The notes under the pieces are model-generated. The model did no database searches. It saw nothing but the letters and a program-made list of their open reading frames with translations, and was not told the origin of the DNA. 64,000 nucleotides of DNA from Limisalsivibrio acetivorans (GTDB lineage Bacteria > Chrysiogenota > Deferribacteres > Deferribacterales > Geovibrionaceae). The DNA is taken from the NCBI RefSeq assembly GCF_000421105.1, contig NZ_ATWF01000001.1:1212930-1276929 (forward strand). Reading direction: 5' to 3'. The translations under genes were made by a program, and so were the position numbers. Shown here one piece after another: positions 1-64,000 of this stretch (within the stretch, counting starts at the first letter, position 1; each line of letters starts with the position of its first letter).

Positions 1-2
1 GC

Positions 3-185
3 CCCCTTGCAACGGCGCAGTATATCGTTAGAGAAAAGGATGACACGGGGGGTTCCGGCGCAAACTTCATCGTAAAATGGAGTGCAAAGGAGAAGGTTCC
101 CCAGCCTGTAACCGAATCGGTGATGATCGGCGCAAAGTCATCCCTTGGCATCTCCTTCGTATCCCCCGGAGTTATCATCAAGTAA
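3..185 (+). CDS. C-terminal end of an unrecognised protein (partial)
   Basis: An open frame enters from the left edge and ends at TAA 183-185, giving about 60 residues. The tail is polar and beta-prone (near the end: SSLGISFVSPGVIIK) with no motif I recognise. A strong rho-independent terminator lies 25 bases after the stop, which supports this being the real end of a transcribed gene. The rest of the gene lies outside the window, so no function is proposed. Confidence 0.6.
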   Translation, partial: PLATAQYIVREKDDTGGSGANFIVKWSAKEKVPQPVTESVMIGAKSSLGISFVSPGVIIK

Positions 186-210
186 TTTTTTCTATATAAT
201 AGCAAAATAA

Positions 211-237
211 AAGGCCGGCTATAATACCGGCCTTTTT
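211..237 (+). terminator. Rho-independent terminator
   Basis: The arms AAGGCCGG and CCGGCCTT enclose a short A/T loop and are followed by a T run. It sits just after the partial gene ending at 185. The arms are symmetrical, so it may also serve the dehydrogenase gene that ends at 270 on the other strand. Confidence 0.8.
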
Positions 238-269
238 CAGCCCACAGGCTGTGTATTAACAAATTACTT

Positions 270-1118
270 TCATTTAAACATTTTATAAACCACAGAAAAA
301 TCCTCTTCACTCAGACCCCTGCGGAAGGTTTCTGCATAAAGCTCCTTGGCTGCTCCTGCTGTGTATAGGGGCATCTTAACATCCTCCGCCAACCTCTGAA
401 GGTAGCCAAGATCCTTATATATTGCCGATGCAGAGAAGTGTGCGGAGAAATCCTCATCGGCGAGCTTCTGCTTCTTTGCATCGAATACAAGGGATTTTCC
501 ACCCCCTGTGGAGAGAACATCGATAACATCGCTCTTATCAAGGCCAGCCTTCTCACCAAAGGCCACAGCCTCTGCTATGGATGTCATGAAAACGCCGAGG
601 AGCATGTTGTTTATTACCTTCATTCTTGAAGCCGCCCCCGGCTCCCTGAGATAGAATACATCCCTTCCGATGGTGTCGAAGAAGGCTTTATGCTCATTGA
701 AGGCGGGTTCATCGCCGCTTACCACGACAACAAGCATTCCTTTCTTAGCAGGTACAACGCTTCCGAGAACCGGAGCCTCAAGGTAGCTGAACCCCTCCGC
801 TTCTGCTATCTCGTAAACCTCAAGAACCTCTTTATAGTGGTTTGTGGAGGTGTCGATAATGGTCTTCCCCTTGAGATCCGCATCAAGAAGACCGCCGTCC
901 ATGCCGAAGACATCGAGTACGGCATCTGTATCGAAAAGGTTAAGGACAATGGTATCCGACTTCTCCGCAACCTCTTTGGGTGAAACGGATATATCCGCAC
1001 CTAACCCGTCCGCCTTCTTTATGGTTCTGTTCCATACGGTGAGGTCGTAGCCCTCGTCCATCAGCCTTTCTGCGAGTGCTTTCCCCAGATTTCCCAGTCC
1101 TATGAATCCTGTTTTCAT
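270..1118 (-). CDS. NAD(P)-dependent beta-hydroxyacid dehydrogenase (3-hydroxyisobutyrate dehydrogenase family)
   Basis: The 282-residue protein is normal length for the family. It starts with the dinucleotide-binding Rossmann motif GFIGLGNLG (residues 4-12). It carries the family substrate loop EAPVLGSVVPAKKG (about 114-127) and the catalytic-lysine region KVINNMLLG (about 167-175). Family members reduce or oxidise small beta-hydroxyacids or semialdehydes such as 3-hydroxyisobutyrate, tartronate semialdehyde, glyoxylate or succinic semialdehyde in the cytoplasm. The sequence alone does not fix the substrate; the loop resembles the glyoxylate/succinic-semialdehyde reductase branch. The ATG at 1118 has an AAAGGAG-like site upstream. 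It is a single-gene unit divergent from rtcB. Confidence 0.88.
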   Translation of the reverse strand: MKTGFIGLGNLGKALAERLMDEGYDLTVWNRTIKKADGLGADISVSPKEVAEKSDTIVLNLFDTDAVLDVFGMDGGLLDADLKGKTIIDTSTNHYKEVLEVYEIAEAEGFSYLEAPVLGSVVPAKKGMLVVVVSGDEPAFNEHKAFFDTIGRDVFYLREPGAASRMKVINNMLLGVFMTSIAEAVAFGEKAGLDKSDVIDVLSTGGGKSLVFDAKKQKLADEDFSAHFSASAIYKDLGYLQRLAEDVKMPLYTAGAAKELYAETFRRGLSEEDFSVVYKMFK

Positions 1119-1226
1119 AAATCACAACTCCTTTCTTAAATAATATCTACAGTAATGATCACGCACTTCAGGGCTGTGTTCAAGTTTTTCTTGAATTTTA
1201 TCCATCCACGCCCATATCATAATCCC

Positions 1227-2330
1227 ATGAATGATGAACGCTACGCACCGATGATACCCCAGGAACTGATCGAAGAGACTGCACAGAAGCAGATTGATGA
1301 ATGGCTCACATACCCCTTTGTCAAACGTTTTGTAATACTACCCGATGTCCATGCCGGCTACCATATGCCCATAGGCGGCGCCGCATTGTTGGACAAAGGG
1401 ATCATATCACCCTCCGCCGTGGGGTATGACATTGGCTGCGGGATGTGCTGTGCTGTCACTGATATAGATGCGGACACCGTGTACCCCGAACGTGAGCCCA
1501 TATTCAGAGAGATAACCTCAAGGATACCCACAGGTTTCGACTTCAGGAAGAAGGGGCTCGACTACAAGGAGTTCCGCTCCGCGTCAGGCGACAGAAAGCT
1601 TGATAAAAAGGTTAAGGAGCGCCTATACGTCCAGCTCGGAACGCTCGGCGGCGGAAACCATTTCATCGAACTGGGCCCGGACAGGGATAACAAGCTCTGC
1701 ATAACGATCCACAGCGGCTCCAGAAACCCCGGCCACAGCATAGGGGGCTATTACATGAAGCTCTCAAAAGATGAGGATACGGAGCTCCCCACAGGGTTTC
1801 TGAACCTTAACCGTGATACGGGCAGGGCATACAGACAAGACATGGATTTTATCCTGCAGTACGCCCTGGACAACCGCCTCATGATGATCGAAACAGTTAA
1901 GGAGATACTGGGAATAACGGACAGAAATATAAAGACCTTCATAAACGAGAACCATAACCATGCGGAAACCAGAGGGGATGGAGTACTGCACCGTAAAGGG
2001 GCAACACCCGCAGAAAAAGGGCAGCTCGGCGTTATCCCCGGCAATATGCGTGACGGCGTTTACATAACCGAAGGGCTCGGTAATGAGGAATTCCTCTCCT
2101 CCGCCTCCCACGGTGCAGGCAGGATTATGGGGCGAAAGGAAGCAAAAAAGAAGCTGTCCCTCGACCGGTTCAAAAAACACATGGAGGGGATAGTCTCCTT
2201 TGCGGACAGGGCAAGGCTCGATGAATCACCCGATGCCTACAAAGATATAGCCGAGGTTCTATCATATCAGGAAGGTATTGTTATCAAAACAATAAACAGC
2301 GTCCGACCCTTCCTGAATATCAAAGGCTGA
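1227..2330 (+). CDS. rtcB: RtcB-family RNA ligase
   Basis: RtcB joins RNA 2',3'-cyclic phosphate or 3'-phosphate ends to 5'-OH ends using Mn2+ and GTP, in RNA repair and tRNA splicing. Diagnostic motifs are present: PDVHAGYHMPIG, VGYDIGCGM with the metal-binding Cys, GTLGGGNHFIEL with metal-binding His, SGSRNPG and ENHNHAE near the guanylylated-histidine region. The C-terminus YKDIAEVL...IKTINSVRPFLNIKG matches the family ending. The frame is open from ATG 1155, but family alignment favours ATG 1227 (367 residues), because the extra 24 residues look unrelated. Neither start has a clear ribosome binding site. No archease or RtcA gene is adjacent. Confidence 0.9.
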   Translation: MNDERYAPMIPQELIEETAQKQIDEWLTYPFVKRFVILPDVHAGYHMPIGGAALLDKGIISPSAVGYDIGCGMCCAVTDIDADTVYPEREPIFREITSRIPTGFDFRKKGLDYKEFRSASGDRKLDKKVKERLYVQLGTLGGGNHFIELGPDRDNKLCITIHSGSRNPGHSIGGYYMKLSKDEDTELPTGFLNLNRDTGRAYRQDMDFILQYALDNRLMMIETVKEILGITDRNIKTFINENHNHAETRGDGVLHRKGATPAEKGQLGVIPGNMRDGVYITEGLGNEEFLSSASHGAGRIMGRKEAKKKLSLDRFKKHMEGIVSFADRARLDESPDAYKDIAEVLSYQEGIVIKTINSVRPFLNIKG

Positions 2331-2402
2331 CACGTATTTTTATTTTTCTGAAATGTAACCATGTTAACTTTTTTACAATTTCCTTTCAAAAATGCACCCT
2401 GG

Positions 2403-2422
2403 ATTCAATAATTAAGTGCAAC
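2403..2422 (+). repeat. Left terminal inverted repeat of the IS30 element
   Basis: ATTCAA then TAATTA then AGTGCAAC. It matches the complement of the right end at 14 fixed positions in two blocks (6 and 8 bases) flanking a variable 6-base middle. Confidence 0.85.
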
Positions 2423-2497
2423 TTTTAAGTAGTGGTCAAAAGAGGTCAGGTGCGTTAGCATCGTAGCTCTTTAACCACCACGTCAAAGGAGCACCGA

Positions 2498-3463
2498 ATG
2501 AAGAACTATACACACCTGACCCGTGAACAAAGGTACCAGATTTATGTGCTGAGGAAAACCGGACATTCTCAGACGGACATAGCTGATTTGCTTAAAGTAC
2601 ATAAATCTACCATCAGCCGAGAGTTACGCAGAAACACAGGAGGTCGTGGTTATCGCCCAAAGCAAGCTCATCGCAAAGCTATTGAACGAAGAATGGACAA
2701 GGTCCCAAGACGGATTGCACAAACTGAATGGTATTTTGTTGAACGTCTTCTGCTTGAAGACTGGAGCCCTGAGCAGGTGAGCAATTGGCTAAATCAAAAT
2801 TATGGAATAAACGTAAGTCATGAGCGTATCTACCAGCACATTCTTGAAGATAAAAGTCATGGTGGAACACTTTATACTCACCTGCGTTGCCGAAGAAAAC
2901 GCAGGAAGCGATATGGTGTTTATGAACGCAGAGGAGAGATACATGGCAAGTTAAGCATTGAGCAGCGTCCAAGTATTGTAGAAGAGAAAGCGAGATTCGG
3001 AGACTGGGAAGTGGATACAGTTATAGGAAAAGGGAACAAGCAGGCGATTGTTTCTCTTATTGAGCGGAAGTCTTATCTGACACTTATACGCAAGGTAGAA
3101 AGAAAGACTGCTGTACTGGTGACAAAAGCGGTTATAGAAATGTTGAAACCGATATCACACCTAGTCCATACAATCACTTCCGATAACGGGAAAGAGTTTG
3201 CAGGACATGCCGAAATATCTGAGATACTAGGGGCTGAATTCTACTTTGCTCATCCATATGCTTCGTGGGAACGCGGAATAAACGAAAATACAAACGGACT
3301 CATTAGGCAGTATGTACCAAAGAGTAGGATGCTTGAAAGTGTTGATGATATAGAGATTCAGAATATTATGCAGAAACTAAACAACAGACCAAGAAAAGCA
3401 ACTGGATATAAAACTCCTAACCAGATACTATTCTCTATAGACCCCGTTGCACTTGCTAGTTGA
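2498..3463 (+). CDS. IS30-family transposase
   Basis: A 321-residue DDE transposase that cuts and joins the IS ends. The N-terminal helix-turn-helix reads LTREQRYQIYVLRKTGHSQ...DIADLLKVHKSTISRELRRN (about 8-45), typical of IS30. Catalytic-core landmarks are GDWEVDTVIGKG (first Asp), TSDNGKEF (second Asp) and YASWERGINENTNGLIR (Glu). The length is normal and the frame is unbroken, so it is probably functional. The ATG is preceded by AAAGGAG. The TGA stop lies within the right inverted repeat. Confidence 0.96.
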   Translation: MKNYTHLTREQRYQIYVLRKTGHSQTDIADLLKVHKSTISRELRRNTGGRGYRPKQAHRKAIERRMDKVPRRIAQTEWYFVERLLLEDWSPEQVSNWLNQNYGINVSHERIYQHILEDKSHGGTLYTHLRCRRKRRKRYGVYERRGEIHGKLSIEQRPSIVEEKARFGDWEVDTVIGKGNKQAIVSLIERKSYLTLIRKVERKTAVLVTKAVIEMLKPISHLVHTITSDNGKEFAGHAEISEILGAEFYFAHPYASWERGINENTNGLIRQYVPKSRMLESVDDIEIQNIMQKLNNRPRKATGYKTPNQILFSIDPVALAS

Positions 3464-3465
3464 AT
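3446..3465 (+). repeat. Right terminal inverted repeat of the IS30 element
   Basis: GTTGCACT, six variable bases, TTGAAT; this is the complement of the left end and contains the transposase stop codon. Confidence 0.85.
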
Positions 3466-3668
3466 TCAGGCACTCGATTTCTGTTATCTTATGCATATAA
3501 ACATGTATATTGCGGGTTGATGGCATATTTGTTTCATCCTGCAGGCCTCAATAAATCCATATATCTGAAAAACATTCAAATATCTTAAACAGATGCGGAA
3601 CGATTGATGCATTTGCGTTACTCCATATCTTAACTCATGCAGAACATCCGTGTCCATTGGAGGATTAA

Positions 3669-5563
<1,895 letters not shown>

Positions 5564-5564
<1 letters not shown>

Positions 5565-5583
5565 GGGGCTGTCGCCAGCCCCT
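5564..5583 (+). terminator. Terminator-like hairpin after chemoreceptor gene
   Basis: GGGGCTG (5565-5571) pairs with CAGCCCC (5576-5582) around a 4-base loop, directly after the stop codon. There is no long T run. It lies between convergent genes and may work in both directions. Confidence 0.55.
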
Positions 5584-5624
5584 GCTATAGCTATATTTAT
5601 GCTTCGGGATGGATGAGCAGGAGA

Positions 5625-5960
5625 CTACCCCTGCTCCCTCCTTTCCCGGAGGATATACCACCCCTCCTCCTCTCGGAGCAGGTGTGTTTTTGTATAATAA
5701 GTGGCCATCCCCTCACCCTCGACTATGTACTCCACGAAGTTCACCTCGGCAAGCTTCCCCTTTATCTCTTCCTTGACTATTTTAAGCCCTGCATGCTGTG
5801 TGTTCCTGGCAAGGTTTGAGAAATGTTCGCTGAAACGTTCCGAGTCGCTGAAAAACTTGCGGAACTCGCTCTTATGGGAATAAAGCCCGAAGATACCTTC
5901 ACCATCGCCATCCTTATAAAGCTCCGCCCTGTATTCAATAAGCTCCGACGGCGTTCTCAT
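5625..5960 (-). CDS. Small NTF2/SnoaL-like protein
   Basis: A 111-residue soluble protein with alternating helix and strand (SELIEYRAELYKDGDGEGIFGLYSHKSEFRKFF then strands such as LAEVNFVEYIV, YYTKTHLLREEEGWYIL). This pattern fits a single NTF2-like alpha+beta barrel. No catalytic residues can be assigned. Its ATG overlaps the hflX stop as ATGA, so its translation is probably coupled to hflX. The assignment to the fold is by pattern only; function is unknown. Confidence 0.6.
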   Translation of the reverse strand: MRTPSELIEYRAELYKDGDGEGIFGLYSHKSEFRKFFSDSERFSEHFSNLARNTQHAGLKIVKEEIKGKLAEVNFVEYIVEGEGMATYYTKTHLLREEEGWYILRERREQG

Positions 5961-7681
5961 TTGTAGTAGCTCTCAACGGGAATATCGGTCTCCTTCCCCT
6001 CACGGAAAAGGTAGTATCGTATCTTCTCAAGAAGCTCTCGGAAGCTTTTCCTGTTCAATGCCGAGATATAAACAGCATCGGGATAGGTTTCCCTGAATGC
6101 GGCGAGCTGTTCCAGCCTTGAATCGGCTCTATCATCCGGCTCAGAGGGCTCTTCCCCCCTTAAAACAGCCTGTTCATCATCTTTAAGCAGGTCGATCTTG
6201 TTCAATACGAGCACGGTCTGCATGTCGCTCAGCTCAAGCTCACCCAGAATCTGCTCAACGGAGCGTATATGGTTCATGAATCTTGGATTCGATATATCAA
6301 CAACATGGACAAGCATGTCGCTCTCATGGAGCTCCTCAAGGGTGGACTTAAAGGCACCCTGCAGGTTCTCGGGGAGGTCTCTGATGAAACCCACCGTATC
6401 GGTGATGATAACATCACGCTCCTCGGGGAATCGGATCCTCTTGGAGCTGGTATCGAGGGTTGCGAACATCAGGTTATCAGCATAAACCTCACTGCTGGTA
6501 AGGTTGTTCAGGAGGGTTGATTTCCCTGCGTTCGTATATCCGATGATGGAGACAACGGGGAGACCGCTCCGGTTCCTTCTGCCACGTTGAACCTCCCGGT
6601 TTTTCTCTATCTTTTTGAGCTTCTTGGTTAAGAATGCGATACGGTCGTTAATTCGCCGGCGGTCTATCTCAAGCTTTGTTTCACCGGGACCTCGCCCACC
6701 GATACCACCCGTAAGCCTTGAGAGGGAATCATCTCTGGTGGCAAGGCGGGGGAGTATATATTTAAGCTGGGCAAGCTCCACACGGATCTTCCCCTCGTTA
6801 GTGGCGGCACGCCTTGCAAATATATCCAGAATAAGCTGGGTTCTATCCAGGCTCTTAAGCTCGGTGTAGTCTGATACAGCTCTGGACTGTGCCGGAGAAA
6901 GGGGATTGTCGAACACAATGTAGTCTGCACCGGTCTGTAGAGCTCTGATAACGATATCCTTAAGCTTTCCGGGCCCCATGACATACTTAGGGTGTAACTT
7001 GTCACGTATCTGCTTGAAGGTGTCTATCACGTCCATACCGGCGCTTTCCGCCAGCTCTTTTAGCTCAGCCATATACTCATCGGCATCACGCTTGGACTTG
7101 TAGGTACCAAGGAGTATCGCCGTGTCCTTTTCTTTTGTGCGGTAAAGTGCTTTTGTCTTGGATGAGATCTCATTCTCAAGGGCGGTTATAAACTCTTTAT
7201 AATCCGATTCCTGACGGTATGGGTCCTTCTCTTCAAAGTAGCCGAACATATCATCCGCATCGGGGGGGAGGATGTAGGCGGTCTCCATATCCTGAGGGAT
7301 ACCCCGCTCATCATAATGCAGAACGCTCACCGAATCGAGCCTGAGAAGAGCGAGGTCGGTAAGGTCGTCCTGAGTAAGGCTCTCACCCTGCGTATGTGTG
7401 TGGATAAGCCGGAGACCCCTGAGCCTGCCCGGGATAAGGCGGAAACGGAAGAGCGGGGGGATGACGATCTCGTTGGATGTACCGGCGATAACAAACTGTA
7501 CCGCGCCGCTCCTGTCCAGAAGCACACCGAGCTGTCGCCCGATATCAAGGGACAGTTCGCACAAATGCCTTGCAAAATCACCCGCCACAATTCCGGCGGA
7601 CTGGCTCTTTCTCTTATAAAGCTTTTCCAGAGCCCTCGTCTGTTGGGGCTTAAGCCCCTCTAAATTTCCATGAACCCTTAT
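5957..7681 (-). CDS. hflX: Ribosome-associated GTPase HflX, with probable ATA start codon
   Basis: HflX binds 50S subunits and splits or rescues stalled ribosomes, using GTP. The GTPase core has G1 GYTNAGKSTLL, G3 DTVGFIRDLP and G4 NKID, preceded by the HflX-specific GGIGGRGPGETKLE glycine-rich segment. The first ordinary start in frame is GTG 7588, giving 543 residues. However, the same frame upstream encodes GNLEGLKPQQTRALEKLYKRK, the conserved HflX N-terminus. No ATG, GTG or TTG precedes it. A GGAGG (7688-7692) sits 6 bases before an ATA codon at 7681-7679, giving 574 residues. I choose this start. An in-frame ribosomal regulation role, as for infC, would be speculation. Confidence 0.88.
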   Translation of the reverse strand: MRVHGNLEGLKPQQTRALEKLYKRKSQSAGIVAGDFARHLCELSLDIGRQLGVLLDRSGAVQFVIAGTSNEIVIPPLFRFRLIPGRLRGLRLIHTHTQGESLTQDDLTDLALLRLDSVSVLHYDERGIPQDMETAYILPPDADDMFGYFEEKDPYRQESDYKEFITALENEISSKTKALYRTKEKDTAILLGTYKSKRDADEYMAELKELAESAGMDVIDTFKQIRDKLHPKYVMGPGKLKDIVIRALQTGADYIVFDNPLSPAQSRAVSDYTELKSLDRTQLILDIFARRAATNEGKIRVELAQLKYILPRLATRDDSLSRLTGGIGGRGPGETKLEIDRRRINDRIAFLTKKLKKIEKNREVQRGRRNRSGLPVVSIIGYTNAGKSTLLNNLTSSEVYADNLMFATLDTSSKRIRFPEERDVIITDTVGFIRDLPENLQGAFKSTLEELHESDMLVHVVDISNPRFMNHIRSVEQILGELELSDMQTVLVLNKIDLLKDDEQAVLRGEEPSEPDDRADSRLEQLAAFRETYPDAVYISALNRKSFRELLEKIRYYLFREGKETDIPVESYYK

Positions 7682-7687
7682 ATTAAA

Positions 7688-7692
7688 CCTCC
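7688..7692 (-). promoter_or_regulatory. Ribosome binding site deciding the hflX start
   Basis: GGAGG on the minus strand, six bases upstream of ATA 7681-7679. It is the only strong site near the N-terminus demanded by homology. Confidence 0.6.
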
Positions 7693-7755
7693 GGGGGAGT
7701 TACTTAAGTTTACACTTATAATATAATCCCCCCGTTATATGCAACACCCCAAAGA

Positions 7756-9432
7756 TCAGCTTGTCTTGAATTTGGAAACAAGCTGGGAAAGCTCCTCAGC
7801 CTGCTGCTGAAGGTCGGATATTGTATGGGTTATCTCCTGCATCGCCACAGAGCTTTGCTCCAGACCGGAACTGATAGCCTGGGTGTTGTCGTTTATGCTT
7901 ACGATAGTGGTTGTCTGCTCCTGAACGGCATTGCTGATTATACTGTTCACCTGGTCAACGCTCTCCATCGATTCAACTATATGGCCAAAGACAACGCCCG
8001 TTTCGCCCATAACCTCAACACCGGTCTCCACCTGATCCCTGGCCTCGTTCATATCCTTTGTGGCGGCGTTTGTCTCGCTCACAAGACCACTGATAATCCC
8101 GCCGATCTCGCTTGTGGCGTGCTGTGTTCTCTCAGCAAGCTTACGCACCTCATCGGCAACAACGGCGAAGCCTCTTCCCGCTTCTCCCGCTCTTGCGGCC
8201 TCAATGGCGGCGTTCAGAGCAAGGAGGTTGGTTTGGTCGGCGATATCATCGATAACGCTTACGATGCTTCCGATCTCTTCGGAGGATTTAGACAGACTGC
8301 TGATGGTCGAATTAAGTTTCTCAACCTTATCCTTTATGCCGTTAACCTCTTCCACAGCCCTGTCGAGAGTTTTCTGCCCTTCGTTAGTATAGTTTACAGC
8401 ATCCTTACTCCGGTCCATACCTTCGTTCAGGGAGTTCATAACCTCTGTGGAGGAGGAGGAAAGTTCCTCTGTGGCGGCGGCAACGCTTGATACCTGGGAA
8501 GCCTGACCATGGAAGGTGGAGGATATCTCCTCGGTGGTGCTGGCAAGCTGGGTGGAGCCGGAGGCAACACTGCCTGCACTGTCCTTAACGGCAACGATAA
8601 GCTCTTTCAGTTTATCAAGGAAACGGTTGAAGTTCCTTGCAACATCACCCACCTCATCCTTCTGGCTGTCGTCGAGGGTTACGGTAAGATCGCCCTCCCC
8701 CTCGGCTATGTCATTTAGAACAGAGGCGGTTACAACAAGGTTTTTCATTAGAATCTTTGTGAATACAAAGCTAAGAATAACTACGGATACAGCAACAATC
8801 ACAACCGCAATAAAGATAAAAACCATGAGCCGGGATATTCTGTTGCCTGTTTCCTTCTCCATTAAGGCAACCTGCTTATCAATATCATCTATATAAAACC
8901 CGGTTCCAACGATCCACTCCCATTTATCGAGTGTTTCAACATAACCCAGCTTATCCGCTATCGTGTTCTCAGAGGGCTTGTCCCAGGGGTAACGAAGGTA
9001 CCCGTCACCGCTTCTGGCAGCCTTAACGAGGTTTCGCACCAGATAATCCCCGTTTGCATCCTTTAGATCCCAAAGGCTCTGCCCTTCGAGCTCAGGCTTC
9101 GGACCGAGCACTTCACAGTTGCCGTCAAAGTCATATACAAAATAGTATCCATCCGTTCCGAAACGAAGATCACGAAGGATATCCTTAACCTGCTCCTTAG
9201 CGGCTTCATCATCAGGGGAGGCATCCTTATAAATATCCGCAACGGAGCTCATTGCCACGTCGATATAGTTTTTCAGCTCGGTTCTTTTTGCCTGCATCAT
9301 CTGTACCCGAGACTGTTCGATATCTGCGTTGCCGAGCTGTTTAAGCTGATAAATGGATATAACACCTATAACTGCAGACGCTAGCAGGACTGAAATGAAA
9401 AATAATAAACTAAACTTAACTTTGAGTGACAT
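7756..9432 (-). CDS. Methyl-accepting chemotaxis protein with single Cache sensor
   Basis: A 558-residue chemoreceptor. TM1 is at about 9-28. A single Cache domain (about 35-185) contains [29 protein letters not shown] and [17 protein letters not shown], the sCache_2 hallmark; such domains often sense short carboxylates. TM2 (about 190-213), HAMP ([16 protein letters not shown]) and a complete signalling hairpin follow. No pentapeptide tether. The frame is open nine codons further upstream, but ATG 9432 has GGAG six bases before it. It is a tandem paralogue of the next chemoreceptor (9566-11245): the same architecture and long near-identical stretches suggest gene duplication. Confidence 0.95.
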
Positions 9433-9490
9433 ATTAATCTCCGATAGCACCATATTCACACATTAGCGATTTCATAACATTTAATAATGA

Positions 9491-9521
9491 ATTATAGGCA
9501 TGGGATAGTATATAGCGTCAA
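9491..9521 (-). promoter_or_regulatory. Possible sigma70-type promoter for the 7756-9432 chemoreceptor
   Basis: On the minus strand TTGACG (9516-9521) and TATAAT (9491-9496) are separated by 19 bases, longer than ideal. Confidence 0.3.
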
Positions 9522-9530
9522 GGGAAATGC

Positions 9531-9554
9531 AAAGGGGGCTTAGGTAAGCCCCCC
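9531..9554 (-). terminator. Rho-independent terminator
   Basis: GGGGGCTT and AAGCCCCC pair around a 4-base loop (9534-9553). On the minus strand this is followed by a short T run just after the chemoreceptor gene that ends at 9566. Confidence 0.75.
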
Positions 9555-9565
9555 GCTATATATAA

Positions 9566-11245
9566 TCAGGTTTTGAATCTTGCAACCAGGTTACTCAACT
9601 CATCGGACTGCTTCTGCAAGTCGGCAATGGTATGGGTTATCTCCTGCATCGCCACAGAGCTTTCCTCTAGACCGGAGCTTATCGCCTGGGTGTTGTCGTT
9701 TATGCTCACTATGGTCGTGGTCTGCTCTTCCACAGCGTTGCTGATAATGCCGTTCACACGCTCAACGCTCTGCATCGTATCCACAACCTCGCCGAATACT
9801 GTTCCGGTTTCATTGATAACATCCACTCCGCTCTGAACCTGAGACTGTGCAGCCTCCATATCCGAATTAGCCGCCTTAGTCTCGCTCACCAGACTGCTGA
9901 TAATACCGCTTATCTCGCTTGTAGCTGTCTGTGTCCTTTCGGCAAGTTTTCGAACCTCATCGGCCACTACGGCAAAGCCCCTGCCTGCCTCGCCGGCTCT
10001 GGCAGCCTCGATTGCGGCGTTTAGCGCAAGGAGGTTGGTCTGGTCTGCTATATCGTTAATAACGTTAACTATGCTTCCGATATCCTCGGAGGACTTTGAA
10101 AGGTTGCCAATTGTGCTGTTAAGCTTCTCAACCTTCTCACGGATACCGTCTATCTCGCCGATGGCACGGTTAAGGCTCTCCTGACCCTTGCCCGTCTTCT
10201 CTACAGCCTCACGGCTCTGAGCCATACCTTCGCTGAGGGACTGCATAACCTCGCTGGATGAAGAGGTAAGCTCCTCTGTGGCGGCAGCAACACTCGATAC
10301 CTGCGAGGACTGGTCATGGAACGTAACAGAGATCTGCTCCGAAGAGCTGGCAAGCTGAGTGGAACCGGAGGCTACGCTCATCGCATTCTCCTTTACCGAA
10401 TCAACAAGCTCACGGAGCTTTTCGAGGAAGGCGTTGAAGTTCTGTGCCACAAGACCTACCTCATCTCGGCTCTTTGCCTCAAGACGCACTGTGAGATCGC
10501 CCTCACCTTCGGAGATGTTCTTGAGAACATCCGCTGTGGTTGTGAGGTTTTTCACTATAAGCTTGGTGAAAACAGCTGTGAAAACAAGGACAAGCCCAAG
10601 GATAACAATGGCAAAAATAAGGATTTTAATGACAAGAGCACGCAGGTCTCTGGATGCCCTCTCCTCGATTTTTGCTACCTCATCCTTAATGTCATCGATG
10701 AAAAAGCCTGTCCCTATCATCCATTCCCATTTATCAAGACCGATTACGTAACTCAGCTTCTGGCCGTCTTTCTTTGTTTCGGGATTTTCCCATGTATACT
10801 CATAGAAGCCGGAACCGCTTTTCGCCTCCTGAATCATACCCCTTATAAAGTATTCACCTGAAGGGGTCTTAGCATCCCAAAGGCTTTTCCCTTCAAGCTG
10901 GGGGCTGATTCGGTGCGAGATCATGAGTCCGTTGAAGTTTGTGGCGAAAACATAGTTATCCCCCTCATAGGCAAGTTGTCTAAGGATATCTGCTGCTTTC
11001 TCCTTCGCCTCTTCATCATCTACATCTGCATTCTCGTAAACAGAAGCAATGGATGAATATGCCATCTCCATAAGGCCTTTAAGTTCAACCTTTCTGTCCT
11101 GTAGAAGTTTTTCGCTGAAGGCCTCTACCTGTTCTTCTGTCTGGTTTTTAATGTTGTATATAGATACCGCAGAAACAGCGATCACAGAGATCAATACCCC
11201 CACTACCAGTGCGAGACCTATCTTTAGCCTCAAAGAAAAAAACAT
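9566..11245 (-). CDS. Methyl-accepting chemotaxis protein with single Cache sensor
   Basis: A 559-residue chemoreceptor of the same design as its neighbour at 7756-9432. TM1 about 5-27, sCache_2 domain ([56 protein letters not shown]), TM2 about 190-215, HAMP ([16 protein letters not shown]), then the signalling hairpin ending [11 protein letters not shown]. Ligand-domain residues differ more between the two copies than the signalling parts, which suggests divergence of ligand after duplication. ATG 11245 is chosen; the frame extends four codons to a TTG. The ribosome site is a weak GGGGG. Each copy has its own terminator or promoter-like sequence, so they are probably separate transcripts. 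Confidence 0.95.
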
Positions 11246-11690
11246 AATAACCCCCAAATTGTGTGTATTTTCTTTCTCAAATCACAATGAAGCGTTCTAT
11301 TTGTATTCTTGATACCACTGTGCTCTTCTTGCAATTGGAAAATACTTATATTCAGTTATGTACCTTTGTGTATATCCTACAATTATAGTAAGGATACAGT
11401 TAAGATTATGATTCTCATGAATATGTCAATCATTTTTTACAACTCTATTACCAATTTATTACATTATCAATAATTTTTTGTACAAGCCATTAACCATAAT
11501 TCAGTTGCTGTAATAAACTATATTGATTATCAACTACTTATTTATTGGGGTTAAAAATGAAATAATCGTGAAATTTTAACAAAAGAAACGGATTGCTATA
11601 CTATTGGAGTTTTTTATATCATGATATATTATTGAAACATTGTCTGCTTATTATTAGAATTAGTTTATAACTTTTATTTTGGAGGACAAA
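11246..11690. other. A/T-rich intergenic region between divergent genes
   Basis: 445 bases that must contain promoters for the chemoreceptor to the left and the rhodanese to the right. It is very A/T rich. I see no gene, tRNA or clear repeat. A Fur-box-like stretch near 11404-11422 was judged too weak to call. Confidence 0.6.
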
Positions 11691-12188
11691 ATGCGCATGA
11701 AACTATTCGGAATTATTATCTGTACTATCACCTTGCTGACTGCATCCTTTTCCTTTGCCGAAACACCCAAAGAGGCGTGGATGAAGATTGTGAAGGAAGC
11801 GAAGGCAGAGGTAAACAGCATCTCAGCCAAAGAGCTTATGACATGGATTCAAGAAAGCCGTGATTTCCGCCTTGTGGACGTGAGGGAGAAGTACGAGGTC
11901 TCTGCGGCAAAGATCGAAGCTTCCAACTTTGTAAACATCCCCAGGGGCCTGCTGGATCCCCTCGCCGCAAAAAAGGGAGTGCTCGATGTTGATGAAACCA
12001 TCGTGATCTACTGCAAGGCTGGTGCAAGGGGTGCACTTGCGGGGCATATGCTCAAGCGAATCGGCTATAAGAACGTTTACAACCTTGAGGGCGGGATAAA
12101 CGAATGGATCAGAGCAGGAAACCCTGTGACCAACGGACTTGGAACCTTCAAAGCTGTGCCCTATAAACTCACAGGATGTGCCGAATAA
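11691..12188 (+). CDS. Exported rhodanese-like sulfurtransferase
   Basis: A 165-residue protein with a cleavable signal peptide (about 1-23, hydrophobic core LFGIIICTITLLTASFSFA). One rhodanese domain (about 45-150) follows, containing LVDVREKYEVSAAKI. The active-site loop is YCKAGARGA with the persulfide-carrying Cys, then the ending NVYNLEGGINEWIRAG. Rhodaneses move sulfane sulfur; an exported one would act in the periplasm. ATG 11691 follows GGAGG by five bases; the frame reaches a TTG four codons earlier that overlaps this ribosome site and so is unlikely. It is a single-gene unit. Confidence 0.9.
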   Translation: MRMKLFGIIICTITLLTASFSFAETPKEAWMKIVKEAKAEVNSISAKELMTWIQESRDFRLVDVREKYEVSAAKIEASNFVNIPRGLLDPLAAKKGVLDVDETIVIYCKAGARGALAGHMLKRIGYKNVYNLEGGINEWIRAGNPVTNGLGTFKAVPYKLTGCAE

Positions 12189-12407
12189 TAACCAGACTGG
12201 CTCGACTCTCTGATATCAAGGGGGGTCGAGCATCGCCATCCCCCATAATATAACGGGGCGACAGAACCCGGCACAGCAAAGGATTAACCTTCCAACCATT
12301 GAACGATCTCAACAGTGAACAAACACTTCTTACCTATTTATATAGTGTTTAGAACCATTGAGCACATTGTAGTGCCGAGCATCAGCAATACTAACCCTGT
12401 TATTGTT

Positions 12408-12447
12408 TGACAACGGCATTGTCAGAGAAAAATAAATGTAATATATT
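12408..12447 (+). promoter_or_regulatory. Promoter overlapped by a palindrome, probable MarR operator
   Basis: The inverted repeat TGACAA-CGGCA-TTGTCA occupies 12408-12424. Its right arm, TTGTCA, doubles as a -35 element, with TATATT (12442-12447) as -10 after a 17-base spacer. The regulator gene starts at 12485. This layout is typical of autorepression by a dimeric MarR protein (inference). Confidence 0.55.
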
Positions 12448-12484
12448 CTTCCGAGTAGACACACATGAGCCAAAGGAGAGAAGA

Positions 12485-12955
12485 ATGAGCATGAACAGAA
12501 AGGAGAGCGAACTTCTTGAGAAGATGTTTGCCATAAGCCAGTATATATTCACACTGAACAACCTTCTCCAGGAATCGGGAAAAACAGTGGGCGCACTAAG
12601 CAAATCGGGCAAAAAGATATGGGGGCTTCTGCATATCCTTCATGTTAACGGGATGCTTACGGTTCCTCAGGTTGCGAGGAAGAGGGCCGTATCCAGACAG
12701 TTTATCCAGCGGCTTGCAAACGATCTCGAAGAGGAAGGGCTTGTGGAGTTCATAGACAACCCCGGCCATAAACGCTCGAAGCTTATGCGCATGACACCCG
12801 CAGGGCTAAAAAAATATCAGGAGATTCTGGCGGAGATCGAAAAGACCTTCGGTGAGCTTGCCATGCAGTTCAACCTGGAGGATGCAGACACCGCATTAAA
12901 CGTTCTTGAAGAGATGAGCAGGGCAATAGCCGGTCACCTTGAGACATCAAAGTAG
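12485..12955 (+). CDS. MarR-family transcriptional regulator
   Basis: A 156-residue winged-helix regulator. The DNA-binding part contains HVNGMLTVPQVARKRAVSRQFIQRLANDLEEEGLVEF (helix-turn-helix plus recognition helix). The wing follows as IDNPGHKRSKLMRMTPAGLKKY, and terminal helices form the dimer interface. MarR proteins usually respond to small aromatic or oxidant ligands. ATG 12485 follows AAAGGAG; the frame runs 26 codons further upstream but crosses the promoter. It converges on the diguanylate cyclase gene with 9 bases between the stops, and the nearest likely target is its own promoter. Confidence 0.9.
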   Translation: MSMNRKESELLEKMFAISQYIFTLNNLLQESGKTVGALSKSGKKIWGLLHILHVNGMLTVPQVARKRAVSRQFIQRLANDLEEEGLVEFIDNPGHKRSKLMRMTPAGLKKYQEILAEIEKTFGELAMQFNLEDADTALNVLEEMSRAIAGHLETSK

Positions 12956-12964
12956 CAGTAAAGC

Positions 12965-15115
12965 TTAATAGAAGGTATAGGCGTTCTTGCCGCCGTTTTT
13001 CACCTTGTACATGGCGGCATCCGCCTTTTTCAGCAGTGATTCTGGGTCCGAGCCGTGTTCGGGATAAATAGACACACCAATACTGACCCCAAGGGTGCAT
13101 TTGTCGATATAAACATCATAGGGTTCTGAGAGCTTTTCCAGAAGACGCTTCGCAACCATCTCCACCGAACCTCTGTCCACAGTATCCTGCAGGATAACAA
13201 CGAACTCATCACCCCCCATGCGACAGGCTGTATCCATCTTGCGTATGCAGTGGTTAATCCTGTTGGCCGCCTCCTGCAGAACCAAATCACCGGCTTTGTG
13301 GCCGAAACTGTCATTAACCTGTTTAAAACCGTCAAGATCCATATAAAGGAGTGCCACAGTATCGTTGAAGCGCTCAGCCCTTGCAAGGGCCCCTTCGAGC
13401 CTGTCCTGCATCAGGGTTCTATTAGGCAGGCCTGTGAGGCTGTCGTGGAGGGCTAGATACTGTATACGCTCCTCCTGCTCCTTCTTCTCGGTAATGTTCT
13501 CTTTTACAGCTACATAATACAGGAGCCCACCCTCTTCATCCTGAACGGGTGATATGGAGACGAGCTCCCAGAAGAAATCCCCATTCTTGGACTTGTTGCA
13601 CATCTCACCCTTCCAGACATTCCCCCCCCTTATGGTTTCCCATAAATCACGGTAATAATCATCGGGATGCTTACCCGATTTCAGGATTCTCGCATTCTCC
13701 CCCAGCGCCTCTTCGCTGGTATACCCTGAGAGCTCCGTGAAGGCTGGGTTTACATACTCAATATTCCCCTCAGCATCGGTTATAACAACGGAAACGGGGC
13801 TCTGCTCCACAACCCTGGAAAGCCGGAGGATCTCATCCCTGCGCTTCTTCCTTTCCGATATATCACGAAAAACGGTATGCACCCCCGGCTTGCCGTTCTC
13901 CCTTATAAAAGGCATGTTTACAGTCTCAATTGCGATTACCTTTCCATCCTTTCGAACAACGTGACGCTCAAAAAGCTCACCCCTCTTCTGACTGGTCAGC
14001 GCATTTACGAAGATTTCCCTTGAAAAATCCCTGTCTTTCTCGGGTATAAACTGATAAACATCCAGCCCACTCAACTCCTCCGCTCTTTCAAAACCAAGAA
14101 GCTCGGCGGCCTTTCTGTTTGCACAAATGATATTTTTTGTATCGTGCAGAACCATTCCATCGGGTGAGTTCTCAAACAAGCTCCTGAAACGTGCCTCGCT
14201 TTCGAGGATGCGTTCCTCCATCTTTATCACTTCGGTAATATCCTCAAAGGCGCAGACTATTCTTATGCCGGAGCTCCCCTCTAAGACAGCCGCATTAAGG
14301 CGAAGGTAGTTTATATCTCCGTTTCTTGTGCAGAAGATCTCACCCTTAAGTGGCTTACCCGTTCGGAGTACACCGCAAAGGGGGCATTCTCCTTTTACCA
14401 GGGGGACACACTTCCCCTCCTGGTACCTCCCGGAAAAGGAATCGGTAATATTAACCCCTTTCAGGCCGGCGCTTCCGAGGAGCTTTTCTGCAGTTTTATT
14501 GCTGAAATTCACCCGAAGCTCTTCATCAATAGTCACAATCCCCACAGGACTGTTCTCTGATATACTCATAAGCATGGAGTGCTCGCCGGCAAGATTCTCC
14601 CGAACCTCCTTGAGCTCCGTAATATCGATACTTACACAGAGTATATGGGGGTCCTCCCCCTCTGCAACAACCAGGGGTCTTCTTACCGTACGGAGCCATC
14701 GAAGCTCTTGCCTGCAGTTATATACCGGCTCCTCCTCAACGATAACCTCACTCCCCTTGCGCTGAACCAACTGCTCATTCTCTCTGCAAGAAGCGACGAA
14801 GGAGGAATCACCTATCAGATCCTTATCTGCAAGCCCGGCTGCATCCTCGGCACGCACGCAGAAGAACTCGGAGAAAGCTCTGTTAACAACAACATAACGA
14901 CCTTCCCAGTCCTTTACAAAAACAATATTGGGAACTGCATCTATGATCTTTGTAAGATACTGGGAGTGGGACTCCATAGAGAATTCCATGTGGGCACAGC
15001 GGCTCAACTCCTCCTCAAGACGGTTTTGACATTCTTCAAGGGAGGCTCGAAGCTCACTGAGTTCTTTGATATGTTCCGGCGAAAAATGGTCACCGCTTTC
15101 AGATGTTCCTTTCAT
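12965..15115 (-). CDS. Diguanylate cyclase with four PAS domains
   Basis: A 716-residue cytoplasmic protein that makes c-di-GMP from two GTP. A coiled-coil start (about 12-50) is followed by four PAS segments, at about 53-165, 180-290, 305-425 and 435-545. The second has a cysteine cluster (CVPL...CPLCG). The third and fourth have PAC endings such as GVHTVFRDISERKK and YYVAVKENITEKKE. The catalytic domain (about 550-716) has the intact active motif CRMGGDEF. The inhibitory I-site RKMD lies five residues before it, so product feedback is expected. There are no transmembrane segments, so the signal is cytosolic (redox, gas or small molecule). The gene stands alone. Confidence 0.95.
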   Translation of the reverse strand: MKGTSESGDHFSPEHIKELSELRASLEECQNRLEEELSRCAHMEFSMESHSQYLTKIIDAVPNIVFVKDWEGRYVVVNRAFSEFFCVRAEDAAGLADKDLIGDSSFVASCRENEQLVQRKGSEVIVEEEPVYNCRQELRWLRTVRRPLVVAEGEDPHILCVSIDITELKEVRENLAGEHSMLMSISENSPVGIVTIDEELRVNFSNKTAEKLLGSAGLKGVNITDSFSGRYQEGKCVPLVKGECPLCGVLRTGKPLKGEIFCTRNGDINYLRLNAAVLEGSSGIRIVCAFEDITEVIKMEERILESEARFRSLFENSPDGMVLHDTKNIICANRKAAELLGFERAEELSGLDVYQFIPEKDRDFSREIFVNALTSQKRGELFERHVVRKDGKVIAIETVNMPFIRENGKPGVHTVFRDISERKKRRDEILRLSRVVEQSPVSVVITDAEGNIEYVNPAFTELSGYTSEEALGENARILKSGKHPDDYYRDLWETIRGGNVWKGEMCNKSKNGDFFWELVSISPVQDEEGGLLYYVAVKENITEKKEQEERIQYLALHDSLTGLPNRTLMQDRLEGALARAERFNDTVALLYMDLDGFKQVNDSFGHKAGDLVLQEAANRINHCIRKMDTACRMGGDEFVVILQDTVDRGSVEMVAKRLLEKLSEPYDVYIDKCTLGVSIGVSIYPEHGSDPESLLKKADAAMYKVKNGGKNAYTFY

Positions 15116-15347
15116 AAGTTCCCCTCGTCAAGGCATAAAGCAAGGTATTTGTCTTTGTATTCTGCTCAGATTTATTTTCGACAAATTCACTCTTAATAAT
15201 ACAATATGCCCCGGGGAGTAATTATCAACACTCAGCTTAGGTAGGGTGTGACGGGGCTGTAAGCTGGATATATCTTAGTGATTCTAACACTATTCTGGGA
15301 ATACTCAATTTAAATGGTGTAATCTACATCAAATTCAGGATGAGCGA

Positions 15348-15376
15348 TTGACAAATCCCCTTCAAAGGGATATCAG
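15348..15376 (+). promoter_or_regulatory. Promoter for the threonine aldolase gene
   Basis: TTGACA (15348-15353), 17-base spacer, TATCAG (15371-15376). The -35 is perfect and the -10 weak. The coding start is 35 bases downstream. Confidence 0.45.
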
Positions 15377-15410
15377 AACCAGAATAATTATTTTGCCCAA
15401 GGAGTTTTTA

Positions 15411-16442
15411 ATGAACAGAAAAGTCAACTTCCTCAGCGACAACTGTGCGGGTGTCCTGCCGGAGGTTCTTGAGAAGATCGAACGGACGAATACGGGTTAT
15501 GTCCCCTCATACGGAAACGATTCATACACCGATGAGATAAAGGAGAAGATGCGCACTGAGCTGGGCGATGCGGATATCTCCTTTGTCCTCACCGGAACCG
15601 GTGCAAACGTTATATGTATAGACAGCTGCATCAGAACCTTTCAGGGTGTTGTGTGCCCTGAGACAGCCCACATAAACGTGGACGAGTGCGGTGCGCCCGA
15701 ACGCTTCACAGGGAGCAAGCTCCTCACAGTCCCCTCCCCCGACGGCAAGCTCACAGTAGCGGGAATTAAGAGCCACATGCACACCATCGGCTTCGAGCAC
15801 CACACACAACCGAAGATGATCTCCATATCCCAGGCCACCGAGTGTGGAACCCTTTACACTATCGATGAGATAAAGGAGCTCACCTCCTTCGCCCATGAAA
15901 ACGGCATGGTTGTTCATATGGACGGCGCAAGGCTCGTTAATGCAGCGGCCTCGCTTAAGTGCTCCCTTAAGGAGATGACGAAGGATGCAGGCGTAGACCT
16001 TCTCAGCTTCGGCGGAACAAAGGGGGGGCTTATGATGGGCGAGGCAATCGTCTTCTTCAACAAAGAGCTCGCAAAGGACGTGAAATATATCCGCAAGCAG
16101 GCCACCCAGCTTTATTCCAAGGTCCGATTCGTTGCGGCGCAGTTCGATGCCTTTTTCACTGGTAATCTCTGGCAGAGAACCGCCGAACATGCAAACAGCA
16201 TGGCGGCAATACTGGCCGAGAGCATCGGCAGACTACCCGGTGTTGAGATAACCCAGGCTGTGGAGATAAATGCGGTTTTCGCAAAGGTACCCGAAAAGGC
16301 TGTGAAGAAGCTCCTCGAGAAATATTATTTCTACGTATGGGACCCTGAAAAGAGCGTTGTACGGCTGATGACATCCTTCCAGACACAGGAGGATGAGATA
16401 GGTGAATTCACGAAGGACCTCGAAGAGGCCCTTAAGTCATAA
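15411..16442 (+). CDS. Low-specificity threonine aldolase / beta-eliminating lyase family PLP enzyme
   Basis: A 343-residue fold-type I PLP enzyme, likely cleaving L-threonine or L-allo-threonine to glycine and acetaldehyde. Family landmarks: the N-terminal FLSDNCAGVLPEVLEKI, YGNDSYTDEIKEKMRTELG and VLTGTGANVICIDSCIRTFQ. These are followed by the PLP-binding VHMDGARLVNAA and the Schiff-base lysine in LSFGGTKGGLMMGEAIVFF. ATG 15411 follows AAGGAG; the frame extends upstream through the promoter and is not used. The substrate (threonine, tryptophan-like or phenylserine) is not fixed by the sequence. It is followed by convergent genes. Confidence 0.88.
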   Translation: MNRKVNFLSDNCAGVLPEVLEKIERTNTGYVPSYGNDSYTDEIKEKMRTELGDADISFVLTGTGANVICIDSCIRTFQGVVCPETAHINVDECGAPERFTGSKLLTVPSPDGKLTVAGIKSHMHTIGFEHHTQPKMISISQATECGTLYTIDEIKELTSFAHENGMVVHMDGARLVNAAASLKCSLKEMTKDAGVDLLSFGGTKGGLMMGEAIVFFNKELAKDVKYIRKQATQLYSKVRFVAAQFDAFFTGNLWQRTAEHANSMAAILAESIGRLPGVEITQAVEINAVFAKVPEKAVKKLLEKYYFYVWDPEKSVVRLMTSFQTQEDEIGEFTKDLEEALKS

Positions 16443-16449
16443 CATTTAT

Positions 16450-17412
16450 CTACGAAGCCCCGTTGAGAGCATTCCACGGGGTTTCGTTATCCTTAAGAAC
16501 ACCTCTTACGCTGTCACAGCAGAGCCTCCCCATCTCCCCTCTTGTGGCGATAGAGGCGGAACCAATATGCGGCGCGAGGACACAATTCTCAAGAGCGAAC
16601 AGCTTCTCCTCCACCTCCGGCTCGAACTCGTAAACATCAAGTCCTGCGGAGAAGATCTCCCCCGATTCGAGGGCATCCGCCAGATCAGCCTCCTTTACGA
16701 TGGGGCCCCTTCCTATGTTAACGAATACGGATGTATCCTTCATCAGTGCAAACTCTCTGGAGGTGAAGCGGTGTTTTGTCTCATCGGTGAGAGGTGCTGT
16801 CACCATTACGAAATCGGAGCGTTTAAGCATATCGTCGAATTCAGCGTATTCTGCACCAAGCATCGTTTCCGCCTGTCGGTCACGCCTGCGGGTGTGGTAG
16901 AGGATATCCATATTGAAGCCCCCCGCCATCCTCGCTGCGGCCTGGCCTATCCTGCCAAAGCCGAAGAAGCCGATGGTTTTGCCGAAAAGGTCCATTCCCA
17001 TAAGGAGATCCGAGCTCCATTTCCTGAAGTCACCCCTGCGGGTATACCTGTCCCCCTCTGCGACCCTTCTTGCCGCCGCCATCAGGAGGGCAAAACCAAG
17101 CTCCGCCGTAGATTCCGTCAAAACATGGGGTGTGTTGCAAACGGTTATACCGAGGCGTTCCGCCGCCTCCACATCGATATTATTGTATCCCACGGCGTAG
17201 TTGGCAATAACCCTCAGATCTGGGCACGCCTCCATGAGCTCTTCGTCTACCCTGTCCGGCAGCATGGATATTATCCCCGAGGCATCCTTGGCCCTGTCAA
17301 TAAGCTCTTCACGGGAAAGATTATTTTCAGTATCGTTATAATCGATCTCAAACCCCTCAAGGGCGGAGACAACATCAAAGGGGATCCTCCCCGTAATAAG
17401 AACCTTCATCAT
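16450..17412 (-). CDS. D-isomer-specific 2-hydroxyacid dehydrogenase (glyoxylate/hydroxypyruvate reductase type)
   Basis: A 320-residue NAD(P)H enzyme that reduces 2-oxoacids. The NAD-binding motif is GKTIGFFGFGRIGQAAA (about 143-159). The catalytic triad is visible as Arg in VNIGRGPIV, Glu in VYEFEPEVEE and His in VLAPHIGSAS. The substrate loop ANYAVGYNNID matches glyoxylate/hydroxypyruvate reductases of the GyaR group. It is the last gene of a three-gene operon: the start lies 5 bases after the deformylase stop. ATG 17412 is followed directly by a second ATG, and either may be used. Confidence 0.9.
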   Translation of the reverse strand: MMKVLITGRIPFDVVSALEGFEIDYNDTENNLSREELIDRAKDASGIISMLPDRVDEELMEACPDLRVIANYAVGYNNIDVEAAERLGITVCNTPHVLTESTAELGFALLMAAARRVAEGDRYTRRGDFRKWSSDLLMGMDLFGKTIGFFGFGRIGQAAARMAGGFNMDILYHTRRRDRQAETMLGAEYAEFDDMLKRSDFVMVTAPLTDETKHRFTSREFALMKDTSVFVNIGRGPIVKEADLADALESGEIFSAGLDVYEFEPEVEEKLFALENCVLAPHIGSASIATRGEMGRLCCDSVRGVLKDNETPWNALNGAS

Positions 17413-17417
17413 GTATC

Positions 17418-17921
17418 CTATTTATATTTCTTTCTGCGGAACAGATCCGTCCGTCTGGATATAACACGGTCTATGAAGAGAATACCATCGAGGTGGTCCG
17501 ACTCATGCTGGATCAGGATAGCCTCGAAGTCCTCGGTTTCAAAAACACGCTCCTCGAAGTTTTCATCCCTGAACTGCACAAGGATCTTCCTCGCACGGTT
17601 AACATTTCCCGTATAGTCCGGAACACTCATGCACCCCTCACGAAAGGGCTTGATACCCTCCCATTTGAGGATAACAGGGTTTATCATAATCCTCTGGCCA
17701 TGGTGCTCCTTACACTTCTTGTTCTTCCCCGGATCTATGGCTATTATGCGGTACAGCTCGCCAATCTGCGGTGCGGCAATGCCCACAGAGTGACCGCTCC
17801 CCTCCATCGTATCCTTAAGATCCTGAATAACCTGCTTTACCTTGTCATCTATCTCGGTCACATCCTCCGCTATCTCTTTAAGCAGAGGGTTGGGGTAGGT
17901 CAGAACTTCTTTTATCGCCAT
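17418..17921 (-). CDS. def: Peptide deformylase
   Basis: Def removes the N-formyl group from new proteins and is essential in most bacteria. At 167 residues it is normal length. All three motifs are present: GIAAPQIG (motif 1), EGCMSVP (motif 2, with the metal-binding Cys; Met replaces the usual Leu) and QHESDHLDG (motif 3, HExxH-type with both metal His and catalytic Glu). It starts 3 bases after the ACT protein stop and is clearly co-transcribed. The usual partner gene fmt is not in this operon. Confidence 0.97.
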   Translation of the reverse strand: MAIKEVLTYPNPLLKEIAEDVTEIDDKVKQVIQDLKDTMEGSGHSVGIAAPQIGELYRIIAIDPGKNKKCKEHHGQRIMINPVILKWEGIKPFREGCMSVPDYTGNVNRARKILVQFRDENFEERVFETEDFEAILIQHESDHLDGILFIDRVISRRTDLFRRKKYK

Positions 17922-17924
17922 TTA

Positions 17925-18476
17925 TCACAACTCGTATGTTTCAATCTGCCGGACATGGATATCCGTACCGAGCTCTTCGGAGATCTTCTTGAGATCACCT
18001 GTCCAGTCCTCTCCCTGAACAGCCTCGGGAACGACCACCTCAAGCACCATAATATATATGGGCGCTTCGTCCTTTCCCGCAACCTTTGTCTGCAGGTCTG
18101 CGATATTTATCCCTTTATCGGAAAGATATCCGGCTACCTTGTTCACTATCCCCGGCTTGTCCGAACCGTATACAGAGATAATGAAGTTGTCCCCATCGGG
18201 GGAGCCGGGTGCATCGTTGATATCCTGCACCTGCACAGAAACATCCATGCGCCTCTCCATATCCGCATACATGCTCTTCACCCTCTCCACGGGAAGATCC
18301 TCGTCGTGGCTTACGATAAAGATAGCCGCAAAGAACCCCTTGAGGAGGGTAGAGCTGGAATCCTCGATATTAAAACTGTTTTTAACCATAACATCCGTGA
18401 CTTCCGCCACTATACCCGGCCTGTCACCGGCGACAAGCATCAGGGAGTAAAGATTCTTTTTACCCATTGCAAACAC
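17925..18476 (-). CDS. Double-ACT-domain regulatory protein (GcvR-like)
   Basis: A 183-residue protein with two ACT domains. The first begins LYSLMLVAGDRPGIVAEVTDVMVKNSFNIEDSS, the second FIISVYGSDKPGIVNKVAGYLSDKGINIADLQT. ACT domains bind amino acids. This architecture matches the glycine-cleavage repressor GcvR group, which acts through protein contacts rather than DNA. It is the first gene of the operon with def and a hydroxyacid dehydrogenase, hinting at glycine or one-carbon supply for formyl-Met metabolism (inference). The listed start is GTG 18476; ATG 18467 is an equally good choice. Confidence 0.82.
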   Translation of the reverse strand: MFAMGKKNLYSLMLVAGDRPGIVAEVTDVMVKNSFNIEDSSSTLLKGFFAAIFIVSHDEDLPVERVKSMYADMERRMDVSVQVQDINDAPGSPDGDNFIISVYGSDKPGIVNKVAGYLSDKGINIADLQTKVAGKDEAPIYIMVLEVVVPEAVQGEDWTGDLKKISEELGTDIHVRQIETYEL

Positions 18477-18793
18477 CCCGAAGTTTTTTTCTATACTTCA
18501 TCTGACACCCCGTCCGGGGCTTAATCCATACATTCTGATAATTATGATGCCCATATATCCGTATGTCAACAGGAGGATGGGTGACACTAATGTTCAAATC
18601 ATTCATATATCGATATTTTAGCAGTTTTAAAACAGATTAATCTTGAACGCAGGGCTATAGAACAATATAATTCATAAGCAAGGCATATGATTAACCCGGC
18701 ATAGAGATTATTTGAACAATCTGCCGGAATGAGTTTCACAATAACAATTCCTTCCCCGAATCAAGCGGGGAGCCATATAAAACGGGGGCACTA
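18477..18793. other. Intergenic region upstream of clpC
   Basis: 317 bases between divergent genes. It contains a good promoter for clpC (18643-18671) and a small G/C hairpin near 18753-18770 (CCCCG and CGGGG arms) in the clpC leader. No gene seen. Confidence 0.6.
18643..18671 (+). promoter_or_regulatory. Sigma70-type promoter for clpC
   Basis: TTGAAC (18643-18648), 17-base spacer, perfect TATAAT (18666-18671). This predicts a leader of about 115 bases before ATG 18794. No CIRCE or CtsR-like repeat is evident. Confidence 0.6.
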
Positions 18794-21199
18794 ATGTTTG
18801 ACCTTTTTACAGACAGAGCAAGGCGTGTGATCCTTTATTCAAGAGAATCCGCAGAGAAGATGCTTCAGACATCCATCGATACGGAGCATATATTAATGGG
18901 GCTTCTCAAGGAGAGAACGGGTCTCGCAGCCGATATATTCACAAAGAAGGGGGTTGATATAAACCTCCTCATGAATGAGATAAAAAACCTCAGCGCCCAG
19001 GGGCGCAACCTTATGATAAAGGGGAGCCTCCCCTTCAGCCCCATGGGAAAGAACGTTCTCGAGTATGCCGTTGAAGAGGCTAAGATCCTCGAGAACAAGT
19101 ATATCAATACCGAGCACATCCTCCTCGGCCTCATGAAGGAGCGCAGAGGGAAGGCCTTCACACTGCTTAACAAGCTGGGCTTTGAGCTGGTATCCCTCAG
19201 GGAGGAGATCAAGTCGATGTCCAAGACCCAGTCCAAAGCAGCCTCGGTGGCAACACCCACCATCGACGAATTCGGTCGTGATCTCACGGAGCTAGCCGCA
19301 GAGGGTAAACTCGATCCCGTAATAGGTAGAACAGAGGAGATCGAAAGGCTTGTGCAGATACTCTGCCGGAGGATCAAGAACAACGGTGTCATCATAGGGG
19401 AGCCGGGTGTGGGCAAAACCGCCATCGTTGAAGGGCTCGCCCGGGAGATGGTTTCGGAGAATATCCCCGAATTCCTCAAGGACAAGAGGCTTATATCCCT
19501 AGAGCTCGGTAGCCTTGTTGCGGGAACGAAATACCGGGGACAGTTCGAAGAGCGGATGAAGAACCTGATCAAAGAGATAGAAAACGTAAGCAACATCATC
19601 GTCTTCATAGATGAGATCCATACCATAGTCGGCGCAGGTGCCGCAGAGGGCTCCATAGACGCATCCAACATGCTTAAGCCCGCCCTCGCCAGAGGCTCCT
19701 TCCAGTGCATCGGTGCAACCACGCTCTCCGAGTACAGGAAGCATTTCGAGAAGGATGGCGCACTCAACAGACGATTCCAGACTATCTTCGTGGATCCCCC
19801 CACTGCGGAGGAGACCGTGAGCATCCTTAACGGTGTCCGCCGGTATTATCAGGACTTCCACAAGGTAAACATACCCGATCCTGTACTCGAAGAAACGGTC
19901 TACCTCACAGATAGATACGTAACCGATAAGTTCCAGCCGGACAAGAGTATCGACGTAATAGATGAGGCATGCTCCAAGCTCAAGCTACAGGTAAACGTCC
20001 TGCCTGAAAAGATCAAGGAGAGCAAGGCGAAGCTGGACGCCGCCATGGACAAGCGCAACAGGCTCATAACCGAGAACGACTTCGAATCGCTCGAGAAATG
20101 CAACCGTGACATCGAAAGGCTGGGCAAAAAGGTTCGTGAGGAGATGGAGAGCTGGTCCAGCGAACTGGATGAAAACTGGCCTGATCTGGACAAGACAAAG
20201 GTGGCCGAAGTCGTGGCGATGATAACAGGTATCCCCGTTCAGAAGCTGAGCGAGGACGAGATGGAGCGCATCGCAAAGGTCGGCACAGATATAAAGAAAT
20301 ACGTTGTGGGGCAGAACGAGGCTGTGGACTCCCTCGCAAAGGCTATAAAGCGAAGCTTTGCAGGGCTCAACGCACCCGAAAGACCCCTCGGCTCATATAT
20401 ATTCCTCGGACCCACCGGTGTGGGTAAAACCGAGGTGGCAAAGCGGCTTGCGGAGATCGTTTTCGGCTCCCAGAGTATGCTGATCCGCATGGATATGAGC
20501 GAATTTATGGAGAAGTTTAACGTCTCCAAGCTCATCGGAGCACCCCCCGGATATGTGGGATACGAGGAGGGGGGCAAGCTCACCGAGCAGGTCCGCAGGA
20601 AGCCCTATTCCGTAATTCTCTTCGATGAGATAGAGAAGGCGCACCCCGAGGTTATGAACGTCCTCCTCCAGATTCTGGACGACGGACACATCCACGACAG
20701 CCTCGGCCATAAGGTGAACTTCAAGAACACAGTGATCATCATGACATCGAACCTCGGAACCAAGCTTACCCTTGATAACCGCTCCATGGGCTTCAACGCC
20801 GTGGAATCGGTGGAGTTCGATATCGATTACGACAAGTTCAAGTTCAATGCCTTCAAGGAGCTCCGCAACAACTTCTCGCCGGAGTTCCTTAACAGGGTGG
20901 ACAGCCATATCGTGTTCAAGCCCCTCGGAAGGTCGGAGCTTTTCGAGATCATCGACCTGCAGGTGGAGGAGATTAACGAAAGGCTCGCCAAGCACAACAA
21001 GCGCATCGAGCTCACCGATGAGGTTAAGGACTTCCTCCTCTCCGGCGACTATAACTACACCTACGGAGCAAGGCCTATCAAACGCCTTCTCCAGACACAT
21101 ATAGAGGACAACCTCAGCGAGATGCTTATATCAGGCAAACATAAGAGAAGAAAGAATCTGAAGGCGGTGCTTAAAGATGGAATCATCTCATTTAAATAA
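18794..21199 (+). CDS. clpC: ClpC-type AAA+ unfoldase of the Clp protease
   Basis: An 801-residue hexameric unfoldase feeding substrates into ClpP. Two Clp_N repeats (about 5-75 and 80-150) precede AAA-1, with Walker A GEPGVGKT and Walker B IIVFIDEIHTIVGAG. A short middle coiled-coil insert (about 400-450) indicates ClpC rather than ClpB. AAA-2 has Walker A GPTGVGKT and Walker B VILFDEIEKAHPEV. An MGF sequence sits where the ClpP-docking IGF/LGF loop is expected. Its last 23 bases overlap the next gene, so the two are probably one transcript. No clpS or clpP is nearby. Confidence 0.92.
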   Translation: MFDLFTDRARRVILYSRESAEKMLQTSIDTEHILMGLLKERTGLAADIFTKKGVDINLLMNEIKNLSAQGRNLMIKGSLPFSPMGKNVLEYAVEEAKILENKYINTEHILLGLMKERRGKAFTLLNKLGFELVSLREEIKSMSKTQSKAASVATPTIDEFGRDLTELAAEGKLDPVIGRTEEIERLVQILCRRIKNNGVIIGEPGVGKTAIVEGLAREMVSENIPEFLKDKRLISLELGSLVAGTKYRGQFEERMKNLIKEIENVSNIIVFIDEIHTIVGAGAAEGSIDASNMLKPALARGSFQCIGATTLSEYRKHFEKDGALNRRFQTIFVDPPTAEETVSILNGVRRYYQDFHKVNIPDPVLEETVYLTDRYVTDKFQPDKSIDVIDEACSKLKLQVNVLPEKIKESKAKLDAAMDKRNRLITENDFESLEKCNRDIERLGKKVREEMESWSSELDENWPDLDKTKVAEVVAMITGIPVQKLSEDEMERIAKVGTDIKKYVVGQNEAVDSLAKAIKRSFAGLNAPERPLGSYIFLGPTGVGKTEVAKRLAEIVFGSQSMLIRMDMSEFMEKFNVSKLIGAPPGYVGYEEGGKLTEQVRRKPYSVILFDEIEKAHPEVMNVLLQILDDGHIHDSLGHKVNFKNTVIIMTSNLGTKLTLDNRSMGFNAVESVEFDIDYDKFKFNAFKELRNNFSPEFLNRVDSHIVFKPLGRSELFEIIDLQVEEINERLAKHNKRIELTDEVKDFLLSGDYNYTYGARPIKRLLQTHIEDNLSEMLISGKHKRRKNLKAVLKDGIISFK

Positions 21200-22502
21200 A
21201 CGGATAGCGATAGTGGGAGCCGGTGCCATCGGCTCCTTTTACGGATACTTCATGGCAAAGGCGGGCTACGACGTAACCCTCGTTGCAAGAGGTGCCCACC
21301 TCGAAGCGATGCAGGAGAGCGGCAAGGTGAAGCTAGACAGCCGTATCCACGGCAGCGGTGAGGCTTCTGTAAACGCCAAAGGCTTCCTTGAGGGGGAGTA
21401 CGACTGCATCATTATATCCGTTAAATCCCAGGATACCGAGGTGGCCTGCGAGATGGCGAAGGGTCACCTTAAAAACAGCGGGTACGCCATATCCTTCCAG
21501 AACGGGATCGAGAATGCGGAGATACTCGAAAGGCATTTCGGCGCGGACAGCACCCTCGGAGCCTCGCTGTACATCGGCGTATGGATAGAAACACCCGGCA
21601 CGGTGAACCATTCCGCATATGGGGATGTAACCTTCGGCGCTCCCAACGCCAGAGCAAAGACCCATGCCAATGACTTCGCCTCTATACTTGAAAACTCCGG
21701 TCTTAAATTCACCCAGACAGACAATATACGCTATGTCCTCTGGAAGAAACTGGTATGGAACGTTGCATACAACCCCCTTTCCGCACTCTTAGAGAGCAAA
21801 TGCGGCAGGATGGCCAAGAACGCTGATACCTATTCCCTCATGGTTAACATGGTTCTGGAGACCTTGGAGGCGGCTAAGCTTGAGGGGATTGAGATACCCG
21901 AGGATGACTGGCGCCCCCTCATCGCTTACAAGGACAGCCTCAACGACTATAAAACAAGCATGCTTGTGGACATACAAAAAGGAAGAAATCCGGAGATAGA
22001 CGGCATCCTCCTCCCCGTAATCAAGAAGCTTGAGGTAGCCGGCAAAAAGGCCCCATACTGCGAGACGGTTTATAAATCACTCAAATTCAAGTACGGGGAC
22101 AAATTCGTATACACCCCCCGCATTGCGGCGGATGTCATCGTACGCAAGGGGGACTCCATACTCCTCATAGAACGAGGAAACGAGCCCTACGGATGGGCGA
22201 TTCCGGGTGGATTTGTGGACTACGGCGAGCGTGTGGAGGATGCGGCGAGGCGTGAGCTTCTAGAGGAAACCGGTCTTGAATCACCGGAGGTTCATTTCCT
22301 CGGAATATACTCCGACCCCGAGCGTGACAAGCGGGGGCATGTGGCGAGCGCAGTATACTACGCCGATATACCCGATGCCGCACCAGTTGCTGGAGATGAT
22401 GCGAAGAATGCAAGGTTCTGGAAGCTGGATGAGCTCCCCGCAGAACTCGCCTTCGACCATGCAAAGGTTATTCAGGATTACATAGAAAGAACCGGGGGGT
22501 GA
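21177..22502 (+). CDS. Fusion of ketopantoate reductase (PanE/ApbA) and Nudix hydrolase
   Basis: A 441-residue two-domain protein. Residues 1-305 are PanE-like: Rossmann motif IAIVGAGAIGSFYGYFMAKAG, catalytic-lysine segment VLWKKLVWNVAYNPLSAL, and the Glu-bearing SMLVDIQKGRNPEIDGI. PanE reduces 2-dehydropantoate to pantoate for coenzyme A. Residues 310-441 are a complete Nudix domain with the exact box, GFVDYGE followed by RVEDAARRELLEETG; it is preceded by WAIPGG, as in ADP-ribose/NADH pyrophosphatases. The frame is continuous with no stop or slip site at the junction. The start overlaps clpC by 23 bases. Joining a pantoate-synthesis domain to a nucleotide-cleaving one is unusual; the Nudix part might act on CoA, NADPH or ADP-ribose (inference). 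Confidence 0.9.
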   Translation: MESSHLNKRIAIVGAGAIGSFYGYFMAKAGYDVTLVARGAHLEAMQESGKVKLDSRIHGSGEASVNAKGFLEGEYDCIIISVKSQDTEVACEMAKGHLKNSGYAISFQNGIENAEILERHFGADSTLGASLYIGVWIETPGTVNHSAYGDVTFGAPNARAKTHANDFASILENSGLKFTQTDNIRYVLWKKLVWNVAYNPLSALLESKCGRMAKNADTYSLMVNMVLETLEAAKLEGIEIPEDDWRPLIAYKDSLNDYKTSMLVDIQKGRNPEIDGILLPVIKKLEVAGKKAPYCETVYKSLKFKYGDKFVYTPRIAADVIVRKGDSILLIERGNEPYGWAIPGGFVDYGERVEDAARRELLEETGLESPEVHFLGIYSDPERDKRGHVASAVYYADIPDAAPVAGDDAKNARFWKLDELPAELAFDHAKVIQDYIERTGG

Positions 22503-22506
22503 GGCC

Positions 22507-23154
22507 TCACCCCTCTATCATAAGCATATGGCGGACGATGGGGGTTAGCCCCTTAAAGAAGAATTCCACCGATATAACCATAACGATAAGCCCCATTATC
22601 CGCATGAGTACCTTATTACCGTTGTCTCCGAGGAAGGACATAATACCCTTACCGCTCAGAAGCATTGCCGCTGTTAGCAGGCAGACAAAGAGGATCATGG
22701 CAAATAAAAGCCCCGTCTGCACGGCGGTTTGAGCCTCCTGCATAAGCACAATAACCATTGTTATAACACCGGGACCGGTTATTACAGGGATCGCGATGGG
22801 GGTTATGGCTATATCTCCTGCAAAGTCCGCTTCATTCTCATCCGCCTCACGCTTTCTTGATATCCTCGCACCTAGCATATCGTAGCCGATACCGAAGAGG
22901 ATTATCCCGCCCACGATCCTGAAGCCGTTAACGGATATGCCGAAGAAGCGGAAGATAAACTCACCCGTCAGGGCGAAGACGACCATAACAACGAATGATA
23001 CCGTCAGAGCCTTATAGACAACATGCCTTGAGCGTTCTGCACTCATTCCGCCGGTCATGGAGATATAGAGCGGGATAACACCCAGCGGGTTTATCATCGT
23101 AAAGAGGGACGTAAAGCAGAGGACTGCAAACTTAAAGGTTTCGTTCATTTCCAT
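22507..23154 (-). CDS. MarC/UPF0056-family integral membrane protein
   Basis: A 215-residue protein with six hydrophobic segments. MarC hallmarks are FTMINPLGVIPLYISMTGG near the start, FRIVGGIILFGIGYDML, and AITPIAIPVITGPGVITMVIVL in the middle. Members are inner-membrane proteins whose transport role remains unproven, despite the old link to multiple antibiotic resistance. It converges with the PanE-Nudix gene with 4 bases between stops. ATG 23154 or the second ATG two codons later may be used. Confidence 0.9.
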   Translation of the reverse strand: MEMNETFKFAVLCFTSLFTMINPLGVIPLYISMTGGMSAERSRHVVYKALTVSFVVMVVFALTGEFIFRFFGISVNGFRIVGGIILFGIGYDMLGARISRKREADENEADFAGDIAITPIAIPVITGPGVITMVIVLMQEAQTAVQTGLLFAMILFVCLLTAAMLLSGKGIMSFLGDNGNKVLMRIMGLIVMVISVEFFFKGLTPIVRHMLMIEG

Positions 23155-23341
23155 AGCCCTGATACTACCCTTTCAACCGCATACATTCCATGTTTTTCTT
23201 TTCAGCTTGTCACTAAGATATTGAAGAATTGTTTTTGCCTGCATATTTTATTGTATCATAATGAATTGAAGTATTTGAATGCACACACAGTGCTAAACAA
23301 ATGTATAATTGCTTATTAATTAATTTCCGGAGCGTGTGTTA

Positions 23342-24056
23342 ATGACCCTAGAAGAACTGCAGAAGCGGTTGAAGAAGTATACAATCCTCTATGCCGAGGA
23401 CGATGAAGGCATTCGTGAGGTTTATCTTCGTGCTCTCAGCAAGATGGGGGGGAAGCGTCTATGAATCTGCTGACGGAAAAAGCGCACTCGAACGCTATCG
23501 TTCTCTAAAGCCTGATATTGTAATTGCGGATATTAAGATGCCCGGCATGAACGGCGTTGAGATAGCGAAGGAGATCCGTAAGAACGATAAAAACACCCGA
23601 ATAGTCATAACAACGGCTTACACAGACAATAAATACACCCTCGAAGCCATGGAGCTCCTGATAACCCGCTACCTTGTTAAACCTGTCAGCACCAAAGAGC
23701 TTTTTACAGCTCTGGCGAAATGCGTAACCGAGCTGGAGGAGATAAACCCGGACAGTTACGAACTGCGCCCCGGTCTCTTATATAACAAGTGGACCAAGAC
23801 CCTCACAGGTGAAGAGGGTGAGATTAAGCTTACCAATATAGAGTGCAGTATCCTTGAGGTTCTCATCGAGGACAGAGGTAAAGTAGTTCGCTATGCCAAG
23901 TTTGAGGATGATGTCTGGAACGGCGAATATATGTCTAAAGATACCCTAAGAGCCCACATAAAGGCGTTACGAAGCAAGCTGGGCGGAGAGCTTATTAAGA
24001 GCAGTAAGAGTATCGGCTACATGCTTGAGTTTTACAACTATCAGAATAATCAATAG
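23342..24056 (+). pseudogene. OmpR-family response regulator, frameshifted in a G7 tract
   Basis: The N-terminal reading frame from ATG 23342 (GGAG nine bases upstream) encodes a receiver start, YTILYAEDDEGIREVYLRALSKM. It runs to a stop at 23462-23464. The rest of the receiver (VYESADGKSALERYRSLKPDIVIADIKMPGMNG, with the phosphorylated Asp) and a winged-helix output domain (about the last 95 residues, ending KSIGYMLEFY) lie in the next frame to 24056. The switch point is the run of seven Gs at 23446-23452; six Gs would restore one open frame of about 237 residues. This may be a true mutation, a phase-variable tract or a sequencing error. No partner kinase is adjacent. Confidence 0.8.
23446..23452 (+). 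repeat. Homopolymer of seven Gs at the frameshift point
   Basis: Position where the two halves of the response regulator change frame by one base. Confidence 0.85.
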
Positions 24057-24144
24057 CCCCTGTTTTTTCTTCACGATTTATTCACAGCAGTGGTGTTATT
24101 TTATAACCATAAAAAGTGAATAAATATGGATAAGGGGTGATTTT

Positions 24145-24726
24145 ATGAGACATTATCTGGTTATAAGCAACAATACTCTCCATGCAGAGTTCCTCACAGA
24201 GCTGCTTATTATGCAGAACCACCGTTGCGATACCCTTAAATACGACGATTATCAGGGCGTTGAGGGTTATCTAAACAGCTATAATCCAGATTTTGTTATT
24301 CTGGACATCTTCTCAAGCAACTTTAATGAGCACCTACTCAAAACGATTCTTGAGAGCGATGATAATGCAGAGGCTATGCTCCTCACCTCCAGATCGAACC
24401 CCTTCCAGAAATATTACTTCAAAAAATACGGTGTACGAAACTTTGTATATATAGAAGACGATGTCAAAGAGATTGCCGAATCCCTCAAAGGTATACGAGG
24501 CAAGCGCAAGACCGCACTCTGGCCCAGATCCCTTGATAATCTCACCATACGCGAATACGAGGTTCTCCAGAAGATCGCCCTCGGCATGACCAGTAAGGAG
24601 ATCGCAGAAAAACTGAGCATAAGCAAGAATACTGTGGACACCCACAGGAACAAGATGCTCCAGAAGCTCAAGCTCTCTAACTCCACAGCCCTTGTAAACT
24701 ATGCGCTAAAATCCGGACTTATCTAA
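24145..24726 (+). CDS. LuxR/NarL-type regulator with degenerate receiver domain
   Basis: A 193-residue protein. Residues 1-115 have receiver-like spacing, with DFVILDIF placing an Asp where phosphorylation normally occurs. The acidic pair near the start is replaced by ISNNTLH and the switch residues are atypical, so phosphorylation is doubtful. Residues 128-190 are a clear LuxR helix-turn-helix: LTIREYEVLQKIALGMTSKEIAEKLSISKNTVDTHRNKM. The ATG follows AAGGGGTG. It lies 88 bases after the frameshifted regulator, with which it may be co-transcribed. No target can be assigned. Confidence 0.88.
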   Translation: MRHYLVISNNTLHAEFLTELLIMQNHRCDTLKYDDYQGVEGYLNSYNPDFVILDIFSSNFNEHLLKTILESDDNAEAMLLTSRSNPFQKYYFKKYGVRNFVYIEDDVKEIAESLKGIRGKRKTALWPRSLDNLTIREYEVLQKIALGMTSKEIAEKLSISKNTVDTHRNKMLQKLKLSNSTALVNYALKSGLI

Positions 24727-25302
24727 GGCACAAAGCCATAACAGGTCCAACTCATGAAGAAGATACCCCTTTATGCTCTCCAGCCTGGCACAGCTGCCGG
24801 GCTGGACAATACTGGCTCCCGATCCCCCTTTCACAGCATTCTCTGTGCGTTTTGTTATACGGATAACGCCGAACGCAGTGTTAAGATATGCAAGTATTAC
24901 AGCTATAATCTCAACTGCTGTGCCATGACACCTGCAAATCACATAATCACTAACAAAGCCAATTCAGGCAATAAAGGTCATATTCGGGTAGTCAGGCTAA
25001 CTTTTTAGCGATACAATTGTATTAGTATTTATGAACCTGATGGGCACATACCCGATGAGAGCAATATTTATGCTGAACCACGGGGGGATATACAGTTATC
25101 GAATCCAAAGATGCCCCGGGTAATTATTCTGACCAAAATCAGCGGCCAACGATTCGACCACTGCATAAAAATCTGAGCAAAACCCACATAGCGACCAAAG
25201 CACCGAACCGGGAGATTGAAGCGTTATCGACCCAAACAGAAACGGGCACCGTTACACTTCATACCCTGTAAGAATAAATGTAAATCGAAATGGAGCATAT
25301 TT
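24727..25302. other. 576-base gap between a LuxR regulator and the HD-GYP gene
   Basis: It contains a strong hairpin at 24780-24805 (CCAGCC and GGCTGG arms with inner GGCA/TGCC pairing), which may end the regulator transcript though it lacks a T run. It also has the palindrome ATACAATTGTAT near 25011-25022. The remaining sequence shows no convincing gene. An 84-codon frame at 24754-25008 has no ribosome site and starts before the hairpin. Confidence 0.5.
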
Positions 25303-26556
25303 ATGCCTGAACTTGTAAAGATACCCGTTGAAGAACTCCAGCTCGGCATGACCGTGGCCCGATGCGATCGTCAGGGCGTCTATTTCCCATTCTACGGAAA
25401 ACCACTTAACGATGGACAGGCTATTGACACTCTGCGCAAAGCGGGGGTCTCTTACGTATATATTAAGGCCTCTGTTTCAAGGGCGGGTGAAGAGGAGATA
25501 GACGAAGTTCTGGAAGAGATTTCAGATGAGCATTCCTCTGCCGTTCAGGATGCAGTTAAGCCCGGTTACTTCCCCGTTGAAGAGGCGCCCACACTCAAAG
25601 AGATAAGCAGAGCAAAACAGCTTCATATAGATGCAGGGAAGAAGACTAAGAGCATGCTTGAGGATGTTCGTATGGGTAAAACGGTGGACACCTCCGCCGC
25701 CATGGATATGGTGAGCGATCTGGTAATGTTCAGCCTCAAGTCCCCTCACATATTCTCCTGCATGACACGCCTCAAGGACTTCGACGACTATACCTATGTA
25801 CACTCCCTCAACGTCTCGATACTCGCTATTTCCATCGGCAGAAGACTTGGGAAAAGTCCCGAAGAGCTGGACAGGCTTGGTTTGGCAGGACTTCTCCACG
25901 ATGCCGGCAAAATGCGCATTCCCGAAAAGATTCTCAACAAACCCGGCAAGCTCGATGCCCGTGAGTTTGAATATATGAAGAAACACCCCGAACTGGGTTA
26001 CGACATAGTGAAAAAGAGCGGACGGAATGTAAGCGAGGATGTACTTGTCTCCATACTCCAGCACCATGAAAAGGCAGACGGTACAGGATACCCTGGAGGT
26101 CTCTACGGGCGGCAGATAAGCAGTTTTGCAAAAATTGTATCCATCGCTGATGTGTACGACGCCATCACAAGCGACCGTGTTTACAATCAGCGTCGCTCAC
26201 CCTCTGAAGCGCTTAAGCTCATATTCAGCGGTTCCGGTACGCATTTTGACAAAACACTCGTTAAGTTCTTCATAAATATTATGGGCATATACCCCGTAGG
26301 AACACTCACCCTACTCGATTCCGATGAACTGGCAGTTGTTTTCAAGCAGGAAGGGGAAGATATCATGAGACCAAAGGTTATCGTAGTAACCGATAAGGAA
26401 GGGAAGCAAATCGACCCTGTTATCTTCGATCTCAAAGAGAATGATATCAAGGGTAAGCCTAGAAAGAAGATCGTATCAGCCCTGAACCCGAGGGAGCACA
26501 ACATCGACACGAACAGGATAATTGATGGCTTCGCCGCAAGATATTCCGCCGTTTAA
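25303..26556 (+). CDS. HD-GYP domain c-di-GMP phosphodiesterase with DUF3391
   Basis: A 417-residue cytoplasmic protein. The N-terminal DUF3391 region (about 1-70) contains IPVEELQLGMTVARCDRQ and VSYVYIKAS. The HD-GYP domain (about 150-330) has YVHSLNVSILAISIG, the metal-binding HDAGKMRIPEKILNKPG, then HHEKADGTGYPGGLYG with the GYP signature intact. These enzymes hydrolyse c-di-GMP to pGpG or GMP. All metal-binding His/Asp residues appear present, so activity is expected. ATG 25303 follows GGAG; the frame runs 29 codons upstream without a ribosome site. It would oppose the diguanylate cyclase at 12965-15115. Confidence 0.93.
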   Translation: MPELVKIPVEELQLGMTVARCDRQGVYFPFYGKPLNDGQAIDTLRKAGVSYVYIKASVSRAGEEEIDEVLEEISDEHSSAVQDAVKPGYFPVEEAPTLKEISRAKQLHIDAGKKTKSMLEDVRMGKTVDTSAAMDMVSDLVMFSLKSPHIFSCMTRLKDFDDYTYVHSLNVSILAISIGRRLGKSPEELDRLGLAGLLHDAGKMRIPEKILNKPGKLDAREFEYMKKHPELGYDIVKKSGRNVSEDVLVSILQHHEKADGTGYPGGLYGRQISSFAKIVSIADVYDAITSDRVYNQRRSPSEALKLIFSGSGTHFDKTLVKFFINIMGIYPVGTLTLLDSDELAVVFKQEGEDIMRPKVIVVTDKEGKQIDPVIFDLKENDIKGKPRKKIVSALNPREHNIDTNRIIDGFAARYSAV

Positions 26557-26872
26557 CAGCTAGAGCGTAAGAGTCTGGAGTGTACACCTAGAAAATAGGC
26601 TATCAGTCAATGCTTACAACTCTGTCCATATTCAGTTTACCTGCCCCAACCCAGCAGTTTCACTGCTCAATGGATAAATTATTACGCCGCGTTCAAGAAC
26701 AAAAATTCTTACACCCATGCACCCCATTCCTAATCCACTGATAATATTACACTAATCATCACCTAACATCAATATTCAAAATTTCATATTTTTCTGGAAA
26801 AAAATTATTGACTAGTAATTATTCCTTGCTATAATTCATCCATCAGCTAAGAGAAAAAGGAGGAATTAAACA
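26557..26872. other. Intergenic region upstream of 1-Cys peroxiredoxin
   Basis: 316 bases, A/T rich toward the right, containing the peroxiredoxin promoter at 26808-26835. No gene or strong structure seen in the left two-thirds. Confidence 0.6.
26808..26835 (+). promoter_or_regulatory. Sigma70-type promoter for 1-Cys peroxiredoxin
   Basis: TTGACT (26808-26813), 16-base spacer, perfect TATAAT (26830-26835), 38 bases before the ATG. Confidence 0.65.
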
Positions 26873-27538
26873 ATGGAAAACAGAATGCCCACACTCGGAG
26901 AACAGTTTCCTGAGATGGAAGTAGTAACAACCCACGGAACCATGAAGCTCCCCGCAGATATGAAGGGGAAGTGGTGGGTTCTCTTCAGCCACCCCGCTGA
27001 CTTTACACCCGTATGCACCACAGAGTTTGTTGCTTTCCAGAAGCGCAAGAAAGAGTTTGACGAGCTTGACTGCGAGCTTGTCGGAATGTCCGTGGATCAG
27101 GTTTTTTCACACATCAAATGGGTACAGTGGATAAAAGAGGAGCTCAACGAGGAGATCCAGTTCCCCGTAATTGCGGATGAACTAGGCGTTGTTTCCGGCA
27201 AGCTCGGCATGATCCATTCCGCCAAGGGAACTAATACCGTGCGTGCTGTGTTCATAGTAGACCCCAAAGGGGCTATGAGGATTATCCTCTACTATCCCCA
27301 GGAGATCGGCAGGAACATCGATGAAGTTGTTCGTGCTGTGAAGGCTCTCCAGCACTCCGACAAGAACGGCGTAGCTATCCCCGCAGGCTGGCCCAACAAC
27401 GAGCTTATCAATGACAACGTGATCATCCCCCCTGCGGCGGATGAGAAGACGGCGAATGAAAGAGCCGCCCTCGCAGAGAAGGGTGAGATAGAGTGCTTCG
27501 ACTGGTGGTTCTGCCACAGAAAAAAAATAGAACCCTAA
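26873..27538 (+). CDS. 1-Cys type (Prx6-like) peroxiredoxin
   Basis: A 221-residue thiol peroxidase reducing H2O2 and organic peroxides. The peroxidatic Cys sits in [13 protein letters not shown] (about residue 47). The length and C-terminal part ([11 protein letters not shown]...[23 protein letters not shown]) match the Prx6/archaeal group. It lacks the VCPAGW resolving motif of the second peroxiredoxin at 53879; a C-terminal Cys pair ([12 protein letters not shown]) may act in resolution, as in archaeal members. The start follows AAAGGAGG. Expression is probably high, given the strong promoter and terminator. Confidence 0.93.
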
Positions 27539-27571
27539 AACATTTTTAATGAACTATAGCTTAGGGTGAGT

Positions 27572-27658
27572 GTCTTATCATTATATAACAACCTCCCCCA
27601 AGTTAAGATGGGAGTTCGCAAGGCTCCCGTGTTTCTTAAACGAAATACCTCATAAGAC
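27572..27658 (+). other. Nested inverted repeats, possible structured RNA
   Basis: The outer pair GTCTTAT (27572-27578) and ATAAGAC (27652-27658) encloses GTTAAGA/TCTTAAA (27602-27608, 27634-27640). This in turn encloses GGGAG/CTCCC (27610-27614, 27624-27628). It sits just before the terminator, so it could be a 3' UTR structure or a small RNA. Confidence 0.35.
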
Positions 27659-27666
27659 CAACAAAA

Positions 27667-27698
27667 AAGCCGGAGTATTAACTCCGGCTTTTTTTTTA
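27667..27698 (+). terminator. Strong rho-independent terminator
   Basis: AAGCCGGAGT and ACTCCGGCTT pair around a 4-base loop, followed by a run of nine or more Ts. It ends the peroxiredoxin transcript. Confidence 0.92.
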
Positions 27699-27922
27699 TG
27701 CATACTCTATGCTGTAGAAAGCCACAGTATTATGTTGGGGAACAAAACGCTATATAAGTATGAGGTATTATAATGAACCAGAAGGTATAGAGACGGATTT
27801 AGTTACTGGTTAGCTGAAAGCTGCCAAACGGCAAAATGAATTTATGAATAAAAAATGACAGTATCTTGCAGAATAATAGCCATGTTTTGATTTAATTTTA
27901 TCTTCAATGTCTTAGCATCAGA

Positions 27923-27956
27923 ACAAAAAATACCGCAACAGATTCATTGCGGTATT
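27923..27956 (-). terminator. Rho-independent terminator of the Fur-family gene
   Basis: AATACCGCAA and TTGCGGTATT pair around an 8-base loop; on the minus strand it is followed by a T run. It lies 92 bases after the regulator stop. Confidence 0.85.
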
Positions 27957-28047
27957 ATCAGTTACTCTTCTTAAATAGGAGACAGGTGCAACTCTTAAAC
28001 CAGCCTTGCAAAAAACAAATTGCCGGCTCTGGACTATAAGCCCGGAT

Positions 28048-28461
28048 CTACTGCCTGCATTTTGAGCAGTGTCCGCTCAAGGTAATGCCGAAACCGTCAA
28101 TCTGCCTGCCGTACCTTTCTGTGAACATAGCGCATAGTTCATCGGAGTCGGTATTAAAGTCCTCCACAAATCCGCAGGTGCGGCAAACAAAGTGGATGTG
28201 ATCCCCTCTGTCTATCTCATAGACGGACTTACGACCCTCAATGGGCACCTCTTTCATAACCCCTTCCTCTACAAGAAGATTTACATTCTTATATATCGTG
28301 GCAAGGGATACCGAAGGGGATACTGTCTTTACCTTTTCGTAAAGCTCATCGATACCGACATGCCCAAGTCTGCTAACCTCGCCAAGGAGGAGCATCCTCT
28401 GGGGTGTCACCTTTAAGTTCCTAGCTCTAAGCGCTTCTTCGAATCCTATAGTTGTTTTCAT
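28048..28461 (-). CDS. Fur-family metalloregulator, probably PerR type
   Basis: A 137-residue dimeric winged-helix regulator. The DNA-binding segment reads NLKVTPQRMLLLGEV...SPSVSLATIYKNVNLLVEEGVMKEV. Metal-sensing and structural sites include DHIHFVCRTCGFVEDF and the C-terminal CSKC, forming the four-cysteine zinc site. PerR and Fur cannot be told apart with certainty; the small size, the two CxxC pairs and two peroxiredoxin genes in the window favour peroxide sensing. ATG 28461 has no ribosome site. A TTGACA and TATTAT pair would start the message at or next to the ATG, so the transcript may be leaderless. Confidence 0.88.
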   Translation of the reverse strand: MKTTIGFEEALRARNLKVTPQRMLLLGEVSRLGHVGIDELYEKVKTVSPSVSLATIYKNVNLLVEEGVMKEVPIEGRKSVYEIDRGDHIHFVCRTCGFVEDFNTDSDELCAMFTERYGRQIDGFGITLSGHCSKCRQ

Positions 28462-28466
28462 GTTAC

Positions 28467-28497
28467 ATAATAAATACTAATCAAAAACAATTGTCAA
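28467..28497 (-). promoter_or_regulatory. Promoter of the Fur-family gene
   Basis: On the minus strand TTGACA (28492-28497) and TATTAT (28467-28472), spacer 19. The very A/T-rich spacer could also hold an autoregulatory box. Confidence 0.4.
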
Positions 28498-28535
28498 TAA
28501 AAAATCCTGCTTTGATGATAAAAAAACGGACAATT

Positions 28536-29372
28536 CTAATCTTTTTTACATTCCCCGTAGCAGTAGCAGTAAGCCATCCCCACAAGAACAGCTCCCCCAA
28601 CGAGGTTTCCGAGTGTCACAGGGATAAGGTTTGCCGCCCACATACCACTCCATGAAAGACTTTCCAGAGCAGGTGCACCCAACCCGGACAATAGTCTTGC
28701 TTTATCAGATTCAGCTGCAATTATTCCGGCGGGGAGGAAATACATATTCGCAACGCAGTGCTCAAAACCGGAGGCGACGAAGGCCATAATAGGAAAGAAT
28801 ATGCCCAGCACCTTTCCGGCTACCTCCCTTGCGGACATGGCAATTAATACTGCAAGGCACACGAGCCAGTTACAACCCACACCCCGGAAGAAGTATTCAA
28901 CAGCATGCCCCTCACCCCCAGCTGTCATCTTCGCATGGGCTATGCGTATGGCAGTGGCGCCCACTTCGCCGTTCAATAGACCGCTGTAACGGGCGATCAT
29001 GAAAGCGAGGAAGACGGAGCCGAAGAAGTTTGCACCGTAGACGAATACCCAGTTGCGGAGCATGCTTAGGGCTCCGATCCGCCCCTGAATAAGGGGCACA
29101 ACCATGAGGTTGTTCCCCGTCCAAAGCTCCGAGCCCGGTATGATAACCAGCATAAGACCGAAACTGAACACAGCCCCCACCATAAATTTCTTGAAGCCGA
29201 ACCAGCTCACATCCCCCGTAGCAACCGTTGTGGCGAGATGGGCGGCGAAGCCTATATAAGCCCCTGCGAGCAGACCTAGAACTATCATTCGTCCCACATC
29301 AAGGCGGGACTTCCCCACTCCGGCATCGGCGATGGCCGCAATAGTCTCAGCCGGCGTTAAAAAATTTTTCAT
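28536..29372 (-). CDS. Formate/nitrite transporter family channel (FocA-like)
   Basis: A 278-residue inner-membrane channel with six transmembrane helices. Family landmarks: LTPAETIAAIADAGVGKSRLDVGRMIVLGLLAGAYIGFA at the N-terminus, GSELWTGNNLMV in the middle, and FEHCVANMYFLPAG with the pore His. Formate, nitrite and hydrosulfide channels share this fold; the FEH...ANM segment is closest to FocA, but the substrate is not certain. ATG 29372 follows AAGGGG; the frame continues 99 codons upstream, across the neighbouring gene start, and is not used. No pyruvate formate-lyase or formate dehydrogenase is adjacent. Confidence 0.9.
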   Translation of the reverse strand: MKNFLTPAETIAAIADAGVGKSRLDVGRMIVLGLLAGAYIGFAAHLATTVATGDVSWFGFKKFMVGAVFSFGLMLVIIPGSELWTGNNLMVVPLIQGRIGALSMLRNWVFVYGANFFGSVFLAFMIARYSGLLNGEVGATAIRIAHAKMTAGGEGHAVEYFFRGVGCNWLVCLAVLIAMSAREVAGKVLGIFFPIMAFVASGFEHCVANMYFLPAGIIAAESDKARLLSGLGAPALESLSWSGMWAANLIPVTLGNLVGGAVLVGMAYCYCYGECKKD

Positions 29373-29433
29373 ACAAACCCCTTCATAACGTTGTTTCTTT
29401 TTATAGCAGAGCGGAGTTATAGTCCAGAAAAAA

Positions 29434-29441
29434 TGTTGCAC
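29434..29441. promoter_or_regulatory. TGTTGCAC motif upstream of the FocA-like gene
   Basis: Same 8-mer as the pair at 30928 and 30950 in front of another membrane-protein gene. It lies between the divergent starts of the channel and the molybdoenzyme. Confidence 0.3.
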
Positions 29442-29493
29442 TTTTATTTTTCGGACAAATATTATCCATATAATATAAGTAAAGGATACGGAT

Positions 29494-30129
29494 ATGGATA
29501 GACGAAGATTCCTCAAAAGAGCCGGACTCTTTGGTGCGAAGCTCTTCATTATATCAACCCCATTCCTCTCCCTCCCCCTATTCAGAAATACAGCGGCGGC
29601 GGAGCTGAGGCTTAGCGTAAAAAACTGGTATATCAGAACTGTTGAGTTCATAACCCCCTCAATTAACACAGTTGAGTTTCGTCTGGATGTAACGGGAATG
29701 GCAGAGAAGCCCTACGAACTCAAGTATGATGACCTCGAAAAACTCCAGGATGCAGAGTATGTGAGGGATTTCAACTGCGTTGAAGGCTGGACCGTTCCTG
29801 ATGTCAAATGGAGCGGAATAAAGCTTTCCACACTGATGAAAAAGGCTACACCCAACGCTGATGCGAGGTTTGTGAACATATACTGCTCCGGCGGGAAATA
29901 CACCGAATCCATCACCATTGAAGAGGCTATGGATGATGAAAACATTCTTGCAACCCACATCGAGGGGCACCCCCTTGAGGTTAAACACGGCTTTCCCGCA
30001 AGGATCTTCATGCCTAAGAAATACGGCTACAAATCCCCTAAATGGGTTGTGCGCATGGAGCTTTCCGATGAACGGATAACCGGCTTCTGGCCCGAGCGGG
30101 GCTATGATATTGACGGCGACTACATCTGA
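29494..30129 (+). CDS. Tat-exported molybdopterin oxidoreductase (sulfite oxidase/MsrP fold)
   Basis: A 211-residue periplasmic molybdoenzyme. The N-terminus MDRRRFLKRAGLFGAKLFIISTP is a twin-arginine signal. The oxidoreductase domain (about 55-205) contains the molybdenum-ligand Cys in VRDFNCVEGW. It is followed by WSGIKLSTLMKKA, FVNIYCSGGKYTESI and HGFPARIFMPKKYGYKSPKWV, as in the single-domain YedY/MsrP-like group. Such proteins reduce sulfoxides or oxidise small substrates; this one is shorter than MsrP and has no MsrQ-like heme partner beside it. It is divergent from the FocA-like gene. Confidence 0.88.
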   Translation: MDRRRFLKRAGLFGAKLFIISTPFLSLPLFRNTAAAELRLSVKNWYIRTVEFITPSINTVEFRLDVTGMAEKPYELKYDDLEKLQDAEYVRDFNCVEGWTVPDVKWSGIKLSTLMKKATPNADARFVNIYCSGGKYTESITIEEAMDDENILATHIEGHPLEVKHGFPARIFMPKKYGYKSPKWVVRMELSDERITGFWPERGYDIDGDYI

Positions 30130-30168
30130 GATATTGCACGTTCATCCTTTTTTTTCTAATATCTTTCC

Positions 30169-30741
30169 ATGCCCAAAAGGATAAATGCCACAAAGAGGCT
30201 CGAAAAGGATTTCGCAGTAATCGAACTATGCCGCAGGAGAGGGGTGCGCAGGGTAAGTTTCTCCGCAAGGCCTGGCAGACGTGTCCGAATGACCTTCCCA
30301 GTAAGGATGTCCATGGCTGAATGCGAGAGGGTTGCGCTTGAGATTGAGCCAAAACTACGCAAGGCCGTTGATATGGTTGAAAGGGAAACGGACAGCCATA
30401 TTAGGGTGAGCGGTTTTGACGACCGCAGGGAGGCATTGAAAGCGGCGGAGTACCTGCGCAAGAGGACTGCGGAACTTGCGGAGCGCCATCGATTTACCTA
30501 CAGCCGGATCTTTATAAGAAACCAGCGTAGCAGGTGGGGGAGCTGTTCGTCAGCCGGGAATATAAACCTTAATATCCGCCTCGCAAAGCTACCCGTGGAG
30601 CTATCGGATTATGTTATACTGCACGAGCTTGTTCACACCATCGAGCCGAACCACGGCCCAAAGTTCCACGAACTACTAGCCTCAGTATATAAGGATTCTC
30701 CCCGACTAAGGGCAGAGCTCAGGGGGTATATCCCCGTGTGA
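30169..30741 (+). CDS. YgjP-like (DUF45) metal-dependent hydrolase
   Basis: A 190-residue protein of the YgjP/SprT-related zinc metalloprotease-like family. The C-terminal half has the family signature RNQRSRWGSCSSAGNINLNIRLAKLP. The zinc site follows as YVILHELVHTIEPNHGPKFHELL (HExxH plus a third His). The N-terminal half is basic and beta-rich (VRRVSFSARPGRRVRMTFPVRMS), also family typical. The physiological substrate is unknown. It is 39 bases after the molybdoenzyme and may share its transcript. It converges with a small membrane-protein gene whose stop lies immediately next to its own. Confidence 0.9.
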   Translation: MPKRINATKRLEKDFAVIELCRRRGVRRVSFSARPGRRVRMTFPVRMSMAECERVALEIEPKLRKAVDMVERETDSHIRVSGFDDRREALKAAEYLRKRTAELAERHRFTYSRIFIRNQRSRWGSCSSAGNINLNIRLAKLPVELSDYVILHELVHTIEPNHGPKFHELLASVYKDSPRLRAELRGYIPV

Positions 30742-30906
30742 TCACTTGGTTACAGCCTCCGCTGTTCTGTGGTTTTCAAAGCTGTGTCCGAGGGATAGCT
30801 TCGGCAGTTTTATCTCGTATGGGAAGAGGCCGAGCCATATAATGAAACCACCGAACGCAAGGAGTATTCCTCCTGCAAGTCCCCATAAAAGAAAGAATAA
30901 TTCCAC
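30742..30906 (-). CDS. Small single-pass membrane protein, 54 residues, GTG start
   Basis: A short gene with a textbook ribosome site: AAAGGAGG (30913-30920) six bases before GTG 30906. The product starts MELFFLLWGLAGGILLAFGG then FIIWLGLFPY, one or two tightly packed hydrophobic segments over residues 2-30. A polar C-terminal tail follows (EIKLPKLSLGHSFENHRTAEAVTK). Its stop touches the stop of the convergent YgjP-like gene. It resembles in general shape the small accessory subunits of respiratory membrane complexes, but I do not recognise a family. Two TGTTGCAC boxes lie just upstream. Confidence 0.65.
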   Translation of the reverse strand: MELFFLLWGLAGGILLAFGGFIIWLGLFPYEIKLPKLSLGHSFENHRTAEAVTK

Positions 30907-30927
30907 AGCTGACCTCCTTTATTACTT

Positions 30928-30957
30928 TGTTGCACTCCCCCTTCAAGTATGTTGCAC
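30928..30957. promoter_or_regulatory. Two TGTTGCAC boxes 22 bp apart
   Basis: Direct repeats at 30928-30935 and 30950-30957, two helical turns apart, immediately upstream of the small membrane-protein ribosome site. A third copy is at 29434-29441. Confidence 0.35.
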
Positions 30958-31102
30958 CCAGACAGAAAAACCTGAAAACAACCAAACCGTTCCAGAGGAA
31001 AAAAATGGACACCCGCTTATCACCGGTGCCCTTTTATATACAATAAAGCCATTTTTGACGGAGGCTCAAGGTATTCTTCACAACCAGACCCCGTTACTCC
31101 GG

Positions 31103-31963
31103 TTATTTATCACATCCATCTATGGACATGGCCACAAATTCCTTCATAGCGGCAGTGGTTACGCTGTTTTTACGTTTTATGAACAGAGTGGGGATCTCAG
31201 AATATTTTTTATCGATCTCATCCCTCCTCAATCCCTTCGCCGTTTCATTGCCGTTTGCCACACTCTCCGGGAAGAGTGAGCAGCCCATACCAGCGGCAAC
31301 ACAGCTGAGGATCGTCTCGATTGTTCCGAACTCCATAACACGTACGGGCTTTCGCCCCTCACTCCGCATCCACGCTTCCAACCGCTCCCTGTAGGTGCAT
31401 CCATGACGGAAGACGAGTATAACATCCTTATCAGTCCCCTCCGGCGGACTCAGAAGCACAAGCTTTTCGGGGAACTCCGCCGCTGTATCGATACCGGGGT
31501 GCTCCACATATCCGCTTACGAACGCTCCATCGATGGAGTAATCAAGAACCCCGTTCAGAAGCTCCTCGCTGGTACCTGTGATAAGACGCAGCTCAACGTC
31601 CGGAAAGGTTTTATGGTACATACTCAATACCGGAGGTAGCCTTACTGCGGCGTTGGACTCGGTGGAACCGATAACCAGTTCACCGGCGGGTTTGTCATTC
31701 GCAACAGCCCTCCTCGCCTCCTCTGTGAGACCTATTATCCTGTCGCTGTACTGCAGAAGTGTTTTTCCGGCAGGGGTCAATACCATCCCCCTCCCCTCAC
31801 GCCCCTTCTTCTCGCGATAAAAAAGCTCCCGCCCGAGGCTCTCCTCCAGACCCTTAAGCCTTGCGGAAACATTGGACTGAACGTAATTAAGGCTTCTGGC
31901 CGCCGTTGATACACTGCCACTCTTAGCCACCTCTGAAAAGATCCTGAGAGAGTTTATATCCAT
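31103..31963 (-). CDS. LysR-family transcriptional regulator
   Basis: A 286-residue regulator. The N-terminal helix-turn-helix is MDINSLRIFSEVAKSGSVSTAARSLNYVQSNVSARLKGLEESLGRELFYRE. The effector domain begins about residue 90 with GELVIGSTESNAAVRLPPVLSMYHKTFPDVELRL. It is divergent from an MFS transporter/tautomerase pair, the usual arrangement for a LysR protein and its target. The 20-bp inverted repeat between them is the probable binding site. The N-terminal YVQSNVSARL is typical of the YofA/GltC-like branch; the effector is unknown. Confidence 0.92.
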   Translation of the reverse strand: MDINSLRIFSEVAKSGSVSTAARSLNYVQSNVSARLKGLEESLGRELFYREKKGREGRGMVLTPAGKTLLQYSDRIIGLTEEARRAVANDKPAGELVIGSTESNAAVRLPPVLSMYHKTFPDVELRLITGTSEELLNGVLDYSIDGAFVSGYVEHPGIDTAAEFPEKLVLLSPPEGTDKDVILVFRHGCTYRERLEAWMRSEGRKPVRVMEFGTIETILSCVAAGMGCSLFPESVANGNETAKGLRRDEIDKKYSEIPTLFIKRKNSVTTAAMKEFVAMSIDGCDK

Positions 31964-32009
31964 AGAACACCTATCATTTTTTATGATTTATTTAATCATT
32001 TATTATCGT

Positions 32010-32036
32010 TTGACTTGATATGCAGTCAAGTATAAA
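32010..32036 (+). promoter_or_regulatory. Probable LysR operator and MFS promoter
   Basis: TTGACT (32010-32015), eight bases, AGTCAA (32024-32029) form an inverted repeat containing the T-N11-A pattern of LysR sites. TATAAA at 32031-32036 could be the -10 for the transporter. Confidence 0.5.
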
Positions 32037-32074
32037 TTTATAGCACACCACAAAACGGATCAGGAGCAGGGGTG

Positions 32075-33229
32075 ATGTTAGGTTTAAAGGGGTATGAGGA
32101 AAAGGATTCACTGAAAAACGTCATAGGGGGCATGGCCGCCCTAGCCCTCGCCATGGGGATAGGCCGCTTCGCCTTCACTCCTATACTTCCTCTCATGCAG
32201 GATGCCCAGGGGATTAACGACTACCAGGCTGGTCTCATAGCCTCAGCAAACTACTTCGGCTATTTCGCAGGCTCCCTACTATCCATGGCGGTTCCAGACA
32301 GCCTTCGCAAAACTGTACTCCGGATATCGGTCCCCGCCTGCGCCCTGCTCACCCTCGCCATGATCCCCTCCTCCACAATGACCTGGCATATAATTATCCG
32401 ATTCCTCACAGGGCTCGCCAGCGGACTCGCCTTCGTTACAATTTCATCTGCAGTTCTGAGCACACTGGGGCGCAGGGGGCACCTAGGCTTGAGCGGGCTC
32501 ATGTATTCCGGTGTCGGGATAGGGATATACCTCTCCTCCGTACTTACACCTGCCGGTAAAACCGAAACGGGGGCATGGCTCATAAACGGCGGAGCGGGTG
32601 TGTTGATGTGGATAATCTCCGCACTATTTATCAAAGACGATATCCCCGCCAGCTCTCAAAGCAGTAAGGAGAAGGGTGTTCACAGAAAGCTTCTCCCGCT
32701 TACAACGGCTTACCTATTGGAGGGTTTCGCATATATCATCAGCGCAACCTTCATCGTTGCCATGGTGGAGAGGCAGGCGGGGAGCGTCTCGGGGAACAGC
32801 GTCTGGGCTGTCACCGGCATCGCCGCCGCCCTCAGCACCCTCTTCTGGAGCAGGCTTGCTGGGAAAACAGGCTTCGTAAAGGCGCTAATATTCGCCTATG
32901 CCGCCCAAACTGCCGGGCTTTTTATCCCCGCATTTTCCTCCACATCCGCAGCTGCCATGGCGGGGGGTTTCCTATTGGGTGGAACCTTCATCGGCATCGC
33001 CTCAATGACCGTAACCTACGCCAGACAGATAAGCCCCGAATCACCCACGGCTGCCATAGGCCTGCTCACGACAGCATACAGCATCGGCCAGATCGCAGGA
33101 CCTTACACAGCAGGGATCATAGCAGAGAAAACGGGGAGCTTCGCACCAGCACTGACGGTTTCCGGTATAGCGGCGGCTCTATCGCTGGTCGCAATGGTAT
33201 ATATAAATATGAAAAAGGAGGCGCACTGA
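32075..33229 (+). CDS. MFS transporter, YbfB/YjiJ family
   Basis: A 12-helix major facilitator of 384 residues. The first helix has the YbfB-type signature ALAMGIGRFAFTPILPLMQ. MFS motif-like loops and a charged central loop (about 195-210) separate the two six-helix halves. Substrates of this family are uncharacterised exporters of small molecules. ATG 32075 has GGAG eight bases upstream; an in-frame GTG directly precedes it. The stop overlaps the tautomerase start (TGATG), so the two are translationally coupled and probably controlled by the divergent LysR protein. Confidence 0.9.
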   Translation: MLGLKGYEEKDSLKNVIGGMAALALAMGIGRFAFTPILPLMQDAQGINDYQAGLIASANYFGYFAGSLLSMAVPDSLRKTVLRISVPACALLTLAMIPSSTMTWHIIIRFLTGLASGLAFVTISSAVLSTLGRRGHLGLSGLMYSGVGIGIYLSSVLTPAGKTETGAWLINGGAGVLMWIISALFIKDDIPASSQSSKEKGVHRKLLPLTTAYLLEGFAYIISATFIVAMVERQAGSVSGNSVWAVTGIAAALSTLFWSRLAGKTGFVKALIFAYAAQTAGLFIPAFSSTSAAAMAGGFLLGGTFIGIASMTVTYARQISPESPTAAIGLLTTAYSIGQIAGPYTAGIIAEKTGSFAPALTVSGIAAALSLVAMVYINMKKEAH

Positions 33230-33432
33230 TGCCATACGTAAACATTAAGATTACCAACGAAGGGGCAACAACCGAACAGAAGAAACAGCTCATTGAGGGA
33301 GCAACACAGCTCCTAGTGGATGTACTCGGCAAGAATCCGGCAACCACTGTCGTGGTGATTGACGAAGTGGAGACCGATAACTGGGGCGTCGGCGGAATAC
33401 CGGTAACGGAAAGGCGCAAGGCCGGAAAGTGA
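33229..33432 (+). CDS. 4-oxalocrotonate tautomerase family protein
   Basis: A 67-residue enzyme with the catalytic Pro directly after the initiator Met (MPYVNIKITNEG). The family beta-alpha-beta pattern follows, with TEQKKQLIEGATQLLVDVLGKNPATTVVVIDEVETDNWGVGG at the usual spacing. Members interconvert enol/keto acids in degradation of aromatic or halogenated compounds. Coupling to an MFS transporter suggests a small catabolic or detoxifying unit (inference). The substrate is unknown. Confidence 0.92.
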   Translation: MPYVNIKITNEGATTEQKKQLIEGATQLLVDVLGKNPATTVVVIDEVETDNWGVGGIPVTERRKAGK

Positions 33433-33439
33433 CAGGAGA

Positions 33440-33466
33440 GGGGGAGCTCCCCATGGGTTCTCCCCC
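33440..33466. terminator. G/C hairpin between convergent genes
   Basis: GGGGGAG (33440-33446) pairs with CTCCCCC (33460-33466). No T run on either side, so it is only a likely bidirectional terminator. Confidence 0.45.
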
Positions 33467-33473
33467 TGCTGAA

Positions 33474-34082
33474 TTACTTGATGGTTTTTATAATAACCGG
33501 CTCAAGGGGTGCATCCTTGGGGAATGGGCCTATACTTCCGGTCTTGACGGAAACGATCTTGTCAACAACGTCCATCCCCTCGGTAACACGACCGAAAACC
33601 GCATAGCCGTACCCTCTCGGTGTGGGGGCTGAATAGTTGAGGAAATCGTTATCCGCAACGTTTATGAAAAACTGGCTCGATGCAGAGTGGGGATCGGGCG
33701 TTCTGGCCATGGCTATGGTTCCCCTCTCGTTCTTAAGTCCGTTGTCCGCCTCGTTCTCAATGGGCTCGTTGGTGGGCTTCTTGTCGTACTCCTCGGTGAA
33801 GCCGCCCCCCTGAATCATAAAGCCGGGGATAACCCTGTGGAATGTGGTTCCATCATAAAAACCGCTGTTAACATAGTTCATGAAATTCTCCACAGTCTTT
33901 GGAGCCTTTTCTGGGTAAAGCTCCAGCTTGATGTCACCGTAGGTGGTCTCGATAACCACGCTCTCAGACGCAACGCTCTTCTTTTCCTTTTTCACCTGCT
34001 TCTCAACCTCCTTCTCCCCCTCTGGTCCGCATCCCATAAGGAGCAGAACCGAAAGGAGAAATATAGATAATCTAAATGTCAT
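33474..34082 (-). CDS. Cyclophilin-type peptidyl-prolyl isomerase, lipoprotein
   Basis: A 202-residue protein with a lipoprotein signal (hydrophobic segment ending LLLMGC, acylated Cys at about 18). A Lys/Glu-rich linker of about 25 residues precedes the cyclophilin domain. The domain begins [26 protein letters not shown] and contains [35 protein letters not shown] and [17 protein letters not shown], so the catalytic Arg and Gln/Phe pocket are conserved. It assists folding of exported proteins from the membrane surface. ATG 34082 is eight bases after GAGG. It is a single gene. Confidence 0.94.
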
Positions 34083-34355
34083 CTTCAACACCTCTATAAA
34101 ATTAATAGTTTATTGACAGGATGTTATAAAACATACACGACACCCTGCCCCACCAGCATAATCTATGTTCAACTTTTTTTCTCTATTTTTTTCTAAACAA
34201 AATTTTACCATTTAGCAAGAAAGAGCTTATGTAAAGATCTCACCTGCCGATTTCAATATTGTATATAAAGGCTTGTTGCTGATATTAAATATTGACAAGT
34301 GCACATAAACTGCCCAGTGTAGTTTTATGTATAATTAACTCCAAAAGGGCGAGCT

Positions 34356-35321
34356 ATGAAAAGACGATGTACACTAGTAGTTATCGACCAGGAAAGCATG
34401 AACGAGGTAAAGAGTTTCTCTCTTAATCTCGGTGTAGTCCGCCTCAGCATACTTATAATAATAGTCTTTTCGCTCATATCCACCGCTTCTTTTTATTTAC
34501 TCAACTACCTTTACAACGAACGTATAGACGCCCTCATCTTCCGTGACGAAAACTTACACCTGCGCAACCAGATAGACGTATATGCCGACGAAATAAGCAA
34601 AATCAACATGCAGGAGGAGTACCTTGATATGCTAGGCAACAGGGTTCTCGGTCTTGCAACTCTATACAAAAGCGAGATTAACCTCGAAAACACCTCCAGC
34701 ACAGGCGGGCGAGAACTCAACCTTCCCAGTACAGATAATAAACCAGACCTCTACTCTGATAAGGCACTCATGCCTGCTATTGAGAATATTAGCACTGCGC
34801 TCAAATCAAGGGCCTCAACCCTTGATGAACTGGCAGACCTCATCGAGGAGCAGGATCTGCTCGGCCAGAGTACACCCATGGGTTCCCCCGTTACCGGGTG
34901 GATCTCCAGCAAATTCGATTTCCGCTACTCCCCCTTCAGCGGCAAACTTGTTTTTCATCAGGGTCTAGACATTGCCGCAAGGTACGGACTTGATGTTCTG
35001 GCCACCGCCAAGGGTGTTGTGGTATTTGCCGGCAATAAATATGGATACGGCAAGATGATTACCATAGATCACGGCTACGGCTATCTCACCAGATACGCAC
35101 ACAACAGCCGCCTCGGTGTTAAAGAGGGGGACATCGTGGAGAGGGGGGATGTCATAGCCAAGGTAGGCTCCACAGGGCACAGCACAGGCCCCCATGTTCA
35201 TTATGAGATCCTCGTTAACGGAATCCCCGTTAACCCCATGCACTTTCTATATGATTACCAAACGCTTATGAGCAAACTGACGTCCAAGAGAAGGATTAAC
35301 GTCAACGCTCTCGACTACTGA
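34356..35321 (+). CDS. Membrane-anchored LytM/M23 peptidase (paralogue 1)
   Basis: A 321-residue bitopic protein: short cytoplasmic start (MKRRCTLVVIDQESMNEVKSFSLNLG), one TM at about 30-52, then a periplasmic coiled coil (about 55-105). The M23 domain (about 180-310) has zinc ligands in FHQGLDIAARYG (His and Asp) and GPHVHYEILVNG (HxH). The residues look intact, so it may be a real endopeptidase acting on peptidoglycan crosslinks. It closely resembles the protein at 43661-44587, including the N-terminal segment, so they are duplicates. Such proteins resemble the Csd3/MepM-like or bactofilin-linked M23 group. Confidence 0.9.
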   Translation: MKRRCTLVVIDQESMNEVKSFSLNLGVVRLSILIIIVFSLISTASFYLLNYLYNERIDALIFRDENLHLRNQIDVYADEISKINMQEEYLDMLGNRVLGLATLYKSEINLENTSSTGGRELNLPSTDNKPDLYSDKALMPAIENISTALKSRASTLDELADLIEEQDLLGQSTPMGSPVTGWISSKFDFRYSPFSGKLVFHQGLDIAARYGLDVLATAKGVVVFAGNKYGYGKMITIDHGYGYLTRYAHNSRLGVKEGDIVERGDVIAKVGSTGHSTGPHVHYEILVNGIPVNPMHFLYDYQTLMSKLTSKRRINVNALDY

Positions 35322-35416
35322 CAGTCTACAAATTTTTATCGAATTTCAATTAATCTTCTCCCCACAGCACCATTTTTTAGATATAATAGCTATTATCTGA
35401 ATCTGAGGGGTGCAAC

Positions 35417-35830
35417 TTGAGATTTGAATGGACAGACAGTCTTATTACCGGCGATAAAATCATCGACTCCCAGCACCAAACCCTTTTTGCCAAGGTTAAC
35501 AGATATTTCGAGGAATACGAAAAGGGAGCCAGCCACGAATCGCTCATAGAAACAATGAACTTCCTTGTGGAATACGTTAAGGAGCATTTCTCCCATGAGG
35601 AGAAGGCAATGAACCTGAAAGGATACCCCTTAAGAAAAAGCCATATGGAATCGCATATAAAGCTCGTTGAACAGCTGGTATGCCTCTATAAACGGCTTAT
35701 CAACGAAGGGCCTTCGGATCAAATAAGCATGGACCTCTTCTGCCTGGCCCAGGACTGGTATGTGGGCCACATCAACAACCACGACAAGAAGCTCGCAAGC
35801 TTCATGGCATCCCTGAATAAGAAGTCATAG
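35417..35830 (+). CDS. Bacteriohemerythrin
   Basis: A 137-residue four-helix oxygen-binding protein with a non-heme di-iron site. The start FEWTDSLITGDKIIDSQHQTLF has the first iron His. Then come FSHEEKAM (His and Glu), SHMESHIKL (His pair) and YVGHINNHDKKL (His and Asp), giving the full ligand set. It begins with TTG 35417, five bases after GAGGGG-like Shine-Dalgarno bases; the family N-terminus argues against a later start. Roles include O2 delivery, O2 sensing or scavenging in microaerobic bacteria. It is a single gene. Confidence 0.93.
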   Translation: MRFEWTDSLITGDKIIDSQHQTLFAKVNRYFEEYEKGASHESLIETMNFLVEYVKEHFSHEEKAMNLKGYPLRKSHMESHIKLVEQLVCLYKRLINEGPSDQISMDLFCLAQDWYVGHINNHDKKLASFMASLNKKS

Positions 35831-35832
35831 AG

Positions 35833-35848
35833 AGGGGGGATGCCCCCT
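35833..35848 (+). terminator. G/C hairpin after hemerythrin
   Basis: AGGGGG and CCCCCT pair around a 4-base loop directly after the hemerythrin stop. No long T run. Confidence 0.5.
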
Positions 35849-35903
35849 TGCAAGGTATTGATTCTATATTACTAAAAGTTCAACTGTAACGCCTCTATTA
35901 TGC

Positions 35904-36575
35904 ATGCTATATTTTAGAATGCCGATTAACCGTAAAGAATCTTCCAGGAAAAACCCGAGCCTGTGGATTAATGGGATAAATAACTGCGGCTTCAGTATTA
36001 TCGAGCTGACCATAACTCTCGTGCTCATTGGCACCATCCTCATCCTCGTACTTAAGGGCTTTGATATGGTAACGAAAGCAAGATACAAGTCAGAGCTGAA
36101 CCGTGTGCACAAGATACGTACCGCCGTATCAATCTATTATGAGAATCATAACACTCTCCCGGGGAACACCTTCCAAAACGGAACCTTCATCGATACGAGT
36201 TCTTACCAAGCAAAGCAGGAGCTGACCTCCGCAGGACTACTGCGCCCGGCAGACTTTCAGCTCGAGGTAGGCGAAGGCTTCTACGCTTTTCGAAGCTGTA
36301 AAGCCGGAACCGGAGGCTATTTCATCAATGGAGGCACAGGGCTTTGCATAACCCCCACGGAAACCTACGAAGAGACCGAAGGGAATAGGGTACTCAGCGA
36401 CGAGCTTTGGTGCGTTCTTGAGACGGGGGAGGATGACGGCAGGCTCAACGGCGGAGACATAAGAGCCTGGGTAAACGGCTTGGAGGATGAAACCCTGGAC
36501 ACTCTCGGCGGCCTCGAGCAATGCAGGGACTATGCTGACTCTGCAGTCCATGAGTTCGCAGTAAAGATCTGGTAA
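35904..36575 (+). CDS. Type IV prepilin-like protein
   Basis: A 223-residue protein with a long charged leader. A prepilin cleavage motif follows, Gly before FSIIELTITLVLIGTILILVLKG: Phe at +1, Glu at +5, hydrophobic helix at about 30-52. The C-terminal domain carries a probable disulfide pair (FRSCKAGTGG and GTGLCITP). It would be processed by a prepilin peptidase and assembled into a pilus or type II-like pseudopilus. Two starts are possible (35904 and 35919); neither has a clear ribosome site. PilB and PilC in this window are its likely partners, although other pilin genes are absent. Confidence 0.82.
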   Translation: MLYFRMPINRKESSRKNPSLWINGINNCGFSIIELTITLVLIGTILILVLKGFDMVTKARYKSELNRVHKIRTAVSIYYENHNTLPGNTFQNGTFIDTSSYQAKQELTSAGLLRPADFQLEVGEGFYAFRSCKAGTGGYFINGGTGLCITPTETYEETEGNRVLSDELWCVLETGEDDGRLNGGDIRAWVNGLEDETLDTLGGLEQCRDYADSAVHEFAVKIW

Positions 36576-36618
36576 CTACTGCATTTAGTTCATAATACGT
36601 ATGTATGCACCAAACAAA

Positions 36619-36643
36619 AACCGCCCTCAAGGGGCGGCTTTCT
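36619..36643 (+). terminator. Rho-independent terminator of the prepilin gene
   Basis: CCGCCC (36621-36626) and GGGCGG (36632-36637) with a 5-base loop, followed by CTTTCT. Confidence 0.65.
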
Positions 36644-36649
36644 ATATGT

Positions 36650-36706
36650 AAGCGGCGGCATCAACGCCGGGATTCTACTTTAATGCCATGCCCGGCGCCG
36701 CCGCTT
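36650..36706. repeat. Two-tier inverted repeat, very G/C rich
   Basis: The outer arms AAGCGGCGG (36650-36658) and CCGCCGCTT (36698-36706) enclose inner arms CGCCGGG (36665-36671) and CCCGGCG (36691-36697). A 6-base bulge lies on the left, and the loop spans 36672-36690. It lies between convergent genes right after a conventional terminator. Confidence 0.8.
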
Positions 36707-36777
36707 AATTGCGACCTATATAAAAGTATATCACTACCCAGTCAATGTTCAACTAAGAGTGGATGTAAGGCTGATAA

Positions 36778-39700
36778 TTATTCAATAATCACACCCTCAA
36801 TAGCTGTTTTGACCTCATCGGACAGGTCCGCCGGAGGTGCGGGGATATCTCTCTGGTCGGGGAGCTTCACAGGATCGAAGAGATCCTTTGCTCCACCTAC
36901 AAATACAGCACTCCCCTTACCCACACGGGTTCCTCCATCCGCACCTGCCTTCCATGCCTCCGCAGAGCCGTTACGCACAACGCTGAGATCAACAGGCATC
37001 CAGAGGGTTCCCTCTATCTCGGCAAAATACTTATCCGCATCGGGGATCGAGGCGGGCGACATGCCTGTATCTGCCAGGGCGATAAGCCGAACGTTTGATA
37101 CCGCAAAGGCCGTATCGATACCCATGGCATCGGCAAGGGTTGCAAAAAGGATGAAGAGGGAATCGTAATCACCACTCTTTTCATGGATAGTTTCCACAGG
37201 AAATTTTACCTGAGCCGCATCACCACCTCTGCCGTAGTTTTTAACGAAGGAGCTGGGGCGCTCTTTCAGCTTAATCCCTTCTCTACCCATAGCCTCCAGA
37301 ATTGCAAGGGTCTGCACAGCTTTGGGTGAGAGATTACCTGATTCAACGGAGCTCACAGTGTTTCTTATCTGCTCTGCATACCTTGCGATAACCGGCTCCT
37401 CAGAGTTAATGAGCATACCTATCTTATAGCCGTTGTCCCATACTATTCTGTCTATTCCGTAGACCTGCATAAAGCCTTCGGATGTTATCTTTTTTTCATC
37501 TCCATCAAGCTCATACACCGCCGACAAGTCAAGTTTGAACCGTTTGTTACCCTTCAAACAACAAAGGGCAGAGCCGAAATCGAGATTAATCTCCGCCGTG
37601 GCTTTATCCTTTACAGGCACAATATTAAACTCATGGACCCTTCTTTCAGGCAGCAGACCCTCAACTCTGAGATTCACCGCAACACCGCTCACAGCCTTTT
37701 CACCCGGATTGATAACCTCAACCCGCATGAGGGGCTTATTCTGGTAATCAGCCGCTTCGGCGGCAAAGACTGTGCGTATACCTGATACTGCCAATTTTAA
37801 CGGGGGCACAGGCTTTTTCTCGGGCACTTTTTCCGGCTTTGCCTCAGCCTTATTCTCCACTCCCTTTGCACCTGCTTTAACTGCTTCTGTCACAACAGCA
37901 GTACCAGCGGCGGCAACCCCTTTGGATGCAGCCTCTGCAGCTGCGGCACCATTGGCAACGGTTTTACCCGCTCTCTCAGCCGCTTTTTCCATGACTGGAT
38001 CACCCTTGGCTTCGGTTTTTTTGTCCTGCATTTCCGGCGCAGGCTTATTACTCACAGGCTCGCTCTTCTGCTGTGCAGGCTTAGGAGCGGGCTTATTGCT
38101 CTCATAGGGGACAACAACTGCCTTCTCTGTGCTCTGCGGGGGATTCTCACCCTTCACGATCGCCTTTTCTGCCTCTATCATTCGGCTCTCAAAGAAATCG
38201 TCCACCTGAGCGAAAGCGGTTTTCATTGAATCACGCTTCCCTATCTCATCGTTCATGTGATATGTGACAACACCCTTGGTTATATTGAAGAGCTGGCGCC
38301 CTTCGGGCATCCTTATACCCCGAATCTCGAGGTTTGCGCTAATCATCCTGAGATTGTTGCTTACTCTACTGTCAGACGTTGAGAAATCCTCGCTGACAAG
38401 CAGAAGAAGCTGGGCACCTTTGCCCGCAACGGCTGTTTCATATGCGCTCACAGACCTTCCGGCGGAGGGTATCTCATATGCTTTAAAGCCCATATCTTTA
38501 AGGCTTCCCCGCACATATCTGAGGGAGTGTGAGGTTGCACCTGTATAAGCCACGGCGGCGGAGATCCCCCGCTTGGCATCACCGGCTAGGTTAAGCCCCT
38601 TCAAGTCCTCCTGAAGCTTCTTGTCGTTAATGAAAACCATATATGAACCATCGAAGCGGTTTTTGCCGAAATTTGTGTATACGGGCATCCCCATACTGGC
38701 GTACTCGTCAGCCCGGGAAAGTATCTTCGAGTTCAGGGCGAAGAGCTTATCCCTGTCCAGCCTGCTCATGACTCGAGAGAGATGGTCCTTCACCGCACGC
38801 TTAAGTGCACGGTCCGCCGCAATATTATCAAGCCCTTCGCCGGAACGGACTATGGGGAGCTTAACGTTCGCAACACGCACCACCAGACCCTCCGAGGCCT
38901 TGGACTCGTTATAGCCGAAGAGGGACGAGAGTGTTATTCCCGCACTGCTCCTGTCACCCTCGAGGAGACTGCGGGCCTCTTCGGTGTTTCCGGCGCTGTG
39001 TCTTATAAACGCTATCACCGGAGCGGAGGAGCGGTATTCATCGGGAAAAAGCGACTTAAGAATGTCCGCATATCTTCCCGCTTCCACAATATCCTGATCC
39101 TCCAGAGCGAGGGAGATTTTAAGGAGAAGCTCGTTCTTTGATTCCTGCTTAAGCTCGGCGAATGTCCTTCCGAAGGGGACGATCATCTCCGCTGTAACAT
39201 CGCCCGAGACCCTCTCGAGCAGGTCGAAGGACTCCCTTTCGCCGATATCAATGACCTTAGCATGGAATGGGCTGGCTGTTTCTATATCCATCCCGTTTCC
39301 TTCGAGCGTTATTCGACCCGCACTGAGGGATGCTTCACCATCCGCAGAGAGTGCAAGGGTACTCTGCCCGAGGGTGGTGTTATCGAGATGAACGGAACTG
39401 CCGGAGGCATTGACCGCCGTGCCGCAGTAGAGGAAACGTCCGGAATCTATATTCACCTCAGAATCGTTCAAGGCTTTGAGCCCCTCGGTGAAGTTCTCCA
39501 TCTTAAAACCCTTGAGGGTGATTGTGGAGTTTATAATTCGGAAGCTGTGTCCACCCCGCATGGTTATATAATCTGCCGAACCGGCATTTATCCCGGCATC
39601 GATGAAGCTTACGGTATAGTTCTCACCCCGGAAGGTTATGTTTTCGTCACCTGAGCCCTCCGCTTTGAGTGTACCCATAATATTCAGGGAGGAACCTTCG

Positions 39701-41016
39701 CCAAAACGTACAGCCGTTCCCTTCTCTATGGTGAGGGTTACCCCCTTGGAGACTGTGGCGGAGCCGTTTATAATATACGGGCTTCCGTAGGCGTAGAATG
39801 TTGTATCCTCAATGATATCGGGTGAAACATCCGTAGGGCCGGGGCGGACAACCATCTTCGCCTGTTCGATGTACCTGCCGATGTTCTCCGCCTGGTCACG
39901 GGCACGGACACGGTAGTAGTAACGGTTTCCGTACTCCACGCTTCCGTCAACGAATTCGGGGATGGATGTAGTTCCGATCTCTTTAAAGGTTGTGTCGGAT
40001 AGATCCGCCTTCTCTATTATGTAATCCTGTATGTCCTCATCTTCGGGTTTCTCCCAGAAAAGCCTTACACCCTCCTCTGTGGAGGATGAGCTGAGGCTCA
40101 GGGGGGCACCCGGCGGAACAGTATCCACAGTTATAGTTCTCGGAACAATGTATCTGGTTTCCATCCGTTTGTCCGGATCGTTCAGATACACAACAATCTG
40201 CTGGTCGTTCCAGTTATTACCCGAGGCTACTACATACTTGCCCAGGTAGTGACCAGGCTCCATCTCGCTCATGCTGATACCTTTCTGCTCGTCACCTATG
40301 TTGAAATAGGCGCTTAGCCCCTCCTCTCCTTTAAGAGAGACAAGTACCTCATCTTCGGACTTAAAGGGACTGTCCAAAGAGTTAGTAACAACGGAAAAAA
40401 CCGCAGGGGGCTTCTCCTTGGCGAGGGATTGAGGCTCGGGCATCTCCTTTGCGATGGCCCGGCAAAGCTTATCGAAGAGCTGTATCTTTACGCTATCACG
40501 CAGAACGAGGGCGGATGTTACCGCTGTAGAGATAGCGGACCACGGAGACAGTGGTACTCCACCAGACTGCTTAACAACCTTGTCCTCCTTTTCCCACAGG
40601 ATGTTACCCGTTTCCGCATCGACTAATTTAACACGCATGCGAACAGTGAGGCTTCCGTAGACACCGGCGTAGATCTTATCTATGCCGATAACGTTTACGT
40701 AGAGCAGGCCACCCACGCCCAATGTATCAGAGAGTTCTCTGTGGGAGAATTCGGTCCACTTCTTCCCGGTCTTCTTCTCGAGGAGAAAGATACGGTTGTT
40801 TACATCGTTTATCTCAACATCCACATAGTTTTTCGAGCCTATGTGATTGAAGAAGGTTATCCTCAACTCCTCCAGATCCTCATGGTTGCCGTCCCCCTGT
40901 ACGGGGAGAACGGCGATGGATGTCGGAAGATTCAGTTCGGTGGCAAATGCTCCGCCGGCTAAGAATACCGCCAGCAGAACCGCCAGAATTAAAAGCTTAG
41001 AAGTTCGTATAAACAT
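36778..41016 (-). CDS. Giant exported mosaic protein (DUF799-like, FN3, beta-helix, transglutaminase-like)
   Basis: 1412 residues. Signal peptide about 1-26 (ending GGAFA). Residues about 30-195 resemble GNA1162/DUF799-type CsgG-related domains (SIAVLPVQGDGNHEDLEELRITFFNHI, GGLLYVNVIGIDKIYAGVYG). An FN3-like domain spans about 300-392 (RLFWEKPEDEDIQDYIIEKADL). About 400-600 is a right-handed beta-helix (GVTLTIEKGTAVRFGEGSSLNIMG and later rungs). A Pro/Lys/Ala-rich linker spans about 985-1100. The end (about 1255-1360) looks like a transglutaminase fold (ETIHEKSGDYDSLFILFATLADAMGIDTAFAV), with Tyr where the catalytic Cys is expected. ATG 41016 lies inside the end of the upstream lipoprotein gene. 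Likely periplasmic or surface; function unknown. Confidence 0.85.
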   Translation of the reverse strand: MFIRTSKLLILAVLLAVFLAGGAFATELNLPTSIAVLPVQGDGNHEDLEELRITFFNHIGSKNYVDVEINDVNNRIFLLEKKTGKKWTEFSHRELSDTLGVGGLLYVNVIGIDKIYAGVYGSLTVRMRVKLVDAETGNILWEKEDKVVKQSGGVPLSPWSAISTAVTSALVLRDSVKIQLFDKLCRAIAKEMPEPQSLAKEKPPAVFSVVTNSLDSPFKSEDEVLVSLKGEEGLSAYFNIGDEQKGISMSEMEPGHYLGKYVVASGNNWNDQQIVVYLNDPDKRMETRYIVPRTITVDTVPPGAPLSLSSSSTEEGVRLFWEKPEDEDIQDYIIEKADLSDTTFKEIGTTSIPEFVDGSVEYGNRYYYRVRARDQAENIGRYIEQAKMVVRPGPTDVSPDIIEDTTFYAYGSPYIINGSATVSKGVTLTIEKGTAVRFGEGSSLNIMGTLKAEGSGDENITFRGENYTVSFIDAGINAGSADYITMRGGHSFRIINSTITLKGFKMENFTEGLKALNDSEVNIDSGRFLYCGTAVNASGSSVHLDNTTLGQSTLALSADGEASLSAGRITLEGNGMDIETASPFHAKVIDIGERESFDLLERVSGDVTAEMIVPFGRTFAELKQESKNELLLKISLALEDQDIVEAGRYADILKSLFPDEYRSSAPVIAFIRHSAGNTEEARSLLEGDRSSAGITLSSLFGYNESKASEGLVVRVANVKLPIVRSGEGLDNIAADRALKRAVKDHLSRVMSRLDRDKLFALNSKILSRADEYASMGMPVYTNFGKNRFDGSYMVFINDKKLQEDLKGLNLAGDAKRGISAAVAYTGATSHSLRYVRGSLKDMGFKAYEIPSAGRSVSAYETAVAGKGAQLLLLVSEDFSTSDSRVSNNLRMISANLEIRGIRMPEGRQLFNITKGVVTYHMNDEIGKRDSMKTAFAQVDDFFESRMIEAEKAIVKGENPPQSTEKAVVVPYESNKPAPKPAQQKSEPVSNKPAPEMQDKKTEAKGDPVMEKAAERAGKTVANGAAAAEAASKGVAAAGTAVVTEAVKAGAKGVENKAEAKPEKVPEKKPVPPLKLAVSGIRTVFAAEAADYQNKPLMRVEVINPGEKAVSGVAVNLRVEGLLPERRVHEFNIVPVKDKATAEINLDFGSALCCLKGNKRFKLDLSAVYELDGDEKKITSEGFMQVYGIDRIVWDNGYKIGMLINSEEPVIARYAEQIRNTVSSVESGNLSPKAVQTLAILEAMGREGIKLKERPSSFVKNYGRGGDAAQVKFPVETIHEKSGDYDSLFILFATLADAMGIDTAFAVSNVRLIALADTGMSPASIPDADKYFAEIEGTLWMPVDLSVVRNGSAEAWKAGADGGTRVGKGSAVFVGGAKDLFDPVKLPDQRDIPAPPADLSDEVKTAIEGVIIE

Positions 41017-43030
41017 CAAGATACTTGCCCGCCTTCATTTCAAGGGGTGCTGTTTCGAGCCCCTTTCTTTCCATGAGAACAATAGCATCGGCGTATCTCT
41101 CTATGGCGGTGTTTATATTACCCTCCGCCTCAAGCTTCTGCGCCTGCGCAACGTACTGCTTTTCGGGGTTAGTAAACATCTTCTGGAGGTTGCCTGTTAT
41201 CTCCTTGATGATGCTGGCCTGAACCCTGTTGCTCATCTCGATGTCCGTGGGAAGGTCTGCTACCTTCATGGGAACCTTGAATGAACCAAGTTCAACACCG
41301 CCGCTAGATTCATCCTTAGCCTCAACCTTTGCCTTGGCTGTGTTATTGTAGATGATATTTCCACGGGATGTCTCAACCACACGGTAGCTCACAGTGGCAT
41401 AACTTGTTTTTTCATAATAGCTTATATCGTATTCAACATATTCATAAACTGGCTTTTCGATGTATTTCTCAGGAGCAGGGGGAACGGGTTTCTGCTCCGC
41501 CTTGAGCTTTTCGGATTCACGAACCCAGTCATCGTACTCAATGTTTCTGATCTTCTCCGTACCCACCTGCACACGAACCTTTTTCATGGAATCCTGAACT
41601 GAAGTCTCTGTGTCTGCATCAAGCACTTCGCCCATAAGCAGGTAGTCTGCACTTTGTATCTGGAATGATGAGAGGTCGCCGGAGTTCCCCTGGGTAATGT
41701 TTCCTGCAACGGCGAGTTCGTATTCTCTCATAAGCACCTCAACTGCTCCCCTTTCGATAATCCGGACATCGCCGGAGAGCTCGTTGTGCATGGAAAGCAT
41801 TATGTTGGATGTTATAAGTCCGCCCATCTCGGGAGCGGATGCGGGTGTTTTAAAGGGAATAACGGCGATACTCTTCATGGAACGCTCAAGTATTTTGTTG
41901 GTAACATTGCGCATTTTGAGCTTTATATCAGGGTAATTAGGCGAGAGTTCTGCAATCATACTGTAGAAGAAGTATGCTGCGCCGTAGTTGTAGTTTTCCT
42001 CCGCCTTGCCTGCAATGAAGAAGAGGTTGTTATAGTAGTACTCGAGGTCGTTTCTTGGTATGTTCACCATGTGCTGGGACTTGGGGGGTAGCTTACGGAG
42101 GAGTTCGAAAGCTCTGTCAAACTGCTCGTATGCCTGTCTGTACAGTTCCTGCTCCACCAGCTCTACACCGCCGAGAAAGTAATCCTCAACGAGCTGGATC
42201 CTTGTCTGCTCTGCCAGTTTTTCAACCTCGGCCTTAGCACCGGGGAATTGTGCGGCTCCCTCATAGTAGCTGAGTGCTTTTTCATACTCACCGGCCTGCT
42301 TCATCTCTTCGGCACGCTTGATGTAGTATTCCGCCCTCCCCTTCTCCTTGGATTCGGCGAGGAGTCGCTGGGCTTTTTCATCACCGGGTGTTATCTCGAG
42401 TAGTCTGGCGAGGATAGCTTCAACACCGACCCACTCGTCCCTGGCGGCCATGGATTCGACCTTGGCGATCTGATGAGCGTATATCTCCTTGCGTTTAGTA
42501 TCGATGAGAGGGTCAACCAACTCTGGTGCAAGGTTTCTTATTGAGGAGAGTTTGTTGTATCCGGCGTAAGGCTTGCCGGAGTTAATCAGCCTATCTGCCT
42601 CGGTCTGAACCTCTTTAACAGCTTTGGCAGTGAGCTCTCTCTGCTTTTGTATTTCATTTGTATACTTATCAATCTCGGCTTCATTAACACCATACTTCTT
42701 AGCATTATCAAGTCTGGTTTCGGCATATTCGATATCTTTATAGGGTATGGGTGGTTCGGCGGAAAGTCGGTTTCGTACCTGGCTCATTTGCTGTTCGTAG
42801 AGGTCCTGCTTAACATTCTCTGCCTGGGTACAGAAGTCCTGATTATCAGGGTTTTTAGCACATAGGCTTTCGAGAATAGGTAGAGCCTGTTCCTGTTTGC
42901 CCGAGCTTGCCATTACGACGGCCTGATCGAAGGCTGTTTTGTCAGCGTTCTGTGCGCATGAGATGCTCATGGCCAATAGAACGGTGATGAGTAGATATGA
43001 TAATTTTGTGTAGGAATTGAATAATATCAT
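40997..43030 (-). CDS. TPR lipoprotein with CsgG-like domain
   Basis: 677 residues. The lipoprotein signal ends at the lipobox MSISC (acylated Cys at about 25). Residues about 30-380 are helical repeats of TPR type (for example AEYYIKRAEEMKQAGEYEKALSYYEGAAQF), with coiled-coil parts. A CsgG-like domain follows (about 388-490: KSIAVIPFKTPASAPEMGGLITSNIM, IIERGAVEVLMREYELA). The CsgG family forms outer-membrane secretion channels or related envelope assemblies. A YXE/Tyr-rich stretch (YIEKPVYEYVEYDISYYEKT) and a final TPR-like segment complete it. It overlaps the giant protein gene by about 20 bases, so the two are co-translated. ATG 43030 follows AGGGG. Confidence 0.83.
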   Translation of the reverse strand: MILFNSYTKLSYLLITVLLAMSISCAQNADKTAFDQAVVMASSGKQEQALPILESLCAKNPDNQDFCTQAENVKQDLYEQQMSQVRNRLSAEPPIPYKDIEYAETRLDNAKKYGVNEAEIDKYTNEIQKQRELTAKAVKEVQTEADRLINSGKPYAGYNKLSSIRNLAPELVDPLIDTKRKEIYAHQIAKVESMAARDEWVGVEAILARLLEITPGDEKAQRLLAESKEKGRAEYYIKRAEEMKQAGEYEKALSYYEGAAQFPGAKAEVEKLAEQTRIQLVEDYFLGGVELVEQELYRQAYEQFDRAFELLRKLPPKSQHMVNIPRNDLEYYYNNLFFIAGKAEENYNYGAAYFFYSMIAELSPNYPDIKLKMRNVTNKILERSMKSIAVIPFKTPASAPEMGGLITSNIMLSMHNELSGDVRIIERGAVEVLMREYELAVAGNITQGNSGDLSSFQIQSADYLLMGEVLDADTETSVQDSMKKVRVQVGTEKIRNIEYDDWVRESEKLKAEQKPVPPAPEKYIEKPVYEYVEYDISYYEKTSYATVSYRVVETSRGNIIYNNTAKAKVEAKDESSGGVELGSFKVPMKVADLPTDIEMSNRVQASIIKEITGNLQKMFTNPEKQYVAQAQKLEAEGNINTAIERYADAIVLMERKGLETAPLEMKAGKYLDVYTNF

Positions 43031-43660
43031 GGAAACCACCCCTGTTTTGTTATCTTATAAGGTGCAGTAATATTACCCGATCCCCGATTTGATTTCAATC
43101 CAATATAAAAGACTTGGGTGATCCGATTATTCCTGTTTGGATGGTGCTGGAAATGATCAGCGGTTCATTATTAAGTATTGCAATTATTTATGGCTATTCC
43201 GTCTTGTTTTGTCTTTGTTGTCAGAGTAATGTGAGATTTGTTCCTTTGATTGTTAATAATTGAAATCATTTACTTCGTTTCGGATGAGAAATAAGAGATA
43301 CGAATAATAAGAGATTTCCCAATTCGACCAGTCAGCCTAGCTTGTCCAAACTCACTTAGTCAGTACGCCAAATTAGCCAGACAGTTGTAAGAAAATAACT
43401 AATGAAATCTAACCAGCTCACCTGAAGCACTTATTAATCAGCCTACCTGATGTTCCTAAGCAAATTTACCAGCCCACCAGACTATCTTGCCAGTCAATGC
43501 AGCCAGACAAGCCCACCAGACTATCTTGCCAGTCAATGCAGCCAGACAAGCCCACCAGCCTATCTTGCCAGTCAATGCAACCAGACCAGACCACCAGACA
43601 AGCCCACCAGCCTATCTTGCCAGTCAATGCAACCAGACCAGCCCACCAGACTAGCCCACC
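43031..43660. other. 630-base gap with CCAG-rich low complexity and a tandem repeat
   Basis: The left half (to about 43320) is ordinary A/T-rich intergenic sequence. From about 43325 it becomes rich in CCAG, CCACC and GTCAG words and ends in the 39-bp tandem repeat at 43471-43653. It separates the LytM gene from the lipoprotein gene, both on the minus strand. I see no gene. Confidence 0.6.
43471..43653. repeat. 39-bp tandem repeat, four full copies plus partial
   Basis: Copies start at 43471, 43510, 43549 and 43601, with a partial fifth at 43640. Each contains AGCCCACCAG, TATCTTGCCAG and TCAATGCA. A 13-base partial unit (43588-43600) separates copies 3 and 4. Copies 1 and 2 are identical; 3 and 4 share variants (CC before TATC; AACCAGACC at the end), suggesting stepwise duplication. 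Confidence 0.93.
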
Positions 43661-44587
43661 TTAGTTGAATTCAGACTCGCTGATGATGAACTTCATCGGA
43701 TTAACGGGGACACCGTTCACGAGCACTTCATAGTGGAGATGGGGACCTGTAGAGCGTCCTGTGTTGCCTACTTCTGCAACGACTTGACCTTTCTCCACAC
43801 TTTCACCCTCTTTGAGGTAGAGCTTATTACAGTGAGCGTATTTAGTAACATAGCCGAAACCGTGATCGATGATGAGAACCTTGCCGTAGCCCGCTTTGCG
43901 GCCGGAGAAGATAACAACGCCTTTGGCTCCCGCCTTGATGGGTGTGCCAGTTTTAGTTGCTATATCAATAGCTTCGTGAAACACACGTCTTCCTGTGAAG
44001 GGTGAACGCCTGTAACCGAAGCCAGAAGATATCCAGCCTTTTGTGGGCCATATGGAAGGTGTAGAGCTCATGATGAGCCTGTTTTCTTCGAGGAAGTTTG
44101 CAAGCTCTGAGAGGCTTGCGGAACGTTTTTCTATCTCGACACCGAGGTCAACGAGTGTTTCGTTGAGCTCTTCGAAGAATTCTTTCTCTTTACGCTCGGA
44201 TACAGCGGAGAGGTCCTGGATTATATCGACCTCTTTACCGCCGATGGCGAGTTGTTTAGTACCTTCGGCACCGCCGGAGTAAGTGGCAAGGTTGCGTACT
44301 TTGTATTCAAGCTCGTCAACTGAGGCAATCTTGCGTTTAATGTCGTCAAGCTGAGAGGCGTAGCCGGTTATCTTATCCTTAAGCTGTTCGTTTTCTTTTT
44401 TGAAGGCGAGCATTTCACTGCGTTCGGAGTAGAGATCGTTGAGAAAATAGAAGCCTGCACCTGAAATCAGAACATAAATGCCGAGGAGCATCAGAATCAA
44501 TTTTATGCTTCCCAGGCTTATCTTCCTGGTTTTGACGGCACCCATGCGGGATTCGTCAAATATCATGATTGTGTACTTACGCTTCAT
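43661..44587 (-). CDS. Membrane-anchored LytM/M23 peptidase (paralogue 2)
   Basis: 308 residues: cytoplasmic start MKRKYTIMIFDESRMGAVKTRKISLG, TM about 30-50, periplasmic coiled coil about 55-100 and 130-160, then an M23 domain. Zinc ligands sit in VFHEAIDIATKTG and GPHLHYEVLVNG, and the catalytic-site His in YVTKYAHCNKL. It is the paralogue of the protein at 34356-35321, with which it shares size, topology and N-terminal motif. GGAGG precedes the ATG. The stop abuts the 39-bp tandem repeat array. It is the nearest upstream neighbour of the lipoprotein/giant protein pair, suggesting a shared envelope role (inference). Confidence 0.9.
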   Translation of the reverse strand: MKRKYTIMIFDESRMGAVKTRKISLGSIKLILMLLGIYVLISGAGFYFLNDLYSERSEMLAFKKENEQLKDKITGYASQLDDIKRKIASVDELEYKVRNLATYSGGAEGTKQLAIGGKEVDIIQDLSAVSERKEKEFFEELNETLVDLGVEIEKRSASLSELANFLEENRLIMSSTPSIWPTKGWISSGFGYRRSPFTGRRVFHEAIDIATKTGTPIKAGAKGVVIFSGRKAGYGKVLIIDHGFGYVTKYAHCNKLYLKEGESVEKGQVVAEVGNTGRSTGPHLHYEVLVNGVPVNPMKFIISESEFN

Positions 44588-44671
44588 GTTTCCTCCGAAC
44601 GTATTCCTACTGTATGAGTATACAGTATTCTATCTATATATTGACGGTTTATCAAGGATTAAATCGTCAAA

Positions 44672-46378
44672 TTAACTGAGTTCTTTAATCAGTTTGAGAA
44701 CCCTGGATATGCAGTCTGCCTTTTTAGCTGTGACAGTTTCACCAGTCTTTCTAATATTAATTTCCACATTACCTTCGGCAAGGGCTTTCTTGCCTATGGT
44801 AACCCGAATAGGATAGCCGACGAGTTCAGCATCCGTGAACTTAACACCCGCCCTTTCGTCACGGTCATCGAGCATAACCTCTACATTGAGAGATTCGAGC
44901 TCTTTGTATATGTTTTCGGCCATGTTCATTACGGCCTCATCATTGGTGTTAACAGGGACCACGACAACCTTGTAGGGGGCAAGCTGAACGGGCCATATTA
45001 TTCCCTTTTCGTCATGATTTTGTTCGATGGCGGCAGCAACGACCCTTGTTATTCCGATGCCGTAGCATCCCATGAGCATGGGGTGACGCTTACCTTCCTT
45101 GTCAAGGTAAACACAGTTCATCGCTTCGGAGTATTTTGTTCCGAGCTTGAAGATATGCCCAACCTCTATGCCTCTGGTGAGTTTGTATTTTCCACCATCC
45201 TCCGGACAGATATCACCCTCAACGGCGTTGCGGTAGTCACCGTAGCCGGTGACGTTGAAATCACGATCTGCGTTGGTGTTGATAACATGAACATCCTTTT
45301 CATTGCCGCCGACGGTCATATTGCGCATCGCTTTGACTGCGAAATCGGCGAAAACTGGTATATCAAGCCCGCAGGGGCCGGAGAATCCAACGGCTCCGCC
45401 TGTTACTTCCACGATGTCAGCAGGCGCGGCCAGCTCAGCGGTATCTGCGCCGAGCGCGTTCTTAGCTTTGGCAAGGTTCAGCTCGTGATCACCCCGAACC
45501 ATGAATGCATAGAACTTACCGTCTGCGTTGACTATCATTGTCTTCACAATCTTCTCTATGGGCTGGCTGAGAAACTCTGCTACCTCTTCAACGGTGTGGG
45601 CTTTAGGTGTTTCAACCCTTTCGCTTTCCCTTTCGGGTTCTTCGCTGGGGAGCCAGTTATCGGCGCAGACCGCCTTCTCAAGGTTTGCCGCATAGCCCCC
45701 TTTATCTGTACTCATAACAGCGTCTTCGCCGGTATCTGCAAGAACCATGAACTCGTGGGAATAGGAACCGCCTATGGCACCGCTATCTGCATCAACCATG
45801 GTGTATTCGAGGCCGCAGAGGTCGAAGATACGGCAGTATGCCTCACGCATCTTTTCGTAGCTTTTGCTTGCTCCAGCATCGTCAACATCGAAGGAATAGG
45901 CATCCTTCATGATGAATTCACGCCCTCTCATAAGGCCGAAACGGGGGCGGACTTCATCACGGAACTTGTTCTGTATCTGGTAGAAATTCACCGGAAGCTG
46001 TTTGTAGGATGTAAGGAAATCACGCACTATATCGGTGGTCACCTCTTCGTGGGTGGGCCCCATGCAGAAATCACGGTCGTGCCTGTCCTTCATACGCAGG
46101 AGCTCTTTACCGTATATACTCCAGCGGCCCGATTCCTGCCAAAGCTCTGCGGGTTGAACGGCGGGCATAAGCATCTCGATGGCTCCGGCATCGTTCATAC
46201 ACTGGCGTACAATATTTTCCACCTTTCTTATAACTCTAAGGCCGACAGGGAGATAGTCGTATATACCGGAGGCGATCTTCTTGATCATACCTGCGCGGAG
46301 CATGTATTTATGGCTTATAACCTCTGCCTCTGCGGGGATTTCACGCAGGGTGGGGATGAAATATCTGCTGAGTCTCAT
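44672..46378 (-). CDS. proS: Prolyl-tRNA synthetase (bacterial type)
   Basis: ProS charges tRNA-Pro. At 568 residues it is the bacterial long form. The class II core includes the motif 2 region (FYQIQNKFRDEVRPRFGLMRGREFIMKDAYSFD) and motif 3 (GCYGIGITRVVAAAIEQ). The editing insertion (about 225-390; EFLSQPIEKIVKTMIVNADGKFYAFMVRGDHELN) lies between them, and the anticodon-binding domain closes the protein. ATG 46378 (MRLSRYFIPTLREIPAEAEVISHKYMLRAG) follows GGAGG and matches the family start; the frame extends 14 codons upstream. It lies downstream of the MscS-like gene on the same strand. Confidence 0.97.
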   Translation of the reverse strand: MRLSRYFIPTLREIPAEAEVISHKYMLRAGMIKKIASGIYDYLPVGLRVIRKVENIVRQCMNDAGAIEMLMPAVQPAELWQESGRWSIYGKELLRMKDRHDRDFCMGPTHEEVTTDIVRDFLTSYKQLPVNFYQIQNKFRDEVRPRFGLMRGREFIMKDAYSFDVDDAGASKSYEKMREAYCRIFDLCGLEYTMVDADSGAIGGSYSHEFMVLADTGEDAVMSTDKGGYAANLEKAVCADNWLPSEEPERESERVETPKAHTVEEVAEFLSQPIEKIVKTMIVNADGKFYAFMVRGDHELNLAKAKNALGADTAELAAPADIVEVTGGAVGFSGPCGLDIPVFADFAVKAMRNMTVGGNEKDVHVINTNADRDFNVTGYGDYRNAVEGDICPEDGGKYKLTRGIEVGHIFKLGTKYSEAMNCVYLDKEGKRHPMLMGCYGIGITRVVAAAIEQNHDEKGIIWPVQLAPYKVVVVPVNTNDEAVMNMAENIYKELESLNVEVMLDDRDERAGVKFTDAELVGYPIRVTIGKKALAEGNVEINIRKTGETVTAKKADCISRVLKLIKELS

Positions 46379-46472
46379 GTATCCTCCGATGAATCTTTTA
46401 GCATTCTTTTTAACTGACAATTATACGAAAGAAAGGGGTTTTAATCAACATCAGACTTGGAAAGGGCTGGTG

Positions 46473-48293
46473 TTACTCCTCCCCCTCTCTGGGGATGGAG
46501 TTGCGGAACCAGACATCACGCTGGGGAAAGGGTATCTCAACGCCGTTCTCTCGGAACTTCTCGAAGATACCCTCAAGGATCTTCGTGCGGACAACGGCGG
46601 CGTTCAATCCAGAGGAAAGATCCACCCAGCAGAGAGCGAGAAAGTCGATGGAGCTACTGCCGTATGCAACAAACCATACCTCGTTCTTGCGGTAGGAGAT
46701 AACCTCCGATGTATCCTCCATAACCTCCATGATAAGGCTCTTAACAAGCTCTACATCACTGGAATATGCAACCCCCACGGGGATGCGCATGCGGATGATG
46801 GAATCGCTCCTTGTGTAGTTGATGATGGTATCGGAGATGAATACGGAGTTTGGCACGGATATCTCTATATTGTCAAAGGTTTTAACGTTTGTCGCAAACA
46901 TGTCTATACTTGTCACATTACCGTAGATCGTGCTGTGCACATCCCCGATAAGCCGCCCTGCATTGCCGGAGATCTCTACCAAATCGCCAATGCGCACCTT
47001 CTTGGAGAAGAGGAGTATAAAGCCGCTGGCGTAGTTGTTGAGGATGGTTTGCAGTCCGAAACCGAAACCGATACCAAGGGCACCGGCGATGGGCACAACG
47101 ATCTGCCATGTAATCCCCATATTAAGCATAACAAGGGCAACAACTGCCAGAACACCGAGGTTATACACGATCGTTTCGAGGGACTCCACCTCCCCCCTGC
47201 GTTTATCCTCACTGACTAAGTTACGGATATACTTAGTAAAAAGAAACAGGAGCGAACGGAGGATAAGGAACATGAAAATAGAAGAGATAAGGCCGTAGAC
47301 CGTAAGAGAGAACGCCGAGGTCTCAAAGATAAAAGCATCCTTCATATTGTCTGCAAGTGCCTGGAAATTAAGGAGATCATCACCCATGATCCAGTAGATG
47401 TAGAAAGAGCCCAGGTATACCGCACGGATCACATGGCGGTAGATGTTCTGCATATCCTCTTCTTCGTAGTTTTCCGGTGCAAAGAAGGTGTTCGTCCACC
47501 GCTCCAGTTTACCCTGAACATAAAGAAGAAGGCTTATGAAAAGTCCGAGCAGTCCAAGACCGAGCAGAAAACGATAGCTGAGCTCCACGATGTTGAAAAC
47601 CCAGAGGAGTGACATGAGGAAAAAGCCGGCCAGCAGGAAACGGTTAAGCGGGACCATACGCATTCCCGAAGGAAAACGATCCGCATAGCGATGGAGATAC
47701 ATAGGAAGAACCGGGCGGATATACATATTAAGCCCTATGGCCAGCGAAAGCCTCGAAAGAAGGGAGGCGAACTGAAGTATTGAGTTCTGCTGTCTCGTTA
47801 TATCATCAAGGTTAACAACAGCCAGATCGCTGTAAAAAGCCAATACAACAGACAAGAATACGAAAAACTGGGTAAAGACGAGGGATGCACGAAATGCGAC
47901 ATAGCGCTTGTTCTTACTCCCCTTCTTACCCCGAAGAGGCATCTTGAGGAGCACGGCAGCGAGCCAGAACATGCCGAAGTAATTGGTCATTATATATAAA
48001 GTGTAGTCGTTGTCGTATTCTAGTGCGAGCTGAGTCACCACCACGAAAAGCACAGGTGAAAGGAGATGGACGAAGTTCTCCATTCGCTCGTTTAGAATCT
48101 TCTTCATGGCACGGAACTTATAGAAGTTGAGAACGATATAGAAAATGGCAAACCCTACGACATAAAGGGAGAAATTCACCGGAGATACCGTAAAATCATC
48201 GATAATGGCGTATAGTGAAGCCTGAAGCGTCTCAATAAAACTCTGCAGGAGCAGGCCTGTATTCTGATAGTAATCCATACGACACTTTATCAT
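46473..48293 (-). CDS. Large MscS-family mechanosensitive channel
   Basis: 606 residues. The N-terminal 370 residues hold about eight hydrophobic segments. The MscS core (about 395-560) has the pore-lining helix IVVPIAGALGIGFGFGLQTILNNYASGFILLF. The beta domain follows: RIGDLVEISGNAGRLIGDVHSTIYGNVTSIDMFATNVKTFDNIEISVPNSVFI. Such channels release solutes on osmotic downshock. The extended membrane part places it with the larger MscK/YnaI-like proteins. Starts at 48293 and 48278 are both possible; neither has a strong ribosome site. The C-terminus ends IPFPQRDVWFRNSIPREGEE. Confidence 0.9.
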   Translation of the reverse strand: MIKCRMDYYQNTGLLLQSFIETLQASLYAIIDDFTVSPVNFSLYVVGFAIFYIVLNFYKFRAMKKILNERMENFVHLLSPVLFVVVTQLALEYDNDYTLYIMTNYFGMFWLAAVLLKMPLRGKKGSKNKRYVAFRASLVFTQFFVFLSVVLAFYSDLAVVNLDDITRQQNSILQFASLLSRLSLAIGLNMYIRPVLPMYLHRYADRFPSGMRMVPLNRFLLAGFFLMSLLWVFNIVELSYRFLLGLGLLGLFISLLLYVQGKLERWTNTFFAPENYEEEDMQNIYRHVIRAVYLGSFYIYWIMGDDLLNFQALADNMKDAFIFETSAFSLTVYGLISSIFMFLILRSLLFLFTKYIRNLVSEDKRRGEVESLETIVYNLGVLAVVALVMLNMGITWQIVVPIAGALGIGFGFGLQTILNNYASGFILLFSKKVRIGDLVEISGNAGRLIGDVHSTIYGNVTSIDMFATNVKTFDNIEISVPNSVFISDTIINYTRSDSIIRMRIPVGVAYSSDVELVKSLIMEVMEDTSEVISYRKNEVWFVAYGSSSIDFLALCWVDLSSGLNAAVVRTKILEGIFEKFRENGVEIPFPQRDVWFRNSIPREGEE

Positions 48294-48432
48294 ATTTCGT
48301 TCTGAGAGCTAACATTAAAATGATTTTACGGGGAGAGAAATTCCACCATCCGTGCTACTTTAAGTCAAAGTTGTTTTGAATAAGTGAGAGTCTTCGTTTA
48401 TAAACAATGTAACACTCTGATGAGGTAATGAT

Positions 48433-50103
48433 ATGAGCAAGAAACCTGTCGGCCAGCTGCTGAAGGAGCTGGGATACGTCACCGAGGAGCAGATACAGGT
48501 CGCCCTTGAGGTAAAAAAGATCCGCCAGAAACTCCTCGGCGAGATACTTATCGAACTATCCTTTGTTTCTCCCAGGGAGATCTCCTACGCCATTTCACAG
48601 CAGAGCGGCAAGGAGTTCATGGATGTTAACGAGGTCCCCCCTTCCAAGGAGGCACTGAAGCTATTCGACAGGAATACAGCGAAGCAGCTGGACATGCTCC
48701 CTATCAATGTCAGCGGCGATAAGTTTACCGTCGCCATGAGCGACCCTTTTAACATCAACACAATAGATATCATCAAACGACGCACAGGGCTGAACCCCGA
48801 GGTCTACATCTCCGACAGGGAAAGCATACAAAAGAATATTGAGATTAACTACTATCTACTCGAAAGCCCCATTGACAAAGAGATACAGAAGATACTCGAC
48901 AGAGGGGGCTCTGGAAACGTTGGGCAGGATCTCCCCAAACTCATAGAGCTTATATTCAACAACGCCATAATCGACCGTGCTACGGATGTGCATATCTCCC
49001 CGGAAGAATACGCCTCCCACGTTTTCTTCCGCATCGACGGTATAATGCGGCACTATTTCGCCATACCTAAACCGCTCCACTCTGCCCTGATATCAAGGAT
49101 TAAGATCCTGAGCCAGTTGGATATTGCCGAACAGAGGCTTCCGCAGGACGGCTCGCTTGTTCACACATTCTTCGACGAGGACTTCGATGTGAGGGTCTCC
49201 ACCATCCCCACCCCCCATGGCGAGAATGCGGTTATGAGGATCCTTTCCAAGAACCTTTCTCTGTTTAACCTCGAAAGCCTCGGCTTCGAAAAGGATGTTC
49301 AAGACGGACTAAAGGAGCAATTCAACAGACCCCACGGTATCTTCCTTGTGACCGGACCCACCGGCTCGGGTAAAACAACTACACTCTACGCCGCACTGAG
49401 AAAGCTTAATTCACTCCAAAGGCGTGTTTTGACCGCTGAGGATCCCATAGAATACCGCTTCCCGTTCATCAAGCAGACTCAGGTTAACGATAAAGCGGGG
49501 TACCATTTCGCCACGGCGATGCGTGCATTCCTGCGTCAGGACCCCGATGTTATCCTTCTCGGTGAAATGCGGGATGAAAAGACGGCGGAGATGGCCATGA
49601 GGGCGGCTATCACAGGCCACCTAGTCCTCTCCACCCTGCACACCAACGACGCCGTAACAGCAATACCCAGACTTATGGACATGGAGGTTAAGGACTATCT
49701 CATATCCTCCGGTGTTGCGGGAATACTCGCACAGAGACTCGTGCGTAAGGTCTGCCCCTTCTGCAAAGAAGAAAGGAGTATGAAGGGTGCTGAACTGCTT
49801 AATTACGGTGTAACAACAGAAATGCTCACCAGACAGGGGATAGAGCACGATTCAGATGTTACGTACATGGCTGGCAACGGCTGTGAACAGTGCAGGGAAT
49901 CGGGTTATTCAGGACGTTCCGTTATATCCGAACTCCTTATTATCGATGATGAAATCGGCGATATGATCGTTACAGGCGCCACACCCCTCGCTATCAATAA
50001 TATGGCCATAACAAAGGGGATGAAGACAATACGTGAAGATGGGCTTATAAAGGTTCTGAAAGGTGTTACAACACCTGAAGAAATTAAGCGGGTGGCGATG
50101 TAA
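48433..50103 (+). CDS. pilB: Type IV pilus extension ATPase PilB (GspE family)
   Basis: A 556-residue hexameric ATPase that powers pilus assembly. The N-terminal MshE/GSPII_E-type domain (KKPVGQLLKELGYVTEEQIQVALEVKKIRQ) can bind c-di-GMP in relatives. The ATPase core has Walker A GPTGSGKTTTL, the Asp box (VLTAEDPIEYRF), Walker B VILLGEMRDEKTAEMA and the His box (GHLVLSTLHTNDA). The four-cysteine zinc motif (CPFC...CEQC) is intact. The stop is four bases before pilC. Retraction ATPase PilT is not in the window. Confidence 0.94.
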   Translation: MSKKPVGQLLKELGYVTEEQIQVALEVKKIRQKLLGEILIELSFVSPREISYAISQQSGKEFMDVNEVPPSKEALKLFDRNTAKQLDMLPINVSGDKFTVAMSDPFNINTIDIIKRRTGLNPEVYISDRESIQKNIEINYYLLESPIDKEIQKILDRGGSGNVGQDLPKLIELIFNNAIIDRATDVHISPEEYASHVFFRIDGIMRHYFAIPKPLHSALISRIKILSQLDIAEQRLPQDGSLVHTFFDEDFDVRVSTIPTPHGENAVMRILSKNLSLFNLESLGFEKDVQDGLKEQFNRPHGIFLVTGPTGSGKTTTLYAALRKLNSLQRRVLTAEDPIEYRFPFIKQTQVNDKAGYHFATAMRAFLRQDPDVILLGEMRDEKTAEMAMRAAITGHLVLSTLHTNDAVTAIPRLMDMEVKDYLISSGVAGILAQRLVRKVCPFCKEERSMKGAELLNYGVTTEMLTRQGIEHDSDVTYMAGNGCEQCRESGYSGRSVISELLIIDDEIGDMIVTGATPLAINNMAITKGMKTIREDGLIKVLKGVTTPEEIKRVAM

Positions 50104-50107
50104 ATAT

Positions 50108-51313
50108 ATGGGAACATTTGAGATAAAAGCCGTTGACAAGGGCGGTAAGAAGATAACGAAAACCATTGAGGTGGAGAACGAAGAGGAGCTTGTTCCGTAT
50201 CTTGAACATGCGGGCCTTAACGTAATCTCCATCCACCGGGCACCCTTCTATGCAAAATACACTAGAAGCAGGGGGAGGATAAAAACCCAGGAGGTTATTG
50301 AGGTTCTAGAGAACCTGCACCTCGTTATCCGCTCCGGACTCCCCACCGTAACCGGGTTGCAAGACCTTGCAAAGGATGCAGAAAACCCGGCGATGAAGGA
50401 GATATTGACCGATCTAAGCTTCCGTGTGCAGATGGGGATGAACTTCTCCAAAGCGATGGAGAAATATAAAAAGACCTTCGGTGAAGTGGTTATAAACCTT
50501 ATAAAGATCGGCGAAGAAACCGGCAAGCTTGATGAAACACTCCACGACGCTGTCGAGCATTTGAAAAAACTTGAAGACCTTAAGGCAAAGGCCAAACAGG
50601 CTCTAATCTATCCCAGCTTCGCCTTTGTGGCATTATCCGGTGCGCTTATATTCTGGCTCGTTTTCGTTATGCCCAAGATGATGGATGCGTTCAGCGCATT
50701 CGATATAGAGCTCCCCTTTATCACAAGGGCAATCATGGCACTCTCCGTCTTCACTCAAAAATACATCGTCCTCATCACCGTGCTGCTTATAGGGGCAGTC
50801 ATACTGATCAATGTGCTCCGTAAAACATCCAAGGACTTCAAACTAATCACAGACCAGATAACGCTTCGTCTTCCGGTCTTCGGTGTTATCATCACAAACT
50901 TCAACTTCGCCTTCTTCGCAGAGTATGTAAGGCTGATGATCGCCGCCGGACTCCCACTCTATCAGGCACTTTCACTCATGGAGGGGAGCCAGAAGAACCT
51001 GGTATATAAGTCGGCCAGCGAAAGGATCCGTGAGGATATGTCCATAGGCTCCAGCTTCTCAGATGCCCTGTCAAAGCAGGATCTCTACCCATCCCTGATT
51101 ATCAGGATGGTAAATATTGGTGAGCAGACCGGACACCTCGAAGAGCAGCTGGATAACGTCGCAAAATACTACTATCAGAAGGTAGACCACATCGCCGCTA
51201 ATATATCAAAGCTTATAGAGCCGCTTATAATAGGCTTCGTGGGCGGGTTTATGCTTATCATTTTCATCGGCCTTCTCGGCCCGATATTCAACCTGATAAC
51301 GGGCTTAAGCTGA
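50108..51313 (+). CDS. pilC: Type IV pilus inner-membrane platform protein PilC (GspF family)
   Basis: 401 residues. Two repeated GspF domains (about 65-190 and 270-395), each followed by a membrane segment. Typical pieces are VIEVLENLHLVIRSGLPTVTGLQDLAKD, FGEVVINLIKIGEETGKLDETL, FAFFAEYVRLMIAAGLPLYQALSLMEG and MVNIGEQTGHLEEQLDNVAKYY. It couples PilB to the growing pilin helix. ATG 50108 is four bases after the pilB stop (overlapping GGGTGG as ribosome site); the frame starts further upstream inside pilB but is not used. Together with pilB it forms an operon. Confidence 0.94.
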   Translation: MGTFEIKAVDKGGKKITKTIEVENEEELVPYLEHAGLNVISIHRAPFYAKYTRSRGRIKTQEVIEVLENLHLVIRSGLPTVTGLQDLAKDAENPAMKEILTDLSFRVQMGMNFSKAMEKYKKTFGEVVINLIKIGEETGKLDETLHDAVEHLKKLEDLKAKAKQALIYPSFAFVALSGALIFWLVFVMPKMMDAFSAFDIELPFITRAIMALSVFTQKYIVLITVLLIGAVILINVLRKTSKDFKLITDQITLRLPVFGVIITNFNFAFFAEYVRLMIAAGLPLYQALSLMEGSQKNLVYKSASERIREDMSIGSSFSDALSKQDLYPSLIIRMVNIGEQTGHLEEQLDNVAKYYYQKVDHIAANISKLIEPLIIGFVGGFMLIIFIGLLGPIFNLITGLS

Positions 51314-51324
51314 TGAGGGGTGCG

Positions 51325-51351
51325 GGGAACTTTGTTCCCTAAAAAGTTCCC
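51325..51351 (+). terminator. Hairpin after pilC, likely terminator
   Basis: GGGAACTTT (51325-51333) and AAAGTTCCC (51343-51351) pair around a 9-base loop, 11 bases after the pilC stop. It is followed by CTGCGATCTTTTA, a weak T stretch. Confidence 0.55.
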
Positions 51352-51421
51352 TGCGATCTTTTACTTTCATACTTTTATTCGAAATAAGTCACTAATTTAT
51401 GTGTTTCGTGCTAATGCACGC

Positions 51422-51444
51422 CATACTTTTGGCGCAAAAGTATG
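51422..51444. repeat. Perfect 23-bp palindromic repeat
   Basis: CATACTTTTG (51422-51431), GCG spacer, CAAAAGTATG (51435-51444). The arms are exactly complementary. Confidence 0.8.
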
Positions 51445-51661
51445 CAAAACTATTCCCTCAGGGTTTTACATCCGCCATTGTTACTCATTTATATACATAA
51501 ATTCGTAAGAGATGGCGGTTCCCTCATTTCGCTCTTTTTCCACCTGAAGTTTTGCTGATGCTGAGGAGTGTAACCGCATATCATACGTGAAAGTATTCGA
51601 CATTTAGGATTACCTCATCTGTCATGTGCGGCCAAAACTTCCGGGCGGTTCCAATTTAATT

Positions 51662-51691
51662 TATGGAATTTCCCGTCCATGGAAATTCCAT
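51662..51691. repeat. Dispersed palindromic repeat unit 1, copy A
   Basis: 30 bp; arms ATGGAATTTCC and GGAAATTCCAT around a short spacer. It matches 61759-61788 at 28 of 30 positions on the same strand. Confidence 0.85.
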
Positions 51692-51886
51692 TGTTGTTCG
51701 AGCGGGTGAGCCCCGCTCTCTCGTACTTCCGGCTACATAAATTGAATACAATTCAGTTTAGTTTCGCCTTCAGGGCTTCCATCCTTGGAAGCCTTTTACG
51801 TATCAACCTCAAATGTGTGATTAGCATAAGCTTTCATGGACGAAAGCTCGCTTGCGTAAGTGAGAAGGAAAGTTACTATATTAATA

Positions 51887-51917
51887 TCTGGGAAATTCAT
51901 CATCCTGAGAATTTCCC
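51887..51917. repeat. Dispersed palindromic repeat unit 2, copy A
   Basis: 31 bp; arms GGGAAATTC and GAATTTCCC. Its reverse complement matches 61805-61835 at 29 of 31 positions. Confidence 0.85.
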
Positions 51918-51925
51918 AAATATAA

Positions 51926-53533
51926 TCAGAGCTTATACTGCTTAAAAACCTTCCGCAGTTCTTCTGCCATCTCATTGAGCTGACGATAAGTCTCCTTAAG
52001 GTGCATAGCCGAATCGATACTTGATTTGGACAGGCTATCCACCTCTGTAATATCCTGCGCAATCTGATTAGATACCGCAGACTGCTGCTCAGCGGCGGAG
52101 GCGATACTATTCACCTGCTCCTTTGTTTCCTCAGATGCGTTGAAAATATCTGAGAGCTTTATGTTCACGTCCCCCATGAAGTCGACTGTTTCGTTTATAG
52201 TCTCCAGTGCCTGATTCATGGTCGCCTCCGTACGGTTGGAGTCCTGCTGGATTACGTTGATCTTATTCGTAACCTCTTTGGTTGCATCGGCGGTCTTTTC
52301 GGCCAGTTTGCGAACCTCATCGGCAACAACGGCGAAACCTCTACCGTGCTCACCAGCCCTTGCCGCTTCGATGGCAGCATTCAGTGCCAGCAGATTTGTA
52401 TTATCAGCAATGTCATTAATAACATGGACGATATTTTCGATGCTTTCGACCTCAGAATTCAACTTATATACAAGATCAGCAAGCTCTTTGGCTGAGGTTC
52501 CGGTGAGCTTGATCTTATCCACAGCAGTGTTCACAAGTGAGTCACCCTCCTGCGAAAGGCTTGATGTTCGGCTGCTTTTATCAGCGGCAACGCTCACATT
52601 ATTTGCTATCTCGCCTGAAGTCTGCGCCATCTCATTGGCGCCAGCGGCGACCTCGTTTGAGCGGTCGGACTGTTTATGCGCCATGTCTATGGACTCATCA
52701 AGTGATGTACCGAGTTTAGCGGATTCGCCAAGGATACTGTCGGCAACATTCTCCATTTGCTTGAAAGAGCCTGAAAGTTCTTCCAGGAGCGAATTGAGGG
52801 AGCATATGAGGCTACCTATCTCGTCATCGCACCTTGAGTCGATATTCACACGGAAATCTTTCTGGGCAACCTGATTAAATGCGCTTCTTATCTTATTGAA
52901 AGGTTTATAGAAAATGAAATTGAACATCGCCATAATTAGGGCTGTGATTATAGCAACGCCTAATATGGCAATGAATACTGCACGTTTGTTGGATGCAGCG
53001 ATAACATCTTCGGTTTCCGCTGTGCTGAGCCTCAGCTTAACGGCTCCAAGCACGTCCCCCTCTTCGACACCTGTGTAATGGCAGTCGAAACAGTTGACGC
53101 CCATATAGTCCTTAAGTGCCAGATAGGGGAAAAGGCCGGTCATGTATTTCTGGCCGTTGATATCTTCTATCTTATACTGGGGCTTGCCAGTTTCAAAAAC
53201 AGAACGCTCGAACTCATCCTGTGGATACTCCTCTGGCGCACCCGGTTCATAATCTCCGTCCATTTTTTTGCCCCTGATCATGCGGATATCCATCATCTGG
53301 TTCATATGCTCAAGGAGAGGCTCAGTTCCCTCCATATTTCCGGTTATCATGAAGTTGGTTACAGTTCCGAAAATAGTTTCGGAGATATGAACCATTTCGT
53401 TTTTCATGTTTGTTCTGGAGACCTCGGTCATAGAGCTGTTGAAGAAAAGCGTATTAACTGTACTATAGATGATAATGAGCAGTAGAACAGGGACAATAAG
53501 CTTCCACTTGATGGAGATTCTGCTTAAGGACAT
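51926..53533 (-). CDS. Methyl-accepting chemotaxis protein with periplasmic c-type heme motif
   Basis: 535 residues. TM1 about 10-32; the periplasmic domain is about 33-185, followed by TM2 (about 190-210), HAMP and the signalling hairpin ([38 protein letters not shown]). The periplasmic part contains a single CxxCH, in [16 protein letters not shown] (about residue 150), so it probably carries one covalently bound c-type heme; the fold resembles PAS-like heme sensor domains of Geobacter chemoreceptors. It may sense redox state, O2 or NO. The C-terminus ends KVFKQYKL without a pentapeptide. ATG 53533 follows GAGGTGAG. Confidence 0.93.
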
Positions 53534-53878
53534 CGTCTCACCTCTGAGGGACAAAGATTTAAATAAATATTAACCAAAGCATAAATGCGATTATGCATAA
53601 ACATAATATAATGTCCAGAGTTAAGGTAATGTAAAGTATTGCAGTAGCATAATATTAGAAAATTAATATATTTACAGTCCTCTTTTGTGACAATGATATA
53701 TACAGTTGCGCGTATTAATGGACAACATTAAAGAATCTATCTGATAGAAAACAGAAAATAGTTATACGAACAATGTTTTGTAAAAATTAAAAACACAGTC
53801 ATAAAAGTTGTAAAAATAAAAAAAGGCGCAACACTCTTTTGTGAAGCGCCCTTAAAGCTTATTGGCAGTTAATTGTTG
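53534..53878. other. A/T-rich intergenic region
   Basis: 345 bases holding the chemoreceptor promoter region and the AhpC terminator at its right end (53818-53853). No gene seen. Confidence 0.6.
53818..53853 (-). terminator. Rho-independent terminator of the AhpC-like gene
   Basis: GGCGC (53825-53829) and GCGCC (53846-53850) enclose a loop with further pairing. On the minus strand it is followed by a long T run. Confidence 0.8.
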
Positions 53879-54475
53879 TTATTTTTGATGTCCGTCAGGA
53901 TTCTTTTTGAAGAACTCTTTCATCTTGTCGGGATCGGGGGTCATGGTGTCCTTTCCGGGAGTCCATCCGGCGGGGCAAACCTCTCCGTTTTCCTTAACAA
54001 ACTGGAGTGCATCAAGGTTTCTGATGATTTCGTTCACGTTACGGCCTATGCCGAGGTCGTGGACAAGTTCAAACTGTACAACCCCGTCGGGGTCGATGAT
54101 GTATGTGGCACGAAGGGCCATTCCACCCTCAAGGAGCACACCGTAGTCTGTAGAGATCTTCTTGGTGAAGTCCGCTACGAGGGGGTAAGCAAGCTCGCCG
54201 ATACCGCCTTCGGTTCTGGGTGTATTGATCCATGCAAGGTGGGAGAATTTGCTGTCTGTGGAGACGCCGATAACCTGGCAGTTTCTCTTCTCAAACTCGG
54301 GCATAGCATCGGACATTGCCGTGATCTCTGTGGGGCAAACAAAGGTAAAATCAAGGGGGTAGAAGAAAAGAACAACCCACTTGCCTCTGTAGGATTCAAG
54401 ATCCACATTTTTGAAATCCTTTCCGACTACAGCAATCTCGTTGAAAATGGGTGCTGATTTTGTTACTAAGCTCAT
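53879..54475 (-). CDS. Typical 2-Cys peroxiredoxin (AhpC/Prx1 type)
   Basis: A 198-residue peroxide reductase. Peroxidatic Cys in FYPLDFTFVCPTEI (about 46-49), resolving Cys in GEVCPAGWTPG (about 165). Decamer-forming features (GGIGELAYPLVAD, then GVALR-like MALRATYIIDPDG) are present, and the C-terminal tail is of the Prx1 type. It uses thioredoxin or AhpF-like reductants; no ahpF is nearby. A good promoter and a perfect palindrome lie upstream, suggesting peroxide or metal control. The second peroxiredoxin at 26873 is of the 1-Cys type, so the two probably have separate roles. Confidence 0.95.
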   Translation of the reverse strand: MSLVTKSAPIFNEIAVVGKDFKNVDLESYRGKWVVLFFYPLDFTFVCPTEITAMSDAMPEFEKRNCQVIGVSTDSKFSHLAWINTPRTEGGIGELAYPLVADFTKKISTDYGVLLEGGMALRATYIIDPDGVVQFELVHDLGIGRNVNEIIRNLDALQFVKENGEVCPAGWTPGKDTMTPDPDKMKEFFKKNPDGHQK

Positions 54476-54491
54476 TGAATACCCTCCAAAT

Positions 54492-54504
54492 GATAAATTT
54501 TATC
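54492..54504. promoter_or_regulatory. Perfect palindrome upstream of the AhpC-like gene, candidate PerR/Fur box
   Basis: GATAAA-T-TTTATC lies between the -10 and the ribosome site. It extends to a 7-1-7 arrangement with one mismatch, the layout of PerR boxes. Confidence 0.5.
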
Positions 54505-54505
54505 T

Positions 54506-54534
54506 TTTATATACCACTCCTGTGCTTTTGTCAA
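54506..54534 (-). promoter_or_regulatory. Sigma70-type promoter of the AhpC-like gene
   Basis: On the minus strand TTGACA (54529-54534) and TATAAA (54506-54511) are separated by 17 bases. Confidence 0.7.
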
Positions 54535-54573
54535 CATAAAAAGACTAATAAAGTCCTAATTGTTTGAGGTGTG

Positions 54574-55125
54574 CTATATTCCTTTCCAGCGGCTGAAGAC
54601 TGCGGTAATTTCACCGCTCTTGAACCCCAGCGGCCTTATCTCGCCATCTAGCAGGACAGAGCCATCCGGCTGGAGGTAGTACCATTCATGCACCTTAGTT
54701 CTAATATCTGTCTGGACCCCGGAGAGGGTGGAGGAGCCGTTGTAAATGTGGGTGAAAAGAAATGTTCTTCCGCGGAATTCAAGCTTACCTCTGTCCCCGT
54801 TGTGCTCGGGAATGGCTGTATAGGATGCGTCGGGGTTTTGCTCGAGAACCCATCTGAGAACACGCTCTTTGCCGCCTGTGTATTCGTAGATGTGTTCGAG
54901 ATAGCCCGTACCATCCTGCCAGGCTCCTGTTATCGTGAGCTTGAAGCGTTCCTCAACGGTTCCGGTATCGTCTTTGATAATTCCATAACCTGTGCGGGTT
55001 CCGCTGAAGAACTCTTTAATTGATGTATCGGGTGTTCCCGCTGCGTTCTGCTGAATAGTGGGGGATGTACATGAAACTGCTATAAATGCTGATAGTATAA
55101 GTATTAAGGAGCGGACAGGATTCAA
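54574..55125 (-). CDS. DUF3833-family lipoprotein
   Basis: 183 residues with lipobox IAVSC (Cys about 19). The rest is a beta-rich domain matching the DUF3833 pattern: IKEFFSGTRTGYGIIKDDTGTVEERFKLTITGAW. Then come EHIYEYTGGKERVLRWVLEQ and TKVHEWYYLQPDGSVLLDGEIRPLGFKSGEITAVFSR. Family function is unknown; members are often found near fatty-acid or polyketide enzymes. Here it has no such neighbours. Confidence 0.85.
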   Translation of the reverse strand: MNPVRSLILILSAFIAVSCTSPTIQQNAAGTPDTSIKEFFSGTRTGYGIIKDDTGTVEERFKLTITGAWQDGTGYLEHIYEYTGGKERVLRWVLEQNPDASYTAIPEHNGDRGKLEFRGRTFLFTHIYNGSSTLSGVQTDIRTKVHEWYYLQPDGSVLLDGEIRPLGFKSGEITAVFSRWKGI

Positions 55126-55209
55126 GGGAGCCTCCAGACATATAGTATTGCAACGCCTGAAATTATACCCTTAAACAAGGGGGGTAGTCAAAAGAATGTG
55201 GGGAGTCTG

Positions 55210-55647
55210 CTATTCTTCCCGGAACTTTTTTATCTCCTTGAGGTGTTTCTGCCATACGTATTTGGATATGGTATTCTGGTCCGCTTTTGTTATGTCATCG
55301 AAACGAAGCCCGCATCTATCCTCCTTTGCCCACATAACCGTGGCAGTGAGGGGGGCTATCTCCATGGTATTCTTCATCTTATACAGCTTGTCGCAGTCAA
55401 GGCAACGCTTCAGTGTCAGGGCATGCTTAACACGCAATTCGACTACATCACCCTCTTTGAGATGCCCCTTCTGGAGGATTTGAGCACCTGTTTCGCTCAT
55501 ATCCACAGTTCTGCTCATGAAGCATTTGCTGTAGGCTCTTCCTTTTTCGGTGTCCTCAAAATGAAAGATACAGATTTTCATTGCCAGAGAAGAACGCACA
55601 GCGTTCCTTCTGTTTGCAACTGCAACGCTATTATCAGAGTAAGTCAT
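55210..55647 (-). CDS. PilZ-domain protein (c-di-GMP receptor)
   Basis: 145 residues. The c-di-GMP binding motifs are present: RxxxR in ANRRNAVRSSLAM near the start and DMSETGAQI (D/NxSxxG) about 35 residues later. A beta-barrel remainder follows (VVELRVKHALTLK, ATVMWAKEDRCGLRF). An extra CLDCDKLYKM segment carries a Cys pair not typical of PilZ. It would bind the c-di-GMP made by the cyclase at 12965-15115 and alter partner activity. No partner is fused or adjacent. Confidence 0.85.
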   Translation of the reverse strand: MTYSDNSVAVANRRNAVRSSLAMKICIFHFEDTEKGRAYSKCFMSRTVDMSETGAQILQKGHLKEGDVVELRVKHALTLKRCLDCDKLYKMKNTMEIAPLTATVMWAKEDRCGLRFDDITKADQNTISKYVWQKHLKEIKKFREE

Positions 55648-55846
55648 TGGTTAATAAATGCCCCGCTTCTTGTTGTTCATTCGATCTGTTTTTGTATCGA
55701 CTGAACTGTTTGGATTATAGCTATTAATATGTAGTATGGAACGTTCTGTCAAGTTTTTATGTAAATAGAAATTATTACAATAAATGTTAAAACGGCTAAT
55801 TTTTCTCTTGAATATATACTTGTCAAATTCGACGGGATATTCTATT

Positions 55847-55876
55847 TTGACACGAGCGGTCAAGTTGCGCTTATTA
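55847..55876 (+). promoter_or_regulatory. Promoter with inverted repeat upstream of nitronate-monooxygenase-like gene
   Basis: TTGACA (55847-55852) and TTATTA (55871-55876), spacer 18. TTGAC (55847-55851) and GTCAA (55859-55863) form an inverted repeat overlapping the -35, a possible operator. Confidence 0.4.
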
Positions 55877-55912
55877 ATAATATATTCAAATAAAACTACG
55901 GAGTATGAACTT

Positions 55913-57343
55913 ATGGAAAACCCCGTTATTATACAGGGTGGCATGGGTGCCGCAGTCTCGAACTGGCGGCTGGCGAAAGAGGTGTCTCTGAATGGTCAGC
56001 TCGGTGTTATCTCCGGCACTGCTATGGACATAATCCTCGTAAGAAGGCTTCAGGAAGGTGACGAAGGCGGTCATATGAGAAGAGCCCTCGCCGCTTTCCC
56101 ATTTCAGGAATGTGCTGAAAAGATTATTGAAAAGTTTTATGTAGAAGGCGGTATCGAAAGCGGCAAAGAGTACGCCAGGATACCTATGTTCAGTATGGAA
56201 CCCCCTGTGGAGCTTCTGGAATTGACTGTTGCGGCCAACTTTGTAGAGGTATTCCTTGCAAAGGAGGGGCATGAGGGCGTTGTTGGGATAAACCTTCTTG
56301 AGAAGATACAGCTTCCTAACCTTGCTTCCCTTTACGGAGCGATGCTGGGTGGTGTGGACTATGTTATTATGGGTGCTGGAATCCCCAGGGAGATTCCCGG
56401 TATACTCGACAAATTCAGCAGGGGCGAGGATGCCTCCATGAAGATAAATGTGGAAGGGGCAAAGGTTGATGACAGCTTCGTTATGAATTTCAGTCCCTCA
56501 GCACTTTTCGGCAGCGACCTCCCCATGCTTTCAAGGCCCAAGTTTCTCGCCATAATATCCTCAAACGTTCTTGCCACTACGATGGTTAAGAAGGCGACAG
56601 GAAAGGTGGATGGGCTTGTTATAGAATACCCCAGTGCAGGCGGACACAACGCACCCCCAAGGGGCGGAATGAAGCTCGATGAATCTGGTGAGCCTATCTA
56701 CGGCGATAAGGACAGGATAGACCTAGAGAAGATAAAGGGGCTCTCCGTACCCTTCTGGCTGGCTGGTGGCTATGAGAAGTACGAAAAACTTAAAGAGGCT
56801 TTCAGCATGGGCGCCGTTGGCGTTCAGGTGGGAACTGCCTTTGCATTCTGCCGTGAGTCCGGTCTTGATGAAAAGCTCAGAAACGCTATCCTCAGATTCG
56901 GAAAGTTCGAGGTAAAGACAGACCCCCTCGCATCGCCCACAGGGTTCCCCTTTAAGGTGCTTCGGGTTCTTGATACCTTGTCCGAGCTATCCGAATACCT
57001 CGCAAGACCAAGAATCTGCAACCTCGGCTATCTGCGCACACTCTTCCGTAAGGAGGATGGAACAGTGGGATACCGCTGCCCCGCAGAGCCTGTTAAGGCT
57101 TATATCGCCAAGGGAGGACCCGTTGAGGAGACCGAAGGGCGCAAGTGCCTCTGCAACGGTCTCCTTGCGAATATCGGGCATGCGAGTGAGTATATGAACG
57201 GATACATTGAGAAGCCCCTTGTAACAGCAGGCTCATACTTCGAGCTCATTAAGGAATACATAAGCCGGGGGGAGTATAACTTCGGTGCGTCGGATGTCAT
57301 CGAAACAATCCTTGGTGAGCGAGAGCCGGGTACAGTCGGCTGA
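55913..57343 (+). CDS. Nitronate monooxygenase-like flavoenzyme
   Basis: A 476-residue FMN-dependent TIM-barrel enzyme. It starts at the family N-terminus MENPVIIQGGMGAAVSNWRLAKEVS. FMN-binding pieces include GVDYVIMGAGIPREIPG, VIEYPSAGGHNAPPRGG and FWLAGGYEKYEKLKEAFSMGAVGVQVGTAFAFC. It is about 120 residues longer than classic nitronate monooxygenases. The extra C-terminal part has cysteines (RKCLCNGLLANIGH, RICNLGYL), a feature of an uncharacterised subgroup. The reaction is therefore not certain. ATG 55913 follows GGAG; the frame upstream (43 codons) lacks a ribosome site. Confidence 0.82.
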   Translation: MENPVIIQGGMGAAVSNWRLAKEVSLNGQLGVISGTAMDIILVRRLQEGDEGGHMRRALAAFPFQECAEKIIEKFYVEGGIESGKEYARIPMFSMEPPVELLELTVAANFVEVFLAKEGHEGVVGINLLEKIQLPNLASLYGAMLGGVDYVIMGAGIPREIPGILDKFSRGEDASMKINVEGAKVDDSFVMNFSPSALFGSDLPMLSRPKFLAIISSNVLATTMVKKATGKVDGLVIEYPSAGGHNAPPRGGMKLDESGEPIYGDKDRIDLEKIKGLSVPFWLAGGYEKYEKLKEAFSMGAVGVQVGTAFAFCRESGLDEKLRNAILRFGKFEVKTDPLASPTGFPFKVLRVLDTLSELSEYLARPRICNLGYLRTLFRKEDGTVGYRCPAEPVKAYIAKGGPVEETEGRKCLCNGLLANIGHASEYMNGYIEKPLVTAGSYFELIKEYISRGEYNFGASDVIETILGEREPGTVG

Positions 57344-57373
57344 TAAAATACTGATAAAATAATGATTATCAAT

Positions 57374-57398
57374 AGCGGGCTCTGTGCCCGCTTTTTTT
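57374..57398 (+). terminator. Rho-independent terminator
   Basis: AGCGGGC (57374-57380) and GCCCGCT (57386-57392) with a 5-base loop and seven Ts. It ends the nitronate-monooxygenase-like gene. Confidence 0.9.
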
Positions 57399-57616
57399 AT
57401 GAGCATGTGCTGGGTAAAGACGTGCTAAACATGAGTATTTATGTCCTTTTGACAATGATATTATATTTCAACCGTCTGCTTATACCGTAAGAACCTAACA
57501 GCTATAGAATTATCAATACACTTTATTTTTACAAAATTAAAACAATATGTTGAAAACGAACTGCTTTGGGTTTATTTTAAATGTGTGAGTCAAAATATAC
57601 AAATGAGGTAATTCTG

Positions 57617-59566
57617 ATGAAATGCCTATCTATCAAGAAGAAGTTGATTGTTTTCGTTGCTGTTTCGGCTTTTGTGGTTCTGGGGCTTCTGTATTTCTAT
57701 CTTGGCACAATTACATCAAAGATTGAGCAGAATGTTTTTGCGGACACTGCAGATGATGTTACCTATCTGTTCAGGCAAAAGGTCAATACCAAAAAGGAGA
57801 TAGGTCTTACTAATGCAATCAGTATCGGAAGTGATCGTGGTGTAACAACGGCGATGGTTATTCAGGACAGAAACCTTGCCTATGACAGCCTTGCAACGGT
57901 AACCGAGCTTTTCAAACAGTATACTGATTATAACAACGTAAAGATTCATCTTCATACGGAAGATGTTAAATCTTTCCTGAGAAGCTGGCGTCCGGACAAG
58001 AATGGAGATGATCTCAGCGGATTTAGACAGACTATACTAAAGGTTAAGGAGACTGAAAAGCCTTTTGCCGCCTTCGAAATAGGCAGGGCTGGTCTAACCC
58101 TCCGGGCTTTGGCGCCGATTAAGTCAAACGGCCGATACATAGGCTCCCTTGAGTTTATTCAGGGTCTTAATTCGGTGGTTAAGGAGCTTGCGGATCGGGA
58201 TGTTTCGGTTCTTGTGCTTATGGATGATAAGTTTCTGGATATCGCCGATGAATCAAGGGACAATCCGAGACTCAAAAACTATGTCGTATCCCAAAAGGTT
58301 ATGGATGAAGGGCTCATTAAGGCACTTTCAGGTTCAGATTTAGACTCTGTTTTCTCAAAGGATTACACGTTGGTTAAGGATTACTTCGTTGTCACAGAAC
58401 CGCTTAATGATCTCAACGATGAGAAGATCGGTTACTTTGTTATAGCTAAGCCGAAGAAGGCTGTGCTTAAAGAGGTGGACGAGGCGAACAATATCATAAC
58501 CGTTTTCCTGATAGCGGCAGTGGTTCTTGTGGCGATCATTCTGGCTATCATTATAGTTGCTCTCAATAAACTTGTCTTTAAAAGGGTTAGCGAACTCTCC
58601 GGAATATTCAAGGATATTTCCGAAGGTGAAGGGGATCTCACAAGGCGCATCGGCTCGGATAAATGCGATGAGCTGGGCGAGCTTTCCATGTATTTCGATA
58701 AATTTATTGAGGCTATCAATCAGATTGTAGGCGAGGTTAAGGCAAACTCCGCCAGCGTTGCCTCCGGAAATACCCAACTCGCCTCCACCACCGAAGAGCT
58801 CAGCCGCACCTTCACAGACCAGGCTGCACAGGTTTCAAGCGTAGCCGCCGCCATGGAGGAGATGAGCACATCTGCAAACGAGATCAACGACAGCCTTTCA
58901 TACTCCATTGAAAACGCCGAGACAGCCTCAACCAAGGTTCAGGATGGAAGAACACAACTGCGGGAGGCTGTGGGCAAGATTGAGGAGATCAAGCAGGAAA
59001 CGTATCACCTTGCTGAATCTGTTAATAAACTCTCGGATTCCTCGGATCAGATCGGCGATATTATAAACGTAATCAACGATATTGCAGACCAGACGAACCT
59101 GCTTGCTCTTAATGCCGCCATCGAAGCAGCAAGGGCTGGCGAAGCGGGTAGAGGCTTTGCCGTTGTCGCAGATGAGGTTCGCAAACTCGCAGAAAGAACC
59201 CAAGGGGCGACCAAGGAGGTCGGCGAAATTATCGGAGCCCTCCAGAGGGAGACAAAGTCCGCCTCCAAGAGCATGGAGAGTGCCGAAGAACGAGTGGATG
59301 AGGGCGTTAAAACGATCAACGAGGCGGATGGCTTCTTTAACGAGATTGTTACCGCCGTTGATGATATCAATAAGTCCACAGCTATCATACGCACCGCCAT
59401 TGAGGAGCAGAGCAGAGCTGTGAACGATACCAACGACAACATCCAGGCTATCTCCTCCGGCGTTGAAGAAAGCTCATCGGCGATTAACGAGGTAAACCAT
59501 ACCGTTTCAGACCTCCAGCGTCTGGCCGAGGAACTTGACCTGCTGGTGGGTAAATTCAAAACCTAA
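57617..59566 (+). CDS. Methyl-accepting chemotaxis protein with dCache_3-type sensor
   Basis: 649 residues. TM1 about 9-30. A large periplasmic double-Cache domain (about 35-290) contains [26 protein letters not shown] and [27 protein letters not shown], typical of dCache_3. TM2 (about 297-322), HAMP ([19 protein letters not shown]) and a full signalling hairpin follow. The C-terminus [11 protein letters not shown] lacks a pentapeptide. ATG 57617 follows GAGG; 12 upstream codons are ignored. Ligand unknown. It is a single gene with its own terminator. Confidence 0.95.
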
Positions 59567-59590
59567 TTAAAAAAATAAACTCCTTGTTTT

Positions 59591-59622
59591 ACGGGGGCTC
59601 AGAGGGCCCCCTTTATTTTTTT
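59591..59622 (+). terminator. Rho-independent terminator
   Basis: GGGGGC (59593-59598) and GCCCCC (59606-59611) followed by a T-rich run, after the chemoreceptor gene. Confidence 0.88.
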
Positions 59623-59755
59623 AAATTCCTTCTGTTGATCAATCCGCAATATTACCCTAAAATCACTCGTTCTGAGTGTACGCCGTATTCACCTGCCGAT
59701 GAATACATATATCAGCAGGGGATATTCCTTATTCTTTAAGTAATTATACCAGTGT

Positions 59756-59791
59756 TTTCAGGAGAGCGAACCGGGTTCGGTGCGCCTGAAA
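59756..59791 (+). promoter_or_regulatory. Two-tier stem-loop in the uraA-upp leader
   Basis: The outer stem TTTCAGG/CCTGAAA (59756-59762, 59785-59791) encloses the inner stem CGAAC/GTTCG (59767-59771, 59775-59779). It lies 64 bases before the uraA start. It could be a protein-binding or ligand-binding leader element; it matches no riboswitch class that I can name. Confidence 0.4.
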
Positions 59792-59854
59792 GTGCGGCAA
59801 ATGGTGGGTATCGGCTCCTTCGGAACAGCGAAAATCAACAGGAGGCGATATTCT

Positions 59855-61087
59855 ATGCAGGAAGCTCAAGGTTTCAAAAAACTCATTCTTGGCGTGCAGA
59901 TGCTCTTTGTGGCATTCGGCGCACTCGTTCTGGTTCCACTGCTCACAGGGCTGGATCCTTCCATTGCCCTTTTCACAGCAGGGATCGGTACACTTATATT
60001 CCAGGTTATAACAAAGAACACGGTTCCGGTGTTTCTTGCCAGTTCCTTCGCATTCATTGCTCCGATTCAGTACTCTATTAAAAATTTCGGCTACGGCGAA
60101 ACCTTCGGTGCCCTTGCATTTGCGGGTCTTTCCTACATCCTTTTCAGTTTTCTTGCCAAGCAGGGTGGTGTTAAGGCCATTGAGAAGTACCTTCCTCCCA
60201 TAGTTACCGGCCCCGTTATCATGGTAATCGGTCTGACCCTCGCTCCCGTTGCTGTTAATATGGCAAAGAGCTTCGACGGCAGCGGAAACCTCGACCAGAA
60301 AGCAGTTATCATCTCTGCGGTATCACTCATAACCGCTATCCTTGTAGTTACTTACGGCAAGAAACTTTTCAGCCTTATCCCCATACTCACAGGTATCGTT
60401 GCGGGCTATCTCCTTTCCCTTGTAATGGGTGTTGTGAGCTTTGACCCGATAGCGAATGCGAGCTGGTTTGCACTCCCCTGGGTTGAGGCTGCAAAGAGCG
60501 GAAGCTTTGAGTTCCCCATATTCGACCTTGCTGCGATACTCTATATCCTCCCCGTGGCTATTGCACCCGCCATTGAGCACGTAGGCGATGTTCTCGCCAT
60601 CAGCTCCGCCACCGGAAAAGATTATCTCAAGCAGCCCGGTCTTCATAGAACGCTCCTCGGTGATGGTATTGCAACTTCTGCTGCAGGGCTCCTCGGCGGT
60701 CCCCCTAACACCACATATTCAGAGGTTACGGGAGCAGTTGCTCTCACAAAGGCCTTCAACCCCGTTTACATGCGCATTGCCGCTGTTACTGCTATTATCC
60801 TCGCATTTTTCGGTAAACTCGGCGCTGTGCTTAAGACGATACCCGTACCCGTTATGGGCGGAATTATGATCCTCCTTTTCGGAATGATCGCGGCTATTGG
60901 TGTCGGTTCGCTCGTTCGTGCAAAGGTGGACATGAGCCATCCCAGAAACCTCGTGATCGCCTCCGTGGTACTCGTTACTGGTATCGGAAACCTCACCCTT
61001 TCCGTAGGCGATTTCGCCCTAGGCGGCATCGGACTAGCTGGCGTTATTGGTGTTGTACTCAATCTAATTCTTCCCAAGGAGAAATAA
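59855..61087 (+). CDS. uraA: Uracil permease
   Basis: A 410-residue NCS2 (UraA/XanQ) transporter with about 14 membrane segments, importing uracil with protons. Family pieces: KKLILGVQMLFVAFGALVLVPLLTGLDPSIALFTAGIGTLIF, substrate-site IAPAIEHVGDVLAISSATGKDY and LLGGPPNTTYSEVTGAVALTKAFNP. ATG 59855 follows GGAGG; the frame continues 25 codons upstream through the leader structure and is not used. It is directly followed by upp, so the two form a uracil uptake and salvage operon. Confidence 0.95.
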   Translation: MQEAQGFKKLILGVQMLFVAFGALVLVPLLTGLDPSIALFTAGIGTLIFQVITKNTVPVFLASSFAFIAPIQYSIKNFGYGETFGALAFAGLSYILFSFLAKQGGVKAIEKYLPPIVTGPVIMVIGLTLAPVAVNMAKSFDGSGNLDQKAVIISAVSLITAILVVTYGKKLFSLIPILTGIVAGYLLSLVMGVVSFDPIANASWFALPWVEAAKSGSFEFPIFDLAAILYILPVAIAPAIEHVGDVLAISSATGKDYLKQPGLHRTLLGDGIATSAAGLLGGPPNTTYSEVTGAVALTKAFNPVYMRIAAVTAIILAFFGKLGAVLKTIPVPVMGGIMILLFGMIAAIGVGSLVRAKVDMSHPRNLVIASVVLVTGIGNLTLSVGDFALGGIGLAGVIGVVLNLILPKEK

Positions 61088-61726
61088 ATGTCTGAACATC
61101 CCAACCTGACGGTAATAAGCCACCCCCTTATTAAGCACAAGCTTCGCTACATAAGGGATAAGAAAACCCCTAAGAAGGAATTCAAGGAGCTTGTGGACGA
61201 GGTTGCCATGCTCATGGCGTATGAGATAACCTCGGACTTCCCCCTCAGGAAGGTAAAGATCAAGACCCCGATGTGTGATATGGACGCAGAGGAGGTCTCC
61301 GGTAAGAAGGTTGTTCTCGTGCCTATCCTCCGTGCGGGACTTGGTATGGTGGATGGTGTGATGAAGCTTATCCCTTCCGCCAGAATAGGGCACATCGGCC
61401 TGTATCGTGATCACGATACCCTCCAGCCTGTACAGTACTACTTCAAGATTCCAACCCACTGCGAAGACAGGGATTTCATCCTGATAGACCCTATGCTTGC
61501 TACGGGTGGATCTGCCGCTGCCGCAGCTCAGATGCTCAAGGAAGAGGGTGCAAAATCCATCAAATTCATGAGCCTTATCGCCGCACCCGAGGGTGTCCGT
61601 GCCTTCTATGAGGCGCACCCCGACATAAAGGTGTATACAGCGTCTCTGGACGAAAAGCTCAACGAGGTTGGCTATATCGTGCCCGGTCTTGGTGATGCGG
61701 GGGACAGGCTGTTCGGGACTAAATAA
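61088..61726 (+). CDS. upp: Uracil phosphoribosyltransferase
   Basis: Converts uracil and PRPP to UMP. At 212 residues, it has the PRPP loop [17 protein letters not shown] and the uracil-binding C-terminal [14 protein letters not shown]-terminal [21 protein letters not shown] and [13 protein letters not shown] are also canonical. The start codon follows the uraA stop directly (TAA then ATG), so they are coupled. Confidence 0.98.
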
Positions 61727-61744
61727 ATGTTGTGGGATTTCCAT

Positions 61745-61803
61745 GGTCTGATTTTATGTATGGAATTTCCCATCCATGGAAATTACATACATAAAATCAG
61801 ACC
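61745..61803. repeat. Long inverted repeat, 26-bp arms
   Basis: The arms 61745-61770 and 61778-61803 are complementary at 25 of 26 positions around the 7-base loop CATCCAT. It begins 18 bases after the upp stop and contains repeat unit 1 in its centre. Confidence 0.9.
61759..61788. repeat. Dispersed palindromic repeat unit 1, copy B
   Basis: 28 of 30 positions match 51662-51691 on the same strand; differences are one G/A in the spacer and one C/A in the right arm. Confidence 0.85.
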
Positions 61804-61804
61804 A

Positions 61805-61835
61805 GGGATATTCTCAGGATGATAAATTTCCCAGA
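61805..61835. repeat. Dispersed palindromic repeat unit 2, copy B
   Basis: 29 of 31 positions match the reverse complement of 51887-51917. Confidence 0.85.
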
Positions 61836-62043
61836 TTATATGGATGAATTTTCCAGATTAAATTAAGGGAGAGGGGGAACTCCCGACTTACACGGGAAAC
61901 CCCCCATCTCTTTGCAAGGGATTAGACAAAGATCTTACCCCCAATGTACAGATTATGCAAACATTTTATGTTTATGAACTAAACGTAATAACCGATGGGT
62001 CAGAACACAATGACCATACAACTGGCTTTAAGTAAAATTATAC

Positions 62044-63003
62044 TTATATATCATCGGTATAGCATGGAATAAAAAGGGAGAAGGATGTGCCAGAACCCTT
62101 TCTGGAGCTTACCTCAATCCGGCCGTGATGCTTCTCCACAATCTCCTTGGCTATAACAAGCCCGAGACCGGTACCCTTGTTCTTAGTGGTGAAGAAAGGT
62201 GTGAAGAGCTTGTGATAGACCGTATCCTCAATGCCTGGTCCGGTATCGGTTATTACGATTCTCAGCATGGGGCTCACTTTGTCCGAGTCTTTATGGCGGT
62301 ATTTTATGGTAGGGTCTATGGAGAGCTCTATGTGTATATCGCCCTCTTTCTGCGCTTCGGCGGCGTTTTTGAGGATGTTATAAACAGCCATAAAGAGCTT
62401 TTCCCTGTCCGCTGTTATCCTGTCCAGATTCCTTACAGCGTGGAGCTTTATATCCACATCGGGGAAGATTATCATCACAGAATCACGCAGATCTGCGGCA
62501 AAATCCTCCATGCTGAACGGTGATATCTCGATACTCATCTCGCTGAGCAAATGTATGTTGCTCAGCATAGATTTTATCCTGCCGCTCTCCTTGAGGATTA
62601 TATCGGTGCACTTCTTCAGGTAATCATCGGATGATTTTGCGGCAATGAGTTGCGCAGTGCCGTCTATGACAGTGAGGGGATTCTTTATCTCGTGCTGGAG
62701 GGAGCTGATATCGACAATATCACCCAGGCTCTGCTTGAACTCGTCTATGACAATAACGACGATCTCCCAACTGACTTCATCGGATCGCAATGTTTTAAGT
62801 CCGTAGGTTCCACGAACGGTTTTGAAGACCAGCTCCTCATCCCTGAGCCTGTCCACAAGGAAACGCCCTACTCTGGATATGCCGGTAGAGGCAAGCTCAT
62901 CCATAAGCATCTCGCCAAGGCGGTTCGCACCTGCTATACTCCCCTCCCCTCTAACATGGATATAGGGGAACGGGATCATCTCGGGATTATCAATGCCGCT
63001 CAA
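62044..63003 (-). CDS. Soluble NtrB-like sensor histidine kinase
   Basis: 319 residues with no membrane segment. A short PAS-like N-terminus (about 1-90: FPYIHVRGEGSIAGANRLGEMLMDEL) precedes the phosphorylation helix with the H-box LQHEIKNPLTVIDG. The ATPase domain follows: N-box NILKNAAEAQKEG, G1 DTGPGIED, F-box FTPFFTTKNKGTGLGL. Motifs resemble the NtrB group. The start is TTG 63003, overlapping the stop of the PBP gene (TTGA); a later ATG is at 62979. No response regulator is adjacent, so it may be orphan and could pair with the orphan regulators at 23.3-24.7 kb. Confidence 0.88.
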   Translation of the reverse strand: MSGIDNPEMIPFPYIHVRGEGSIAGANRLGEMLMDELASTGISRVGRFLVDRLRDEELVFKTVRGTYGLKTLRSDEVSWEIVVIVIDEFKQSLGDIVDISSLQHEIKNPLTVIDGTAQLIAAKSSDDYLKKCTDIILKESGRIKSMLSNIHLLSEMSIEISPFSMEDFAADLRDSVMIIFPDVDIKLHAVRNLDRITADREKLFMAVYNILKNAAEAQKEGDIHIELSIDPTIKYRHKDSDKVSPMLRIVITDTGPGIEDTVYHKLFTPFFTTKNKGTGLGLVIAKEIVEKHHGRIEVSSRKGSGTSFSLFIPCYTDDI

Positions 63004-64000
63004 TTCGCCTTACCCGTATCGAAGGGCTCAAAGTGGAAGTTGCGAGAGAAGCTGTCCGTGATCTTTCTGGTATCCGTATCTATCTTTTTGTAAACAACAT
63101 CATCGGAAACGGGGAACAGGGCATATTCGAACATGTCCGTAACGTTCTTGGTGTATTCCACCCATGCGGGCAGAGCTGTGTTTGAGCCGGTTCGGACGTT
63201 TCCTATCTTGCGGAAGTCATCGAAGCCGACCCATACTCCGTTTACCAGGTTCGGCATGTAGCCGACAAACCATGTATCCTTAAAGTCGTTGGTTGTTCCG
63301 GTTTTACCGCCGATAGGGCGGGGGATGACCTTTGCACGCCTGCCTGTGCCGTGCTCAACAACGTTTCGCATCATATCTGTCATGATCTGGGCCGTGGCAG
63401 GGCGTATGGTTTCTATGGGCTCGGAAGGCTCGTTCTCTGCGATAACCTCACCGTTTATATCCTCAACCTTTGTTACGTACAGGGGCTCCACTCTATGCCC
63501 GAGATTCGGGAAAACACTGAATGCGAAAACCATCTCTATGAGCGGTGCCGTGCCTGAGCCGATGCTGGTGGAAAGGTCACGTTCCAGCTTCTCCGTAAGA
63601 CCAAAACGCTGGGCATAGCGGAGGATGTTGCCGATACCTATATCCTCGGCAACCTTGATAGTTACGATATTTCTGGACTTCGTCAGCGCCTCTTTGAGGG
63701 TTGTGAGACCGAAGAACTTGCCCGAATAGTTCTCAGGCTTCCAGTACTCCCCCTCCTCTTCCATCGCCTTCACAACGGGAGCATCAAAGACCTCGGTGTT
63801 TATCTCATACTCCGTTTCAAGCGCAGTGGAGTACACTATGGGCTTGAACAGAGAGCCCACCTGTCTCTTCGCCTGAACGGAACGGTTGAACATCGATTTC
63901 CGGTAATCGAATCCTCCCACCATGGCGTATATCTCCCCCGTTGCGGGATCTGCAGAGATAAGACCGGTCTCAAGCTCCGGGATCTGCTCAAGGGAGTACC
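63000..64000 (-). CDS. Class A penicillin-binding protein (PBP1A), C-terminal part
   Basis: Runs off the right end of the window. The visible 330 or so residues are the transpeptidase domain. The nucleophile Ser lies in RQVGSLFKPIVYS (SxxK), the second motif in LTKSRNIVTI (SxN), and the third in IGGKTGTTND (KTGT). The upstream part LISADPATGEIYAMVGGFDYRKSMFNRSVQ joins on before it. These cross-link peptidoglycan in the periplasm; the glycosyltransferase domain would lie outside the window. The stop overlaps the next gene, the histidine kinase, which probably shares the transcript. Confidence 0.95.
   Translation of the reverse strand, partial: YSLEQIPELETGLISADPATGEIYAMVGGFDYRKSMFNRSVQAKRQVGSLFKPIVYSTALETEYEINTEVFDAPVVKAMEEEGEYWKPENYSGKFFGLTTLKEALTKSRNIVTIKVAEDIGIGNILRYAQRFGLTEKLERDLSTSIGSGTAPLIEMVFAFSVFPNLGHRVEPLYVTKVEDINGEVIAENEPSEPIETIRPATAQIMTDMMRNVVEHGTGRRAKVIPRPIGGKTGTTNDFKDTWFVGYMPNLVNGVWVGFDDFRKIGNVRTGSNTALPAWVEYTKNVTDMFEYALFPVSDDVVYKKIDTDTRKITDSFSRNFHFEPFDTGKAN

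Follow-up and report, generated by a model that had tools for sequence, protein, structure and literature searches.

Overlapping genes in Limisalsivibrio acetivorans encode a TPR–CsgG-type lipoprotein and an exported fusion protein with GNA1162-like and FlgT-like domains

Two overlapping genes, here called A and B, lie in the stretch of 64,000 nucleotides from Limisalsivibrio acetivorans that was analysed (the window), in a Deferribacterota genome of 2.97 Mb. The locus raises the question of what a lipoprotein with TPR repeats and a CsgG-like domain might form with the giant exported protein encoded behind it, and whether the latter would be its partner or its cargo. The features on which our answer draws are collected in Table 1.

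Table 1. Features of the A/B gene pair and of its two products, in window positions and protein residues
Feature	Residues	Window positions	Strand	Remark
Gene A		41000..43030	minus	677-aa lipoprotein; ATG at 43030, stop ends at 40997
A, signal/lipobox	Cys25			
A, TPR solenoid	about 29-384			
A, CsgG-type domain	386-618			one long beta-hairpin, 463-495 / 523-553
A, C-terminal TPR helices	after CsgG-type domain			
A/B overlap		40997..41016	minus	20 bp, translational-coupling type
Gene B		36781..41016	minus	1412-aa exported fusion protein; ATG at 41016
B, GNA1162-like (DUF799), CsgG superfamily	25-200	40417..40944	minus	most conserved part of B
B, Ig-like + FN3 + right-handed beta-helix	213-590	39247..40380	minus	
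B, FlgT-like (FlgT_N/M, LipL46-like) module	710-955	38152..38889	minus	hhalign and Foldseek
B, Pro/Lys/Ala-rich disordered linker	961-1070	37807..38136	minus	pLDDT about 25
B, beta-sandwich + degenerate transglutaminase-like domain	1076-1370	36907..37791	minus	
Gene B stop codon		36778-36780	minus	

The gene pair and the fold of protein A

Both reading frames are intact in the window (2,089 codons) and lie on the minus strand at the positions that the preliminary description had reported, the overlap that it put at about 20 bases being exactly that long. The sequence GGGGTGG precedes the ATG of gene A. Upstream, a tandem repeat array with periods of 39 and 52 bp and 94-97% matches occupies positions 43471-43660, between A and a LytM peptidase gene.

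Protein A had been described as a lipoprotein with TPR repeats and a CsgG-like domain, and our analyses bear this out. Its matches to TPR (2e-7) and CsgG (3e-7) are both above the Pfam cut-off, and the lipobox cysteine is invariant across 17 homologues, the window lipobox reading SISC with an atypical Ser at -3. In the AlphaFold model of A, built with five sequences in the alignment (mean pLDDT 82.9), a TPR solenoid is followed by a CsgG-type alpha/beta domain and then by C-terminal TPR helices. Structure prediction had been proposed as a check for a CsgG-like fold, and Foldseek indeed matched the model to CsgG (4uv3/4uv2, 6l7a) and to HpaA (8t8d) with a probability of 1.0; for CsgG, the TM-scores by target length are a modest 0.3-0.5. 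When solved structures were searched by sequence with the A profile, all matches were either to TPR proteins or probably due to chance, and CsgG was not among them; the fold search did recover it.

Judged from strand order, the single long hairpin of A sits where CsgG has its first membrane hairpin, and three residues of its loop, Asn496, Trp502 and Pro520, are invariant in the 17 homologues. No second hairpin is predicted in the single-chain AlphaFold model of A. The hairpin strands are largely hydrophilic: a hydrophobic-face measure, which is noisy across relatives and was used only jointly with the model, gives -0.33 and -0.13 for the two strands in the window, whose best faces are still charged, compared with +0.56 and +0.48 for the two hairpins of E. 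coli CsgG, which are charge-free. Because the model has one hairpin, largely hydrophilic, and no second one, A probably should not be filed as a CsgG channel.

Domain order and fusion origin of protein B

From its N terminus, protein B consists of a signal peptide, a GNA1162-like domain, an Ig domain, an FN3 domain, a beta-helix, a few TPR-like helices, a FlgT-like module, a linker and a beta-sandwich with a transglutaminase-like domain. Several of these parts had been read correctly from the letters of the sequence. Concerning the proposed signal peptide and CsgG-related DUF799/GNA1162-like domain at the N terminus, the GNA1162-like (DUF799, PF05643) match of the window protein is below the Pfam cut-off (3e-4), whereas homologues of B are above it (1.1e-12 and 7.5e-7), and profile-profile comparison of the N-terminal domain with this family gives 98.9%. 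The FN3 domain has profile support (titin FN3). The beta-helix is supported by the NosD profile in homologues and by matches of pectate lyase PelI to the structure model of B, which for reasons of length covers residues from 213 on. The Pro/Lys/Ala linker, at about residues 960-1070, is disordered in the same model.

Two aspects of B were overlooked in the preliminary description. The first is the FlgT-like module, located between the beta-helix/TPR part and the linker. By hhalign it matches FlgT-like proteins of Deltaproteobacteria-like loci with 95.9% probability (E 5e-9, 213 columns), whereas other hhalign comparisons for the module give 2% or less. Support independent of hhalign comes from Foldseek, which matched the B model to FlgT (3w1e, E 3.9e-7) and to the LPHT ring (8z5n).

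The second is the origin of B. Because both of its halves occur as separate genes in Deltaproteobacteria-like genomes, B is a fusion of genes encoded separately elsewhere. In eight such genomes (G051, G105, G180, G252, G278, G265, G251 and G255) the C-terminal half forms an exported protein of its own, a transglutaminase-like/TPR protein of ~820-880 aa that is encoded directly downstream of A and matches B at E 5e-88 or better, a Rosetta-stone fusion. The N-terminal half is found in G051 as a 784-aa GNA1162-Ig-FN3-beta-helix-TPR lipoprotein, on a contig other than that of A. In most of the eight genomes the separate C-terminal-half gene is followed by a gene for a small protein of 125-138 aa, which at two loci (L112, L114) is homologous to the gene behind the fused B in Calditerrivibrio and at the remaining loci was assigned from position and size only.

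Homology to relatives in which the domain is intact supports the transglutaminase-like end proposed for B (DUF553, 20.2 bits with the cut-off at 20.5; GDCDD...PGH motif), but the catalytic Cys and His are gone in the window, where GDYDS replaces GDCDD and there is no PGH. Both residues are also lost in the B proteins of G019 and G020, which have GDGDD, and B of G027 ends ahead of the transglutaminase-like part. The fused B of Calditerrivibrio keeps GDCDD and PGH, and the separate, unfused proteins have GDCDD and, in most cases, PGH. Since this region of the B model is of low confidence (pLDDT about 40-60), the transglutaminase-like assignment is drawn from homology. In separate proteins, the beta-sandwich and transglutaminase-like module aligns with positions 12-328 of 1903, in the N-terminal part, of NCBIfam NF058533 (anti-phage protein ProA), at 2.4e-15 and 3.3e-16. 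Such matches, far below the cut-off, lie at L114:6282-8744 and L162:2164-4629, and a literature search turned up no paper on ProA. Proteins of ~1000-1200 aa in other genomes (L129, L130) share the transglutaminase-like module with its GDCDD.

Distribution and neighbours of the pair

The preliminary description had made its reading depend on whether A and B stay neighbours across related genomes. We surveyed the occurrence of A and of the B halves in two phyla. In the Deferribacterota, A is present in 8/51 genomes and B in 7/51, and the two genes are adjacent in 7/7 genomes carrying B, which runs off the contig end in G008; the remaining genome, G018, has A without B. Single in-frame stops occur in two metagenome-assembled Denitrovibrio genomes, TAA in B of G019 and TAG in B of G020, also in A of G020; these may represent decay or assembly error. 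Given the interrupted frames, some members of the family may be able to do without the pair. In the phylum of G051 (198 genomes; E below 1e-18 for A and below 1e-50 for the N-terminal half), A is present in 17 genomes, the N-terminal half in 21 and both in 10, a co-occurrence with a Fisher p of 2.3e-7 that is not corrected for kinship.

The gene that follows A differs among clades, with the type of partner tracking the A phylogeny. In a fully supported clade of nine A genes the downstream partner is an exported CsgG-like/FN3-repeat protein, and several of the nine have FlgT-like, GNA1162 and CsgG genes nearby. Other A genes adjoin GNA1162, FlgT-like and true CsgG genes. At one locus (L161), the separate parts lie side by side in a seven-gene cluster of two FlgT-like genes, A, CsgG-FN3, a small protein, GNA1162 and CsgG. 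In five members of the class of G051, A is beside neither partner. Because G018 lacks B and some Deltaproteobacteria-like A genes stand beside neither partner, A works or persists alone in these genomes.

The suggestion that the LytM peptidase encoded upstream opens the cell wall for the pair did not hold up. An orthologue is present in 12/12 family genomes, pair-less ones included; in three of the latter (G022, G024 and G025) it occupies the same place, beside prolyl-tRNA synthetase, and the Calditerrivibrio pair is located elsewhere, without LytM. The LytM gene, whose presence does not depend on that of the pair, is a bystander. A second LytM (M23) gene, which shares about 43% identity with the upstream copy, lies on the opposite side of the pair (34356-35321). 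Genes for an MshE/PilB-like ATPase, a GspF-like protein and a pilin-like protein flank the pair region at 48433-51313 and 35904-36575. A leucine aminopeptidase gene beside the Calditerrivibrio pair was set aside as a housekeeping gene (50/51 genomes). A role in anti-phage defence was also rejected, as PADLOC gave no match for A and B of the window; for Calditerrivibrio B it gave one weak Csm4 match, probably by chance.

Possible assemblies and likeness to known systems

CsgG, GNA1162 and FlgT-type domains repeatedly keep company, separately or fused, which suggests that the partners of A are components of one outer-membrane-associated assembly; B, which itself carries CsgG/FlgT-type domains, looks like a component rather than cargo. 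Our tentative preference, to which we give somewhat less than an even chance, is that A and B are the two subunits of a periplasmic ring or scaffold that is anchored in the outer membrane and is of the CsgG/FlgT (H-ring) kind. The lipid of A would hold it in the outer membrane, while its TPR solenoid would recruit partners and its CsgG-type domain would oligomerise, presumably into a ring by analogy with the superfamily. B, translated via the overlap, would stack on A through its GNA1162-like and FlgT-like domains, with its Ig, FN3 and beta-helix parts reaching outward. The transglutaminase-like domain, with catalytic residues kept in the separate and Calditerrivibrio forms, would in the window be a dead binding or structural module. 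Against this scaffold stand the modest CsgG TM-scores of A, the A genes beside neither partner, the absence of B from G018 and the interrupted frames of G019 and G020.

An unlikely but better surviving alternative is that B is a surface adhesin or fibre-like protein, anchored or displayed by the lipoprotein A and formerly cross-linked or clipped by its transglutaminase-like domain. The Ig, FN3 and beta-helix parts and the long Pro/Lys/Ala linker would suit such a protein, A is partnered by a CsgG/FN3-repeat exported protein in another clade, and the Cys and His are intact in Calditerrivibrio and most separate forms. However, GNA1162-like and FlgT-like domains are modules of the periplasmic ring type, a known surface-sorting signal was not identified in B, and B of G027 exists without the C-terminal part.

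We consider it distinctly improbable that the pair is a relic being dismantled, in which an ancestral system of A, transglutaminase-like/TPR and GNA1162 proteins lost its enzyme and is decaying in the family. Such decay would be consistent with the patchy occurrence of A in the phylum, the loss of Cys and His in the window, G019 and G020, the missing domain of G027, the in-frame stops and the lack of B in G018. The pair in the window, however, has intact frames and has retained its overlap, and B shares 57% identity with B of G019 over the first 314 residues, which suggests that purifying selection continues there.

Still less probable is that A acts as a secretion channel of the CsgG type, with B as its exported cargo, even though A matches CsgG in Pfam and in structure, and B combines a signal peptide with surface-type domains (Ig, FN3 and beta-helix). 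The A model has one long hairpin, not two, with strand faces that are still charged; B holds the same kind of domains as A; and the gene after A varies by clade, G018 having A without B. Of the preliminary reading, in which B was partner or cargo of an envelope complex, the CsgG-superfamily fold in A and in the N terminus of B and the conserved neighbourhood are borne out, whereas the single hydrophilic hairpin speaks against a channel with B as cargo. Least probable of all is that the pair serves the MSHA-like type IV pilus/type II secretion genes nearby as an accessory, because, although it adjoins a contiguous MSHA-like cluster (pilin, secretin and related genes) in G018, G019, G020 and G027, pilus and pair do not co-occur and each is found without the other: the cluster marker is present without the pair in seven family genomes, the pair without the marker in Calditerrivibrio, and in the window genome the marker is about 0.6 Mb away (G000:C1:1866887).

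Returning to the ring or scaffold, a broader proposal, possible but doubtful, is that A is the founding member of a hitherto undescribed family of TPR-CsgG lipoproteins in at least two phyla, forming CsgG/FlgT-type outer-membrane rings with an interchangeable exported partner. In that case the partner would be a transglutaminase-like enzyme whose catalytic residues are in place, a repeat protein of the CsgG-FN3 type or, here, a giant fusion with a dead structural module. The fusion itself points to the parts of one assembly and makes the hypothetical genes scattered over Deltaproteobacteria-like genomes open to testing as a system. In it, ring-type domains of curli secretion (CsgG) and flagella (FlgT) are joined together and with a former enzyme, and this enzyme is met in four states: on its own with its residues intact, fused with its residues intact, fused but dead, and lost.

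As the preliminary description supposed, no described system fits the pair, at least none that turned up in the open-access literature searched or in Pfam, NCBIfam and PADLOC. ProA (NF058533) matches the separate transglutaminase-like proteins at 58 bits against a cut-off of 1500, and window B not at all. Myxococcus TraC (MXAN_0804), which aids outer membrane exchange, is a TPR outer-membrane lipoprotein of ~600 aa with an uncharacterised C-terminal domain (PMC8546572). An A homologue matches the TraC model (NF040658) weakly, at 45 bits against a cut-off of 500, with the best stretch in the TPR part; the model has no match in the window genome, nor in control genomes, and hence gives no proof of absence.

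Likenesses are also found among the ring-type proteins. CsgG, the curli secretion lipoprotein, resembles A in being a lipoprotein with the CsgG alpha/beta domain. However, A also carries a TPR solenoid of ~350 residues as well as C-terminal TPRs, and has one mostly hydrophilic hairpin in its model where CsgG has two that span the membrane; no csgE, csgF, csgA or csgB was recognised among the genes neighbouring the pair. The GNA1162/DUF799 lipoproteins of Neisseria belong to the same domain family as the N-terminal domain of B, which in B has at least five further domains behind it and, before it, an ordinary signal peptide with no lipobox Cys. In Vibrio, FlgT belongs to the H ring (PMC6504787). 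No flagellar genes were recognised beside B, but its FlgT-like module has, by both profile and structure, the FlgT N/M-type fold of this ring of the flagellar basal body and of LipL46-like lipoproteins, here embedded in a fusion protein of 1412 aa.
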